Origin: Chrysoperla carnea
Taxonomy: Eukaryota > Arthropoda > Insecta > Neuroptera > Chrysopidae
Assembly: GCF_905475395.1 (NCBI RefSeq)
Contig: NC_058342.1
Coordinates: 16,340,640 to 16,404,639, forward strand
Length of the DNA stretch: 64,000 bases
Reading direction: 5' to 3'
Both the position numbers and the translations under genes were made by a program. How positions within the stretch are numbered: the stretch's first letter is position 1; each line of letters starts with the position of its first letter. Under the pieces are notes generated by a model. That model was not told where the DNA came from, did not search any database, and was given only the letters and a program-made list of their open reading frames with translations. Shown here in pieces: positions 1-64,000 of the stretch.

Positions 1-720
1 ATATATACATCACTATAAGTCTTTGTTAAAATTACAAAAGAATTTTTTACTCTCAATTTCCTGCCGCTTGATTTATTTTAAATGGTCATAAATCTAAAAC
101 TTTAATTATTTTGACTCTTCCACATATCATAGGCTAATAAATGTGGTAATTTTGATAATAGACTGAATTTCGGAATTAGAATATACAAAAAATATCATGC
201 CGAAATCTGATTTAATTTCTTCCTTAGTTTGTAGAACAATAAATATATAATTTTATGCGGAACATTTTTGTAGACCATAAGGTATACGTTTGTTTATGTA
301 GGTATATGTGATTCAATAATACCAAACGATTTAAATAATAGATTATTATAATGTAGGGCAAACATTAATAGTTACATTGGTGTTTTTAGCGAATGTTCTT
401 CAAGAATAATCTTTCGAGGTTACACGAACATTTCATCAAATGTCCATCGATCCTCCTACACACCATCGATATAAGCCTTGTTAAAATCAGTGCTGCATTT
501 AGCATTAGGCCTATGAGTAAAATGTATTGGATAATCTAATGATGGAATTTACATTTAAATTTGCTGCAATGTTAATTTTTTAATGGATCAATTGGATTTT
601 ATCAGTATTAATCTTTATTGAAAAATGCTATGGATTATTAAAAAAAAAAAGAATGATGAATTGAATAATTTTGTAAGCACATTTACGTTCCTCAATGTTT
701 TTCAATTTTTCAACAAAAGT
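1..720. other. AT-rich stretch, no gene seen
   Basis: I see no supported gene, repeat family or RNA here. Reading frames are short and broken by stops. Confidence 0.5.
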
Positions 721-730
721 ATAAATTTTC

Positions 731-796
731 TGCAAATAAAAATAAACAACTTTTATTTCGAACATTTTTTGGTAAATATCATTGTTTGCTCGTCCA
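731..796 (-). repeat. RepA fragment
   Basis: A short, diverged piece of the RepA family in reverse orientation. It matches the middle of full copies such as 34853-35464: a run of AACAACTTTT, then an ACATTTTTTxGTAAA block. Any short reading frame crossing it is incidental. Confidence 0.5.
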
Positions 797-2000
797 AAAC
801 TATAAAAGTTAAACAGTTGAAAATGTGGAAGATGCTTCAACTAATGATCCTGACCGAAAGGGTGGCATATCAAACCGAGCCTAGGGTGGCCTATATCCGC
901 CACTAATTAAAATGTATATGAAAATATATTTAAGATAGCAGGCACTCTACCGTCCACGAATTTCGAGAAAAAATAGGATTAAGTGTTTTATGTAAATCGA
1001 TTCGAGAACATGTAGGTACGCATGTGCTTAAAACTCATATAAGTAAATCGGCAAAAATAATTAATTGAAAATACCACCAAATTTCCGGACAAAAGTCAGA
1101 AAACTTAACTCTTTTGCATTGAAAGTTGTATTTTGGTGTAGTTAGATAACAAACCCATCACAAACAGGTCACTCATGTTTTGTAAGCCGCAATTTACCTG
1201 CTCTTACAGATCAATTTACCCTGTCATTCAATTTACGTTTATTGTGTTTGTTAGTGCAATTAAGTAAGGATTTTTTTTATATTGAAGACGGATAGTGATT
1301 AAGAGAGCTTAAGACAAAAGTCCAAAAAAGTAGCAAGCAGTTCCCGATGAAACTTTGTAACTTATAATTCCAAAATCACCTTACGTGAAAACAAAAGCAA
1401 GCATAGAAGACAAAAAACGGTTCAGAAGTAAAAAAAATTAAAAAAAATTGAAGAAGAAAATGAAATACTTAGGGTTAGAGGACGAATATGACTAATCAAT
1501 TTTTTCTTATTATTGCCAAATAAAAGGTAATTTGCATCTCTGCAAGTCTTTTGTATCAATTTTAAGCATAAAAATCCCTTCATTTGATATAAATACTCCG
1601 CTATATGTGACATTTATTCAAATTTTAAACAATCTATTTCTATATTATCAAAGAAATGGGATAAAGTTCATTTTTCAATTTCTTAAATGACATTAGTACA
1701 ACCTGGATAACTTTAGATGGCAGTATATTCTATTTAAAATAATATAAATAACCATATAAATAATGTTTTATATAATCCATACGATGTGACGTTACTCAAT
1801 TTTTTCCAGATGACAGCACGTTCTTAACTTACCACGTGACCTAATTTGAGGCTCAAATACTTTATTTTGATTCAAAAACGAGTTTTCGGGCACATGGTTG
1901 CCCCTGAAACATTTCGGGCTGCTAACAACGATTAACTATTAAATTTTTAACTATGCAAATTTTTTTCAGACATCTCACAATGTGCAGTTAACGAATGTTA
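797..2000. other. AT-rich stretch, no gene seen
   Basis: Nothing coding or repetitive that I can support. A and T homopolymers are frequent. Confidence 0.45.
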
Positions 2001-2046
2001 ACAAGTGAAAATAAACAATCGATTTAGTTAATTATTGAATATTTTA
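2001..2046 (+). repeat. RepA terminal fragment
   Basis: Matches the forward-orientation start of RepA (AACAAGTGAAAA, then a CAAT...TTAGTTAATT block) and then loses similarity. Part of another RepA-like end, CTGTATATATGAAATATAT, lies near 2303-2322. Confidence 0.45.
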
Positions 2047-2800
2047 AGTTTGTTTCCGAAAATTTCTAGAATTTCAAAAAAATATTTTTAAATCTATATG
2101 CTTTGAAACAAATTTTTAAACAAAACACCTATTACAAAAATTGACCCTTTTAATTCGCTGTTTGTTATCGGATGGGTTAAATATGAAAATAAAGTTAATA
2201 GAGTCACTATTTGAAACTACCAACAAATTTAAAAGCCGCTATCATTGTTTCGCAGAGAATGGAAATTAAATTTTTCTTTTCTAACTTGGGTCTGAACTTA
2301 ACCCTGTATATATGAAATATATCAGAGATTAAGTTAAAACGAGAAAGTCTGTCAGGAATGCCGTACCATTTCTTTTCTATAATATTTTAGAAAAAAGTTG
2401 TAAGTTTATTAAAGATACTCCGTTGCTTTTGTTAACAGAATAAATTCTTGAAAGAATAAAAAAAGGCACTTTATTATCGTTGTAAACAAGCCAGTCTACT
2501 TGTATACAAAGCTGTTTAATACTGACTGTATTGTTCGAAAAAATGATAAGAAAAAAAAATGATGAAAAATAAATCAAGCGAGCATGGTTATTTGGTAAAC
2601 TGAACTACAAAGATGTAGTAATGACATATTATGAATACCTATCCCTATAAATTATAAATGTGAAAGTAAGGATGTTTGTGTGTTTGTTTGAAACTGTACA
2701 GCAATATTCCTCATATAATAAAATAACACATGAGCTATAAATTATAAAGATATAGAATAAAAAAATTTGGAAAACGGTTGACCCTGCAAGTCATCCCTGT

Positions 2801-3448
2801 AACTTCCCGCTAAGTATTGACTCAACTTTTCATTGTTTAGCGAAAAACAATGAAAAATAAACGGTTGGTGACATTCGACGCAGTTTTTGAAGCTTCATGA
2901 AGAATCTTCAAGTTTCAATTGATAGAACAAAAAATTTTGAGGTTATTCCGAAAAAACGCTTTTTTGGGTTTTCTTTCGTCAACGATAACTCACGAACGAA
3001 TCAACCGATTTTGACCGGACTGGTGGTGATCGACGTGGTTTTTTGATGTTGAGAGCTGATTAGTTTTTGGAATTGATCGATACAGCCGTTTAAAAGTTAT
3101 TTAAAAAAAACCACTTAAAAAAAATTTTTGTTTGCAGTTTTTTTGAGATTTCTCGAAATCTATCGGTTCAAATAGGCCTCTCAAAATCTAAGTTTGGTCA
3201 AGCCCTTTCGAATGGCACCAACCGCGATCAAATCGGACAAGCTGTTCAAAAGTTATGAGAGGTTTACATACATCCACACACACACACACACACACACACA
3301 CTCATACATACATACAGCCATACAGACACCCTCGCGGAAGTAGTCAAGGAAGCTTCCTGACGCCTTAAAACGTCGAGATCTGATGAAAACTCGATTTTGG
3401 CAAAACGGGGTGAAAACAATAACTTCCCTATTTTCTTAGCGGGAAGTT
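2801..3448. mobile_element. 648-bp inverted-repeat element nested in a Helitron
   Basis: Bounded by a perfect 14-bp inverted repeat: AACTTCCCGCTAAG at 2801-2814 and CTTAGCGGGAAGTT at 3435-3448. It interrupts the Helitron at 2642. The interior has no open frame and holds a (CA)n microsatellite. AAAAAAATT occurs both at 2759-2767 and at 3449-3457. That could be a target duplication if the true left end lies ~33 bp outside the inverted repeat, but it is low complexity. The superfamily is not assigned. Confidence 0.6.
3275..3301. repeat. (CA)n microsatellite
   Basis: About 13 uninterrupted CA units, followed by a looser CATA-type stretch. Confidence 0.9.
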
Positions 3449-3740
3449 AAAAAAATTAAAAAAACTAATTTAATCTGGCATTTACTATTTTGAATTTTTA
3501 CAGAAATCTTTTTTTTATTTGGTTCAAAATGATGATCACAGATGGAGCAGAATGATCATCATTTTGAACCATAAATTAAAAATTTCTATAAAAATTAAAA
3601 ACAGTTAATGTCACATTCATGGCCACCTTTTCTGATATACTGAATGAATTATGACTATTACAATTTAAAAAATTGAAAACTGTGTATATCTTCTGCGTAA
3701 AACAATCCCTTCAAGTGTTATTTATCCTTTCATAGTAATT

Positions 3741-4564
3741 GTAGGTTATGTCACCATCAACTTTATTATACATATAATAATTACATACACGACTGTTGTT
3801 TTTACCAATATTACGTCACTAAAATGGTTGACAACGTTTTTACGAAAATAAAAAAAGATTTAAAATTTAATTTAATTTTATGGCTAGAAAGCGTGTTTAA
3901 TTTGTCGAAATATATTTTTTTGTAGCTTTTTATTACGAAAATCAACATTTTGAAGTACTATTTCATTAATAGTAGAATACCGTATTGTATGAGGATCTTA
4001 TTTCATGTCTACAGTATCAAACTACTTATGAATATAGTGAAGATATGAATGATATCGTATTTTGTGACAACTCTCATATGCCGGAAATTCTACTTCATTC
4101 ATCCTTCAACGGCATATAACACAAAAATCAGCACCATCAAAGCTATATCATCCTCTTAAGGTTCTGTAACTCCACAGAAAGAAGGTGAAATCAATATACT
4201 ATCGCCTACATAGAAAAATTAAAAAAATTGCTGTTATTTCAGATATCTGTATTTCGATGAAAAATTATCCAATCTTGACCCAATACAATCAACTGAAAGT
4301 ATGGGTTTATTGAAAATTTAGTAAGTAATTGATATGCGCCGAAGGTTGAAAGAAAGAATATAATAAATCAAATAAGGTCATCATTTTAAATATTCAAGAA
4401 ACGGGACCTTCTACGTGCGAGTCACATTCATACTTGATCGTTTTGCTTGTGTCTAAGGGCAGAATTTCTTTTGGATTAAAAACCTCAGGTTTTAAATTTT
4501 TATTAGTTCTTCACAAACACGACCATTCCATGACTTAAAAATCGGTGCTATAGTCCTTAAGAGG
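3741..4564. other. No gene seen
   Basis: AT-rich sequence with no supported frame or recognised repeat. Confidence 0.4.
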
Positions 4565-4827
4565 TTCAGGTCTAGAAAAATTTAAATATAACAAGTCTAT
4601 AAAATTTATATAGCCTGCCAAAGAATGAGTAATTATTTTACAGCGATTTGAAAAAAAAAATGGACTGTTCCGTAACCTCTTAAGGCCCACTTAACTTCAA
4701 AACTCCATAAATTCTGTAAATTAATTTTTTTTTTTTTCAAATCGCTGTGAGTAAAATAATTACTCATTCTTTGACAGGCTATATAAATTTTATAGACTTG
4801 TTATATTTAAATTTTTCTAGACCTGAA
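4565..4827. repeat. Long near-perfect palindrome
   Basis: The left arm 4565-4660 (beginning TTCAGGTCTAGAAAAATTT) is the reverse complement of about 4731-4827 (ending AAATTTTTCTAGACCTGAA). The arms differ by one substitution and one 4-nt indel over ~95 bp, around a ~70-nt spacer. The transcript would fold into a long hairpin. It directly abuts a RepA copy. It may be a fold-back MITE; target duplications are not evident. Confidence 0.8.
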
Positions 4828-4843
4828 AAAAAAAACTTAATTA

Positions 4844-5450
4844 AAACAAGTGAAAACAAACAATTGACTGAGTTAATTGTTGAAATACCATACATAGTCA
4901 GTGTTGATTTCTTTATCACATTACACATACAAACATGTGACACATACATAGCTGATAATCAAGTATAGTACATATTATAAAATTTCCACCTAATTGCCGC
5001 CCTCACGGGTAAACAGTGATGTTTACGAAAAAATGTTTCAAACAAAAGTTGTTTAATTTTTAATAAGGAACATTTTTTACATTTAAACTTTTGTTCTATC
5101 TCTAACGGTTTACAAGATGGGTCCTACGGACCCAAGACCCAATTGACCTATGATGCTCATTTACGAACTCGACCTCACTTTTTACGTCCTGAGTACGCTG
5201 CAAAAATTTCAGTTCGTATCTTTCTTCGTTTTTGAGTTATCGTGTCCACAGACGGACGGACGGACGGACAACCGGAAATGGACTAATTAGGAGATTTTAT
5301 TAACACCTATACCACAATTTTGTTCATAGCATCATTATTTTTAAGCGTTACAAACTTGGGACTAAACTGAATATACTATGTATATTTCATGTATACATGG
5401 TATAATAAACTTAATATACTATGTATATTTCATATATACATGGTATAAAA
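4844..5450 (+). repeat. RepA, near full-length copy
   Basis: Forward RepA. It begins AACAAGTGAAAACAAACAAT and contains the conserved palindrome GGGTCCTACGGACCC and a GACGGACGGACGGAC run. It ends at TATACATGGTATAAAA, and the last ~50 bp are tandemly duplicated. It shares an inverted ATACCATGTATA/TATACATGGTAT motif near its ends with other copies. No protein-coding frame is conserved among copies. Confidence 0.8.
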
Positions 5451-5614
5451 AGTGTTGATTCATTTTTATTAAGAATTCAATCACTAAAATAAAAAGATTT
5501 TGAAAATTGTGAGAAAAAAGTGGGGCCATCACAAGTCAAAATTGCTACAAAACATTTCTTAAATCAAAAATATCACATATGATAAGATTCATATTATATT
5601 CATTTATAGCAAAA

Positions 5615-6035
5615 CTAGCTTAATACCCGCCCGCTTCACTGGGCTTAAAAGTAAAAACCACCGTTTTATAGAAGGCACCTATCTTGATCTCACATATTCC
5701 CTTTCCATAACGCTCGAAGGAATTGCTTTTCAAAGTTAAAATATTTCCACAATTTTAAATTTTTTTAAGTGTTAAATAGTCATAACTCATTGAGTATATC
5801 AGAAAAGAAGGTCATGAATTGTTTGACATTTACGGTTGAAAATTATTATCATAGATGGAGCAGTAAAATGTCAGAATAAATTTAATTTTTTTTTAAATAT
5901 ATCTTTATAAATTATAGCTTATGTGTTATTTGATGTATGAGCTATATTGTAGTTACAGTTTCATTAAAATCCACTCGGAAGTTTTTGCGTGAAAGCGTAA
6001 CAAACAAACATCCTTGTTTTCACATTTATAATATA
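5615..6035 (-). mobile_element. Non-autonomous Helitron (minus), 5' end disrupted
   Basis: Read on the minus strand, it ends with the GCCC...GGGC hairpin followed by CTAG (5615-5618) and a T at the next base. That is the Helitron 3' terminus and A|T insertion context. The 5' side lacks its TCCCTA and runs straight into the CTAG of the neighbouring Helitron at 6036. Confidence 0.75.
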
Positions 6036-6378
6036 CTAGCTTGATAAATGCCCGCTTCACTGGGCTTAAAAGTAAAAACGACTGCTTTATAGCCTCCACC
6101 TCTTTTGATCTCACTTATCAACGTTCTATAACACTTGAAGGGATTGTTTTGCGCAGCTAAAAGTTATGCAAAGTTTTCAATTTTTTAAATTGTAAAGTAG
6201 TCATAATTAAATGAGTATATCAGAAAAGGTAGCCGTGAATTGTGACATTTACTATTTTAAATTTTTACAGAAATCTTTAATTTATGGTTCATAGCTCTGC
6301 TCTATCTGTGATCATCATTTTGAACCATAAATTAAAGGTTTCTGTAAAAATTTAAAATAGTAAATGTCAGATTAAATT
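6036..6378 (-). mobile_element. Non-autonomous Helitron (minus), 5' truncated
   Basis: 3' terminus CTAG at 6036-6039 with the same GCCC/GGGC hairpin as the copy at 5615. The internal hairpin (about 6240-6365) is preserved. The 5' third is missing where RepA begins near 6386. Its CTAG sits where the 5' end of the adjacent copy should continue, which suggests nested insertion. Confidence 0.7.
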
Positions 6379-6385
6379 TATTTAA

Positions 6386-6770
6386 AACAAGTGAAACAAA
6401 CAATTGACTGAGTTAATTGTAGAAATACCATGTATAGACAGTGTTGATTACTCTGTCACCTTACACATACATGTCACACGTATATAGCTGACATTCCCTT
6501 ATAATACATACTATACAATTTGCGCATAATTTGAGCTCTCACGAGTAAACAGTGATGTTTACGAAAAAATGTTTCACACAAAAATTGTTAATTTTTTTAT
6601 AAGAAGCATGTTTTACATTTAAACTTATGTTCTATCTCTAACGGTTTACAAGAAGGGTCCTACGGACCCAAGACCCAATTGACCTATACCAAAATTTTGT
6701 TCATAGTATCAATATTTTTAAGCGTTACAAACTTGGGACTTTTTATATACAGGATATAAAAATACGAGTA
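6386..6770 (+). repeat. RepA copy with internal deletion
   Basis: The forward RepA start and end are both present, but the segment between the GGACCC palindrome and the ACCTATACCAAAATTTTG block is deleted, shortening it to ~385 bp. Confidence 0.75.
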
Positions 6771-7865
6771 AAGTACATTAGTGAAGTTTGGGGTTATTTT
6801 GAAATTTATGATACAAAATGATAATGATTTTTTGTCAAAAACGAATGCCAATATTCGCCCCATCACTATTATGAATATATGAACTATAATTGAAGTTTTA
6901 GAGTGTTATTTTGCGGTAAAAAAACAGTCGATTCGCCCGATCCTATAATCGGAATACACGGCTATTGAGAGTCGTTTTGCATAAGATAATAAAAAGATAT
7001 TTAAATAAATGTAAACTTCCTCAAAAATGATTAGGATTGCTTTATTTAAATTCCAAAGAAGTCACATGTGAAAGAAAAGCGCAAAAATTCTGTCTGCTCT
7101 TTTTAGCAATTTTAGCAAAATGTCCATATAAAATTGTTTTTCTTATAATTCATATTCTGTATCTTTCTGGTTGCCACTATTGGCTGGTGACGCCCCTGAG
7201 CGTTTCTAACAAAAGAATCGATCATTCTCACCGCAAAGTGAGGATGATAATGCGGCCGTGAGTATAATCAATTTTGAAGAAAAATAACTTTAACAGACGG
7301 ATTTATTATCTTCAAAATATCGTACTTTTTGCATTGCAACGAAAACTGAGCAAAAATAAATCTATTCAAATTTAATAAAGATCTATAGAAAAATGTGTAT
7401 GTCATTGTTTGAAAATAACAATACACACAGGCAATCCCATATTTTGTATACATTTCACATGGGGTGACCCTGTATCCCAGTAATCAGGTCATTATAAAAG
7501 TTAACATTATAACAATGATATTAAAAATATGGTGTCAAATACTCATACGACCTCAATAGATAAAACTAGTCTGTTAGTCTGGACAAAAAGCAAGGAGTGT
7601 ATAGTAAAAATTATAGAAGAGAGTATAACCTATTGCGTACCGATGCTTCATTCGTACCGGGTGGGTCTTTAAAAACTGATAGTTATTATAAGACGAAACG
7701 AAGCAATAAAAATTATCAAAGTTCGAATTTGAGCAGTTCGAAGTCGGATTTGAATATGGTTTTCGGCATTCAATTTGTTAGAGCGTCAAAAAATTTTGTG
7801 ATCTTATTAAAAATATGCAATTAGCACAATTAATATGGATTTTTTAATTGCATTTCAAACTTGCT
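6771..7865. other. No gene seen
   Basis: Several short open frames (about 60-75 codons) occur, but none has recognisable composition, domains or splice context. I regard them as chance. Confidence 0.4.
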
Positions 7866-8075
7866 ACACGGGGGTTTTTGCGAATATTGCTACCTGGTGC
7901 CCAGAATGAACGGTCCCTGGGGTAACGAGTTTGGGCCGATTATATAATAATTTCCCAAAAACTCCAGGGGGCGACGGGACACCGTTTACCCTGGACACCT
8001 GGTTCCTCTGAAGCCAATTCTGTCGCAATATTCGTGTTCATTGACCCCAAAAACCCACGCGAAACTAGTTTGAAA
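7866..8075. repeat. Imperfect GC-rich fold-back segment
   Basis: Much richer in G and C than its surroundings. The left part (GGGGGTTTTTG, CGAATATTGC, ACCTGGTGCCC) recurs imperfectly as the reverse complement in the right part. Probably a decayed fold-back MITE; ends are not defined. Confidence 0.35.
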
Positions 8076-8122
8076 TCACTTTCATCATTATTAACCGATT
8101 TGTGAATTTAATATTTACAATC

Positions 8123-8568
8123 TTTTTATACCATGTATATATGAAATATACATAGTATATTAAGTTTAGTCCTAAGTTTGTAACGCTTAAAAATAATGAT
8201 GCTGGGAAAAAAATTACTCAGGACGTAAAAAGTGAGGTCAAGTTCGTAAATCAGCATCATAGGTCAATTGGGTCGTGGGTCCGTAGGACCCATCTTGTTA
8301 ACCGTTAGAGATAGAACAAAAGTTTAAATGTAAAAAATGTTCCTTATCAAAAATTAGACAACTTTTGTTTGAAACATTTTTTTGTAAACATCACTGTTTA
8401 CCCGTGAGGGCGTCCTTTAGGCGGAAATTTTATAATATGTACTATACTTGATTATCAGTTATGAATGTGTCACATGTTTGTATGTGTTATGTGATAAAGA
8501 AATCAACACTGACTATGCATGGTATTTCAACAATTAACTCAGTCAGTTGTTTGTTTTAACTTGTTAAA
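8123..8568 (-). repeat. RepA copy, reverse, internally deleted
   Basis: Starts TTTTTATACCATGTATATATG and ends AACTTGTT, the reverse of RepA. The block with the (GAC)n-type run is deleted. The conserved GGGTCCGTAGGACCC palindrome is present near 8277. Confidence 0.8.
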
Positions 8569-9002
8569 ATGAAATTATAAAATGCATATTAATTATTCAA
8601 TTTGCATATTTTTAATTGCTTATAAATCAGATTAGATCACAAAATTTCCTGTCGCTCTAACAAATCGAATGCCAAAAACTGCATTCAAATACGACTAAAG
8701 GCCCAAATTTTTCGAACTTTATTCCTTCGTTTCTTCGTCTATATCTGTAAAATCAATTTATTAACAAAATACTATATCGGTAAATTATACAAGAAACTTC
8801 AGTTTTATATGAAATGTAAAAATTCGTCAAAAAAATCAAAGTTTGATATAACATTTTGACATTTTTTACACCAGCCGATGGCAAAGAGGGGGGCAACTAT
8901 ACGTGAACAAAACTGTAGAATATACGTGATTATGAAACAAAAAACTCAAAAAATCTCTTTACTTAGTTATTGAACTCTGTAGGATTTATTTCCGATATCA
9001 AA
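8569..9002. other. No gene seen
   Basis: AT-rich sequence without supported features. Confidence 0.4.
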
Positions 9003-9277
9003 TGTGGGCGAGCGAATGAAGACGCAGTCGCCTTTAACCGTTTCGTTACTGACTCGGAAGCTACGCGTTCGAATCCAGGCAACGGGCAATCTGATCAATT
9101 ATAATTAATGGGGCAGTAAATTCACCTAACTGTCGTCGCTTGGATAAGAACGAAGTAGCCGATTCCACCCACATTACGAAAATTATATTTTCGGATGTAA
9201 TTAAAGAAGATTAAAAAGAATGGTTTGGGTGGCCTATGTTATAGCCGTGTACGTTTGAGGAACGGAGGTTTAACCCC

Positions 9278-9306
<29 letters not shown>
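9003..9306 (+). mobile_element. tRNA-derived SINE (family 1)
   Basis: A pol III box B match, GTTCGAATCC, lies at 9067-9076. A weaker box A-like GGCGAGCGAATGAAG lies ~60 nt upstream (about 9007). A tRNA-unrelated body of ~200 bp follows, and the element ends in an (ATT)n tail from about 9279. This is the head-body-tail layout of a SINE. The parent tRNA is not identified. Not coding. Confidence 0.65.

Positions 9307-9307
<1 letters not shown>
9279..9307. repeat. (ATT)n tail microsatellite
   Basis: About nine ATT units terminate the SINE. Confidence 0.85.
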
Positions 9308-9309
<2 letters not shown>

Positions 9310-9384
9310 ATTAATTACCGACTCATTGCTAGGAGCGTTGTCGTTATGTTCATAAAACCAATATTGAATGTATCATAAGATAAG

Positions 9385-9768
9385 TAGTGTCCGACCGTAG
9401 GTCGATTTTTGGCCGAAGCCGAAGCCGATTAATCGGCTATCACCACAACCTTCGGCCGAAGCCGAAGATTTAAAAACATGATTTTAAAACTTTAATATTA
9501 AAATTGATCTCTAGAAGTTGATTTAGAGGTTGTGATCTTTAGAAGTTGATCTAGAAGTCAATCTAAAGATGATTAAAAAAATTACCTTGAAATTTATTTC
9601 AAAATAATAACATTTAGAACAATTCGTTCTATTCCGACGTTTGCTAAGAACCTTCGGCCAAAGCTTCGGCTTCGTCCTGAATTCAGACCGAAGCCGAATG
9701 TTTGACCGAAGGTGGTTTTTTTGGCCGAAGGTGGTCGAAGCCGAAGTCGAAGCTTCGGTCGGACACTA
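9385..9768. mobile_element. hAT-type MITE with 8-bp target duplication
   Basis: Terminal inverted repeat TAGTGTCCGACCG...CGGTCGGACACTA at 9385-9397 and 9756-9768. It is flanked on both sides by AAGATAAG (9377-9384 and 9769-9776), an exact 8-bp duplication of the kind hAT transposases make. Both halves are filled with repeats of GGCCGAAGCCGAAG in opposite orientation, so the element folds on itself. No transposase; mobilised in trans if at all. A 96-codon frame crossing it in antisense is not a gene. Confidence 0.85.
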
Positions 9769-9776
9769 AAGATAAG

Positions 9777-10182
9777 ACACAATAAATACAAACAAATGTA
9801 ATAGTCGCAAATTACGTCCTTTACATAGAGGTCAAAATAATAATATTGAATAAGATGACCTTGAAAAGAACAAACACGATTCACGGTACAATATCACCTT
9901 TTCATAAGTAGAACATTTTAGTTATATAAATATTTTCCAGGCTTAAAATAGTCCGGTTATGATAAGCGAACATTAAAGAAATCGTTATAAAACCAATATT
10001 TTGTATTCTTTTAAAAACTTTGATAAAAATATAGAACAAAGGACCTTGCAAATTTCGTTTAAGAAAATTATTTTTCAAACCATGGTTTCAGAGCGTCCTT
10101 GAACAATAGACCTATAGAATAGAAGTCTCTTTTCTATTAAGTATCTATGTTTCAAGTTAGTTCTAGATCAATTTTTGTATTA
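9777..10182. other. No gene seen
   Basis: AT-rich spacer between the hAT MITE and the Tigger relic. Confidence 0.4.
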
Positions 10183-11200
10183 CAGTGGAACCTGATTAAG
10201 TAACACATCAAGGGACCTGCAAATTTGTCTCAATTAAAGAAGTATTCCACTTACCCAGTGACTCAGATATCCAGGTATAAATAAATATCTGTCATAACTA
10301 TATAGAGCTTCCATTAATAAAGATCAGAATACAGCTTATTTCAGTTACAGAGGTGCGATTATTAAATAAAATAATGAATTTTAATCTTTATTAGGAATCA
10401 AAAGATGTCATCCAAGCTCCTATTATTTTGGTAATTCACAGGCAAAGTTTTAACACCTTTTAAACATCTTGCAGTTTTAGAATTTCCGATCAATAGGATA
10501 GGCAGATTTTCTTTTCCTGGCATGTCAGCACCCAGAAGTATTGTAACGCGCTCTTTACTAAGGTTTCCGCCATGACAGGACTCATCTTTTAAGATAAAAG
10601 TTTTATTGGGTAGACTTTTATAAAATAAACTCGCTTCGTCTGCGTTAAAAATATCAACAGAATAATTGCGCAGATGAACTGTCAGGTCTTCAATCCATTG
10701 GCTACATTTGCTAACATCAACAGCGTTACTCTCTCCACAAATTGCTTTGAAAATTATACCGTTTCTTTTTTTTAAACACTTCCAATCAACCACTGCTGCT
10801 ACAAAAATTATGAAAACCAAGCCTTCGCGCAAAATCTTGTGCCTTTTCTTTAATAATCGGTCCACTTTTGAGAACGTTTTTGATACGAAGTTGTTTGAAC
10901 CATGTTTTAGCAAACACTGTTCAAGTTCAAGATTTTCTGATAAACGTACACGTTTTAGTTTTCCTTGTCCTTCAGAACATTGGGATTGAATTTTATCTTT
11001 ATTCTAAATTATCCTACAAAGAGTAAATTTTGGCTCATTAAATTCGACACAGACTTTATCACGTGTCTTCCTACTTTTTTAAACGGATATTTACTTCAGT
11101 TTTGCACGAATTTTTATAACGATTTGGGCCTTCGTTTTGGCATTTTTCAAGTAAACATCCGTATGATAGTAAAGCAACTCTAAAACTTGAGGCTGAAAAT
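10183..11200 (-). pseudogene. Tigger/pogo-like DNA transposon relic (copy 1)
   Basis: The left end TA|CAGTGGAACCTGATTAAG is a pogo/Tigger-type terminus with a TA next to it. On the minus strand 10398-10913 keeps 171 codons of a DDE transposase. They read through a segment before the catalytic core, then NADEASLFYKSLP (the first catalytic D), KERVTILLGADMPGKE, and KTARCLKGV...LPVNYQNN. The frame stops before the second and third acidic residues, and the N-terminal helix-turn-helix part lies in other frames to about 11190. The right inverted repeat is lost. Homologous to the copy at 40372-41324. Inactive. Confidence 0.8.
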
Positions 11201-11221
11201 TAGTTAAAATCGTGTAAAATC

Positions 11222-11445
11222 GACGATAAACCGAAAATGGACTAATTAGGTGATTTTATGAACACCTATATCAAAATTTTGTGGGTAGCATCAATATTTT
11301 TAAGCGTTCCAAACTTGGGACTAAACTTAGTATACCTTGGTATATTACATATATACATGTATAAAAATGTTCCTTATAAAAACAACTTCTGTTTGAAAAA
11401 TTTTTTCATAAACATTACTGTTTTACTCGTGAAAGCCAAGTTGGC
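11222..11445. repeat. Two RepA fragments in opposite orientation
   Basis: 11222-11362 is the forward 3' third of RepA (AATGGACTAATTAGGTGATT to TATACATG). It passes directly into a reverse-orientation middle piece (about 11353-11445: AAATGTTCCTTATAAAAACAA to CTGTTTTACTCGTGA). Confidence 0.65.
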
Positions 11446-11679
11446 AACCCCAATGACTTATATAAAGTTCTAGATTTTTGCAGGACCCACAACTTTTCTA
11501 TAGAATACTTTTCATTTTGACCGCAACTAAATTCAGAAAACACAATAATACAATTTTACACCCGCTTTGTCACCCCCTCCACCAAAAAAAACACCCTTCA
11601 ACTCCGCTGGTGGAAAAAAAATTTATACTACATTCCTTATAACCCCCCCCCCCTCACAATTTATTTTTAGCCAACGAAC

Positions 11680-11905
11680 TAAAAAAAAAGGGTGTTATAA
11701 GTTTGACCGCTATGTGTGTGTGTCTGTGTGTTTGTCTGTCTGTGGCATCGTAGCGCTTAAACGGATAAAAATTATTGGTTTCTTTAGAAAGGTAATTTAA
11801 CGGAGAGTGTTTTTGGCTATGTTTCAAGAGCGAGCTTACGGTTACATAACCGAAGAAACTAAAAAATTCGCGATGATCTTCAAGTTCGATTCAATTTTGA
11901 AAAGG
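11680..11905 (+). repeat. RepC dispersed repeat, copy 1
   Basis: Begins GGGTGTTATAAGTTTGACCG, then a TG-rich stretch, then TGGCATCGTAGCGCTTAAACG and ATGTTTCAAG. A diverged copy lies at 60998-61270 and a shorter one at 12160-12330. Non-coding. The 78-codon frame ending in it is low-complexity chance. Confidence 0.5.
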
Positions 11906-12159
11906 CATGACATATAATTTTAACATATAAGTAATTATTATGGAAATGAATGGTCAAATAAACCTGGCTGAGTTCATTTTGAAAAATGAAATGGTAAAAC
12001 AATTAGGTAATTCAAAACAATAATTCAAAACAACAAAGTCAGCTCAAATATATCAATTTCAATTAAAAAGTTTCCAAAAATTTGTCCCAAAAATGATAGC
12101 TCTCTAAGTCTCCTTTTCATCTCATCTAATGTCCTTGACCATCACTTTGATATTGATTT

Positions 12160-12335
12160 AAGAAGGAGTGTTATAAGTTTAAAGTGTTTATCTGTGCGTC
12201 TGTGTATTTCTCAGTGATATCATAGCCCTTAAACGATCGAACCGCTTTGATTGAGAACATTTTTTGGCTAAGTTTCCAAAAATCGGTTTACAAGGAATAA
12301 ATCGCATTTATCGGGGGTTTTTAAAATTTTGTAAA
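12160..12335 (+). repeat. RepC fragment, copy 2
   Basis: Shares AGGAGTGTTATAAGTTTAAA, the TG-rich block and the AGCCCTTAAACGATCGAACCG segment with copies at 11680 and 60998. Confidence 0.45.
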
Positions 12336-12584
12336 TTTCATTAAATCATTCAAAAACTTTTATAGCATAATTTTTGTATGTCTCTTCTAATAGGTATCGT
12401 CTGTGCATGTACACCCTTAATGGATTCTGGGAAGACCATTAAAGGAAAACCTAGTAAACTATAAACTGATAGCAATGTGTTTACAATCAAAGAGTAAAGT
12501 TTATTTATAGTAGGTACTCCATACAAATAATCATTATTGGTTTTGAAAATTTTATTTGAAAATAAAAAAACTTTTAACAAGAAG

Positions 12585-12686
12585 AAAACCGACTTCAAAA
12601 AAAACTATTCCAAATCAAATTAATATGCACTAAAAGTAAAAACTGTGACAGAACATCTCCTTTTTGTTGAATTTGAAGTCGGTTAA
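12585..12686. repeat. Short inverted-repeat element
   Basis: AACCGACTTCAA (12587-12598) and TTGAAGTCGGTT (12674-12685) form a 12-bp inverted repeat around ~75 bp. Likely the residue of a small MITE. Confidence 0.5.
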
Positions 12687-13860
12687 AAATTTAATTAATT
12701 AACAAATACAATTCTAGGAGGAAGCTTTTAATGGACTAAAAAGTATAATATAATTTTTTTTATATATCACTCATACATGACTATAAAAGCTGAAGGTAAA
12801 ATAGCAAGCGTGATTCGGTGTGCTTCAAGTTTAAAAAAATAGTCTTGTGTGAGTGACTCATAAGAAAATTTGTTCTCTGCTTTTTAGTACAATAAAAGAT
12901 TGTCCCCAAAAAAGTCTTTAAATATTTAATTACAGAATGTACGAGCGCCAGGACAATTTTGGATAAAAGACTTGGTTTTTTTTAAATATGAAATTGGACT
13001 AAGTCTAAATCAATTCTGAACATTTTAGGGTGGGGAGGGGGATAATGCCCCTTTATTTAAATAAATATATGACTTAAAAAGTAGGCATATTTAATATTGG
13101 TTTTATGGCAAAGCTAGTCGGTGAAAATGAAGAAAAAATTATTTAAATTAAAGTTAAAACTTTAATAAATTATTGAAAAAAAAAACCGTTGCAGTTGTGT
13201 CCGATTAATTAAAGATGTATGAGCTCGGTATTGGGGACACAAATTAAAAAAATTTATATTTTCAATTTAGACGGTGAATTATATTATAACTTGACAATAT
13301 ATGAAATAATTTTGAAAATTGAAAATTTTTTAAAATTATTTAGCTTTCAATATTTCGAAAACCAAGGCAGATACGATTTGTCTTCATTCATGAAGTTATA
13401 ACAAAATTCATCATCAAAGTTGAAAATAAGGTACAAATAATTTCAACCACAAGTTCAAACTTTGGCGTTCGTACTACCTTAAAACTAAAAAACGTATTGT
13501 TGCCAAATTTCAGCCGGATAGTTTCAGAAGTGAGTGAAAATTAATATAATTTATTTATTTTATTGATTGCATAATTCCGGGATATACATACAAGAAAAGT
13601 AAAAAAAAAACGAAGCTTGTAAAAAGTTGACAGCGCTCAGCGAAGCGACCGGTAGTAATATAAATTAGAATAAATTTATTCAGAAACTAGATTAACCCAT
13701 TTTCTAGAGAATTTTTTTCCAAGTAATGTTTCCGAAGGGTTTTACAACTATCTAATTTGATATAACGATATTGATTGAATTTTTAACAGTAAAGACTTAG
13801 CAATCTAATATATATGTTCATACAGAATGGTTCTAGTAATAAACGATCCGAAACATCGGA
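12687..13860. other. No gene seen
   Basis: AT-rich sequence. A 60-codon frame at 13219-13401 has no recognisable features. Confidence 0.4.
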
Positions 13861-14089
13861 CAAGACTTTATTATATCATGCATATATGTAATATATCAAG
13901 GTATATTAAGTTTAGTCCCAAGTTTGTAACGCTTAAAAACATTGATGCTACGAACAAAATTTTGGTATAGGTTTTCATAGAATCACCTTATTAGTCCATT
14001 TCCGGTTGTCCGTCCGTCCGTCCGTCTGTGGACACGATAACTCAAAAACGAAAAAAGATATCGAGCTGAAATTTTTATAGTGTTCTCAA
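13861..14089 (-). repeat. RepA copy, reverse (left part, interrupted)
   Basis: Reverse RepA from the TATACATGG-type end through TTAGTCCATTTCCGGTTGTC and the CGTCCGTCC run to GCTGAAATTTTTATAGTG. It is broken by the element at 14090-15345 and resumes at 15346. Confidence 0.8.
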
Positions 14090-14265
14090 CCCATGTAGGA
14101 ACCGCCATAGTTGAACGACGGGGCCTAGCCTGGTCCAGTACTGGGGATCCCAGCTTTGGCGCCCCGATATTGGCCCATGCTTGAGCCAAGATGAAATAAT
14201 TGGCCTTGGCCGACCCAACGATTGCCCGAGCCTGGGACAAGGCTGGGTTGCCCAGCCTTGGCAAG

Positions 14266-14522
14266 GCTCGAAAAATATAACCAACTTGCTGCTGAGTTAA
14301 CCACGAAAGGCTACAGAGTCTCATTGGATGCATTTGTCGTTGGTTCGCTCGGGGCCTGGCTAGCTAATAACTATAGGATTGCGAAGTCTTTGGCACCCAA
14401 TAGCACCCAAATATACGCAGACCATGGCTCGGTTGATGGTGTCGGACACGATCCGCTGGTCGCGCGACATCTACATCGAACACCTAACCAGACAGAGGCA
14501 GTACCATGACCAGCCACCGTGA
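14266..14522 (+). pseudogene. C-terminal fragment of a reverse-transcriptase-type retroelement protein
   Basis: One frame reads EKYNQLAAELTTKGYRVSLDAFVVGSLGAW from about 14268. After a shift, the frame starting at 14424 reads MARLMVSDTIRWSRDIYIEHL and stops at 14520-14522. The segments GYRVSLDAFVVGSLGAW and RLMVSDTIRWSRDIY resemble the end of insect non-LTR retrotransposon polyproteins as I remember them, so the family call is from memory and unverified. At least one frameshift separates the halves. The fragment may have been captured by the surrounding inverted-repeat element. Confidence 0.5.
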
Positions 14523-14563
14523 CCAAGCACAAAGGTACTGCATGGCCCGAACATCTGAGCCAC

Positions 14564-14574
14564 CCCCCCCCCAC
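14564..14574. repeat. Poly-C run
   Basis: About ten consecutive C bases just after the retroelement-like fragment. Confidence 0.8.
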
Positions 14575-15068
14575 CATACATCAGTGTGAAGTTTTGTGAT
14601 TGTGAATTTGTTGTGATTATAAATAAATAAAACTGTGATTTATGACACTTACTATGTTCTGTTTTTGCTTTTTAATCTGCTGTTTTAATATTTTATTTTA
14701 AAGTGTTTATTTTAAATGTGTAGTCCTACTTATTTATTTTATATTAGTTACTTTTATCAATTTTATTGTAAACTGTTTTTTTTTTTTTAATACTTTACTA
14801 CACTTGTTCGAGTATATCCTGTTAAATGTTCAAATTTTACATCTGTATCTTTTAAAGATTATTTAAATAAAAAGCTTTAATCTGTTCTTATCAACTTAAT
14901 ATCTGGTACGCCTCCCATTGCGAGACCAGTATATTAAACTATTATTTGGAACACGGTAGATTGTTAGGAGCTTGCTCCACTTCTACCGCGGATTGACTCA
15001 GTGTTGCAGTACAGCTGGGATTGGCCCTGTCAAATAAATCACAAAATAGAATTCTTCATAAAATAATC

Positions 15069-15212
15069 TTAAAACTTAACTATGGCCTAGCCCTGCCAAC
15101 CAGGCTTGGGCCAGACTTAAAACTTAACTATGGCCCAGCCCTGCCTGCCAGGCATGGGCCAGACCTAAAAATTGACTATGGCCCAGCCCTGCCAACCAGG
15201 CGTGGGCCAGTC
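15069..15212 (+). repeat. Three 48-bp tandem units
   Basis: Units of the form AACTTAACTATGGCCYAGCC, followed by a CTGCC...CCAGGC block and TGGGCCAGAC, repeat three times with few differences. They produce a repetitive 137-codon frame that is not a gene. Confidence 0.8.
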
Positions 15213-15345
15213 GGGGTAATCAGTCTTGGGCCAGCATTATCATTCCAGACTTTACCCAAGCCTGGGCCAATTCTGGCTTACAAGTCTGGCCCAGAGTTCT
15301 GTATAGTTGGACCAAGCCTGGGCCCGCCATACTTTCCTACATGGG

Positions 15346-15482
15346 AAGACGTAAAAAGTGAGGTTGAGTTCGTAAATGAGCATCATAGGTCAATTTGGTC
15401 TTGGGTCCGTAGGACCCATCCTGTAAACCGTTAGAGATAGAACAAAAGTTTAAGTGTAAAAAATGTTCCTTATAAAAACAGA
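15346..15482 (-). repeat. RepA copy, reverse (right part)
   Basis: Continuation of the RepA copy at 13861, beginning GACGTAAAAAGTGAGGTTGA and including GGGTCCGTAGGACCC. Confidence 0.8.
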
Positions 15483-17035
15483 ACAACTTAATACAGAACA
15501 ACAAAAATATGTCTGTTTTTTATGGTAATATTACTTTGGTGTCAGCACTATAGTACTTTTAACTTTCATCATCTTAAATACCCAAATAAAATTTTTCTAG
15601 ACTCTAGGATTCTTATTAATTGTACTCAAAAATAGTATTTTAGTACATTTTCATCTTTAAAATGGTTGTGAATTTCTTATCTTGTGTCCTGTAATTTAAG
15701 GTTTCTTTTAAGATACAACTATTTTGCAATATAAACTGACGATAGTGTCAGTCACGTTTTGTTCTGTAGTATCAGTCACGATTTATTTTTCTAATAAATT
15801 TGATTCAAAAATACTAAGATTCTTTATTTTACTATTAATCCTGAAAAAAGGAAGATATTCGAAGTTTAAAAACACTTTCGAACGCGACTTTCTTTTGCAT
15901 GTAGTGTCAGTCACATTTATATTTTGCTAAATAAACCATATATTATAAAGTTTTATGAGCAAATTTACTGCAGGAGATAAAATCAACCATAAAACTATAC
16001 TAAATGTAAAACCTTTAACATAATAGCATTCATAATATGATCAAAAAAAAAAAAAAAAAAAAAAAAAAAACGGACAGTCACACATGAAATCGAAAATTTC
16101 ATACTCTTGCCTCATATTACGGGTAACCGTGCGCATTTCTGTGGAGTAAGTAAATCCATATTGGATCAGTAAACTAATTCCTAAGTAAAACACACAAACG
16201 ATAACAAACCATAGTTTTTTGCGGTTACAATATTCTCAGTCTAAGTATGTTTATGCAAAATCTATTCAGATTTGTCTTGTTTCAACCCTATCCCTCCCCG
16301 TCTCATTAAAAGATAATAGATTTCTTTAAATCTTCTCATAAAAAGATGGTTTAAAGTAGTTCGGCTGTTTAAGCAAGTACGGTGAATGTTGATAAATGAT
16401 GGTCCCTTGCTCACAGTTTTGGGGTGTTTTGTGGGGCAAAATTGTGGGGCAAAAAGAAAACATAAAAAAACTTTGGTCAAAAACTAGTCAAATTGACGTA
16501 TAAATTTTATATTTTAGGATATTCTTAAAGCATTAAAAAAGATTTACGTGATACAAATATTATTTTTATTCATTACATAATTTTTAATCGTAACTTCAAT
16601 GAATATAAATTAGTTATTAACTTGACTAGTCATGTGACGGTAATCTTTCCTATAATTTTTATTCAACTTTTTTACGGACCACCATGCATTACATTTAATA
16701 CACAGTGATTCGGAAATCAAGATGCATTTTATATAAAAACACATTATACAGCGGTTATTCAATATACAAAAAGTAAGTTCAATGTATTTTCTATATTGAA
16801 TCAATTTTCATTTATATAGTTTGAAAATGAAGATGATAACTGCATTAAGTGTAATAGGTATATGTTTCCTGTAGTGCATTTGAATATTGTGTGGTAGCGA
16901 ATCTTACAAATATAAACTTCCGTCGTACTTTTAAAAGCATATAGGGGAGGATCAATTGTGTATACCGGTGGTTTCCTCAAACCTGTTGATTTTTATGCGA
17001 AATCTAGCAATCAATTCATAAATTAAATGATAAGG
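15483..17035. other. No gene seen; contains a ~29-nt poly-A run
   Basis: AT-rich. A pure A tract lies at about 16042-16070. Three chance frames of 60-72 codons have no recognisable content. A GTGTCAGTCACG-type string recurs at 15747, 15769 and 15905 with no clear meaning. Confidence 0.4.
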
Positions 17036-17039
17036 GAAA

Positions 17040-17757
17040 GTGGTCTATAATGATCTCTCAGTGTAAAATGATCCCTCGTTGTTTTAAGTAAGCCATTAAA
17101 ACCATCTAGTATATTTATCGATAGATGGTTTCCACGCGATCAAATTAATCGTTCAACAAAGACTTATAGTGATTTATAAGATAATATGCTTATGATTTAT
17201 GGTAAGAGAAATTTCAACATAAAATTTCTTTTTATGTATTAGTTTTGCCGGCTGGCTGTTTTTACTCTTGGTTTTTGTTGACTTTAATTAATATTATAAC
17301 ACATTTTCAAATTCGTATAATAAATTTTAAGATTAGTTTTTATGATGAAATTCAAATATGTCGTTACAGGTAAAATGATCCCCTTTATATGGACTAAAAT
17401 GATCCCTTTTTTGTGTGTAACATTATAATATTTTACCAGTGATTTTTGTGTTCATACTAATCGTTGATGCAATGTAAAAGAACAGTTAATATTTTATGTG
17501 AACTGTTTGATAAAAAATGCAATGGGATCATTTTACTCACTATCCATACAAGGTCGGTCAAAACGATCCCTTTTAAGAAATATTGAATAGTTGAAACAAA
17601 TTTGAACAGATTAATAGAAATTTACATGCCAATATTGTTACAAACATTTGAATAAAGAATTTGAAAATATTTTGTTTGGCTAAAAATTTACGTTGTACAT
17701 ATGTCGAATAGTTTGGCTATAAATTACATTTTTTCTTAGGGGGGTCTTTTTAGACCA
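17040..17757. mobile_element. Candidate decayed inverted-repeat element with AATGATCCC motifs
   Basis: Left GTGGTCTATAATGATCTC and right GGGGGGTCTTTTTAGACCAC are imperfect inverted repeats. The interior has several AAAATGATCCC motifs in both orientations. No open frame. A partial relative (GTCCTATAATGATCTCC) lies near 41661. Boundaries are tentative. Confidence 0.35.
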
Positions 17758-18745
17758 CAATCCTCTAAAAGTAATAATTTAAGTCAAAAAAATTTCAGGT
17801 TTATATAGCAGCTAAATGTGTATAAGTGTGTATATTTCGTTAGGAAAAATATAAATAGATTCTGTTTTTCCTTTCTTGGACCTCCAAAATTACCTTAACT
17901 ATCTTTTATTGGGTAGACTAGTCTATATGTATTTTAAGGTAAGATTAGGAGCAATAAAATCATAGCCCGCGCTATCATAAATTAAGTACTCCCCATTTAT
18001 AACATATAATCTTATTACAAGCAATGGCTTTTAAATAAGTTCGCTTGGAATTTTTATTATTCTTGTAAAAGAAAATATTTTGTATTGGATTTACTTTAAT
18101 TTACTTTTGCGAATAAATTGTATGTTGTTCATTTATCTTTTTTTGTTTCGCTTGATTTTTTTATTTTTTTATTTTAGTTTTAAATATTTAATATTACACA
18201 AGAGGATTGCTAAAGCAATCGATCGATCCAGCTTATTAGTTATTTTATAGTGTTAAGTTATTAGCTTAATAGGTACATTTAAATTACAAAATTCAATTAA
18301 ATTCAAAATAAATATCTAAAGTCATCATTTTATTTAAAATAACCATGTCTTACTTATGTTAGTATGGTTATTTCAAATTCACTTACAATATGTTTTATGA
18401 CCACTGGATTGTCGTAGGTGGATGTCAAACTAATTATAATTATCATTTTAATAAACATAATAAAATGAATGTCTATTTTTCCATAAATGCAATAAAACTA
18501 AGGTTATATCATTTTCGTAAAAATTTTTTATTTTACAAATTATTATTGGTTTAAGGATGATGAATTAATTATTATTGCATATTAAATAAAACCCCCCCAC
18601 TGAATTTCATTTTTTCCTCCATATCCTGCGTCAAGGACCAACTATTTTTGTAATCCCTTTGATATTGTATCCTATAATAGGTCATTTTAAATACTGTAAA
18701 TACGAATTTGTTACTTTTAATTCAATGGTTGAATGAATTTGAATT
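17758..18745. other. No gene seen
   Basis: AT-rich sequence without supported features. Confidence 0.4.
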
Positions 18746-18749
18746 TAAT

Positions 18750-19378
18750 AACAAAACAAACAATTGACTGAGTTAATTGTTGAAATACCATGTATAGACA
18801 GTGTTGATTACTCTGTCACATTACACATACATACATGTCACACATACATAACTGATATTCTCATATAATACATACTTTACAATTTGTACATAATTTGCGC
18901 TTTCACGGGTAAACAGTGATGTTTACGAAAACATGTTTCAAACAAATGTTGTTTATTTTTTTCTATCTTTAACGGTTTACAAGATGGATCCTACGAGCTC
19001 TAGATCCAATTGACCTATGTTGCTCATTTACGAACTCTAACTCACTTCTTACGTCCTAAGCACGCTATAAAAATTTCAGCGTGAGATCTCTTTTCGTTTT
19101 TGAGTAATTGTAATGACAGACGGGCAGACAGAGGACAGACAGACAGACAGACAGCCGAAAATGGACTAATATGGTGATTTTATGCACGCTATAAAAAGTT
19201 CAGCTTGATATCTCTTTTCGTTTTTGAGTAATCGTGACGACAGACGACAGACGACGGAAGACAGACAACTGGAAATTAACTAATGAGGAGATTTTATGAA
19301 CATCTATACCAAAATTCTGTTCATAGTATCAATATTTTTAAGCGTTAGAAACTTGGGACTAAACTTAGTATGTATATA
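18750..19378 (+). repeat. RepA copy with internal duplication
   Basis: Forward RepA from AACAAACAATTGACTGAGTT to GGGACTAAACTTAGTATGTA. The segment around the GACAGACAGACAG run and GATATCTCTTTTCG is duplicated (about 19075-19165 and 19185-19265). Confidence 0.75.
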
Positions 19379-20228
19379 AATATCCAGAATTCAGTAATAT
19401 CAACCTTTTGCATTAAGGGTTTATGTAAATAGAATTTAAAATTATTTTTTGAAACAAACAAAGTGAATAAAAATATTTATATTTACAGGATATATTCGCG
19501 TATTTATTTGGAAATTAGGTCCATCTATTCGATATCTATTATCTATCTAATCACTTTTTACAGTGTATTACAGTTATGATGATGACACCCTCATATTTTC
19601 GTAGTTTATGGCAATATCGGTTTAAATTTTTTGTTATACAAATTGACCGGTCACATTTTACTGATAACCGAAATCAGTACTTTAAACTCAGCCTACAAAA
19701 AATTGACAAATAGGGTTGATTCTTAATATTTTGCCAAGCGTCAGAGGTGGATAGAGATATCAATAACAACTATTAGAAAAAGTTGCTTAGAATATTTTTT
19801 GTACCCATATACTGATCCATATACCCATATACTGATTTCATGACAAAATTGGCATTTATAATTTTTTCATTATCTTGATCATCTTTACTCAAAATTATTA
19901 CAAGTTTATTATATATTCAAATATTCAATAAACTTGTAATCATTTTGATTGTAGGCCAAAATAATGAAAAACTTACGAATTTTACCATGAAAATTGCGAA
20001 TTTTTTCATGAAAATTCGTACATAGGTATAAAAAAATAATCTAACCAACTTTTTCTAATTTTTCTAAACTTCTCTTCCATGTCTGACGCTTGACAAAATA
20101 TTAAGAATCGGCCTTATTTGTCAATTGATAGTAGGCTGATAGTTCAGATTTCGATTCAATATTTTAAAAAATGTGTCCCATCATCCTGTATGGCTGTACA
20201 AAATTTCAAATCGATATTCCAATAAATA
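19379..20228. other. No gene seen
   Basis: AT-rich. A tandem TACCCATATACTGAT duplication lies near 19802-19836. Confidence 0.4.
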
Positions 20229-20512
20229 GTCGCCATATTAGCTCATTTGGTTAAGGCGTAACCAATTCCGTCCGTGGTATGCTAAGGGTAGCGGGTTCGA
20301 TTCCCGCCGTTACAACATAATTAATTTAATAGTTGGGAGAGGCTGGTGTAGTGCATGGTAAATGCATGTAGGAGGTGCACTCAGCCTCTGAAATTGAGGA
20401 GCTGATAAATATAATCAGCGGAAAGGTGAAAACACATATATGGTATCACAATGGCATCTATAGAAGAAGTGTGTCCTTCGTGGGCAGCCAATAGAACCTA
20501 ACCTAACCAGCC
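20229..20512 (+). mobile_element. tRNA-derived SINE (family 2)
   Basis: Box A TAGCTCATTTGG (20239-20250) and a perfect box B GGTTCGATTCC (20294-20304) form a tRNA-like head. A ~200-bp unrelated body follows, with an internal GGCTGGTGTAGTGCATGG block. The right end contains AACCTAACCTAACC, which resembles insect telomere-type TTAGG units on the opposite strand but is too short to interpret. No anticodon-stem integrity, so this is not a functional tRNA. Confidence 0.7.
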
Positions 20513-20582
20513 TTCCTATAAATAACGAAAATATGAAAGTGTCTTCATCTTAAATGCGTCACACTGTAGTACAAGTAAAAGA

Positions 20583-20736
20583 TTAATTAAACACATTTTA
20601 GTTTCTTAAAATCCACTTTATTAAAATTTTGTCTATCAAAATATTTTGTTTATGAACATTTCGACTTGTTAGTCATCTTCAGAACAATAGTCAAAAGTGG
20701 ATTTTAAACAACTAAAATGTGTTTAATTAATTTTAA
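20583..20736. repeat. ~150-bp palindromic element
   Basis: TTAAACACATTTTAGTTTCTT and AAATCCACTTT on the left recur as the reverse complement on the right, around a loop holding GAACATTTCGACTTGTTAGT and CATCTTCAGAA. The motif order is typical of small inverted-repeat elements; the family is uncertain. Confidence 0.55.
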
Positions 20737-20739
20737 TAA

Positions 20740-21516
20740 CTTCCACAAATTAACGCTCTCAAACTTAAAAGAGTTTAAAATTTAAAAAAAATTAATCCAT
20801 TCGGCTTTTAATAGTAGTTTAAAGAAAACATACATTAAAAAATAATCAGGAGTGTAGGAAATTGTTTGGAAACTTTATCCGAGAAAACACTTGTATGACT
20901 ATTCGTCGAAAAATAATATAAAATTTTCGCACATTTTGCAAAAATGCAAAAATACATGTTTCGGAAAAGACGTGCGCGATCGATAACGAAGCATCCATAG
21001 AATATTAAAAAATGAACATTTGCTTCTTTAAGACTTGCTCTAAAACCTCTGCATAATATTTAATCTCGTCATGAAATCGTGATGAAACCGAGAAAAACCA
21101 AAGAAAAACGAGAATCATTACGGAAAACTTATCTGATATTTGACATCTTTTTTTTCTTTTTTTTTTTGCCATATAAAACACAGCAATTTCTTTTTAGATT
21201 ACCGTTTTATCGTTAGGTTTCGCATAAATGCCCCCACTTATAAAAAATAAATTTCCAAAAGTCTGTGCAAACTTATACTAAACTAAATAACAGATGTCTC
21301 TGTTAATTTTTAATGAAACATATTACGTATAAATTAATTTAATATATATCACGTAGAAACATGCTTGCTTGCTGTCCATCACCACTCACTAGTTTTTATC
21401 TGAAAAAGGAAATGCATTTTTTTTAAACTACAAGCAGTTTAATTTTTCCTAGAATTTTTCTATATACTTCCTCTAGTAAATAATAATAAGCAAAAATCTA
21501 TTTTTCCTATCATTTG
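20740..21516. other. No gene seen
   Basis: AT-rich sequence without supported features. Confidence 0.4.
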
Positions 21517-21880
21517 TATACCCTGTACATATGAAATATATATGTCAAAGTACATTAAGTTTAGTCCTGAGTTTATAACGCTTAGAAATTTGACGCTACA
21601 AACTATTTTCGTTTGTCGATCCGCCTATCTGCCTCTTCGTCTGCCAACACGACCACTCAAAAACGATATCGATATGAAACGTATAAAGTGAGTTTGAGTT
21701 CGTAAATGAGCAACATAGATTAATTAGGTCTTGAGTCCATGGGATCTACCTTCTAACCGTTAGAGATAGAACTAAAGTTTAAATGTAAAAACTGTTTCTT
21801 ATAAAAAAGTGGACATATTTTGCTTGAAATATTTTTCGTAAACATCATTGTTTACCCACGAGGACGAAAATTAGGACAAA
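21517..21880 (-). repeat. RepA copy, reverse, truncated
   Basis: Reverse RepA from TTTGTATACCCTGTACATATG to GTTTACCCACGAGGACG. Diverged. Confidence 0.7.
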
Positions 21881-22078
21881 ACTTTGGAGTCAATTTTTTC
21901 AAAAACTGTAAAAGATAGAGAATTAAACAAATGATTCTCTTAATTATTGAACCATTCTCGAAAAACGAAAAAAAATTATATTATATTCTTTCGAAATTTT
22001 CGAAAACAAAATAAATGGAGGCCGAAAGTCTGTGATTAATTGTGTTGGCTTTTTAAACTGTTCTAATTTATAAAAAAA

Positions 22079-22150
22079 CAAGTTAAAACAAACAATTGAC
22101 TGAGTAAACTGTTGAAATATCAGATTACACGTACATACATGTCACACACA

Positions 22151-22198
<48 letters not shown>

Positions 22199-22414
22199 TG
22201 TTCATAAAATCACCTAATGAGTTCATTTTCGGTTGTCTGACCGTATGTCCGTCTGTCTGTCTGCTTGTCTATCTGTCAACACGATAACTCAAAAGCAAAA
22301 AATGATATCAAGCTGAAATACCTTTTGTTTGAAACATTTTTTCGTAAGCATCACTGTTTACCCATGAGAGCAAATTTTTTACTATGTATTAAGTGGGAAT
22401 ATCAGTTATAGCTG

Positions 22415-22418
<4 letters not shown>
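22079..22418. repeat. RepA fragments around TA microsatellites
   Basis: 22079-22157 is the forward start of RepA. After a TA microsatellite (22158-22196), 22196-22418 is reverse RepA ending before a second, longer TA array. That array is the insertion site of the provirus at 22500. Confidence 0.65.
22158..22196. repeat. (TA)n microsatellite
   Basis: Roughly 18 TA units embedded in RepA. Confidence 0.9.

Positions 22419-22499
<81 letters not shown>
22419..22499. repeat. (TA)n microsatellite, provirus target
   Basis: About 40 TA units that run up to the provirus 3' LTR. A TA remnant continues at 30616-30627 on the other side. Confidence 0.9.
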
Positions 22500-22503
<4 letters not shown>

Positions 22504-23068
22504 GTGACCTCCAATTTCACTTTTAGGAAAACCAATTTGGTCCGAAAATTGTTAGTTGTTCTCCTATGAAATGGATTCGACTGGAAATCCTTCAGTTCAA
22601 TTTAACGGGATCGCCACTTGATTTTTTCGATAAATTCAAGAAACGGAGCTTTGATCTATTGTTGTGTTAACTTCTCGATGCTTTCAATGTTCACTTTTAT
22701 TTTTGTTGAATGTTGATTACGTCGTATTTAGGATGTTTTTCAAATTATAACACTTTATTAATTTTTAATTAAATTGAGATATTTTGTATTTAATTAATAA
22801 AAATAACTTTACATTACAACAATGATTATAACAATTAATATGATGTAAACTATTTTGAACATAATAACAATTCGAAATTAACTTAAAAATTTTATTTTTT
22901 CAAAGATTATCAAAGACTAATTAAAATTAGAAAAATATTTTTATTTATAATGAAAATAATGCAATCCTGCAAAAAAGAAGAAATGAATTTATTATGGGAG
23001 TCTGCTTAGTCAGCGATTCTCAAATATTCAGTTTATGGGAATCTGTGTTGGAAATCTGATGCACCACA
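22500..23068 (-). repeat. 3' LTR of the provirus
   Basis: 569 bp, identical by eye to 30047-30615. On the minus strand it begins TGTGGTGCATCAGATTTCC and ends GGAGGTCACGACA. Possible core signals in that sense are TATAAATAA (22941-22949) and AATAAA motifs at 22753-22758 and 22696-22701; these are only candidates. A T-rich tract ending in CAG (22967) resembles a splice acceptor. Confidence 0.95.
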
Positions 23069-23081
23069 ATCCTCCCCTATT
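23069..23081 (-). other. Polypurine tract
   Basis: On the minus strand AATAGGGGAGGAT directly abuts the 3' LTR, the expected place and composition of the plus-strand DNA primer. Confidence 0.85.
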
Positions 23082-23117
23082 AAAAGAATTTACGCAGTTT
23101 CTTGAACGAGGAAATTC

Positions 23118-25109
23118 TTAAAGTTTTACTTGACGGATTGGACGCCGGCCAGAAATGCTTGATGATTCTGAAGGTGCCCGTCTTCTGTTTTGTAGAAGAA
23201 CAGTTTCTTGATCTGGTTCGTATATGATTTTGGTTTCGTATGGTTGAACTTGATTGTTCCTGTTTTCTCCGAATAGGCAGTTATAAAAGTTAAACGTATC
23301 TCCATTTTTCTTTTTGCATGGTAGTAAGCAGTTGATGGTTTTTGACAAAAGGGTTGCGAGGACTTTGAAGATTCCATATTTGTATGTGTAATAAAGAATA
23401 ACTATTGATGCCATAGCGCTTCCAATGTAACATAACCATTTATAAATTGTATTTTCGTATTTGATTATGAATGGTTTATTTAATTGTGTTTGCAGGTTTT
23501 CATCCATTTTCTTCAGTTGATGTTGTGTGTATTTGATTTCATTTAGATCCAGATTTCTTAATTTTATTGGTTTTAATTGTTCTGGACTAAGTTTTTCTTC
23601 TTTAAAAAGATATTTACAACAATCATCTTCTAAAATGTTTACTTGTGGAATTTGTAGGTACGTAGTTACATTTCGAATTGTTATTTCTGGTTGTAGAATA
23701 ATATTGTTTGTTATAAAGCGACAATCTCCAGTAATTTTTAGTAAACCCATTCCATTTAATGTTGATTCTTGGTCTGCTCCAGTATTGCAAAGTAGAGTTC
23801 CTTTTGTTAATTTGGAAAGGATAAACAGCCATTGATTTTTTGATACTTGTTGCCATATTTCAGGTTGGGCAATGATGGTGGTAGTTTTACATGATTTTGG
23901 TATAATTTGGTTTTCCAAATCGAACATTTCCAATTCACATATATCGGTTGAACGTCGTTCCATTGTGTCGATGTGCTTACAAATGTACAAGTCATTTAGA
24001 CGAATGCATTTGTCAAGCTGTTTAAGTAATGCGAATTGAGATTTACTTCTGCTAGATATTAAATATGGATAATCAATTGTGATATAGGAAATTTGACTTG
24101 AATTTTTATGTGGAGTTGGTAAAGGAAATACTTGAAATAGGTTAAATTCTGAGATTTGTGCTATTGGAATTTTAATTAATATTACTAATGTAGATTCTTT
24201 TATGAAAGCTTTAACATCCATAATTTGATAATAATATTCAATATTTTCTGGTTCTATTTTTATTGGTAATGATAATGAAGTGATTTGTTTTAATTCATTA
24301 TAAAGTGTGGTAGGATTAATTATATTATAATCTACAATTCCATGACGAATGAGCGTTAGAGTCATGCTATAGGATTGTAGCTGTCTAATATTTATATCGT
24401 TTATTTGTTTTATTAATAATAAATGATCTAATATTTCTATTTCTAGAGAGTTTTCGTTAATTGCTGCAGATGATTTATTTATAAATTTGTTGAAAGATTT
24501 AATATTCGCGTTTAACTCCTGTTCAGCGTCTTGTATTGTTTCTAAGGTTTTATTTAGTGTATTCATGGTGTCTGAAAGTATTTTTATTTGGTCTTTCATC
24601 ATTAAGTGGGTGGTTTTCCGATCATCGATAAGAGAATTAATAGAATTTGAGTAGAATTCAGAGTCGTCTGAATCGGGTGTACCTACTAGCCATTTCAGGA
24701 TTTTAGATCCTGCATTTATGAGACCTCGACGTTTTCTTAAAAGAGTTTTTGTTGTAGTCGGTTTGTCTAATTGTAAATTGTGGGATTGAACGGTATTAAT
24801 TAATGATTTAATTTCAGTTAATTGTTGCACTAATAATTTTTGTTGAAGTTTACAAGCTGCTGCGTTGGAGTGATTACTTGGTATCAGTGAACATAACGTA
24901 TAAGATTTATGGTAAAAGCGTGTTGCTGTGTTTAAGTTTTCATTGAAGGTAGTAGTATTTATAAAGTGAAGTAAAGTTAGATGTTGGTTACATATTTTTG
25001 CTTCTCCGAGGCGTTTGAAAAATAAACCAGGTGATTTATCAATTTGTTCCACCTGTAGTTCTGTTGTCGCCTGGCGAAGTAATAGCAGTACGAACAATCT
25101 GATCATCAT
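23118..25109 (-). CDS. env: Envelope glycoprotein (Env), errantivirus / baculovirus-F type
   Basis: 663 residues. A hydrophobic signal peptide (about 2-17) is followed by a short surface subunit. RKRR at 125-128 is a furin-type cleavage site. The sequence after it, GLINAGSKILKWLVGTPD, has the shape of the fusion-peptide region shared by gypsy-class Env and baculovirus F proteins. A membrane anchor lies at about 553-577 and a basic, ~85-residue tail follows. N-x-S/T sites are scattered through the ectodomain. Length and order are those of intact family members, with no internal stop. The ATGATG start sits right behind a splice acceptor, and its first 71 nt overlap the end of pol, so it is expected to be made from a spliced subgenomic mRNA. 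Inferred role: membrane fusion and cell-to-cell or germline entry. Confidence 0.93.
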   Translation of the reverse strand: MMIRLFVLLLLRQATTELQVEQIDKSPGLFFKRLGEAKICNQHLTLLHFINTTTFNENLNTATRFYHKSYTLCSLIPSNHSNAAACKLQQKLLVQQLTEIKSLINTVQSHNLQLDKPTTTKTLLRKRRGLINAGSKILKWLVGTPDSDDSEFYSNSINSLIDDRKTTHLMMKDQIKILSDTMNTLNKTLETIQDAEQELNANIKSFNKFINKSSAAINENSLEIEILDHLLLIKQINDINIRQLQSYSMTLTLIRHGIVDYNIINPTTLYNELKQITSLSLPIKIEPENIEYYYQIMDVKAFIKESTLVILIKIPIAQISEFNLFQVFPLPTPHKNSSQISYITIDYPYLISSRSKSQFALLKQLDKCIRLNDLYICKHIDTMERRSTDICELEMFDLENQIIPKSCKTTTIIAQPEIWQQVSKNQWLFILSKLTKGTLLCNTGADQESTLNGMGLLKITGDCRFITNNIILQPEITIRNVTTYLQIPQVNILEDDCCKYLFKEEKLSPEQLKPIKLRNLDLNEIKYTQHQLKKMDENLQTQLNKPFIIKYENTIYKWLCYIGSAMASIVILYYTYKYGIFKVLATLLSKTINCLLPCKKKNGDTFNFYNCLFGENRNNQVQPYETKIIYEPDQETVLLQNRRRAPSESSSISGRRPIRQVKL

Positions 25110-28100
25110 CTGAAATATAATGTTTCAGATTATTTTCATGGTACGTTTTGTTTGATTTTTTCATTTTTATAGTGACGGTGTGTGATTCAGGATGGACTGA
25201 AATGATTTTGAAAGGACCTCTGAATCGGTTTTTTAGTTTTCCTGGGGCAGCTTGGCCTTCCTTGATTAATACATCGTCTCCTACGTTAAATGTGCGTGGT
25301 TTGGTTTGTTTTTTGTCATATTGGGCTTTATTAACTTCTTTACTTTTGGTTAAATTTTCTCTTGCAACTGTCCGAATACGTTTTAATTTGTCCTGGACTT
25401 CTTTTGATAGGTTTTGGTACGTTTTTCTTGTTGTGTTTTTCTCGAATGAAGTGGGAATGTGTGGATCTATCCCGAATACCAATGTGTATGGGGTTTCGTT
25501 TGTGGAACGATTTTTATGACTGTTGTATGAGAATGTTGCTAGGTAGAGCATTTCATCCCAATTATCCATTTCGGCGTTAATGTATGCTCGAAGATAATTT
25601 TCTATATAAGAATGTGTCCTTTCTAAAGATCCATTGGTTTGTGGATGATATGGTGATGTCAATTTTTGTTTTATGTCGAATAATTTGTTTACTTCTTTTA
25701 TTAGTGCGGTGAAGACCGGATCTTGATCCGTGAGGATGGCCTTAGGAAATCCGAATGTACAAGCATATTTCAAAAAATAGATAGCTGTTGTTTCAGCTTT
25801 TCTATCTGACATTGGAAAAGCTTGCAGATGTTTCGTAAGGTGATCTTGTATGGTTAAGATGAATTTATTCCCATTTGATGTGACCGGTAGGGGACCTACA
25901 AAGTCCATTGAAATTTCATCGTTGAAGTTTTCCGCAGTGGTGGTGATAACCATGGGCGCTTTATTTAGATTAGAAGATTTTGCTTTTTGACATGTGGGAC
26001 ATTTCTTTATATAGTTTTCAACGTATGTCTTCATTCCCTTCCAAAAGTATTTTTCTCGAAGTTCACTATACGTTCTTGAGACGCCTGGATGTCCTCTAAG
26101 TGGGGAATCGTGATATTCTTGTAAAAGTCTCTTCTTTTCTTCGTCTGTACGGATAATGGTAGTGGTTGTTCCTTCCTCAGGTACAGTATTCTCGTTTGGT
26201 TCTTCATTATTTGGTTGTGTTTCATTTGGTGGTTCTACCTCGTCTGGTTCTATGTTGTCTGTGTCTATATCATCTGGTATTTCGATGATTTCGTTGTCAT
26301 TTTCTTTGGAAGTAGATGGAATTTGTTCGGGTTCTTCATTTGATATATTTAGTTCGTTTTGTAATATATTCTGTATTTCATCCTCAGTTAGAAGCGTACT
26401 GTAGTTTATATTTTCGACGTTTATTTTTTCGATATTATTGTTAAAATGATATAACAGTAGGTTATTTAGATATTTTGTTTGAATTGATTTATCTATAAAT
26501 GCTAAGTCGATGAAGGTGTTGAAGTCAGGTGATGTAAGTGCTACTTCGTCCACTACTTCATATAAAAGTTTTGGGTTTATTTTATAATTTTCGTGTTGTT
26601 TTAGAATTAGTAAAATTATATTTTGATTAGCATTTTCTTTTCTCAGAACTTGACCAAGATTTGCATTTTTAATTTCATTTAAGGTAAAATTGTTTAGAAT
26701 AAATGTTTTTAAATTTTCGTTAATATTTAAATTTTTTGCACATGGTATTATTAAATTTTTAATTGTTGCTATATCGCAGCCGGGGTTGAATCTTATTATT
26801 GGGTTTGATTTTTTGTTGAATTTTTGAAAATCTTCATAGGATTTTTCTTTGTTTATCATTGCAACAAATATTGGGCGACTTAAAGTGTCTGCAGTATAGT
26901 TTGTTTTTCCCGGTGTGTAATTTATCTTGTACTGGTAGTTCATAAGTTTTAGTCTCCAACGTACGAGTCTGCTAGTAGGGTCCTTAACCGAATTCAGCCA
27001 TACTAATGGGCGGTGATCCGTTTTGACCAAAAACTCGCGGCCATAGAGAAAATGATGGAAATTTTTAATAGTTTTTAAAATAGCAAGGCATTCCTTCTCT
27101 ATAGTAGAGTAATTTTGTTCGGCTTTGTTTAGTGTGTAAGAGTAGTATGCGATAGGTAAATCTACTCCGTCATACGATTGTGTTAGTACCCCACCTATAG
27201 CCAGATTTGAAGCATCTGTAGTGATTGAAAACATTTTATTATCATCGGGGTATTGTAGAATTGGTGCTGAAGTAATTTTTGATTTTAAAGTTTCAAAAGA
27301 ATTTTTACATTTTTCGTCAAATATGAATTTTTGATTTTTCTTCAATAGTTTGGTTAGAGGCTTGGCTATTTCACCGTAATTTTTTATAAATTTTCGATAG
27401 TATCCAGTGATACCTAGGAAACTTTGAATCTGTTTAATATTTTTTGGTTCGTTTAAATTGAGAATTTTTTCAATTTTTTCTTTTTGAGGTTTTATACCAG
27501 ATAAAGTTATTGTATGGCCTAAATACTTTAATTCTTGTTGAAGAAATTCGCATTTGTCCATGTTTATTTTTAGATTATTGTTTTTTAATATTTGTAAAAT
27601 TTCTTTTAAGTATGCGATGTGTTCGTCTAGACTTTTTCCAAGAATAATTAAGTCATCTAGATAACACATACATTTTTGTTGTAAAATTTGGTCATGAAAT
27701 ATTTCATTCATAAGGGTTTGGAAAGTCGCTGGAGCGTTTACCAAACCAAATGGCATTCGAAGGAATTCGAAATGACCGTGGCCAACGGTGAAGGCTGTCT
27801 TGGGAATATCCTCGGATTTGATCGGAATTTGGTGGAACCCACTCGCCAAATCAAGGGCCGAAAAGTACTTGTTTCCCCCTAAATTTGATAATATTTCATC
27901 AATTCGTGGAATTGGGTAATTATTTGGTATGGTTTTTTGGTTGAGCATTCTGTAGTCAATTACCATACGATATTTTTTTATGTTTGAAGCGTCTAGTTTT
28001 TTATCTACAATCCAAACAGGAGAATTGTATGGACTTTTACTTTTACGAATAATATTATTTTTAAGTAATTCGTCAATTTGTTTTTGTGCTTCTTCACGCA

Positions 28101-28776
28101 AGTGCTTGGGTAGAGGATAAATTTTATTTTTAATTGCACAGCTCTCATCAATCAATTTAATTTCATGTTCAATTTTATTTGTACACCCTGGAATATCGTT
28201 TTCTAATTTTACAATTTGGTTGTATTCAATAATTACTTTGGTTAACTTAGATTTTTCTTCTTCATTTAATGTGTCCGTACGTAATAGTTTTAAAATTTCA
28301 TCTTTCCTAGATGGTTCGATTTTTGTATTAAAAATTTTCGCGGGATCTAAAGAAATTGAGTTAGTTTTATAGTTAATTACAGCATTATGTTTCGTTAGAA
28401 AATCTGTACCTAAAATTCCGTCATATGGTACAGTGTCACTATCCACTAAATGAAAAAAATGATGAAATTTGTGACCATCTTTAATCATGTAGACTGATAC
28501 AAGTCCAAATGATGAAATTGTTCCATCAGTTATACCTTTAATTGATATTCTAATGTTACTGTTTATTTCCGTTTTATGATTGGGGTTTAAATTGTTAACT
28601 TTTAATAAACTAACACTAGCACCTGTGTCAATTAAAAAATTAAATTGATTGTTTCGAGAGTGTTCGGAATTAAATAAAAGTTTTTTATCATTTATTATTG
28701 CATTTGGAAGTTTAGTGAAGCCCACTCTGTTGACTTGCTCGTAGTTGGGGCTTCCGTTAACCCGAGCGATTTGTAG
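25039..28776 (-). CDS. pol: Pol polyprotein: protease, reverse transcriptase, RNase H, integrase
   Basis: Read as a -1 frameshift product of gag. The frame is open from about 28791, with no ATG near the overlap. Domains in order, numbered from 28725: aspartic protease with LIDTGAS (about 28-34); reverse transcriptase with LRMPFGLVNAPATFQ and the YLDD catalytic box (about 355); RNase H with TTDAS (about 505) and the YSTIEKECLAI segment; a ~250-residue linker with an acidic E/P/N-rich stretch; then integrase with an HHCC zinc finger (HDSPLRGHPG...CPTCQKAK, about 873-920) and catalytic D,D,E (MDFVGPLP, LTDQDPVF, NGSLERTHS). A basic C-terminus with RGPFKI resembles the GPY/F module. No disabling lesion is seen. 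It performs reverse transcription and integration of the element. Confidence 0.95.
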   Translation of the reverse strand, partial: LQIARVNGSPNYEQVNRVGFTKLPNAIINDKKLLFNSEHSRNNQFNFLIDTGASVSLLKVNNLNPNHKTEINSNIRISIKGITDGTISSFGLVSVYMIKDGHKFHHFFHLVDSDTVPYDGILGTDFLTKHNAVINYKTNSISLDPAKIFNTKIEPSRKDEILKLLRTDTLNEEEKSKLTKVIIEYNQIVKLENDIPGCTNKIEHEIKLIDESCAIKNKIYPLPKHLREEAQKQIDELLKNNIIRKSKSPYNSPVWIVDKKLDASNIKKYRMVIDYRMLNQKTIPNNYPIPRIDEILSNLGGNKYFSALDLASGFHQIPIKSEDIPKTAFTVGHGHFEFLRMPFGLVNAPATFQTLMNEIFHDQILQQKCMCYLDDLIILGKSLDEHIAYLKEILQILKNNNLKINMDKCEFLQQELKYLGHTITLSGIKPQKEKIEKILNLNEPKNIKQIQSFLGITGYYRKFIKNYGEIAKPLTKLLKKNQKFIFDEKCKNSFETLKSKITSAPILQYPDDNKMFSITTDASNLAIGGVLTQSYDGVDLPIAYYSYTLNKAEQNYSTIEKECLAILKTIKNFHHFLYGREFLVKTDHRPLVWLNSVKDPTSRLVRWRLKLMNYQYKINYTPGKTNYTADTLSRPIFVAMINKEKSYEDFQKFNKKSNPIIRFNPGCDIATIKNLIIPCAKNLNINENLKTFILNNFTLNEIKNANLGQVLRKENANQNIILLILKQHENYKINPKLLYEVVDEVALTSPDFNTFIDLAFIDKSIQTKYLNNLLLYHFNNNIEKINVENINYSTLLTEDEIQNILQNELNISNEEPEQIPSTSKENDNEIIEIPDDIDTDNIEPDEVEPPNETQPNNEEPNENTVPEEGTTTTIIRTDEEKKRLLQEYHDSPLRGHPGVSRTYSELREKYFWKGMKTYVENYIKKCPTCQKAKSSNLNKAPMVITTTAENFNDEISMDFVGPLPVTSNGNKFILTIQDHLTKHLQAFPMSDRKAETTAIYFLKYACTFGFPKAILTDQDPVFTALIKEVNKLFDIKQKLTSPYHPQTNGSLERTHSYIENYLRAYINAEMDNWDEMLYLATFSYNSHKNRSTNETPYTLVFGIDPHIPTSFEKNTTRKTYQNLSKEVQDKLKRIRTVARENLTKSKEVNKAQYDKKQTKPRTFNVGDDVLIKEGQAAPGKLKNRFRGPFKIISVHPESHTVTIKMKKSNKTYHENNLKHYISDDDQIVRTAITSPGDNRTTGGTN
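25110..25122 (-). promoter_or_regulatory. Splice acceptor for env mRNA
   Basis: On the minus strand ACATTATATTTCAG ends at 25110, immediately before the env ATGATG. This pyrimidine-biased CAG is a plausible 3' splice site that pairs with the donor at 29827/29826. Confidence 0.7.
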
Positions 28777-29756
28777 TTTAAATGATTTACATCATTATTG
28801 GGATTATTTGATTGCCTTGAAGTACTGGGGTTATTTGAGCCACTATTTGCGTGGGCTACTTTGGGATTTGAATTATTCAAATTTTCGTTAAAACGTTTTT
28901 TCCGGCATTCGTCAATAGTATGCCCTTTAAATTTACAATAAGTACATTGTTTAAAATTATAATTTCGATTATCTGAGCGTGATGCCTCTCCAGAATTAGA
29001 ATTATTAAATTGTGAACTATTATTTTTATTTCGACAGTCTTTAGTATTATGATTATTTTTTCTACAAATTTTACAATACTTTCGCGAATTACTTGAATGA
29101 ATATTATTTAAGCTTGTATTTCTAAGTTGGTTTTGCATGCTAATGAACGCTTCTTCTTCGCTTGCTATTGATAACGCTTCATTCATTGAGTTGCAATTTT
29201 TGTGACGTAGAATATTGGATATTTCCGGTTTACAATGGTGTGTAAACCTTCTAAGTGCCATATCTTCGATTAATGCTAATTTTCCAATTAACATGGATTT
29301 CGAAGTAGTTTTTTCTTTTACTTTTTGAATAATGCGAGAATTTAGACGTTCAATGCGAGAGTAAAATTCTTTTATTGATTCATTCGGTTTTTGTTTACAT
29401 GTTTCCAATTGTTCTTGTAAAAATGTTAAACTTTCCGTAATTTGAAAAATTTGTTCTAATTTTTGTTTTAAATTTGCAAAAGTTGTAATATTTGTAGCGT
29501 TTAGTTTATTTTTTACATCGGCAGATACTTTAGAAAATATTAATGCTGTTAAAGCTCTTTTTTGAGAATCTTGTGAAAGACTTAAAGCATTTTCGGCATT
29601 TTGTAAAAAATTTTGAAGTTCGGCTGGATTGCCATTATATGGTGTAATCATTTGTGCGAGAAATGATATTGGAATTTTTTCGCTATCGACAAATGAACCC
29701 TCATCTTCAGAGATTTCTGGTTCAGGAGAATTATTTCGTGATGGGTGAGAGGACAT
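28695..29756 (-). CDS. gag: Gag polyprotein with two CCHC zinc knuckles
   Basis: 353 residues starting ATG at 29756. The N-terminal two thirds is a helical capsid-like region (PITFLAQMITPY-like start, LFSKV..., EQLETCKQKPNESIKEFYSRIERL) typical of Ty3/Gypsy Gag. Two nucleocapsid knuckles follow, each C-x2-C-x4-H-x4-C: CKICRKNNHNTKDC and CTYCKFKGHTIDEC (about residues 224-270). A polar N/S-rich tail ends at 28695. It packages element RNA into particles. The end overlaps pol by ~97 nt and contains the frameshift heptamer. Gypsy-group errantiviruses of Drosophila usually lack CCHC knuckles, so their presence is notable. Confidence 0.92.
   Translation of the reverse strand: MSSHPSRNNSPEPEISEDEGSFVDSEKIPISFLAQMITPYNGNPAELQNFLQNAENALSLSQDSQKRALTALIFSKVSADVKNKLNATNITTFANLKQKLEQIFQITESLTFLQEQLETCKQKPNESIKEFYSRIERLNSRIIQKVKEKTTSKSMLIGKLALIEDMALRRFTHHCKPEISNILRHKNCNSMNEALSIASEEEAFISMQNQLRNTSLNNIHSSNSRKYCKICRKNNHNTKDCRNKNNSSQFNNSNSGEASRSDNRNYNFKQCTYCKFKGHTIDECRKKRFNENLNNSNPKVAHANSGSNNPSTSRQSNNPNNDVNHLNYKSLGLTEAPTTSKSTEWASLNFQMQ
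28717..28782 (-). promoter_or_regulatory. -1 ribosomal frameshift signal: slippery heptamer plus H-type pseudoknot
   Basis: On the minus strand TTTAAAC (28782-28776) lies in the gag frame as T TTA AAC, the canonical X XXY YYZ form. After an 8-nt spacer, GCTCG (28767-28763) can pair with CGAGC (28741-28737), with extra GTT/AAC pairs inside. The loop segment GAAGCCC (28754-28748) can pair with GGGCTTC (28723-28717) downstream, giving a 7-bp second stem. Slippage by -1 enters the pol frame exactly. Spacing and topology match known retroviral frameshift stimulators. Folding was done by eye. Confidence 0.87.
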
Positions 29757-29820
29757 TGTGAATTATGTATGGGATAAAAATTATTTAAAAATTTAACAGC
29801 AGAAGCAAAATAAACAATTC

Positions 29821-29830
29821 GCTTACCTTG
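29821..29830 (-). promoter_or_regulatory. Splice donor in the provirus leader
   Basis: On the minus strand CAAG|GTAAGC (exon ends 29827, intron starts 29826) closely matches the donor consensus and lies 70 nt upstream of the gag ATG. It is the natural partner of the env acceptor at 25110, giving a ~4.7-kb intron that removes gag and pol. Confidence 0.75.
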
Positions 29831-30025
29831 ATACAAGCTCGGCTTTGCTGCGTCTAGACCTGCACTGGTTTGGAACTGCTTAGGCTTTTGTTGTTTTTGT
29901 TATTGTTGAACCACTATTGAATGTAATTATACAAGCACCGTCTTGACCTGGTATTTTTCCAAGCTGGTAATGTTCGTAAATCACAATTTTTTAAGTTTTT
30001 CAACTCTAACTAATACGTAGTAGAA

Positions 30026-30042
30026 TCCTGGCAGGATCGCCA
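30026..30042 (-). other. Primer binding site, tRNA-Arg type
   Basis: On the minus strand TGGCGATCCTGCCAGGA begins 4 nt after the 5' LTR. Its complement, TCCTGGCAGGATCG plus CCA, matches what I recall as the 3' end of insect tRNA-Arg(ACG). The identity of the tRNA is from memory; the position and TGG start are seen directly. Confidence 0.8.
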
Positions 30043-30046
30043 ATTT

Positions 30047-30615
30047 TGTCGTGACCTCCAATTTCACTTTTAGGAAAACCAATTTGGTCCGAAAATTGTT
30101 AGTTGTTCTCCTATGAAATGGATTCGACTGGAAATCCTTCAGTTCAATTTAACGGGATCGCCACTTGATTTTTTCGATAAATTCAAGAAACGGAGCTTTG
30201 ATCTATTGTTGTGTTAACTTCTCGATGCTTTCAATGTTCACTTTTATTTTTGTTGAATGTTGATTACGTCGTATTTAGGATGTTTTTCAAATTATAACAC
30301 TTTATTAATTTTTAATTAAATTGAGATATTTTGTATTTAATTAATAAAAATAACTTTACATTACAACAATGATTATAACAATTAATATGATGTAAACTAT
30401 TTTGAACATAATAACAATTCGAAATTAACTTAAAAATTTTATTTTTTCAAAGATTATCAAAGACTAATTAAAATTAGAAAAATATTTTTATTTATAATGA
30501 AAATAATGCAATCCTGCAAAAAAGAAGAAATGAATTTATTATGGGAGTCTGCTTAGTCAGCGATTCTCAAATATTCAGTTTATGGGAATCTGTGTTGGAA
30601 ATCTGATGCACCACA
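30047..30615 (-). repeat. 5' LTR of the provirus
   Basis: 569 bp, no difference from the 3' LTR at 22500-23068 found by eye. It holds the presumed promoter. TGGCGATCC, the first nine bases of the primer binding site, also occurs inside its U5-side region (around 30154-30162 on the plus strand as GGATCGCCA). Confidence 0.95.
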
Positions 30616-30990
30616 TATATATATATACAGGGTCAACCAACATATAGAGTACATTGAGTTGAGCGCCTTAATTTAATTTAATATTTTCATTGGATATACA
30701 AATATCCAATAGTAGGAGATTTTTGTAAATAATAAAAAATATCTATTTTCAAATATATTATCTGTCTCATTGTAAAGCAATAAAGCAATAAAGCAATAAA
30801 TATTTCATGTTAAAACGAATCAATAAAGGTTTTCAATAAAGGTTTCTAAATGGTCAATTACAATTTTGAATGATTCAAAAATATCCTACTATTTAAAAAT
30901 TTTTGTATAAGGGTAAGCCCTTATGTATGTAAACTCCGCCTCCATGTACTCGTTATACAGATTAACCCGGTAAATATATTGCCACATAAT

Positions 30991-31437
30991 ACATAGTCTA
31001 AAATTTGCTCTCATGGGTAAACAGTGATGCTTGCGAAAAAATGTTTCAAACAAAAGTTGTTAATTTTTTTATAAAGAACATTTTTTACGTTAAAACTTTT
31101 GTTCTATCTCAAACGTTTTACAAAATGGGTCTTACGGACCCAAGACCCACTTGACATATGTTGCCCATTTACGAACTCGACCTCACTCTTTATGTCTTGA
31201 GCACGCTGTAAAAATTTCAGCTTGATATCATTTTTTGCTTTTGAGTTATCGTGTTGACAGATAAACAGGCAGACAGGCAGACGGACAGACGGTCAGACAA
31301 CCGAAAATGAACTCATTAGGTGATTTTATGAACACCTATACCAAAATTTTGTTCATAGCATCAATATTTTTAAGCGTTACAAACTTGGGACTAAACTTAA
31401 TATACTATGATATATTTCATATATACATGGTATAAAA
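30991..31437 (+). repeat. RepA copy, 5' truncated
   Basis: Forward RepA from CTAAAATTTGCTCTCATGGG to TATACATGGTATAAAA, the right-hand neighbour of the provirus. A reverse terminal fragment (CATGGTATTTCAACAATTAAC) follows at 31471-31512. Confidence 0.75.
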
Positions 31438-31774
31438 ATGCAAACACTAACATTCATCACGTTCCATACATGGTATTTCAACAATTAACTCAATCAATTG
31501 TTTGTTTTCAATTGTTCTTTTATAATTCCATGTAAACAATAAAACATATATTATAATGAGATATTTTCTATATTCGCAAAGCGCAAAATATTCTAAATGG
31601 AAAAAAATTTGTATGATCATTATTCACACAGTTTTAGTCACATTGAAAAGGTACATTTTTTCAAACTTTCAAAATGTGATGATTCCCGATTTTATCCAGG
31701 AAATTTCATTTAGATTAAAGTTTAAGTTTAGCCACACATGATCAATACTATTGAGGCAATATTATAGACAGTGA

Positions 31775-31777
<3 letters not shown>

Positions 31778-31844
<67 letters not shown>
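31778..31844. repeat. (TA)n microsatellite
   Basis: About 33 TA units. Confidence 0.9.
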
Positions 31845-31849
<5 letters not shown>

Positions 31850-32065
31850 ACTTCCCGTTGGGGCGGTAAATACCCCTTGGTCTCCAGGCGAAAGAGAGTT
31901 TAGTTGCGGTGGGTGGAAGTGGGTGGTTGGGGGTGACAAAAATGTGAAAAATATATGTCTGTCATTTTTTTACTCTTGCAAACTTTCAGAAATTTTCAGA
32001 AGAAATTTCTGAAATGATCTAGAAAGTTCCATAATGAGTATAACGGTCAAAATCGATTCGAAATT

Positions 32066-32093
32066 TTCTAGAAAATTCTAGAAAGTTCTAGAA
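32066..32093. promoter_or_regulatory. Heat-shock-element-like array
   Basis: Six perfectly alternating pentamers, TTC-TA-GAA-AA-TTC-TA-GAA-AG-TTC-TA-GAA, the pattern bound by trimeric heat shock factor. Weaker TTCTGAAATGATCTAGAA motifs lie at 32008-32028. A TATA/initiator pair lies ~350 bp downstream. Confidence 0.6.
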
Positions 32094-32437
32094 ATGATCT
32101 AGAAAGTGTGTTTAAACCGATAACTAATCATGATCAACTTTAATCTGACCGCCGAGAGCTTTTAGCGCACATCTCGGCCACCAGTAGAACCATAAAGCCT
32201 GAAACGGACACGAACTTCCGAAATTTAAATCTCTTGATTTCAACCAAGTTTAGTGTTTTTTCAAGTGTTCTATTGTTAAAAGTAAGTTTTTTATATTACA
32301 ATATTCTATCTGGATATAAATTTTATTAAATTAAACGATTTTCTAACAAGAAAAAGAACAATAGAAGCTAATAGAATGGAATAAAACCCTTCTCTCGAAC
32401 ATTATTTTAACCAGAAGCCTCTAGACCAACCTCAGGG

Positions 32438-32472
32438 TATAAAAGGAGGCTCTCTCGGCGACTTAAGTCAGT
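32438..32472 (+). promoter_or_regulatory. TATA plus initiator core promoter candidate
   Basis: TATAAAAGG (32438-32446) is followed by TCAGT (32468-32472), placing the initiator A 32 bp from the first T of the TATA box. That is standard arthropod spacing. The first ATG downstream opens only a very short frame, so no gene is identified. It may be the promoter of a decayed heat-shock-type gene or of a mobile element. Confidence 0.5.
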
Positions 32473-32548
32473 ATGTTTAATGGCCGAATAAGTCAATTTC
32501 TAAGATGGAAATCTATAATATTTAATTAAAGAGAATTGAAAAAAATTC

Positions 32549-32619
32549 ACTCGAACTAGGACTCGAACTCGGACTTCTTGGATTTATGTCAAACGCCCTA
32601 CCAATTAGGCTATTCGAGT
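32549..32619 (-). pseudogene. tRNA-like sequence (degenerate)
   Basis: On the minus strand ACTCGAA and TTCGAGT form a perfect 7-bp acceptor-like stem. GCCTAATTGGTAGGGC is a good D arm, and TTTGACATAAATCCAAG an anticodon-arm-like stem with one mismatch. The T arm pairs poorly, and the loop base before the presumed anticodon is A instead of T. Probably a tRNA pseudogene or SINE head. Confidence 0.45.
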
Positions 32620-32721
32620 TCTAGACACAGAGTGCAATTTTTTCAACTCATTGAATTTTTATACTTACTTTGTTTATTCATTTATTTATTATTATTACTT
32701 TTTGTTTTTGTTTACTTTTAA

Positions 32722-33456
32722 CAGGGTTCGAGGATATATATCAATGGATATATATCATGATATATATCCGATATATATCACGTGAATTTTTATGATATAT
32801 ATCAATACAAAAATGATTTTAAAAAATTTAATATTATTTAGTAATTTTTGGCGTTTGTTACCGTATTTCTACTTCCCAAATTTTGATGGTATTGGAGTAG
32901 AGTTGAAACCTACTAATACTAAGCTCAAATCGTGTCGTGTCAGAAAAAGTTCGTTACTAAAGAGTAAGTTTAAGTAATATTCAAAATCGGAAGATGATCT
33001 ATCTTTATCTTCCTTGCAGTCAAACCAAGCACAATTATGAAACGACATTTTTTTTTTTTTTTTATTTGATAATTAACAGTTTATTACGAATGACTGATGA
33101 CTGATTTGATAATTAAAAGATTGATTATACTCTAGAGTTATTATTTGTAATGTTTATTGTTTTGTTGCCTAAGTGTAGGTATGACCATTGACTGATAACA
33201 ATTTATAAAATTGTATTTTGTTTTAAAATTGATTTTTATTTATAAAAATTTTATGATTTTTAATTGATTTTGCCTGATCTAGAAGAATATTTTTTGTTTT
33301 GGTTTCATTTGTCTGATTTGAAGTGCCTAAGTAAATAAAACCTTTAAAACATTTTAATTTTTTTTAAATATCAAAATTTTGATATATATCGGATATATAT
33401 CAAAAATATCCGATATTTTGATATTTATAATAAATATCGGATATTTTCGAACCCTG
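32722..33456. mobile_element. hAT-type MITE with 8-bp target duplication
   Basis: Ends CAGGGTTCGAGGATAT (32722) and ATATTTTCGAACCCTG (to 33456). ACTTTTAA is duplicated exactly at 32714-32721 and 33457-33464. Subterminal GATATATATC repeats occur in both orientations at each end. The 735-bp interior has one ~60-codon frame, without recognisable transposase motifs. Non-autonomous hAT element. Confidence 0.87.
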
Positions 33457-33837
33457 ACTTTTAATCATGTTTACGATAATCGAGAGACCATGATGTAAAT
33501 AAATATCGTATAACTGATTATAAAAGTAATATAATATTTACGTTAAAAAATGGATCCTTAAATATTATTTATACCATTAAACACGCGATGTATTTTAACC
33601 CGAGCAACGCCGGATTTGGCTGCTAGGTATTCATATAAAATGAAGAGAACAGATTATCGAAGTCCGTCATCCAAAATGTGTTATATCCAAAGTTAGTTAG
33701 TAGATTAGTTATTGACTTTTCTTTTTTTCTTTGGTTTTACATAAAATGTGAAAAATTTTATCAGGTTTAATAAAAAGCACATTGAAAAATTCTCTTGAGG
33801 GTTCATTAATTATTTGCAACAATAAATTTGGAAAAAT

Positions 33838-34025
33838 CTTGTTATGAGCCTTGGTCTTGCGTAAATAAGTCTTGGTTTTGCAGAGTTGGGTCTTGATCTT
33901 AATTCATATAGATTGGGTCTTGGTATTAGTCTAGTCAGAGTAATACATTGGTAATATATTGGTATTGGTCTTGATCTTGAAAAATTTGCAAGACCAAGAC
34001 CAAGACCAAGACTGTAATACCGAGA
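33838..34025. repeat. GGTCTTG-rich inverted-repeat element
   Basis: GTCTTGGT/GGTCTTG motifs repeat on the left, and AAGACCAAGACCAAGACCAA on the right is their reverse complement, so the segment folds back. Likely a small MITE with eroded ends. Confidence 0.5.
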
Positions 34026-34531
34026 TTAATTTTGCTCATCACTAAATGTGATCTAAGAATGCGATCGAAGATGATATTTCAATAAATTAGGTATAGTGAC
34101 ACGTACTTACTATAGGCAAAATGATTTACATTCATGTTATTCAATATACTTAAATAAATAACATATATTTATTAATAAATTTTTTATCAGGTATTCTCAG
34201 AATTTATTGCAGTTTTTTAATTTAATTATGATTAGCATTAAAAGTTATTTAATTGAGTAATAAGATAACTTTATTCTATTTTTAAAATATTTTGAACGAA
34301 TTTTCTGAAAGAAAATACAGCTATTGAGGTGATGGAAAGATAACATTTCGACACATTTTCATTAAATGTACATCGGTTTTATCTATTTAATGTCGAAAAT
34401 GGCCATTGTTGAATGTGTAAAATGTTTTAAGTTGATTAAGGAAGTCTTGGTTAAATAAAAACGAAACAACGCTTTGTAAATAAAAGTTTCATTGTTTTGT
34501 GTTTTTTTGTCCGAATTCCTGTTAACCTGAA

Positions 34532-34780
34532 TAATGAATTGTTTGACATTTACTATTTTAAATTTTTACATCTTAAATTGACGGTTTAAAATGATGATCA
34601 TAGATGGTGCAGTATAATGTCAGATTAAAATTATAGCTCATGTGCTATTCTGATGTATAAGCTATATTATTGTTAAGTTTTATTCAAATGCATTCGGTAG
34701 TCTTTGCGTGAAAGTGTAACAAACAAACAAACAAACAAACAAACAAACATCCTTGCTATCACATTTATAATATATAGGGA
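34532..34780 (-). mobile_element. Non-autonomous Helitron (minus), 3' truncated
   Basis: 5' terminus TCCCTATATATTATAAATG on the minus strand ends at 34780, preceded by A. The GTTTGTTTG-type block is expanded to seven units. The right half, with the terminal hairpin and CTAG, is missing. Confidence 0.75.
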
Positions 34781-34852
34781 TATCGGATTATTTAACTGTA
34801 TGTATTTATAATTTACCGTCGTGATTTAGTCTAATTTACAAATTTCTGTTTT

Positions 34853-35464
34853 TATACCATGTATATAAAATATACACAGTATATTAAGTTTAGTCCCAAG
34901 TTTGTAACGCTTAAAAATATTGATGCTACGAAAAAAATTTTGGTTTAGGTGTTCATAGAATCATCTAATTAGTCCATTTCCGTATGTCTTTCTGTCTGTC
35001 TGTCGTCTGTCGTCTGTCCGTCTGTCCGTCTGTCATCACGATTACTCAAAAACGAAACGAGATATCAAGCTGAAATTTATAGTGTGCTTCAGATGTAAAA
35101 AGTGAGACCGAGTTTGTAAATGAGCAACATAGGTCAATTGGGTCTTAGGTCCGTAGGACCCATTTTGTAAACCGTTAGAGATAGAACAAATATTTAAATG
35201 TAAAAAATGTTCCTTATAAAAAAATAAACAACTTTTGTTTGAAACATTTTCTTGTAAACATCACTGTTTACCCACGAGGGCGCTGATTATGTGAAAATTT
35301 TGTAGTATTTATTAATATGGGAATATCAGTTATGTGTATGTGGCTATTTAAGAGTGGAAATCTTTATTTACGTGCCGTCAAAAAACAAACGATTGCGTCA
35401 TCAAAACTGTCTATACATGGTATATCAACAATTAACTCAGTCAATTGTTTGTTTTCTCTTGTTT
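34853..35464 (-). repeat. RepA, full-length reverse copy
   Basis: One of the best preserved copies. It runs from TTTTTATACCATGTATAT through the TCTGTCCGTCTGTCC run, GGTCCGTAGGACCC and GAAACATTTTCTTGTAAACA to CAATTGTTTGTTTTCTCTTG. Confidence 0.85.
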
Positions 35465-36726
35465 AAATTAATTAAATTTAATTACACTTATAAATAATGA
35501 CATTTAATTCTATTGTTTTATAGCACAATCTAGTCAAGTTTTTAGGAGAAGGGTCTCATAAGGCATAAGGGTCTCATCTCAAAAGGATAGATTTACGAAG
35601 GCAAAAAAAAATTTAATGGATTTATTAACATGATCTACGAATTTTATGAAATTTTGATTTGTCAACCCAATCTTTTTTTTAAGAGGGTACTTGAAAGTTT
35701 AAACGCATTTTTCTCAAAACTGTGTTTTTTAAACTCGTCCATCATAAATCGAAAACGGTTCAACCGGATTCATTTAAATTTGAAATTAGAAATTTATAAA
35801 GTTTCATTGAAATTTATAAGGTAGACTCAGCACATGTAAACGCACCGACTTAACTAGAATCATTCAAAAGTACCGGATATTTCTATTTGTTTTATAACGA
35901 AAACATAAAATATAAATAATGATATTTGAAATATTTTTCAATAGTCTGCCAAAAAATTTAATTTTCATTATTTTCAACTGATTATAGTTCATTTTATGCA
36001 TTTCGACTTTTAGATTAAAATGCCGTTTTGTTTTTTTTTTTATTCAGGTAAGCCAATCAGTCGAAACTGTGGAGGAATTTAACGTTCTTTTTTTCGAGGC
36101 GGGTGTCGTCAGAGTGGTACAACTTCCGTTCCAATGAATATTTTCTTCGAATTTTTTTTTACATAATCTTAAGATAATAATACTTAAAACAAAATAAATT
36201 AAACTAATAAATTAGTTTTCCAGTGATGTTGTGCACATAGTAAAAAGTTTTAATAATATAGGTAGACAATGAACTACAATTTTAAAGAAGTTTCACTGTA
36301 TAGGAATACTAATAATCATCACTATATGAATCAAAAAGACTATAATGAGCTCGTGCAAGGACGAAATAGGACATGCTCGTGCTAAAATTAGTTCATATCT
36401 GGAATCGAATGTTATATATCGTCCAGCAAGGTATCAATCCGCTTGCCATCACTATCTATAGTTTAATAAAAATAGACTGTTGGAGTATCTTAATTTGCAA
36501 TAATTAGTCCAGATACGGTATCATGCTATTTATACTTTACCAGTTTAGTTAAAATTAAAAAGTGGTACGTAACGCACTTACCAATAATGCCCTCGCATCT
36601 ACGTTTGTTTTAGTCCAGGAGCCACCAATCCTGAAAGCTCCGTAATCACGGATTCTAATATTTTTAATAAAAAATAAAAGTTAACAGTTACACGAACAAG
36701 ATTTGCTTGGAAATATTTTAATTAAA
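35465..36726. other. No gene seen
   Basis: AT-rich sequence without supported features. Confidence 0.4.
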
Positions 36727-37245
36727 TTATTTATTATTAAATTTCCATAATTTTTTTCCGTCATCAAAAATCGTCAAAAATTTACCATGAGAAAAACAGT
36801 CACTTCGTAAGTCTACACCAGCTAATTTTAAACTCTGACCTTGTGCTTTATTGATAGTCATCGCAAAGCAACATTTTACTGGAAACTGCAAACGCTTAAA
36901 TTCAGAATGATAGTCCGATGGAATCAAAGGGATTCTCGGAATGAATACACTTTCTCCCTCATACTTTCCTGTAAAAATTGTTGCGTCGATAACGTTTCTT
37001 TGCATGGTTTTTACTCGTAATCTAGTGCCATTACACAATTTTGGGGGATTTAAATTACGCAACAAGATTATTGGTTCACTAATTTTTAGATGAAAAATAT
37101 GAGGTGGTATTCCTGGTGGGTTGAGTGTGTGTAGAAATTCGACAGGATAGTGAACAGTATCTTCTACCTCGATAACTGTATCTACAGACTTATAAACTAC
37201 AGAAAATCTTTGTGATAGGCATTCTGTAAAATCCGTTCTTAGTGG
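36727..37245 (-). pseudogene. Helitron helicase (RepHel) C-terminal fragment
   Basis: On the minus strand one frame, open from about 37245, reads VEFLHTLNPPGIPPHIFHLK, EPIILLRNLNPPKLCNGTRL, NVIDATIFTGKYEGESVFIP and FPVKCCFAMTINKAQGQSL, ending near 36727. This is the C-terminal part of the Pif1-like helicase of Helitron RepHel proteins, including the SF1 motif around MTINKAQGQSL. Instead of the usual FYVACSR continuation the frame turns into FLTIFDDGKKLWKFNNK and stops, so it is broken just before the last helicase motif. No Rep domain is in the window. It shows that autonomous Helitrons existed in this genome and could have mobilised the short copies. Confidence 0.85.
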
Positions 37246-37439
37246 ACGTCTATGTCACAACAGAAGTAAGTATGCGAAATTTAAAGTTAACCGGACCGAT
37301 AGTTTCGGAGATTTCGTGATGAGTCAATCAGTGGTAAATCGCTTATATATATACAGATTTGCTAATCATTTTCACAAAAATAAATATAGGAAGCTAATCA
37401 CGAAAGAAAACTGACAATCACGTCTTTTTCTTCTGTAAT

Positions 37440-37800
37440 AATCTTCCAAAAACTTTACACGGCTTGCTTTCGTCTCTGAGAAAGAATCAATTAGATTATC
37501 AAAGTTCTCAAAGATCTCAAAGGTAGTGTTATCCATCGTTGAAGGCAGATATGTTTTAATTATTTTCAGCTTGCTGAAGCTCCGTGACAGCTAGCAGATG
37601 TCGTTGGTAATGTGTTCTTCATGTACTTCATTTTACATTAATTTCGTTTTCTGACTCTTTAAAAGCTTAAAAGCGTCGAGTTCTTGGCAAAAATTGGCTC
37701 CATTCGAATCTTTTGAATATTTTCATGTTAGATCAGCTCCAGTTATTTGCGTTGATAAATCGAATTAGGATGTGTTGGAAAAGCAACTGGTCGTTTTAAA
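37440..37800 (-). pseudogene. hAT transposase C-terminal relic (copy 1)
   Basis: On the minus strand a stretch reads NTTFEIFENFDNLIDSFSETKASRVK, resembling the IENxxAxxxDFxxxIDxFAxxKARK ending of hAT transposases. Further upstream coding is eroded. It is paralogous to 61440-61830, sharing the TTTTGAATATTTTCATGTTAGATC-type segment. The family assignment rests on remembered motif shape. Confidence 0.4.
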
Positions 37801-37810
37801 TTATATTAAT

Positions 37811-38920
37811 CTGTTGATATAAATATAGACCAACACTGATTAACGCTTATGTACGTTGGTGTACGCTGATGTACCTACATAGATGAACTACTGTACAATA
37901 AAAGGATTTTGTCCTAAATTTGAAAAATTGGTTTATACGTTGCATTATTAGTAACTGATTTACACCAAAAAAGAATTATTTATTTAATACTTTTAAGAAG
38001 AGAGATGGCTCGAAGACATTGTTCTTAATTATTTAATATTACTTTTATTTGAGAGACCCACGACTCTTCGTTGTTTTTTTTTTGATCAAAAGAAATCATC
38101 GGAGATATTCTGATATCATAATCAAGTTTTTCCCTGAATGTGTTTCGAAAGGTGAAAGAAGCGAAAGAAAAGGTGTCGTGTTTTTCATTGTTTCTATTTT
38201 CAATTACTTTGTCTTTACCGGAAAATAGAATGATTAGACTTTTGGAACTACAAACATATCCTCTTGGCGAACATTTAAGGGGACGAAAAAAAGAAGGGGA
38301 TGTTTATTTTTTGTTAATTATTGTTTTAACTCCCTTGTACTGGAAATATTTTTAAAAGGTGATGTTTCACAAAAAAGATTTTTTTGTTAAATTTTTTTAC
38401 GCGCAGCGACAGAACAGTTTCAAAAAATTTGTCCAAACTATTACACATAATTTGTTCAACACCTTATCAATAAATACGGTCATGTTATAAATTATATCTT
38501 GTATCTATCTCTACCCTCCTTACACCGCTTGAGTGCCTATTTTCACTTCCTAGAAAATAATTCTGAGAGCATAAATAATCCAGAGTTATTTTCGAATACT
38601 TGAAAGTGTTGTTTCTCTTTACAATGATTGTGCAATATCGTTTTCAAATATTTAGCTATATTCCTCGAAATGTTTTTTGAATGGAACTTCACACTAAATA
38701 CACTGAATTGTGATCGTGAAACAAAAAAGTCGATACAGTCAAAAACTGTTATAGCGATATTGCTTATAACGACGAATTGGTTATTACGAGTAATTGGAAA
38801 GGTCCTAACGATTTATCAATCAAGATATATCTTCCTTTGCATGGAAGCCATCTAAAGAACTAAATAATAATCGGTCTAAATTAGATATCCACACAATAAC
38901 AAACTGTGAATTTTATAAAT
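37811..38920. other. No gene seen
   Basis: Two 71-75-codon frames show no recognisable features. Confidence 0.4.
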
Positions 38921-39501
38921 AAACAAGTGAAAACAAACAATTGACTGAGTAAATTATTGAAATACCATGTGTAGACAGTATTGATAACGCAATCGTTTAT
39001 TTTTTGACGACACAACAAATAAATAAAGATATCCTCTCTTAGATAGCCACACATTCATAACTAATATTGTCATATATAATACATACTATAAAATTTGCAT
39101 GTAATTTACGCCCTCGTGGGTACACAGAGATGTTTACAAAAAAACATTTCAAACAAAAGTTGTTTATTTCTTTATAAGGAACATTTTTTACATTTAATTT
39201 TTGGTTCTATTTCTAACGGTTTACAAGGTTTACAATTCCCAAGACTCAATTGACCTATGTTGCTCATTTTCGAACTCGACCTCACTTTTTACATCCTAAG
39301 CACGCTATAAAAATTTCAGCTTGATATCTCTTTTCGTTTTTGAGTTAGCGTGATGACAGACAGACAACCGGAAATCAACTAATAAAGTGATTTCATGAAC
39401 ACCTATACCAAAATTTTGTTCGTAGCATCAATAATTTTAAGCGTTACAAACTTGGGACTAAACTTAATATACCTTGATATATTTCATATATACATGGTAT
39501 A
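38921..39501 (+). repeat. RepA, near full-length forward copy
   Basis: Starts AACAAGTGAAAACAAACAAT and ends TATACATGGTATAAAA. The GGACCC palindrome is eroded and the GACA run is short. Confidence 0.8.
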
Positions 39502-40371
39502 AAACACAACATTTGGACTGACATAAAATATCCATACGACCTTTTCTTGAGCAGAAAAAAAATCAGAAAATTATTTAAGTTTGAAGTTACTGAACTGGTA
39601 TTTAAAAATGAGTACCTATATCCACAAAATTTTTTATGAATTCCTACCAATAGGAATATAGTAATATAGGTGAAGTCAATATTCCTACTATTAGATATTG
39701 AATTGGTAGCAATTTCCTTCTAATTTCCTTCCCACTGGCAATTTTTTAATAATTTTGTTACTATTTTTGGGGAAAAAATTCTGATAATTGTTTAAGCAAT
39801 GAGAGTTGCAGGAAATTTAAATAGTTTCGCTTGAGTGGGTAGTGGCTCGAATACTCAAGTACTCTGACGTAATAAACATACTCGAGTGATTCGAGTCACA
39901 AAATCCTACTCGAATCGCATCATTTTTAATGTCGTTATAATCGTATTTGATTATATTTTCTTTCATAATGGAAATTCTCAACACAATAATTGTTTCATCT
40001 AAATGTATAAAACGCAAGCTCTGTACATGAACATACTCAAGGCGCCAGACCACTTTTCACAGCCGATGTGATTTCATCATAGCATAAAAATTAAAAAAAT
40101 GGCCACTAAAATTGTTTTCAATTTTTTGTCATTGATTTAGAAAGTCTAACCTTCGTGAAAATATAAATTAAAAGTATTTCGCTCGTTATTCTCATTTGAG
40201 AATAACGTCATGTTTATTACTGTTTATTACTCGTGGTAAAATTCTCAGCAACTTACACAACTTTCTAAGCGAATTTTGTAGTTTTTTTTTTTCCCCGAAA
40301 TATGATTTCCGTGTAATTTTTTCATTAAAGACATGTATGTACATGCAAACAACATATTGTTTATGTTTTGG
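39502..40371. other. No gene; two minor repeats
   Basis: 39838-39925 has ACTCGAGTGATTCGAGTCA-type palindromic sequence suggestive of a small hAT MITE. 40229-40325 (ACTCGTGGTAAAATTCTCAG onward) recurs at 52821-52915. A CGCAAGCTCTGTACATGAA string at 40013-40031 recurs near 42099. Confidence 0.4.
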
Positions 40372-41324
40372 CAGCGGAACCTGGAATTTGTCTCACTTAT
40401 AGAGGGTTCCATTTGTAGAGGCCACAATACAGGTTATTTCAGGTGTAGAGGTGCGATTATTGGTAATTCACAGGAAAAACTTTAACACCTTTCAAACATC
40501 TTGGAGTTTTAGATTTTCCGATTAATAGGATAGACAACTTTTCAGTTCCTGGCATGTTACCACCCAGATGTATTATAACGTACTCTTTATTAAGTTTTCT
40601 GCCATGCAACGTTACTTTCTCCATAAATTGATTGAAAATTATATCGTTTCTTTTTTTAAATCCTTCCAATCAACCATTGCTGCTACAAAAGTTATGAAAA
40701 TAGAGCTCTTGCGCGAAATCTTATGCTTTTTCTTTAATCATCGGTTCACTTACCGGAACGTTTTTGATTTGAAGTTGTTTGAGTCATGTTAGTAGACACT
40801 GTTCAAGTTCAGGATATTCTTCAGAACATTGTGATTGAATTTTATATTTATTCTGAATTATTCTACAAAGAGAAGATTTTGGCACATTAAATTCGATACA
40901 GACTTTGCGTATCTTCCGACTTTCATTAACGCATAGTAACTTCATTTGTTCACGTTCTGATAACGATTTGAGCCTTCATTTTGGCGTTCTTCAAATAAAC
41001 ATCCGTATGATAGTAAATCAAAACTAAAACTTGAGGCTTGAAATTAGTTAAGTGCGAAATTTGCGGGCAGAACAAGAATAAGTAAGTACACAAGCAAAAC
41101 GATGTTATCTCAGTTACAGAAGAGGTTAATGCATATAAAATTCAATCGCTGTCTCAGTTATAGAGGTAACTGGCGATAAAATCGAAAGAACGAATCCTAG
41201 ATATAGAGGTTTGCTTCGGATCTCTAACAGGAGTAATTCAGTGAAAAAGTGTTGGGACCTCAGTATGTGTTCCAGTTATGGAGGTTTGTAACTTATCCAG
41301 ATCCCACTTATCCAAGTTCCACTG
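40372..41324 (-). pseudogene. Tigger/pogo-like relic (copy 2)
   Basis: Ends CAGCGGAACCTGG (40372) and CCAAGTTCCACTG (to 41324, followed by TA). The interior is ~80% similar by eye to the element at 10183. On the minus strand it reads EYVIIHLGGNMPGTEKLSILLIGKSKTPRCLKGV, with the first catalytic-Asp segment deleted. Non-functional. Confidence 0.75.
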
Positions 41325-42599
41325 TATAATGTTAATTGAGAATACGACGAATCCGTAACTGTTATTGATGTGAAAATTGGTGTTTGGTAGTGCGGAAGTA
41401 AGAAATTCGAGTAAATTCGACTAATTATTTTGAAAATCGAAAGGCGTGGTATCTATTTAAAAATATTTTTCGATGCAGAGCTGTTTGAAATCTTTACTAT
41501 TGAAGTACTTTAAGGATTCGAAGAGTTCCCAACTAATAAAGCGGTATAACTTTTTTGTAGATGTTCAAAAGTGGTATCACTTTTGTAGCTGGTCTCATTT
41601 ATTCAGGATCTTGAAAAGTTAATTTTAAAATATTGTTTGGCGCAAAGGTATGGGAAGGTGTCCTATAATGATCTCCCTAAGAAAAAATGTAATTTATTGG
41701 AATATTTCGTTGGAATATTTTTGGTTTTTTTTTTCGAATATTCCACTTAACATAGGCTAAAACACGTTGAGTCTTTGATAATAGACTAACTAGAATGTAC
41801 AAATAATCTCGAACTGAAATCAGACTCATTTACTTCCTTAGTTTGTAGAACTAATGAAATATCCCTTATTTTTATTTACTGTATTTCAAAGAAAACATTT
41901 GATTAAAGTCTAAAGAATTGTAAAAATATCAATATTTAAAATTTAAAATGTCGTCATATAACTGATTACGCAGAGTGTTTGAAAAATTTCGTTCATCTAA
42001 CGATCATTTCAAGTCAGTACATAATATTAAATTCACTATACCATGGTGGCGCTTAGAGTAAACTTCTCAATACAATAGGTTCTCGTCTAAATGTAAAACG
42101 CAAGCTCTGTACATGAATGGATTACCCAGCTCCTTTATACAATAAACAGCTGATTGGAAATATATACTAATATGGCGACGCAGTAAAGACGACAGGACTA
42201 GCGTTCAGCTAGTTTCTATTGTCCAATGATTGTAAACCGTTCAAAAAAATTCAGCATCTTTTTTCATTTTCAAAACTAAAAACTAATTGTTTCTACTAAA
42301 AAACACAAATTTTCTTTTTCTGGTTTCTAAATTTAAAAAAAAACTGTGAATTCTAAAACATACAGTGTAATTCATATTTTACATAAATTACATAATCAAA
42401 TTGAGTGTGTGTGACGTAATAATAAATATAATTGAAGTTTTTTTAGTCGAAAAGTCTTCGAAATAATTAATTGTGATACCTAAATCCATCAATTTAACAT
42501 TATTTTACGTTACATAAATAAATAGATAACAAATATTTATTATTGTTAGAAAAAAAAAACATAAACCCCCTTCTTTTTCGGTATTCAATGAGATCGTGA
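41325..42599. other. No gene seen
   Basis: AT-rich sequence. Includes a short relative of the 17040 element near 41650-41690. Confidence 0.4.
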
Positions 42600-42620
42600 A
42601 TGTTCGGGAGAATTCGTAAC

Positions 42621-42672
42621 ACTATATAAATAATTTGAATGAAAATTTGAAATGCATTTGAATTTTGTCAGT
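42621..42672 (+). promoter_or_regulatory. Weak core-promoter candidate
   Basis: TATATAAATA (about 42622) and GTCAGTT (42666-42672) could act as TATA and initiator, though the spacing (~43 bp) is longer than usual. Relevant only if the exon at 42860 is real. Confidence 0.2.
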
Positions 42673-42859
42673 TGAATATAAATTTTCAGTTTGTTTTCAT
42701 AAATAACTGTTATTTATTATTGACAATCAAATCGTAAATAATTTTCCGTAATATCGCAGGGTACTTTATTAGCTTAAGGACAACTATTTTTTAATGCTCA
42801 ACTAAAATTCAAAAGACTGTGAGGGGGTTAATTTTGTTTGAAAAATATAGAAATTTTGA

Positions 42860-42977
42860 AGAGAATTTATCATTGTGGAGCCTTTAACTAATTCGTTTGG
42901 ATCGAGCGGTTCACAACAGGCTTTAACGGATCATCGTTATTGCATTGAAGTAGAATGTGATCCTAATTGGAGAGAAG
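42860..42977 (+). CDS. Candidate host exon, unknown protein
   Basis: A 118-nt block is open in one frame after a TGA at 42857-42859 and ends GAGAAG|GTATGT, a strong splice donor (exon end 42977). From 42875 the peptide reads VEPLTNSFGSSGSQQALTDH and then RYCIEVECDPNWREG. Composition (G, C, W, D, less A/T in codons) stands out from the surrounding noise. There is no ATG in frame and no strong acceptor just upstream (AG at 42850 and 42862 are weak). It is therefore either an internal exon, a pseudogene piece or chance. I do not recognise the protein. Confidence 0.35.
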
Positions 42978-44268
42978 GTATGTTTTTATTTTTTTATTTT
43001 TTAGGCAACTTGTATATCATTTATGTTATTTTATTGCATCCATGCTTTCTGTAAATATAGACAATACACAAAAGTAAAGTTTTTGTCAAATACAATAAAT
43101 CTATTTTTAAGATTTTGGGAAAAAAATTTTAACAGTCGGCTTTGAAAAATCATTTGTTTGAAACTTTTTTTATTAAACTCAATAGATTTTCCTAAATTTC
43201 ACACACAATTTATAGAAAATATATATAAAATAATATATGTGTAAATTGTGCTTTACACATATGTTGTTAATGTTGAAAGCGCGAGTTTGAGATTTTCAAT
43301 TTCGGTTAAAAACTTTTTATCTTTTCATAAAATGAGTTTATTTAAATTATATAAATCTGATAGAAAAATTAAATAAAGAAAATATCTAGTAAAATAAAAG
43401 TTTAACCCGTAGTTTACAAGATAAAAATTAATTTTTCAAACTCACTAAGACATGAGAAAGAATATTATCATCTTTTAATAATTATCTTTTTAGCAATCGA
43501 AATTTTAAAATTAAGTATTTTGATAGATTTTGTAAATGAGGATGATAGTAGCTAACCCGTGCCCGTTGCTTAAATAATAGTATTAGAAGAAAATTTTCAA
43601 TAAGTAGTTCAATTTGAAATATATCCTTCTAATAAACAATCCTTATAAATTATTTCTTCAGCATGTTTTTTTCTGTCCATACCTTCTTATTTTCCTTTTT
43701 CCCTGATTTACTCCTCATTTTCAAGCCAGCTTACTAGCTTCCACTTAGGAAAAACCAATCTAAACAAATAAGTTTAACGAAAAAATATAATAAATTTAAA
43801 TAATAAGTGTATTAGGCAAACATGTTTCGAATATAACAGTTCTTAAAGACCTTTTCCTAAGACTGAAGACATCATTAAGAAGTAACAACAGATATTTCAA
43901 AACATGTTCTCCTAATAACTAATTTAAGTAAAATTTATTTTTCGCCACTATTGCTGCTGTTTTTATACTCTTTATTTTGTTAGTTGCTGCATTCAGTATT
44001 AAGAGAACATTTATAAAAACTGTTTTATGCGAAACATGATCCCCTATTCAAAATTACACTTAATTTTGTCACTCTTGGATTTATTTATTATGTTGAATTT
44101 GAGATTTAAATTTAAAATTTAAGACAAGCGGTACATTTTTAGACCGTGAGTCTATTTTTCGTCATTAGCCAGCACGACAAGCTTGAAAATGAGAGTTAAA
44201 TCATGGAATTTGATACAGGAATAAGGAATATATTGTGATAGAAAAACAGGAAAATAATATTTAATAAT
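42978..44268. other. No gene seen; intron candidate
   Basis: AT-rich. If the exon at 42860 is real this would be its downstream intron. No partner exon is visible. Confidence 0.3.
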
Positions 44269-45243
44269 TGAATTTATATTAGGTTTTTGGTAGTACATAC
44301 TATATAATAATAAACATTAAAATAATAAAAAATAATTTTATTAGTAGTGTATGACTACAAGTTTTTTTATTTGATCTCAAAATTTTTCGAATTTGCCTTC
44401 ATTCTCAAGAGATTCAATCTAATTTATACAAAATTTTTTTACAATAAATATAACAAAACCATGGTTTTATAAAATTTTTTGACGTTAGTGTGATTACCTT
44501 GGAAACTGAAATGAAAGTTTAAAGAAAATTATTTGAAATTTAGACTCAAAATATGAGCTCGTAACACATCCTTTTTATCGTTACACGTTGTTTTTGAATT
44601 TTTCCAAATTTCTTACCCTTCTAAAACGTTCATAAGCTTCCCTTTCTCGCATGTGTGTAAAATTTTGAATTTATCATTAAATTTATGGGCATTTAAAATG
44701 CAATGGACTGAAAAAGCTGTTGCACCAATGTTTTTTAGTCGAATAGATGCACTATATTTCTCTATTCTTTCTTTGAATGCGCGGCCTGATTGCCCCACAT
44801 ACGTAACGGGACATTCTGCACAATTAATTTGGTAACAACCTGATGTTTCTTTATCCAAAGTTTTTTGTTTATTATATTTACTAATAATTTTAATAACGTT
44901 AAATTATTTGAAAATATAATGTTCTAATTATATTTTTTGAAAAAAGTCCCAATTTTCGATCCAAAACTTGTGTACGGTAGAGAGTCCCAATTGTTTTCTT
45001 TGTTTGTATCATTTATACTATAACCATGCTTCAAAACTATTTTTTCTATTTTCTTTTCTACTAATTTGTTTTTAATTTTAGGGATGTATCCATTTTTACT
45101 TGAAAACGAACGCAAGTTCGAAAAATTTTGAGATCAAATAAAAAAACTTGTAGTCATACACTAATAATAAAATTATTTTTTATTATTTTAATTGTTTATT
45201 ATAATATAGTATGTACTACCAAAAACCTAATATAAATTCAATT
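44269..45243 (-). mobile_element. Penelope-like fragment between ~127-bp inverted repeats
   Basis: 44269-44395 (ATATTAGGTTTTTGGTAGTA to GATCTCAAAATTTTTCGAA) is the near-perfect reverse complement of 45117-45243. Between them on the minus strand are a GIY-YIG fragment (44613-44858) and a 63-codon frame (44924-45115: YIPKIKNKLVEKKIEKIVLK...). Penelope elements often have inverted, repeated LTR-like ends, which fits. Confidence 0.7.
44613..44858 (-). pseudogene. GIY-YIG endonuclease domain of a Penelope-like element
   Basis: 81 residues: DKETSGCYQINCAECPVTYV then GQSGRAFKERIEKY. GCYQI...CP..YVGQSGR.FKER is the Penelope-type GIY-YIG motif with the linked cysteine pair, here with GIY changed to GCY. 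HCILNAHKFN follows, equivalent to the conserved H...H region. It lacks the reverse transcriptase part, so it is a fragment. Confidence 0.8.
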
Positions 45244-45656
45244 AATAATTATATGCTGATAAAACGTGAAAATTTTATATATCGATGACAAAAAAGTTTT
45301 TGTAGATTTTTTTTATACATATAAAGTAGATTACCCCCTTAACGTATGTAAACAAATCGCTATTGAACCACCAGCTAGTAAAAGGAAAGTAATACCATGT
45401 ACATATATTCCAGTTAATTGCATGTATTTGGAAAATAATTGAATAACAGTTGTTGATTTTATTTGTTTGAAGGAAAAAAAAATGTGTTTACAAGGTCATT
45501 ACTTACACACACTGTATAATTAAACTTTCTGTAATTATTTTCTATGCATATTAATTTTTTTTTACTCCGATATAGTAATCTTATTCCACATTCATCGAAT
45601 TAAAAATTCAAATAATACAAGACTTGATGAATATGCAAGAATACCAAAGTTAAAAA

Positions 45657-46414
45657 TCTATATATATAAAAAGAGAGTGTTTGTTTGTATGTCCCCGATT
45701 TTCCCTAAAACTAACCATTGACCTTCGGTAGGGGATTATGTCATTGGGTAGCCCTTAGGCTCCCATTGTGAATAAGGGAGTTTGGTGGGGGTGCATTGTG
45801 AATAAGGGAGTTTGGTGGGGGTGGAATTAAAAATGATCTAGGAATTCATAGAAAATAGATTAAAATAGTTCTAATAATTTTCAATAGATGGCGCCACTGT
45901 CAATAGTACAATTTTCACTAGATGGCGCTACTGGCGCAAATGTCTTTCGATTTTTCTCGAAAATTCTGGAATGTTCCATGGATTTCTATCGAATTTTCTC
46001 GAACATTCTGGAATGTTCTATGGATTTCTATCGAATTTTCTAGAACTTTCTCGAATATTCTCGAATGTTGTATGGATTTTTATTGAATTTTATCAAACTT
46101 TCTCGAACAATCTGGAATGTTCCATGGGTTTCTGTCGAATTTTCTAGAATTTTCTCGAACATTCTGGAATGTTCTATGGATTTCTATCGAATTTTCTAGA
46201 ACTTTCTCGAATATTCTGGAATGTTCCATGGGTTTCTATCGATCTTTCCCTTACTTTTCCGTACACACAGAGAGTGTAGACATAATATTGGGATCGGCCA
46301 AAAAAATCTTACTGTTCCGTACACACAGAGAGAATTAAAAAAAAAGTCTTTCATGTAACAATTTTGATATTTAAATGTGCAAAAACAACCCAGCGAAGCG
46401 GGTTTAACAGCTAG
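45657..46414 (+). mobile_element. Non-autonomous Helitron carrying heat-shock-element arrays
   Basis: Starts A|TCTATATATATAAAAAGAGAG and ends with hairpin AACCC-agcgaagc-GGGTT, then TTAACAGCTAG|T. TC start, CTAG end, terminal hairpin and A/T flanks (45656, 46415) are the Helitron hallmarks. 758 bp with no coding capacity. It contains a 22-bp direct duplication (GAATAAGGGAGTTTGGTGGG, about 45771-45820), and the HSE block at 45954-46226. Confidence 0.82.
45954..46226. promoter_or_regulatory. Five perfect multi-pentamer heat shock elements
   Basis: Strictly alternating TTC/GAA triplets with 2-nt gaps occur at 45954-45976 (5 units), 45991-46018 (6), 46033-46065 (7), 46137-46174 (8) and 46189-46226 (8). 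A degenerate array lies at about 46085-46123. They belong to a ~50-bp imperfect tandem repeat whose spacers read CCATGGATTTCTATC or similar. Three pentamers suffice for heat shock factor binding in known promoters, so these are strong predicted sites. Confidence 0.8.
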
Positions 46415-46449
46415 TATCATTTAAAAAAGATCGCCAAAAAAAAATTTTT

Positions 46450-46830
46450 TATAACCTGTAAATATAGTATTTAAATTTTAGTCCTAAGTTTGTAACGCCT
46501 AGAAATATTGATGCAAAATGTTTGTCTAGTAAGCCCATATTTGTTTGTCTATCAGTTTGTCCGCACGATAACTCAAAAACTAAAACAGATTTTCAGGACA
46601 TAAAAATTGAGTTCGATATCGTAAATGAGCAAGTTAGCCAATTGGTTCTTGGGTCCGTAGGACCCATCTTGTAAACCATTAGACATAGAAGACAAGTTTA
46701 TGTGTAAAAAATGTTCCTTATAAAAAATAAACAACTTTTGTTCGTCGAAACATTTTTTCGTAAATATCATCGTTTTCTAGTGAGGATGCAAATTAGGACA
46801 AAATTTTTGTGTCCATTTTCTGCAAAACCA
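46450..46830 (-). repeat. RepA copy, reverse, diverged
   Basis: From ATAACCTGTAAATATAG through GGGTCCGTAGGACCC to GTGAGGATGCAAATTAGG. Confidence 0.65.
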
Positions 46831-46959
46831 TAAAAGATAGAAATATGAAAATTTGTCGAAGGCTCCTAAGTCTTATAAAAGATTTAGTAAAGAAGAAAAA
46901 AGTTTTTTCTTAATATATCGAAAATTTTTCGACAACAATAACAAATTACGGCCGAAGAA

Positions 46960-47583
46960 AAACTATTGACTGACTTAATTGTTGAAATATCCTGTATAGA
47001 CAGTGTCGAATATCAGTCATTGTTTTTTTTATAAGTTAGACCTTCAAAAAGTTGACCTTCTGTCTATCATCACTATCCGACATCCCTACTATTCGATGTT
47101 TGGTATGAAATTAAAATAAATAAACTCACTATTTAAAGCTTCCTACGAATTTTCAATCTTCTATCGTACTATTTTGGAGATTTATTTCTTGCCTAATTAA
47201 GGCCCTCACGGGTAAACAAAGTTGTTTATGAAAAAAGTTTCAAACAAAAGTAGTACATTTAAACTTTTGTCATATCTCTAAGGGTTTACAAGATGGGTCC
47301 AACGGACCCCATACTCAATTGACCTATGTTGCTCATTTACGAACTCAATCTCACATTTCTTGTCTTGATTACGCCATAAAAATTTCAGCTCTATAACTCT
47401 TTTCGTTTTTGAGTTATACCCGTATCGACAGGTGAACAGACATCCGGAAATGAACTAATTAGATAATTTTAGGAACACTTATACCAAAATTTTGTTTGTA
47501 TCATTAAGATTTCTAAGCGTTACAAACTTGGTACAAAAATAAGTACAATTTGATAATAATATTTCATATACACAGGGTGTAAA
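46960..47583 (+). repeat. RepA copy, forward, diverged
   Basis: From TTGACTGACTTAATTGTTGAA to TATACACAGGGTGTAAAAAC, with unrelated sequence inserted at 47030-47190. Head-to-tail with the reverse copy before it. Confidence 0.6.
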
Positions 47584-47939
47584 AACTTTCCCTAAGTATA
47601 TCATCTGACATACATGACACTCTGTAGTTATCAATATAGGTCATGTGAGTACCAGATTTTTTTTCGTTGGTGTATCTTACCCTCTCTTAATATTATGATA
47701 TGTACGAGGCACTCATGTGAAAACCTTTAAGTGTTACCACGGAAAGACGGAAAATATATATATCTTTAACACACGTCAATTTTTTTCTGTAATTTGATTA
47801 AAATATTAAATTATATTCCCTTCACAATTTAAAAAATTCATGATGGATATGAACTTTGGAGACCAGACCAATAACTTTAATTATTTAATTGTTGTATTTA
47901 TTTCAAAACAAAACTGTATTTACCGTACGGGCTTATTGT

Positions 47940-48546
47940 ACGGAAGCCTGGATGGCTCACTGTCAATTTATGAGAAAGTGACGCTACACTGGCTTATTTT
48001 TTAAATGTGTACTACCCACAAGTATAAAACCAACTTTAAAAAAAGTCACTAGTTCACTTTCAACAAGTGCAGTTGTGACTTGTGGCATTATGGAAACGAA
48101 CCTCTTTGAAGATGTCAATCGGTGATGGCTATCTTTTAATTAGACACTACCGAAAGTGTCTGGAATTATTAATAATTATATGTCCGGATTTAATAATTAC
48201 ATGATAATGTCTATAATTTGTCTTATGTAGTTGATTAAAAATTTGTTTTAGTATTATTTAAAAAATATAATGCTTTAGTTGTTGATGTTTTTCTTTTGCA
48301 CCTGCACATTTCTAATTTCTAACCTTTAAAAGTATTATTAAGTGTTTATTATGGCGCTTAATTATTATGGCGCGACACCTTCAAAGAGTCCACCATAATG
48401 TCACAAGTCACAAGTGCACTTGTTGAAAGTGAACTAGTGACTTTTTAAGAACTGGTTTTATACTTGTGGGTATCACACATTTAAAAAATAAGATAGTGTA
48501 GCGCCACTTTCATATAAATTGACAGTGAGCCAATCAGGCTTCCGTA
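47940..48546. mobile_element. Element with ~180-bp terminal inverted repeats
   Basis: ACGGAAGCCTGGATGGCTCAC (47940) recurs as the reverse complement of GTGAGCCAATCAGGCTTCCGT (to 48546). The similarity runs inward through GTCACTAGTTCACTTTCAAC to ATTATGG for ~180 bp. The interior is AT-rich and non-coding. No convincing target duplication. A fold-back DNA element of unassigned superfamily. Confidence 0.75.
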
Positions 48547-48647
48547 TAATTGCTATTAGCTGGAGCGGCAAAAAAAATTTTTTTCCATGCCAAAAAATTA
48601 AAAATTGATTCATCTAATAAGTTGAACAGTTAAGATTTTGAACCTAA

Positions 48648-48900
48648 TCTATAATATAAAAATGAATCACTGAATGTGTTGCTAAGCGCAAATCTCGAGA
48701 GCAGCTGAACAGATTTCGCTAATTCTTTTTTTATAATATTCCTTGAAGTACAAGGATGGTTCTTACGGAGAGAAAAATTAAAAAAATTGCCTGAAAAAGT
48801 CTAAAAAGTTGTAATTTTTATTGTGATTTTTTAGTGACTATTAAAATAATTTTAAGTGTTTTATAATTTTTATTTTTTGACATAAGGAGGTGTACTAAAA
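48648..48900 (+). mobile_element. Possible Helitron 5' fragment (different family)
   Basis: A|TCTATAATATAAAAATGAATC, followed by GTGTTGCTAAGCGCAAATCTC and a GCTGAACAGATT block, looks like the 5' end of a widespread insect Helitron type as I remember it. No 3' hairpin or CTAG was found at a fitting distance. Confidence 0.35.
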
Positions 48901-49432
48901 TTGCGTAACAAATTTAGGGGGAGGAGGGGTTCAAATTATAATGTTACTATTTGTTATGGTAAGGGGAAGGGTGCATCCACGCTTGTACGTTATTACCGGA
49001 ATAAATTTAAAAAATTTTGATGATTTAAAAAAATTTTTAATTAAACTTCGCGCGCTTGACGAGACTGTAGCTAGATTTTCGGGAAAATGGCTGATAACAT
49101 CACAATTTTTATTTTACATTTTTCCTAATAAAACAAATTTCCGACAATTTTTGTTTGAAATTTTTTTCTTAAAGTTGATGGTTTCCGAGATATTGGCCAA
49201 AAATGGTTTTTTTATGTATACATTAGTAGGGTCTTAACCTAGATGCCAAAACTTTCCTTTTTGTTTAGGTTTTTTTTTTGTCTTTGAATAAATCCACAAA
49301 AAAACATTATTTTGAGCGGACCAATTATACAACTATCATATAGTCCACTAACGCCATCTTCAATTTAAAAAAATATTAACAGTTAAAATATGTAAATGTA
49401 AATGGAGACAATCGGCAATTAACTATTAACTA

Positions 49433-49915
49433 CTAGATTGGTACCCGCCCGCTTCACTGGGCTTAAAAGTAACAACCACCGCTTTATAGCGTCCACCTCT
49501 TTTGATATCACTTATCAACGTTCCATAACACTTAAAGGGATCGTCTTACGCAGCTTTTTTGTAAATGGTGTCATAATTCATAATTCATTGAGTATATCAG
49601 AAAAGGTAGCCATGCGTATTTGTAAATTTTTACAGAAATCTTTAATTTATGGTTCAAAATGATGATCATAACTCTGCTCCATCTGTGATCATCATTTTGA
49701 ACCATAAAGATTTCCGCAAAAATTGAAAAAAGTAAATGTCAGATTAATTTTCTTTTTAATATCTATATCTTTATAATTTATATCTCATGTGTTATTCTGA
49801 TATATCAGCTATATTGCTGTTCAGTTGCATTAAAAACCATTCGATAGTTTTAGTGTGAAAGCGTAACAAACAAACAAACAAACATGCTTACTTTCACATT
49901 TATAATATATAGGGA
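49433..49915 (-). mobile_element. Complete non-autonomous Helitron (minus, 483 bp)
   Basis: On the minus strand it starts A|TCCCTATATATTATAAATG at 49915. It contains the GTTTGTTTGTTTG block, the TGAGATATAAATT block and an internal hairpin (about 49625-49735). It ends with the GCCC-AGTGAAGC-GGGC hairpin and CTAG|T at 49433. All terminal rules are met. No ORF of its own; presumably mobilised by RepHel. Confidence 0.87.
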
Positions 49916-50027
49916 TAGGGATACTTGAGGTATTTATTTGTACTATTACTAATTAAAGTGTACTATTAGGCTCGAAAACACACTTTGAAGTTCCCAAGGT
50001 TGGCCTCGGTAAAATAAGTATAATTAA

Positions 50028-50235
50028 CTATTAATTATTTTAATGGAGCAATTGTATATTCTGAAAGAGCATTTTAAGAGCAATTTATGATATATAATTT
50101 TTTTTTATTAGTAACGAATGTAAATAAAGATAATTTGAAATTAAAATTTTTTATTTATGAATAATTAATTAACTATTAATTACTTAAGTGGAGCAATTGT
50201 ACATTCTGAAAGAGCACTCTGAGAGGAATTTTATA
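50028..50235. repeat. Tandem duplication (~135-bp period)
   Basis: TTAACTATTAATTA...TGGAGCAATTGTA.ATTCTGAAAGAGCA occurs at 50028-50090 and again at 50167-50228. Confidence 0.6.
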
Positions 50236-50261
50236 ATGTATAAAATTGCAATCAATTTTAG

Positions 50262-50572
50262 ATAAGGACCTTTTTTTACATTTAAACTTTTGTTCTATCT
50301 CTAACGATTTACAAGATGGATCCTACGGATCCACGACCCTCATTTACGGCTGAGTGCTCTGTAAAAATTTCAGCTTGATATCTTTTTTCGTTTTTGAGTT
50401 ATCATGTTCACAGACGGACGGACGGACGGACAACCGAAAATGTACTAATTAGGTGATTTTATGAACACCTATACCAAAATTTTTTTCGTTGCCTCGATAT
50501 TTTTAAGTATTACAAACTTGGGACTAAACTTAATATACTCTGATATATTTCATATATATATGGTATAATATT
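50262..50572 (+). repeat. RepA copy, 5' truncated
   Basis: Forward RepA from AAGGACCTTTTTTTACATTT to ATATATATGGTATAA. A small reverse terminal fragment lies at 50754-50805. Confidence 0.75.
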
Positions 50573-53023
50573 AGGAGGATCCATTTACGGTGAAAAATTT
50601 TTAGTTTGAAAATTCGTTTCAAAGTATGTAGATATCAAAAAAGAAATAAAAATTCTATAAAAATTTTCGAGAAAAAATGGCTATTTTATCCTATATGAGT
50701 CATTTTGTTTTAAATTAGTCCTACTTATACAAATAATACAAGTACTGATATTCAACACTGTCTATGTAGGGTATTTAAACAATTGTTTATTTTCACTTTC
50801 TCTGTATTATGTCAAATTAAAAGATATCTACGTACTATTTCACAAACGCGATTAAATCAATGAGCTTTGCTGTCAATCGAAAGTAATCTATTGAATGGAA
50901 CGGATTATTTCGATATAATCGATTCATTCGATTCACACACTGAATAAAATTAAAATAATGACAACTTCATTCCGAAATTGGCCGTTTCATATTGAAATAA
51001 AGTAAAACTACTTTCAAACAATTGTCTAACGATTGGAACAAGTGCAGCTAAATATTTGTATTTACAACAGATTGAGATTGAATTAAAAATATGAATTCAT
51101 TGATACAAAATCACTGAAGTTAAATAAGCAAAAACATTACTCCTATGAAAGAGATTGATTTTAGTTTAAAGTCATGCATTTTATTGATGGAAATAAAATT
51201 TTACTTAGTTGGAATATATAATCGTGTAAATAAAGCGAACCGATGAATTAAAAGAACATATCTTTAGGTTTGCTTTAAATATAGGATTTGGTTACTACGA
51301 ACACATACCTGTTATGTCTAGCCAATGTGGGGTTGAGTTAACGACATAAGGATTGTCGTTACCAACTTACAGAAAGTTTGAAATAAACTTATTGATCATT
51401 TTTATAATATATATTATATTTTTGTACGTAAATAACTACACAAGATCAACAGTAATTCATATGTCGCTGGTTCAACTCCTACTTGAAGAAATCTAATTCT
51501 ATTTTTTTTAAATAAACCTATTAGCAGGTATAAACCTTTTATTCTTTTACCTGATCATGTAGTTGTGGCAATCACATAAGTATTTTTTAATAATATATGT
51601 AAGTGGTAGAACCAATCAAAAAAAGATTTTTTAAAACTATGTTGTATTTCTCATGCGTTTCTATCAACTTCAACCGCCTACGGTAGTTGCCATATTTGAT
51701 TTCGCGATGATGTTGAGATAACCTCATATCGGTTGATATTAAGAATTTTTTTTGAGTGCAGCAGTCTTAAAGAAAAATTCAAAACTAAATTATATTTATA
51801 ATAATTAAACGTAAAAATATGTAAACTCAGCAATAAACGGTTTATTTAACTTAATGCACGAGTATTGATATTTTTTGATTATGTAATAAATAATATACCG
51901 GGAGTCCCGTGGCTCGATAAACAGCTTAAAAGCTTATTCTTTGGACAATTTTAAGTCGAAAGTGGTCTTCCTTTGTTCAAAACCCAATTAGTACAACAAA
52001 ATTAAATTAAATATCATGGTAAAAAAGAAAAAATTAACGCATATTTGAAATTTTCCAAAGTTGTTAATATGTCGTTGTAATAGGTCGTAAAAACTTCGTA
52101 AAAAAAAATTCGACCATTCAGGAGCGTACCTAACCTCCATTTTTAGGGATAGTTGGGGGTTTTAATCACGTTTTTATAAATTACAAAAAAATTATGCATT
52201 AAATAAAAAAAGTTGCTTCCAAATTGACCGAGATATGCAAACTTTTAAATAGAATTTTATTGCCTATTCAATCAAATGAAAAAGTATCCATCTCGTAAGC
52301 AATTAGAGATAGAACAAAAGTTTAAATATAAAAAGTGATGTGGGCTCTGGAAGTAGGGAACTTATGTCCCACCCTATAGGGGTAAATCGAAAAAGCACAA
52401 ATTTGCATGTATATGTTAAGTTTACTCAGGCAAATATTTTTCACCGCCCCCTTTTAAATCTACTGACGAGTCTATTCCTTGGCTAAATACTTTATTTCCT
52501 ACAATAACAGAGATACTATTTGGAAAAACATTATAAAGAGGCATTACTTTATGCTCGAAGTATTTTAACAACTAAATAAACAATAAACGCTTCCCGTCGC
52601 GCCTTTTCTATCATTTTGTTAAAAAAAATATCGTCATTCACTCTTACCCACGCACTAATTCTACAACTAAACCTTTCTACTACCAATGCTATATTATAGG
52701 ACAAAAATAAACAAATCGATAGTAAAATTTTTTGCAATTTTTTGTCGTTCTAACATTTAGAAATCCAAATTTTCGCTAATTTTTTTAATTTAAAATTACA
52801 GAAAGGAAAGTGCAGATATATGTTACTCGTGGTAAAATTCTCAGCTACTTACACAACTTTCTAAGTGAATTTTGTTGCTTTTTCCCCGAAATACGATTTC
52901 TGTATAATTTTTTTGTAATGGTCATTAAAGTCTTGAGTGTATACTCCTCTGCGTCACAAAATCTGCACCGGGTAAATGTAAAAAAGGTGCCATACTTTTT
53001 TCTCTAACATATATTTGGTGATA
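50573..53023. other. No gene; one minor repeat
   Basis: AT-rich and free of supported genes. 52821-52920 is homologous to 40229-40330. Short RepA-like AGAGATAGAACAAAAGTTTAA occurs at 52305-52325. Confidence 0.4.
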
Positions 53024-53480
53024 TCCCTATATATTATAAATGTGAAAGTAAGGATGTTTGTTTATTTGTTTGTTTGTTACGCTTTCACGCAAAAATTACG
53101 GATTACGGATTACCTACCTAACGGATTTGAATGAAACTGTACGGCAATATAGCTCATACATCAGAATAACACATAAGCTATAATTTATAAAGATATATAT
53201 TTTTTAATTTAAAAAAAGACATTTAAGCTGACATTTTACTGCACCATCTATGATCATAATTTTAAACCATCAATTAAAGATTTCTGTAAAAATTTATAAT
53301 AGTAAATGTCAAACAATTCATGGCCATCTTTTCTGATATACTGTGCATGTATTTTAATCCTTTGTAAAACAATCTCTGCGAGTGTTATAGAAGGAGGATA
53401 AGTGAGATCAAGAGAGTTGGAGGCTATTCAGCGGTGATTTTTACTTTTAAGCCCAGTGAGGCGGGCGGGTATCACGCTAG
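53024..53480 (+). mobile_element. Complete non-autonomous Helitron (plus, 457 bp)
   Basis: Starts A|TCCCTATATATTATAAATG at 53024. It has the internal hairpin around 53220-53310 and ends AAGCCCAGTGAGGCGGGCGGG...CACGCTAG|T at 53480. Flanked by A (53023) and T (53481), the normal Helitron target. The 5' terminus shows it is the same family as 49433-49915 and 56497-56952. Confidence 0.87.
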
Positions 53481-53587
53481 TACATGTTATATATACCAGT
53501 GATGCGAATTCGAATGAGAATGCTAATTTTTATTTCCAATATTCACGAACGCGAATGTTAAATAAAGCCCTAGCAAATTGTTATGTA

Positions 53588-53834
53588 TTAATGCTCATTT
53601 ACGAATTCAAACTCACTTTTTACGTACTGAGCACGCTATAATAATTTGAGCTTGATTCTAATTACGTTTTTGAGTTATCGTAAGTATCGACAGGCAAACG
53701 GAAATGAACTACTTAGATGATTTTATGAACACCTAAAACAAAATTGGGTTCGTAGCATCAATATTTTTAAGCGTTACAAACTTGGGACTAAACTTAGTAT
53801 ACCTTGGTGTATTTCATATATACAGATTATAAAA
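53588..53834 (+). repeat. RepA copy, 3' third
   Basis: ATGCTCATTTACGAATTCAA to ATATACAGATTATAAAA. Confidence 0.65.
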
Positions 53835-54910
53835 GTCCTTTCGGAATTCTGAATGAACAATGGCGAACGTAATTTTCTTGAAATTTTACTACAGATTTAG
53901 AAAATCTGTGCTTCGGCAGATATAGCCATCATTAGCGCAGTCTAGAAGCTTTTCTAGGAGTTCATTTCGCGATTTTGCCCTCTACGCCCATATTGATCAT
54001 TTACAAAAATTCTCAAAAAACCATCGTTGGCGTAGCTAGGAATTATAAACAGGAAGGGGAGCTATTGCACTCTCAAAATTATCAAAATAAGCATTTTATT
54101 TATTATCCCATTGTCCCATTTTTACATGGGGGAGGATCCACTGTGCAATAAGAGGCCAAGAGCTGCTATCTACAAGAACTGTTAGTCAGAGATCCAAAGT
54201 TGAGTTTTAAAATCTAGTATTCAATTTTAGAAAAATTTTTTACATAAATTCAATTCCCAATTTTGTATTTGTCTTTTAATTCCAGTATCTCAATATATAT
54301 TGGGTGGCCCAACAGGAATTAAAACTTAACCGGGATAGTCAACTAACCTGGAGTATTTAGTAACCGTATTGCTCGAGTTCAAACCTACTGTACGAAGTAT
54401 TTTTCTGGAACGATTTTTCATATACTTATGATTGAGTTCAGGTTAAAGACGAGCCTTTATAGATGCCTTTCTACCTATTTTTTATAGATATGTGTTTTTT
54501 TTCAAAAACTGGAAAAGTGAAAAATTTCAATTCAACAAAAGGATCTAAGAAAAAATATATAATAAGGGGATAATATGACTTAAGTGATGCAGTTCTGCTT
54601 GTTACTACTAGTGCTAAATTTTCCAATGTAAATAATAGTTCCGGTAAAATTCTTCATTGAGCATGCTTTATTTTCGCATGGAAAATTTTTACAGGACTCC
54701 GTTTAAGACAGGTTGCCGGTGGGTGACCCGGTATGATATTGCTTAAACTATTTTTTTTTAACAAATAAGTAATATTTACCGAATCGTTTCGGAAAAATTT
54801 TTATCATATCATTAGGGTCAAAATTAAGAAAAAATATTCTTAAACATTTTTCTCTAAACTCTCCAGTTTTCGAATAAAAATTTTGACGTATTTTATCACT
54901 AAAAAACTCT
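53835..54910. other. No gene seen
   Basis: AT-rich sequence without supported features. Confidence 0.4.
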
Positions 54911-54914
54911 ATAA

Positions 54915-55482
54915 AAACAAGTGAAACCCAACAATTGACTGAGTTAATTGTTGAAATACCATTATAGACTGTGTTGATTACACTGTCATATCACATATAC
55001 ATACATGTCAACACATATAACTGATATACCCATATAATACATACTATACAATTTGCGCCCTCATATTTACGAAAAAATGTTTCAAACAAAGTTGTTTATT
55101 TTTTGATAAGGAACAGTTTTTACGTATCAGCTTTTTTTCTATTTCTAACGGTTTACGAATCCAAGACCCAATTAATCTATGTTGCTCATTTACGAACACG
55201 ACCTCACTTTGATGTCCTGAGCTCGCTATAAAAATTTCAGCTTGATATCTCTTTTTGTTTTTGAGTAATCGTGATGACAGATGGACAAACAGACAGGCGG
55301 ACGACAGACAGACGACAGGCAGGCAGACAGACAGACAACTCTGTTTGTCTGGAAATGGACAAATTAGGTGATTTTATGAACGCCTATACCAAAATTTTGT
55401 TTAGCATCAATATTTTTAAGCGTTACAAACTTGGGACTAAACTTAGTATACCTTGGTAAATTTCATATACATGGTATAAAAA
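54915..55482 (+). repeat. RepA, near full-length forward copy
   Basis: From AACAAGTGAAACCCAACAAT to ATATACATGGTATAAAA, with an expanded GACAGACAGGCGGAC run at 55276-55335. TATAAAA precedes the copy (54907) and also forms its end. Confidence 0.8.
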
Positions 55483-56039
55483 TCAGATTTTTAATATGCA
55501 TAAAATTTTTATTTGTATTTTAAAACTTACTCAACAGCTTCCCACAAAAGGAGGAGCATATTCTAAACGGGAACCTAAAAAATTGGTCCATCCGAAAATT
55601 AAGCATGCCGGATAAAGACTGACGTATTTTGCTTGGACTAAAAATAGTGGATAAGATCAAAACTAGACACCCTATATTTTAGCTTAAATGCAAAATATTT
55701 TATGGTATACACCCTGTATAAATATGATTGTTTGTCATTCGCTGTTTATAAATTTAATCAATATCGTTATTATAAATAATATAAATGAAACCTATTTAAT
55801 GTCTTTTGCGTTTAATGATTCCGACATTTGCAAAATATTGTGATATCTATAAATATAACCTCACTTCAATAATTACGAATCTTGTTATGTTACCTCTCAA
55901 CAGAAGAATCTTCTTTATAACGTAACGTATGTAGGTTATAACTACGATAAAGATCTTTTTTGAGAATTAGATGCAGGGTCGTCTTAACTACATTGTTCAC
56001 TAGCATAGATAAAATAATAGTAGGTAATATCTTTGTTCA
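55483..56039. other. No gene seen
   Basis: AT-rich. TTGTTCACTAG occurs twice, at 55994 and 56034. Confidence 0.4.
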
Positions 56040-56960
56040 CTAGATTGATACCCTCCCGCTTCACTGGGCTTAAAAGTAAAAAACACCGCATTATAGCCTT
56101 CACCTCTCTTGATGTGCACAGTTTTCAATTTTGTTAAATGCAAAATAGTCATAATTCATTGAATATATCAGAAAAGTTGGCCATGAATGGTTTGACATTT
56201 ACTATTTTAAATTTTTACAGAATTCTTTAATTTATGGTTCAAAATGATGATCATAAATCTGATCCATTTATAATCATAATTTTGAACCATACATTACAGA
56301 TTTCTGTAAAAATTTAAAAAGTGGTAAATGTAAAAGTTAATTTTTTTTAATATATCTTTATAAATTATAGTTCATGTGTTATTCTGATATATCAGCTATA
56401 TTGCTGTACAGTTTCATTAAAAACCATTCGCTAGTTTAAGCGTGAAAGCGTAACAAACAAACAAACATACATGCATACTTTGACATTTATAATATACTAG
56501 CCCGAAACCCGCCCGTTTCACTGGGCTTAAAAGTAAAAAACACCGCATTATAGCCTTCACCTCTCTTGATGTGCACAGTTTTCAATTTTGTTAAATGCAA
56601 AATAGTCATAATTCATTGAATATATCAGAAAAGTTGGCCATGAACGGTTTGAAATTTACTATTTTAAATTTTTACAGAATATTTTAATTTATGGTTCAAA
56701 ATGATGATTATAGATCTGCCCCATCTGTGATCATCATATATAACAGAATTCTGTAAAAATTTAAAATAGTAAATGTCAGATTAAATTTTATTTTATTTTT
56801 TTCATTTAACTTTATAAATTATAGCTCATGTGTTATTCTGATATATCAGCCATATTGCTGCACAGTTTCATTAAAAACCATTCGCTAGTTTTAGCGTGAA
56901 AGCGTAACAAACAAACAAACATGCTTACTTTCACATTTATAATATATAGGGATAGGGATA
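56040..56960 (-). mobile_element. Non-autonomous Helitron interrupted by a second copy
   Basis: On the minus strand the outer copy ends with CTAG at 56040. Its body runs to 56496 (TATATTATAAATGTC on that strand). Its first bases, TATCCCTA, are found on the other side of the inner element at 56953-56960. Joining the two sides restores the family 5' end TCCCTA|TATATT. Confidence 0.75.
56497..56952 (-). mobile_element. Inner, nested non-autonomous Helitron (456 bp)
   Basis: A complete copy: TCCCTATATATT at 56952 on the minus strand, hairpin and CTAG at 56497-56500. Its 3' ~200 bp is almost identical to the outer copy, so the two are very close relatives. Confidence 0.8.
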
Positions 56961-57134
56961 TACGAACTCAACCTCACTAATTACGTCCTGAGCACGCTAT
57001 CAAAATTGAGCTTGATATCTTTTTTCGTTTTTGAGTTACTGCGTTGTTGGACGGACAGACGAATGAACGAAAATTCAAACGGACAACCGGAAATGTATTT
57101 TATAAACACCTATATTTCATATATACATGATATA
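56960..57134 (+). repeat. RepA copy, fragmentary
   Basis: From TACGAACTCAACCTCACTAA to ATATACATGATATAATAAA, with the ACCTATA block partly deleted. Confidence 0.6.
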
Positions 57135-57429
57135 ATAAATTAAACATTTGCCCGTGAAGAAATTAAAAACCCCTGAAAACTTTCTTGGTGTTAACCTAAG
57201 TAAGTTGGCTGTATAGCAAATTTGCTGAAGGCAATTTTAATTAATAAAAAAAAACCTAAGTAAGGCATGAGTTAGTGGTGCAAATGTTTCTATTTGTTAG
57301 TGTTCAATAAAGTGTTAATTCAATGAAAAGACCAATGTTAAAGTTGGCTTACAAAATTAATTAATAGACAACTTGAATTACGTATACGTTATAAGTGTAT
57401 AATAGTTTTCGATTATTTGACAAACCCTT

Positions 57430-58337
57430 TACATCTACGTCATACAAGCTGCCCTTACTAATTTTAAACTTTACACATGAACGGCGAACACGAAAAGATA
57501 AGTTTCACAACCGAATTTGAGTCGAATGGTACTTTACCATTTTCAGACCTATTAATTTCCCATCATAAAAACAAATTCGATTTTGATATTTATAGAAAAC
57601 CGGCTCATACTGATAGATACATCACATCAGATTCTTATTGTCACAAAAGCAAAAAATTTGCAGTTTTTCATTCTTTAATAAATAGATTTATAAATATTCC
57701 ACTTTCTAGATCTTCTTATCTTGAGTAATTAAAATACATTCAAAACTTTGCCGTTTTTAATGGTTACTCAACCGATGTTGTAGATTCTACCCTCCGAAAA
57801 TGCCAATGACGTAAAAGAAGTAGGGATACAATCTCCTTTGAGAAAGTTTTCGAAAAGAATAAGTGGGCTAGAGTTATATTTAACCATCAATAGAATATTG
57901 AACAAATCTGGAATTTCAGTTGGTTTTACATCCCAGAAATTACAACACACCTTGGGTCAAGCCAAGGATTCAATTTCGGACGCACAAGAATCGGGTATCT
58001 ACTAAATTTCTTACTCGAATTGTCCTAAAATTTATTTGGGGCAGACCAAGCGACATATGTCAATCCACGAAAAAGAACATATAAGCGATGCCAAAGAATC
58101 ATTAAATCGAGAAATCTTGTATTGCAGACCATGTTCTAAATACAGAACACAAAATTCTACCTGCCAAATTGATTAAATCTGTTAGTTGTCACAATAGTTT
58201 AGATGCTTACAAAAGTATTTTAATTCATAAGGTAGGCAATAAGACTCTGCACTGGGATAAAGGTTCTAGTGCAATAAATAAGCCGGAAAATGTGGAAAAG
58301 TGGTGGAACAGCTCCGATTTCAAAAATTTTTTGTGAA
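57430..58337 (+). pseudogene. Penelope-like retroelement: RT end plus GIY-YIG domain
   Basis: 57477-57728 reads ISFTTEFESNGTLPFSDLLI, then FDIYRKPAHTDRYITSDSYC and KFAVFHSLINRFINIPLS. This is the C-terminal end of a Penelope-type reverse transcriptase. After stops and a frameshift, LKYIQNFAVFNGYSTDVVDS continues the domain. About 57990-58110 encodes SGIY-stop-ISYSNCPKIYLGQTKR, a GIY-YIG endonuclease with one stop codon. The C-terminus ends near 58337 with KVGNKTLHWDKGSSAIN and WWNSSDFKNFL. The polymerase core is absent; inactive. Confidence 0.82.
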
Positions 58338-59950
58338 CGTATTCCTTAGACCTCTAGGATTATTCAGCCGCACTAACCTTGGCATTGGAAAAAAAACTGA
58401 GAAAGTTAGGGTAGTTTTCCCATCCCCAAAACTCTCTAAATAGTAGCAGTGAAAACAAATCAATATTTCAACTCAAAAATCGTCTTCCGAGGGTTTTTGA
58501 GGTCGTTGATCATGAATTCAAGATTAAAAAGCAACTGAATATGGTTTCAACCCCATTAAAATTACCCTTATAGTGATAGAGACAAAAACTTTATTAAATT
58601 CAAAATTTTGCCTCAGAAATCGTGTCTCGTGGAGCTTTTAGGTTCGGTGTTCACAAATTTAAGGTCAAAAATCAATTGAAGATTGTTTCAACCCCCTTAA
58701 AACTACCCCTAGAAGTGACAATGATAAAAAAAAAATTGAAAATTCTGAATTTCACCTCAGAAATTGTCTCTCTCTGGTTTTAGAAGTCATTGATAATGAA
58801 TTTGAGGGCAAGAAGCAACTGAATGTAGTCCCAAGCCACCCCTAAAGGCCACCCCTAGAAGTGACAGAGAAAAAATTTAAAATTGTTCCTGGAATATCGT
58901 CTTTCGGGGGGTTTTTGGGGCCGCTGATCGCGAATCCAAGGTCAAAAAGTAACTTGGATGGTTGCAACCCCATTAAAACTACCCCTAGAAATGTCAATGA
59001 TAAATAAATTTTGAAAATACTGAATTTCACTACAGAAATTGCCTCTCTGCGGTTTTAAGAGTCGCTGATCATGAATTTGAGGTCAAAAAGTAACTGAATG
59101 TCACAGCATCCTTATTAAAACCTCCCCTAGAAGTGACAGAGATAAAATTTTAAATTTGAATTCTCTCCTCGAATATCGAATTTCGGGTAATTTTGGGGGC
59201 GCTGATTACGAATCCAAGGTCAAAAAGTAGCTGAAGAGGGTTGCAACCCCAAAAAAACTACCCCCAGATGTCTTGCCATCAGATTCATTATCAACGACTT
59301 CAAAAACCACAGAAAGACAATTTCTAAAATAAAATTCAAAGTTTTCCAAATTTTTTAATCATCTACACTTCTAGGGGTAGTTTTAATAGGGTTGCAACCA
59401 TCCAAGTTACTTTTTGACCTTGAATTCGTGATCAGCGATGCCAAAAACCCCCCGAAAGACGATATTCGATTAAAAATTTAAAATTTTATCTCTGTTTCTT
59501 CTAGGGGTGGTTTTTAGGGGTGGCTTGGAACTACATTCAGTTGCTTCTTACCCTCAAATTCATTATCAACGACTTCAAAAACCGCAGAAAGACAATTTCT
59601 GAGGTCAAATTGAAAATTTTCAAAATTTTTTAAATATTGACACTTCTAGGGGTAGTTTTAATGGGGTTGCAACCATTTTCAGTTGTTTTTAAACCTTGAA
59701 TTCATGATTAGTGACCTCGAAAACCCTCGGAAGACGATTTTTGAGGTGAAATATTGATTTGTTTTCACTGTTACTATTTGGGGATGGGAAAACTACCCTA
59801 ACTTTCTCAGTTTTTTTTCCAATGCCAAGGTTAGTGCGGCTGAATGTTCCTAGAGGTCTAAGGAACACGTACACAAAAAATTTTTGAAATCGGAGCTGTT
59901 CCACCACTTTTCCACATTTGATGGTATTTTCCGGCTTATTTACTGTAGTA
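58240..59950. repeat. ~1.7-kb fold-back array downstream of the Penelope relic
   Basis: 58260-58510 (ATAAATAAGCCGGAAAATGTGG through AGCAGTGAAAAC to TCATGAATTCAAG) recurs as reverse complement at 59690-59945. Between them units of ~115-125 bp repeat, each with ACTACCCCTAGAAGTGACA, a TTTCACCTCAGAAATTGTCT block and GATCATGAATTTGAGGTCAA. They are in forward orientation to about 59270 and inverted afterwards. Confidence 0.8.
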
Positions 59951-60439
59951 TTCTATACCTGACTCTGAATTGATAAAATGGACAACTGTTAAAGGTCAAG
60001 CCATAAAACAATTCTCGTCAGTTAAGGCGAACTTGGACACACCCATCCCACTAACATTACCGAATGTTAGATATAAATTGAGGTCGATAAAATAATTTTT
60101 CAAACCCACCAAATAATTTGTTGTGAAATGTTTACAAAAAGTTTGGTGGAATTGAGAAATATTTTTCTTCAAATTTGTGATAATTTTAATTTTTGTAAAT
60201 CGTTATTGTAATCGTTGGTAATGTTTTGCTTATTTATTTTTAATTTTGTGTAAAATCTTTGTAATGTGTCATATAAATAAATTTTGCTAATGACGATGAT
60301 TGCATTGCAATCGAAATATCGATATTTAGCGACATGTAAGTCTGTTGTATGTTTTTTAATTGTATTTTTTAAATAGAATTTCTTAATATACAATTTTATT
60401 TCGAGTATCGTGGTATATATTTCAATAACTACTTGATCG

Positions 60440-60520
60440 TTTCATTGAATTTAAAATTTATTGTTTATTAACAAACAGAAACATTTGCACCACTGACTCA
60501 TGCCTTGCTAATGATATTCG
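60440..60520. repeat. Inverted partner of the left Penelope flank
   Basis: AACAGAAACATTTGCACCAC and CATGCCTTGCTAATG are the reverse complement of 57262-57305 (GGCATGAGTTAGTGGTGCAAA onward). This marks 57262-60520 as one large inverted structure. Confidence 0.65.
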
Positions 60521-60997
60521 ACACCTGAGAAACACATTCTATGAGGTTTTAAAAAATGTTAGCGGTTTCTTTCATTTTCCTTTATTTGCCGATTTCTGTA
60601 ACATCTTTTACTGTATTAATAATATAAGCAAGTAGGTTTTTATTCGGCGATCAATATATTTTTTCAATGTCGATGTTGCCTCAATAATATTGGCCGTTAG
60701 TCTTAGTTGGTAATGTGTAAAATGTTTTATTGGGCACACATTACCCAAATTTCGTATGAATGCCACACATCCTCCGCATACAGAATAAAATGTATATGCC
60801 ACTGTACGATAATACTTTCCGTCAGATTATAAACGGCAGACCCAGATCTACATTTTTTTAAGCAGGGAGGGAACTTGATAATGGCGCCCCCTCTCTCCAG
60901 CGTTTGAGATATACTGTTAGGAAAACTCAGAAAAACACTGGGTGACATTTAAAGGAGAAAATAAAATCCTTTTAATTAACCCCCGAACCAAAAAAAA
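60521..60997. other. No gene seen
   Basis: Short chance frames only. Confidence 0.4.
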
Positions 60998-61270
60998 GGA
61001 GTGCTATAAGTAAGACCGCTATGTGTGTCTTCTGTGGCATCGTAACGTCTAACCAGATGAACCGATTTTGATTTTCTTTGTTTTTGATGTTCTTCTCTAT
61101 GTTTCAAGTGCGAGTTTAGAACTTAAAAATAGGCGATGATCCTCAAAACTGGTTCAGTTTGGAGAAGGCTCTAAGGAAAAAGGTAATTTAATGGACAGTG
61201 TTCTTAGATACGTATCACGTGCGAATTTAGGGTTCCGTACCCCAAAAATTGTTCGGGTTTTTTTTTAAAT
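60998..61270 (+). repeat. RepC dispersed repeat, copy 3
   Basis: GGAGTGCTATAAGTAAGACCG, TGGCATCGTAACGTCTAACC, ATGTTTCAAGTGCGAGTTTAG and GGCGATGATCCTCAAAA are shared with 11680-11905. Confidence 0.55.
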
Positions 61271-61439
61271 TTTGTAAATTTCACTTTTATCTATATGCTA
61301 AAAATTTTAATTTGCGTGACATAAAATTAACATAAGAAACATATAATCAGGAAAGACAACTGACAATAAATTAACATTTCCTTGACCATTCGGATCCGGA
61401 ATTTTCTCCTCTCTAATCTACAGTTCCACACGCTGTGCT

Positions 61440-61830
61440 TTTGTCTCTCTTTTCTTTTGAAAGAATCTTTTACCTCATTAAAGTCCAAAACAAAGGCAGT
61501 TTTAGATTCAATAACTAGGATCGCTAAGCCTCTACGTTCGTGACTATATTCAGTTTCTTAAGCTTCTTCTAAAAGCTTTACTAACAATAAGAAACGCTTT
61601 TTGTAAGTCATGATTGCACAAATGTTGTAAAACGTCGAATGCATTGGATTTTCATTAATTTCGGTTATTAGCTCTTTAAATATAAGTCTTGACGAAAATC
61701 AACCGCATTCAAGTCTTTTGAATATTTTTATGTTAGATCGGATCCATTTATCTGCTGATCCTTGGATCCAACATGCGACACGTTCATAAATTAACTTAGG
61801 ATGTGTTCAAAAACCTACTAGGCGTTTGAA
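61440..61830 (-). pseudogene. hAT transposase C-terminal relic (copy 2)
   Basis: On the minus strand it reads ITEINENPMHSTFYNICAIM, then KKRFLLLVKLLEEA-stop-ETEY and HERRGLAILVIESKTAFVLD followed by FNEVKDSF. The RxxGLAILxIE...DFxxVxDSF ending resembles hAT transposases. Stops and lost residues show decay. Paralogous to 37440-37800. Confidence 0.5.
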
Positions 61831-62645
61831 AAGCTTTTTTTTCAAACGGTATTCGCAAAAATAGACACAGAAAAATTAGACCGAAAATTTTATAGACCCG
61901 GAGTATTGTTGTAATTACGAGTTGGTTGGGTTGAATTTGTCAACTGTAGAAGAGTTGGTTGAGTTCCGAAGTTTTTAGCCCTTGTGTTCAAAAATGGGAC
62001 CTATTACAGAAATTTTAGTCGGTCTGGTTTTTCCTAAATACTTTTCAAACACATTATATAATGAAACTTCCAACTCGCGCTAACACAACACTTATTAACA
62101 AAAATGAACTCATTTGTTGGGTTTAGTTTGTCTGGGTCGAGTTTGCACGGATTGTTTTGGTTTTTTGTCCTTTGTTCGGAATATAAATTTACAATCTTAC
62201 TAATTGATTTATAATCTGACGGAAAGTATAATTTTGTGATGATATACACACATAAAGATAAAACCATAGTGCTGCAAAGACGCCGCCCAAACGGTTAATC
62301 GCAGTAGAGAGAGGCAGATAAGATAGATGCGTATAGCTGTCTTTCTTAAACGTGCTATAATCATACATATGTGCTTGATTGTAGTTGCAATTATTATTAG
62401 CTGCGAGACCGAGAGGAAAGAACGTCTATTAGTTTCCTATGATTATACAGCTCTATGGTATTATTATCTCTATGCATATACATGGAATTGCAAGTTACAC
62501 AATTTTAAGAAATATGTTGCGAACAAAAGTTGTAAACATTTTTACAAGGAACAACTTTACACAACTAAAGAAGGAAATGCACGACATTTATAGACAAAAA
62601 CGTTGAACCACGTTCATAAATTAATGTTTTAAAAGAAAAACGTTA
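61831..62645. other. No gene seen
   Basis: Two frames of 77 and 88 codons on opposite strands (62034-62267, 62327-62593) have no recognisable domain. Confidence 0.4.
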
Positions 62646-62647
62646 TA

Positions 62648-63413
62648 CAGTAGAATCTCGATAAGCTAAAGTACAAGGGAAACAAAAAATATTTTAAGTT
62701 ATAGAGGTTTTTAGTTATCAAGGGTCTATGTTATTGAATGCATCAGAAGGATGGGATGTTCTAAATTAGGGAATTCGGCATTTTTTTGTCTTTTACATTG
62801 AAGATTTCCTCCTGATTCTTGTTTCTTCAAGATTTCAGCTTCTTTTTTAATGATGAGAGACAATGTACTCTCATGTATTCCAAATTGAGCCGCAACTTCT
62901 TTCCTTTTCAATCCATTTTTCACTGCTTCTATAGCTTTTAATTTATCAGCGTAGGTGAGGGTTGTTAGTTTTCTTTTTGTACTCATTTTAAGACAGTTTT
63001 ATCACACAGTAAGTAAAGCGATGTTTCCAGAACAACAATCAAAAAACTTATGATGCAAGTAAGTCGTTGTCACAAAGCTAACCACCGCAAAGCTTTGAAG
63101 AATTTAGATAAAGCAAACAATAGGTAATGTTATTGTTTACGTTAACAAGTAAAAACGTGCAAGCAATAAATATCGAAACCATTTGTTTTGACACTCTTTC
63201 AAAATGACTCATTCACACAATTTTATGTTATAGAGGTTGTGGAAACATTTCTTTTAGTTACTGAGGGCCTAACAGAAATTATTTATTTAAGTTATAGAGG
63301 TTGCGTATTTTAAGCTATAGAGGTTTTGGGCTCTGATGGGAAGGGAACGTAGTATTTTTTGAAGTAACTAAGGTTTTTATGTTACCGAGGTTTAACTTAT
63401 CGAGATTCTACTG
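62648..63413 (-). mobile_element. Tigger/pogo-type element reduced to its DNA-binding ORF
   Basis: Terminal inverted repeat CAGTAGAATCTCGATAAG at both ends (62648 onward and up to 63413), flanked by TA on each side: TA|CAG...CTG|TA. This is the signature of Tc1/mariner-pogo transposition. 766 bp, with room for only one short ORF; the DDE catalytic domain is deleted. Confidence 0.87.
62726..62986 (-). CDS. CENP-B/pogo-type helix-turn-helix protein, truncated transposase
   Basis: 86 residues from an ATG. STKRKLTTLTYADKLKAIEAV is followed by KNGLKRKEVAAQFGIHESTL and SLIIKKEAEILKK. This is the N-terminal psq/CENP-B-N helix-turn-helix of Tigger transposases, with the recognition helix around EVAAQFGIHESTLS. 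After about residue 62 the frame runs into non-transposase sequence (NAEFPNLEHPILLMHSIT) and stops, so the second HTH and the DDE domain are missing. If expressed, it could bind Tigger ends without cutting. No host promoter is visible. Confidence 0.75.
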   Translation of the reverse strand: MSTKRKLTTLTYADKLKAIEAVKNGLKRKEVAAQFGIHESTLSLIIKKEAEILKKQESGGNLQCKRQKNAEFPNLEHPILLMHSIT

Positions 63414-63415
63414 TA

Positions 63416-64000
63416 ATTATGTTCGAAAATTGTGTTAGATATCTCTGGTTCTTCTGGTCAGATTAATGTCAGCCTATTAAAATTTTTCTTATTTTTATCA
63501 TTCAATTACCAGGTTTTGCACTTTGATATAATTTTTTGGAACTGACATATTCCACTTGTTTATTAGCGCTTGCGGTGCCCATCAATATAGGAAAGGAGAT
63601 GTTAAAAAATAAAACATAGAAAAAATTTGTTGGGAACGTATCTCAACTATTTTCTTTATATAAAATGTAGCAAATAAGTAATCGTAAACTCATAGTTAGT
63701 AAAAATTGCTAGAAGTGCATTGCTATTTTTCGAAATTTCGGCCCTTGGATTCGGCCGTATGAATTCGGCTATGCGTAATTGAAGGTATTTTTAACGGCAA
63801 GGGACTAAAAGTAATTTTGCACGAAAAATTCCTAAAATAAAGTTTTCAACGACATAGAGCTAAAGAAAAATTTTAGGACCATTAGCTGTTTTGAATTTTG
63901 AAATTTGTCGATATTTAACATATAAATATTATCAAAGATAATAAATGAGAACTCTAGGATATTTCGAAATAAATTTTGATTTTTGCCCCAATTTCATAGA
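63416..64000. other. No gene seen
   Basis: AT-rich sequence to the window edge. Confidence 0.4.

Follow-up and report, generated by a model that had tools for sequence, protein, structure and literature searches.

The interior of a 758-bp non-autonomous Helitron is filled with strict heat-shock element (HSE) arrays, and the element belongs to a family of roughly 260 copies that its low divergence indicates is young. By architecture, the level at which the likeness is known here from sequence alone, this family is an insect case of the HSE-bearing Helitrons of the Caenorhabditis type, in a second animal phylum. We consider it probable (roughly 0.7) that heat shock factor (HSF) would drive Helitron transcription in heat, the non-autonomous family having amplified the HSF sites and scattering them.

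The element occurs once in the window (the whole stretch of DNA analysed, 64,000 nt), and, as the initial annotation had stated, its termini are intact: A precedes the initial TC, the 3' hairpin is present and the terminal CTAG is followed by T (Table 1). The hairpin comprises seven pairs with one bulged base (-4.1 kcal/mol, z -2.4), the exact 3' end of the family reads CCCAGCGAAGCGGGTTTAACAGCTAG, and no open frames of at least 120 residues were found inside the element. We take the TC start, the CTAG end of CTRR form, the hairpin and the lack of a long frame to be features of non-autonomous Helitrons, and the 758-bp element is one. Exact copies of its 30-bp duplication number 0 to 2 per element among 39 family members. 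The only exact matches of TAGATGGCGC in the window are the two sites listed in Table 1; allowing one mismatch there are six, a number reached in none of 100 shuffles, and AGATGGCGC was found in 38 of 39 elements. By their likeness, these motifs are putative CTCF or YY1/Pho sites. A longer CTCF-type consensus has three matches in the window, which is at chance level (equalled in 17 of 100 shuffles).

Rescanning 45954..46226 returned the count originally given, five strict alternating TTC/GAA arrays with 34 units in all (5, 6, 7, 8 and 8 units, in a 5-bp register), and the tandem repeat put earlier at about 50 bp has a period of 52 bp, each monomer consisting of 38 bp of HSE and a 14-bp linker. 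An HSE requires at least three alternating nGAAn/nTTCn units, and the arrays hold 5–8 strict units each. Among 1000 dinucleotide-preserving shuffles of the array region, 957 were without any array of at least three units and the maximum was four units (2 of 1000). Beyond the array region, the rest of the window contains two 3-unit arrays and a single 6-unit array.

Table 1. Positions of the features of the non-autonomous Helitron (window coordinates) and of the motifs read in its autonomous relative.
Feature	Position	Strand	Basis or remark
Non-autonomous Helitron, 758 bp, between A (45656) and T (46415)	45657..46414	+	termini read
5' terminus TCTATATATATAAAAAGAGAGTGTTTG	45657..45683	+	first 13 bases common to autonomous Helitron
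30-bp direct duplication, two exact copies	45764..45823	+	repeat search
TAGATGGCGC motif 1	45885..45894	+	exact match
TAGATGGCGC motif 2	45919..45928	+	exact match
HSE array, 5 strict units	45954..45976	+	array scan
HSE array, 6 strict units	45991..46018	+	array scan
HSE array, 7 strict units	46033..46065	+	array scan
HSE array, degraded, 8 units, one base wrong in three	46085..46122	+	52-bp register
HSE array, 8 strict units	46137..46174	+	array scan
HSE array, 8 strict units	46189..46226	+	array scan
25-bp direct repeat, 3' of arrays	46250..46332 (46250-46274 and 46308-46332)	+	repeat search
3' hairpin AACCC(A)GC-GAA-GC-GGGTT	46387..46404	+	folding
3' terminal CTAG, then T	46411..46414	+	exact 27-bp end recurs genome-wide
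GGCGCCATCT motifs, autonomous Helitron	L076 1270-1300 and 1342-1372	opposite strand	reading

The 6-unit array (32066-32093) is strict and lies in an older dispersed repeat (window 31860-32460) that also carries TATAAAAGG near 32440 and has 39 other copies at 80–87% identity (40 scored of 154 candidates); judged by its sequence, it is perhaps an older HSE-driven element. Outside the HSEs its likeness to the Helitron is marginal (score reached in 1 of 300 shuffles), and the stretches following the arrays show no likeness between the two (85 of 300 shuffles). Unusual conservation of the HSE in this repeat was considered and rejected: a 27-mer is kept with at most one mismatch in 15 of 39 copies against 1.8 expected, halving the divergence lifts the expectation to about 12 by our own arithmetic, and we make no claim because the 27-mer was picked as intact in the window copy. 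The window further contains an LTR-retroelement-like stretch with three long gag-, pol- and env-like frames, judged by eye (23118-29762, minus strand), a U2 snRNA match (14845-15034, 91 bits) and a tRNA match (32548-32619, minus strand).

Copies of the family were sought in the genome (559 Mb, 337 contigs). That the host is an insect, as first proposed, follows from 70 genome matches to PF02949, the odorant-receptor family, which is not known outside insects. The array region as query gave at least 77 matches (best 40 of 312 candidates scored), and 39 further copies were fetched in a sample picked by likeness to the window copy. All but one of these (L056, the one copy without an aligned 5' start) align end to end with the same TC...CTAG ends, and the 38 full-length copies and the window copy each contain 4–9 arrays that are four or more units long, totalling 30 to 63 units per copy. 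The flanks are A before and T after the element in 34 of the 39 fetched copies by script; in the other five, trimmed by two bases, the printed flanks still have A before TC and T after, and the flank pairs of all 39 are distinct. These flanks fit the Helitron habit of inserting between A and T with no duplication of the target. The exact 27-bp 3' end has 244 matches genome-wide (117+127; control 0+0).

Because this first sample had been chosen by likeness, we added a second, positional sample from contig C1. Within C1:0-13.6 Mb, an HSE match is listed at most 1 kb from each of the 28 exact 3' ends, and L072, at first seemingly array-less, has two arrays. The listed 7-unit matches on C1:0-9.66 Mb sit at 17 loci, nine of which were fetched; both element ends align and arrays are present in all nine copies, which carry 2 to 6 arrays of at least three units, three of them having no exact 3' end match. 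The initial annotation had called for a genome search and had held that its reading would fall if other copies of the family lacked the arrays. They carry them, in 38 of 38 full-length copies and near all 28 exact 3' ends of the C1 stretch, so the objection it had anticipated does not arise. Divergence from the majority sequence has a median of 1.1% (0.3–2.5%) in the 39 likeness-chosen elements, by which measure the non-autonomous family is young.

The prokaryote, virus and plasmid collections (viral_contigs, genome_contigs, phages, plasmids) returned nothing attributable to the 758-bp element; its 3'-end pattern has two matches in genome_contigs (L010, L011). Seven-unit HSE-like repeats occur in nine IMG/VR contigs, the repeat letters alone being compared, and the IMG/VR contigs L003, L004 and L009 (55–62% GC) bear tandem GAAnnTTC repeats of at least seven units.

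A search of the genome with Helitron_like_N gave 64 matches, and one autonomous copy was read whole (C1:90082866-90088183; L076+L077). It begins with TCTATATATATAA after A and ends with CCCGGGCGAAGCCGGGTTTTTAAGCTAG before T, and its single open frame of 1467 codons encodes Helitron_like_N and PIF1 helicase domains. A strict 4-unit HSE, GAAATTTCTCGAATATTC, precedes this Rep-helicase frame by about 450 bp and is accompanied by a fifth unit with one mismatch; two copies of GGCGCCATCTGTTATCGAATATTTGAACTTC stand upstream of the HSE and a TATA-like TATATAAG about 20 bp downstream of it (L076 1438-1445). The same block of HSE and TATATAAG is present in all eight copies of this 5.3-kb family that were read there, a ninth stretch (L081) starting downstream of the block and being uninformative. 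The 794-bp 5' region recurs in 16 near-full copies at 99–100% identity, a likeness from which we infer very recent movement of the autonomous family; the exact 3' end is 5.3–5.5 kb off in 12 of the 16, three have a shorter span (1.8–2.3 kb) and one is without a matching end. In the single copy read (L088) of a diverged subfamily whose leader is longer, the TATATAAG box is kept together with three strict units of the HSE. In another Rep lineage (C3:1677173), no strict HSE of at least three units was found in the 3.1 kb of 5'-side sequence read, a stretch within which the 5' end was not located. The initial annotation had suggested that the element might use heat stress to be transcribed; the proposal now has behind it an HSE and a TATA-like box 5' of a related Rep-helicase frame, and the induction itself is what we infer.

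The autonomous and non-autonomous families share their first 13 bases, and their 3' ends are similar but different; HSEs are far more numerous in the non-autonomous family. Exact runs common to both measure 15 (HSE), 13 (AGTGGCGCCATCT, opposite strand) and 13 (5' end), lengths that fall in the tail of the shuffles; since shared function could yield the HSE run, these runs are only suggestive of direct kinship. Among the Rep-helicase copies, none bearing the exact 3' end of the non-autonomous family was identified. As the 3' ends differ, the family with the HSE promoter is to be regarded as a relative and not as the proven driver, and a different copy may in fact mobilise the non-autonomous family.

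Several further observations concern Helitrons and HSF in this genome. In both families the AGATGGCGC motifs immediately precede the HSEs, in the autonomous Helitron on the opposite strand (Table 1). At C1:137066401-137077021, two Helitrons of the autonomous family lie head to tail with virtually no spacer, and C3:3767553-3809834 holds seven Helitron_like_N matches in one orientation, of which the first six are spaced at about 5.8 kb, possibly a tandem Helitron array from rolling-circle replication. Helitron_like_N also occurs in open frames of 2462 codons at C7:377020 and C7:190501, which perhaps, as a guess, represent a Helentron-like lineage. The window itself contains a Helitron helicase relic (Pif1 2B domain; 36727-37254, minus strand) that is 57% identical to the autonomous helicase over 140 residues. 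A fragment of the HSF DNA-binding domain at C6:31975412-31975525 (profile 23-60, 42 bits) was the sole match among five candidates.

In a tally of 260 monomers from the 39 elements, rare substitutions per site per monomer amount to 0.0058 for TTC/GAA cores (36 substitutions), 0.0049 for spacers (18) and 0.0058 for linkers (21), and common variants between monomers affect 9 of 24 core, 6 of 14 spacer and 5 of 14 linker sites. The core rate is thus close to that of spacers and linkers, so that the inserted sites show no selection, and by these comparisons a sign of better core conservation is absent both after insertion and between 52-bp monomers. This equality, together with the variable number of arrays (4–9 of at least four units; 2–6 of at least three), would be expected from a plain satellite expansion of a central tandem repeat, such as many Helitrons have, in which a 10-bp sub-period GAAnnTTCnn mimics HSEs and HSF is irrelevant to the success of the element, and the accessible text of PMC11431837 provides a precedent of a Helitron-derived satellite in Drosophila. 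Such an expansion is nonetheless unlikely in our judgement, as an HSE occupies the promoter position of the related autonomous Helitron, and the four 10-bp sub-units of the monomer have identical cores and varying spacers: 0 of 6 core columns and 3 of 4 spacer columns are variable, and all differences (at least five) fall in spacer columns (p ~0.01 from a 4-in-10 share). The constancy of the sub-unit cores is weak evidence because the monomer was selected for strict cores.

HSF also has non-stress roles, and one paper reportedly treats HSF5 in meiosis. These roles would accommodate arrays that bind HSF for germline or developmental activity, the element being active in the germline without heat. 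We regard this as improbable, since the autonomous promoter, with its HSE near a TATA-like box, presumably resembles an inducible hsp promoter.

Genome-wide, the 7-unit HSE pattern has 914+914 matches (control 0+0) and the 5-unit pattern 2239+2245, i.e., 4,484 (reversed control 3+0), counts that include overlapping matches. The 39 elements average 7.00 matches to the 7-unit and 17.15 to the 5-unit pattern, and both patterns give 261 copies, an estimate that assumes all matches to lie inside the family and the likeness-chosen elements to be typical; the family thus has roughly 260 copies. The family accounts for 99 of the first 100 5-unit matches listed, which span nine loci in C1:0-6.71 Mb; these 99 sit at eight of the loci, and the single match outside the family is C1:3233727. 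Copy density in the sampled C1 end is high (28 exact 3' ends per 13.6 Mb vs 244 per 559 Mb), and the share of HSEs held by the family may therefore be lower elsewhere. On C1, 59 of 89 exact 3' ends lie less than 20 Mb from a contig end, where 25.4 are expected (p 3e-13). Contig C4 (77.5 Mb) holds none of the 40 most similar copies, with 5 to 6 expected by length; autonomous-family copies do occur there. In 20 loci of 10 kb around copies, 16 frames of at least 110 residues were found, and among the 10 flank frames scanned the sole match was a hAT transposase fragment. Still less probable than germline activity is a role of the arrays as an HSF sink, in which thousands of strong sites would titrate HSF away, so that the heat response of the host is damped or delayed and neighbouring genes are little affected: the 4,484 overlapping matches, with 99 of 100 in the family within the sampled C1 stretch, and the more repressive marks at heat-shock genes near Helitrons in the accessible text of Garrigues et al. 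(PMC6927752) are consistent with it, but the accumulation of C1 copies near contig ends argues against it.

The nematode precedent invoked in the initial annotation is on record. According to the accessible text of Garrigues et al. 2019 (PMC6927752), the Caenorhabditis HSE-Helitrons comprise Helitron1_CE, HelitronY1/Y1A/Y4_CE, Helitron2_CE and Helitron7_CB; in C. elegans HSF-1 binds HSEs inside Helitrons, where almost two-thirds of the HSEs of that species lie, and heat raises the expression of a Rep-helicase gene that has Helitron HSEs upstream, both in C. elegans and in C. briggsae. For the UCSC genomes with annotated Helitrons, the same text reports HSE-Helitron enrichment for three Caenorhabditis species only (PMC6927752), and in the available portion of PMC12062965 thermotolerance is changed by deleting such Helitrons upstream of fbxa-215. 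Compared with what is described there (PMC6927752, accessible text), the insect elements are alike in the dense overlapping tandem HSEs of non-autonomous copies, in the placement of HSEs 5' of Rep-helicase in autonomous ones and in the large share of HSEs inside Helitrons. They differ in their insect host, in uninterrupted 8-pentamer arrays with a 52-bp period and in the AGATGGCGC beside the arrays. In the literature searched, mostly without subscription papers, no HSE-bearing Helitron outside Caenorhabditis was found.

Two other systems share single traits with this family. ONSEN/COPIA78 are heat-activated retrotransposons of Brassicaceae (PMC6927752, accessible text) and, as far as that text goes, likewise mobile elements with heat-response sites able to make neighbours heat-responsive; unlike Helitrons, ONSEN/COPIA78 is an LTR retrotransposon of plants, and unrelated. 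In the Drosophila montium group, the tandem repeats at the centre of a Helitron have given rise to a satellite; that Helitron resembles our elements in its variable tandem repeat mid-element, whereas its repeats are not presented as transcription-factor sites in the accessible part of the report (PMC11431837).

If HSF does drive transcription of these Helitrons, HSF trimers would in heat bind the arrays of non-autonomous copies cooperatively, and the related autonomous Helitron, with its promoter of heat-shock type, would supply Rep-helicase in the same heat conditions. Non-autonomous copies opened by HSF would then be copied, and multiplication of the element would thereby be coupled to heat stress. 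Every new copy would deposit a potential heat-responsive enhancer; the 758-bp copies may, to judge from their arrays, act as heat enhancers for their neighbours, and effects on neighbouring genes are to be expected from this scheme. More tentatively, at somewhat short of even odds, we propose that HSF control arose separately in insect and nematode Helitrons (or was spread by horizontal transfer), that transposition is triggered by heat via the HSE-TATA promoter, and that the small satellite elements have multiplied the HSF sites to the point where one mobile family, holding almost all strong HSEs of the genome, rewires the heat response of this insect.

The functional reading, in terms of HSF and heat, is plausible and has its precedent in the Caenorhabditis Helitrons. 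Young copies in a second animal phylum raise the question of whether Helitrons recruit HSF repeatedly, and this insect would allow transposition triggered by heat, and the dispersal of heat enhancers, to be measured directly. Since the copies are so alike, some of the roughly 260 insertions are probably still polymorphic, and together they would constitute natural enhancer insertions.
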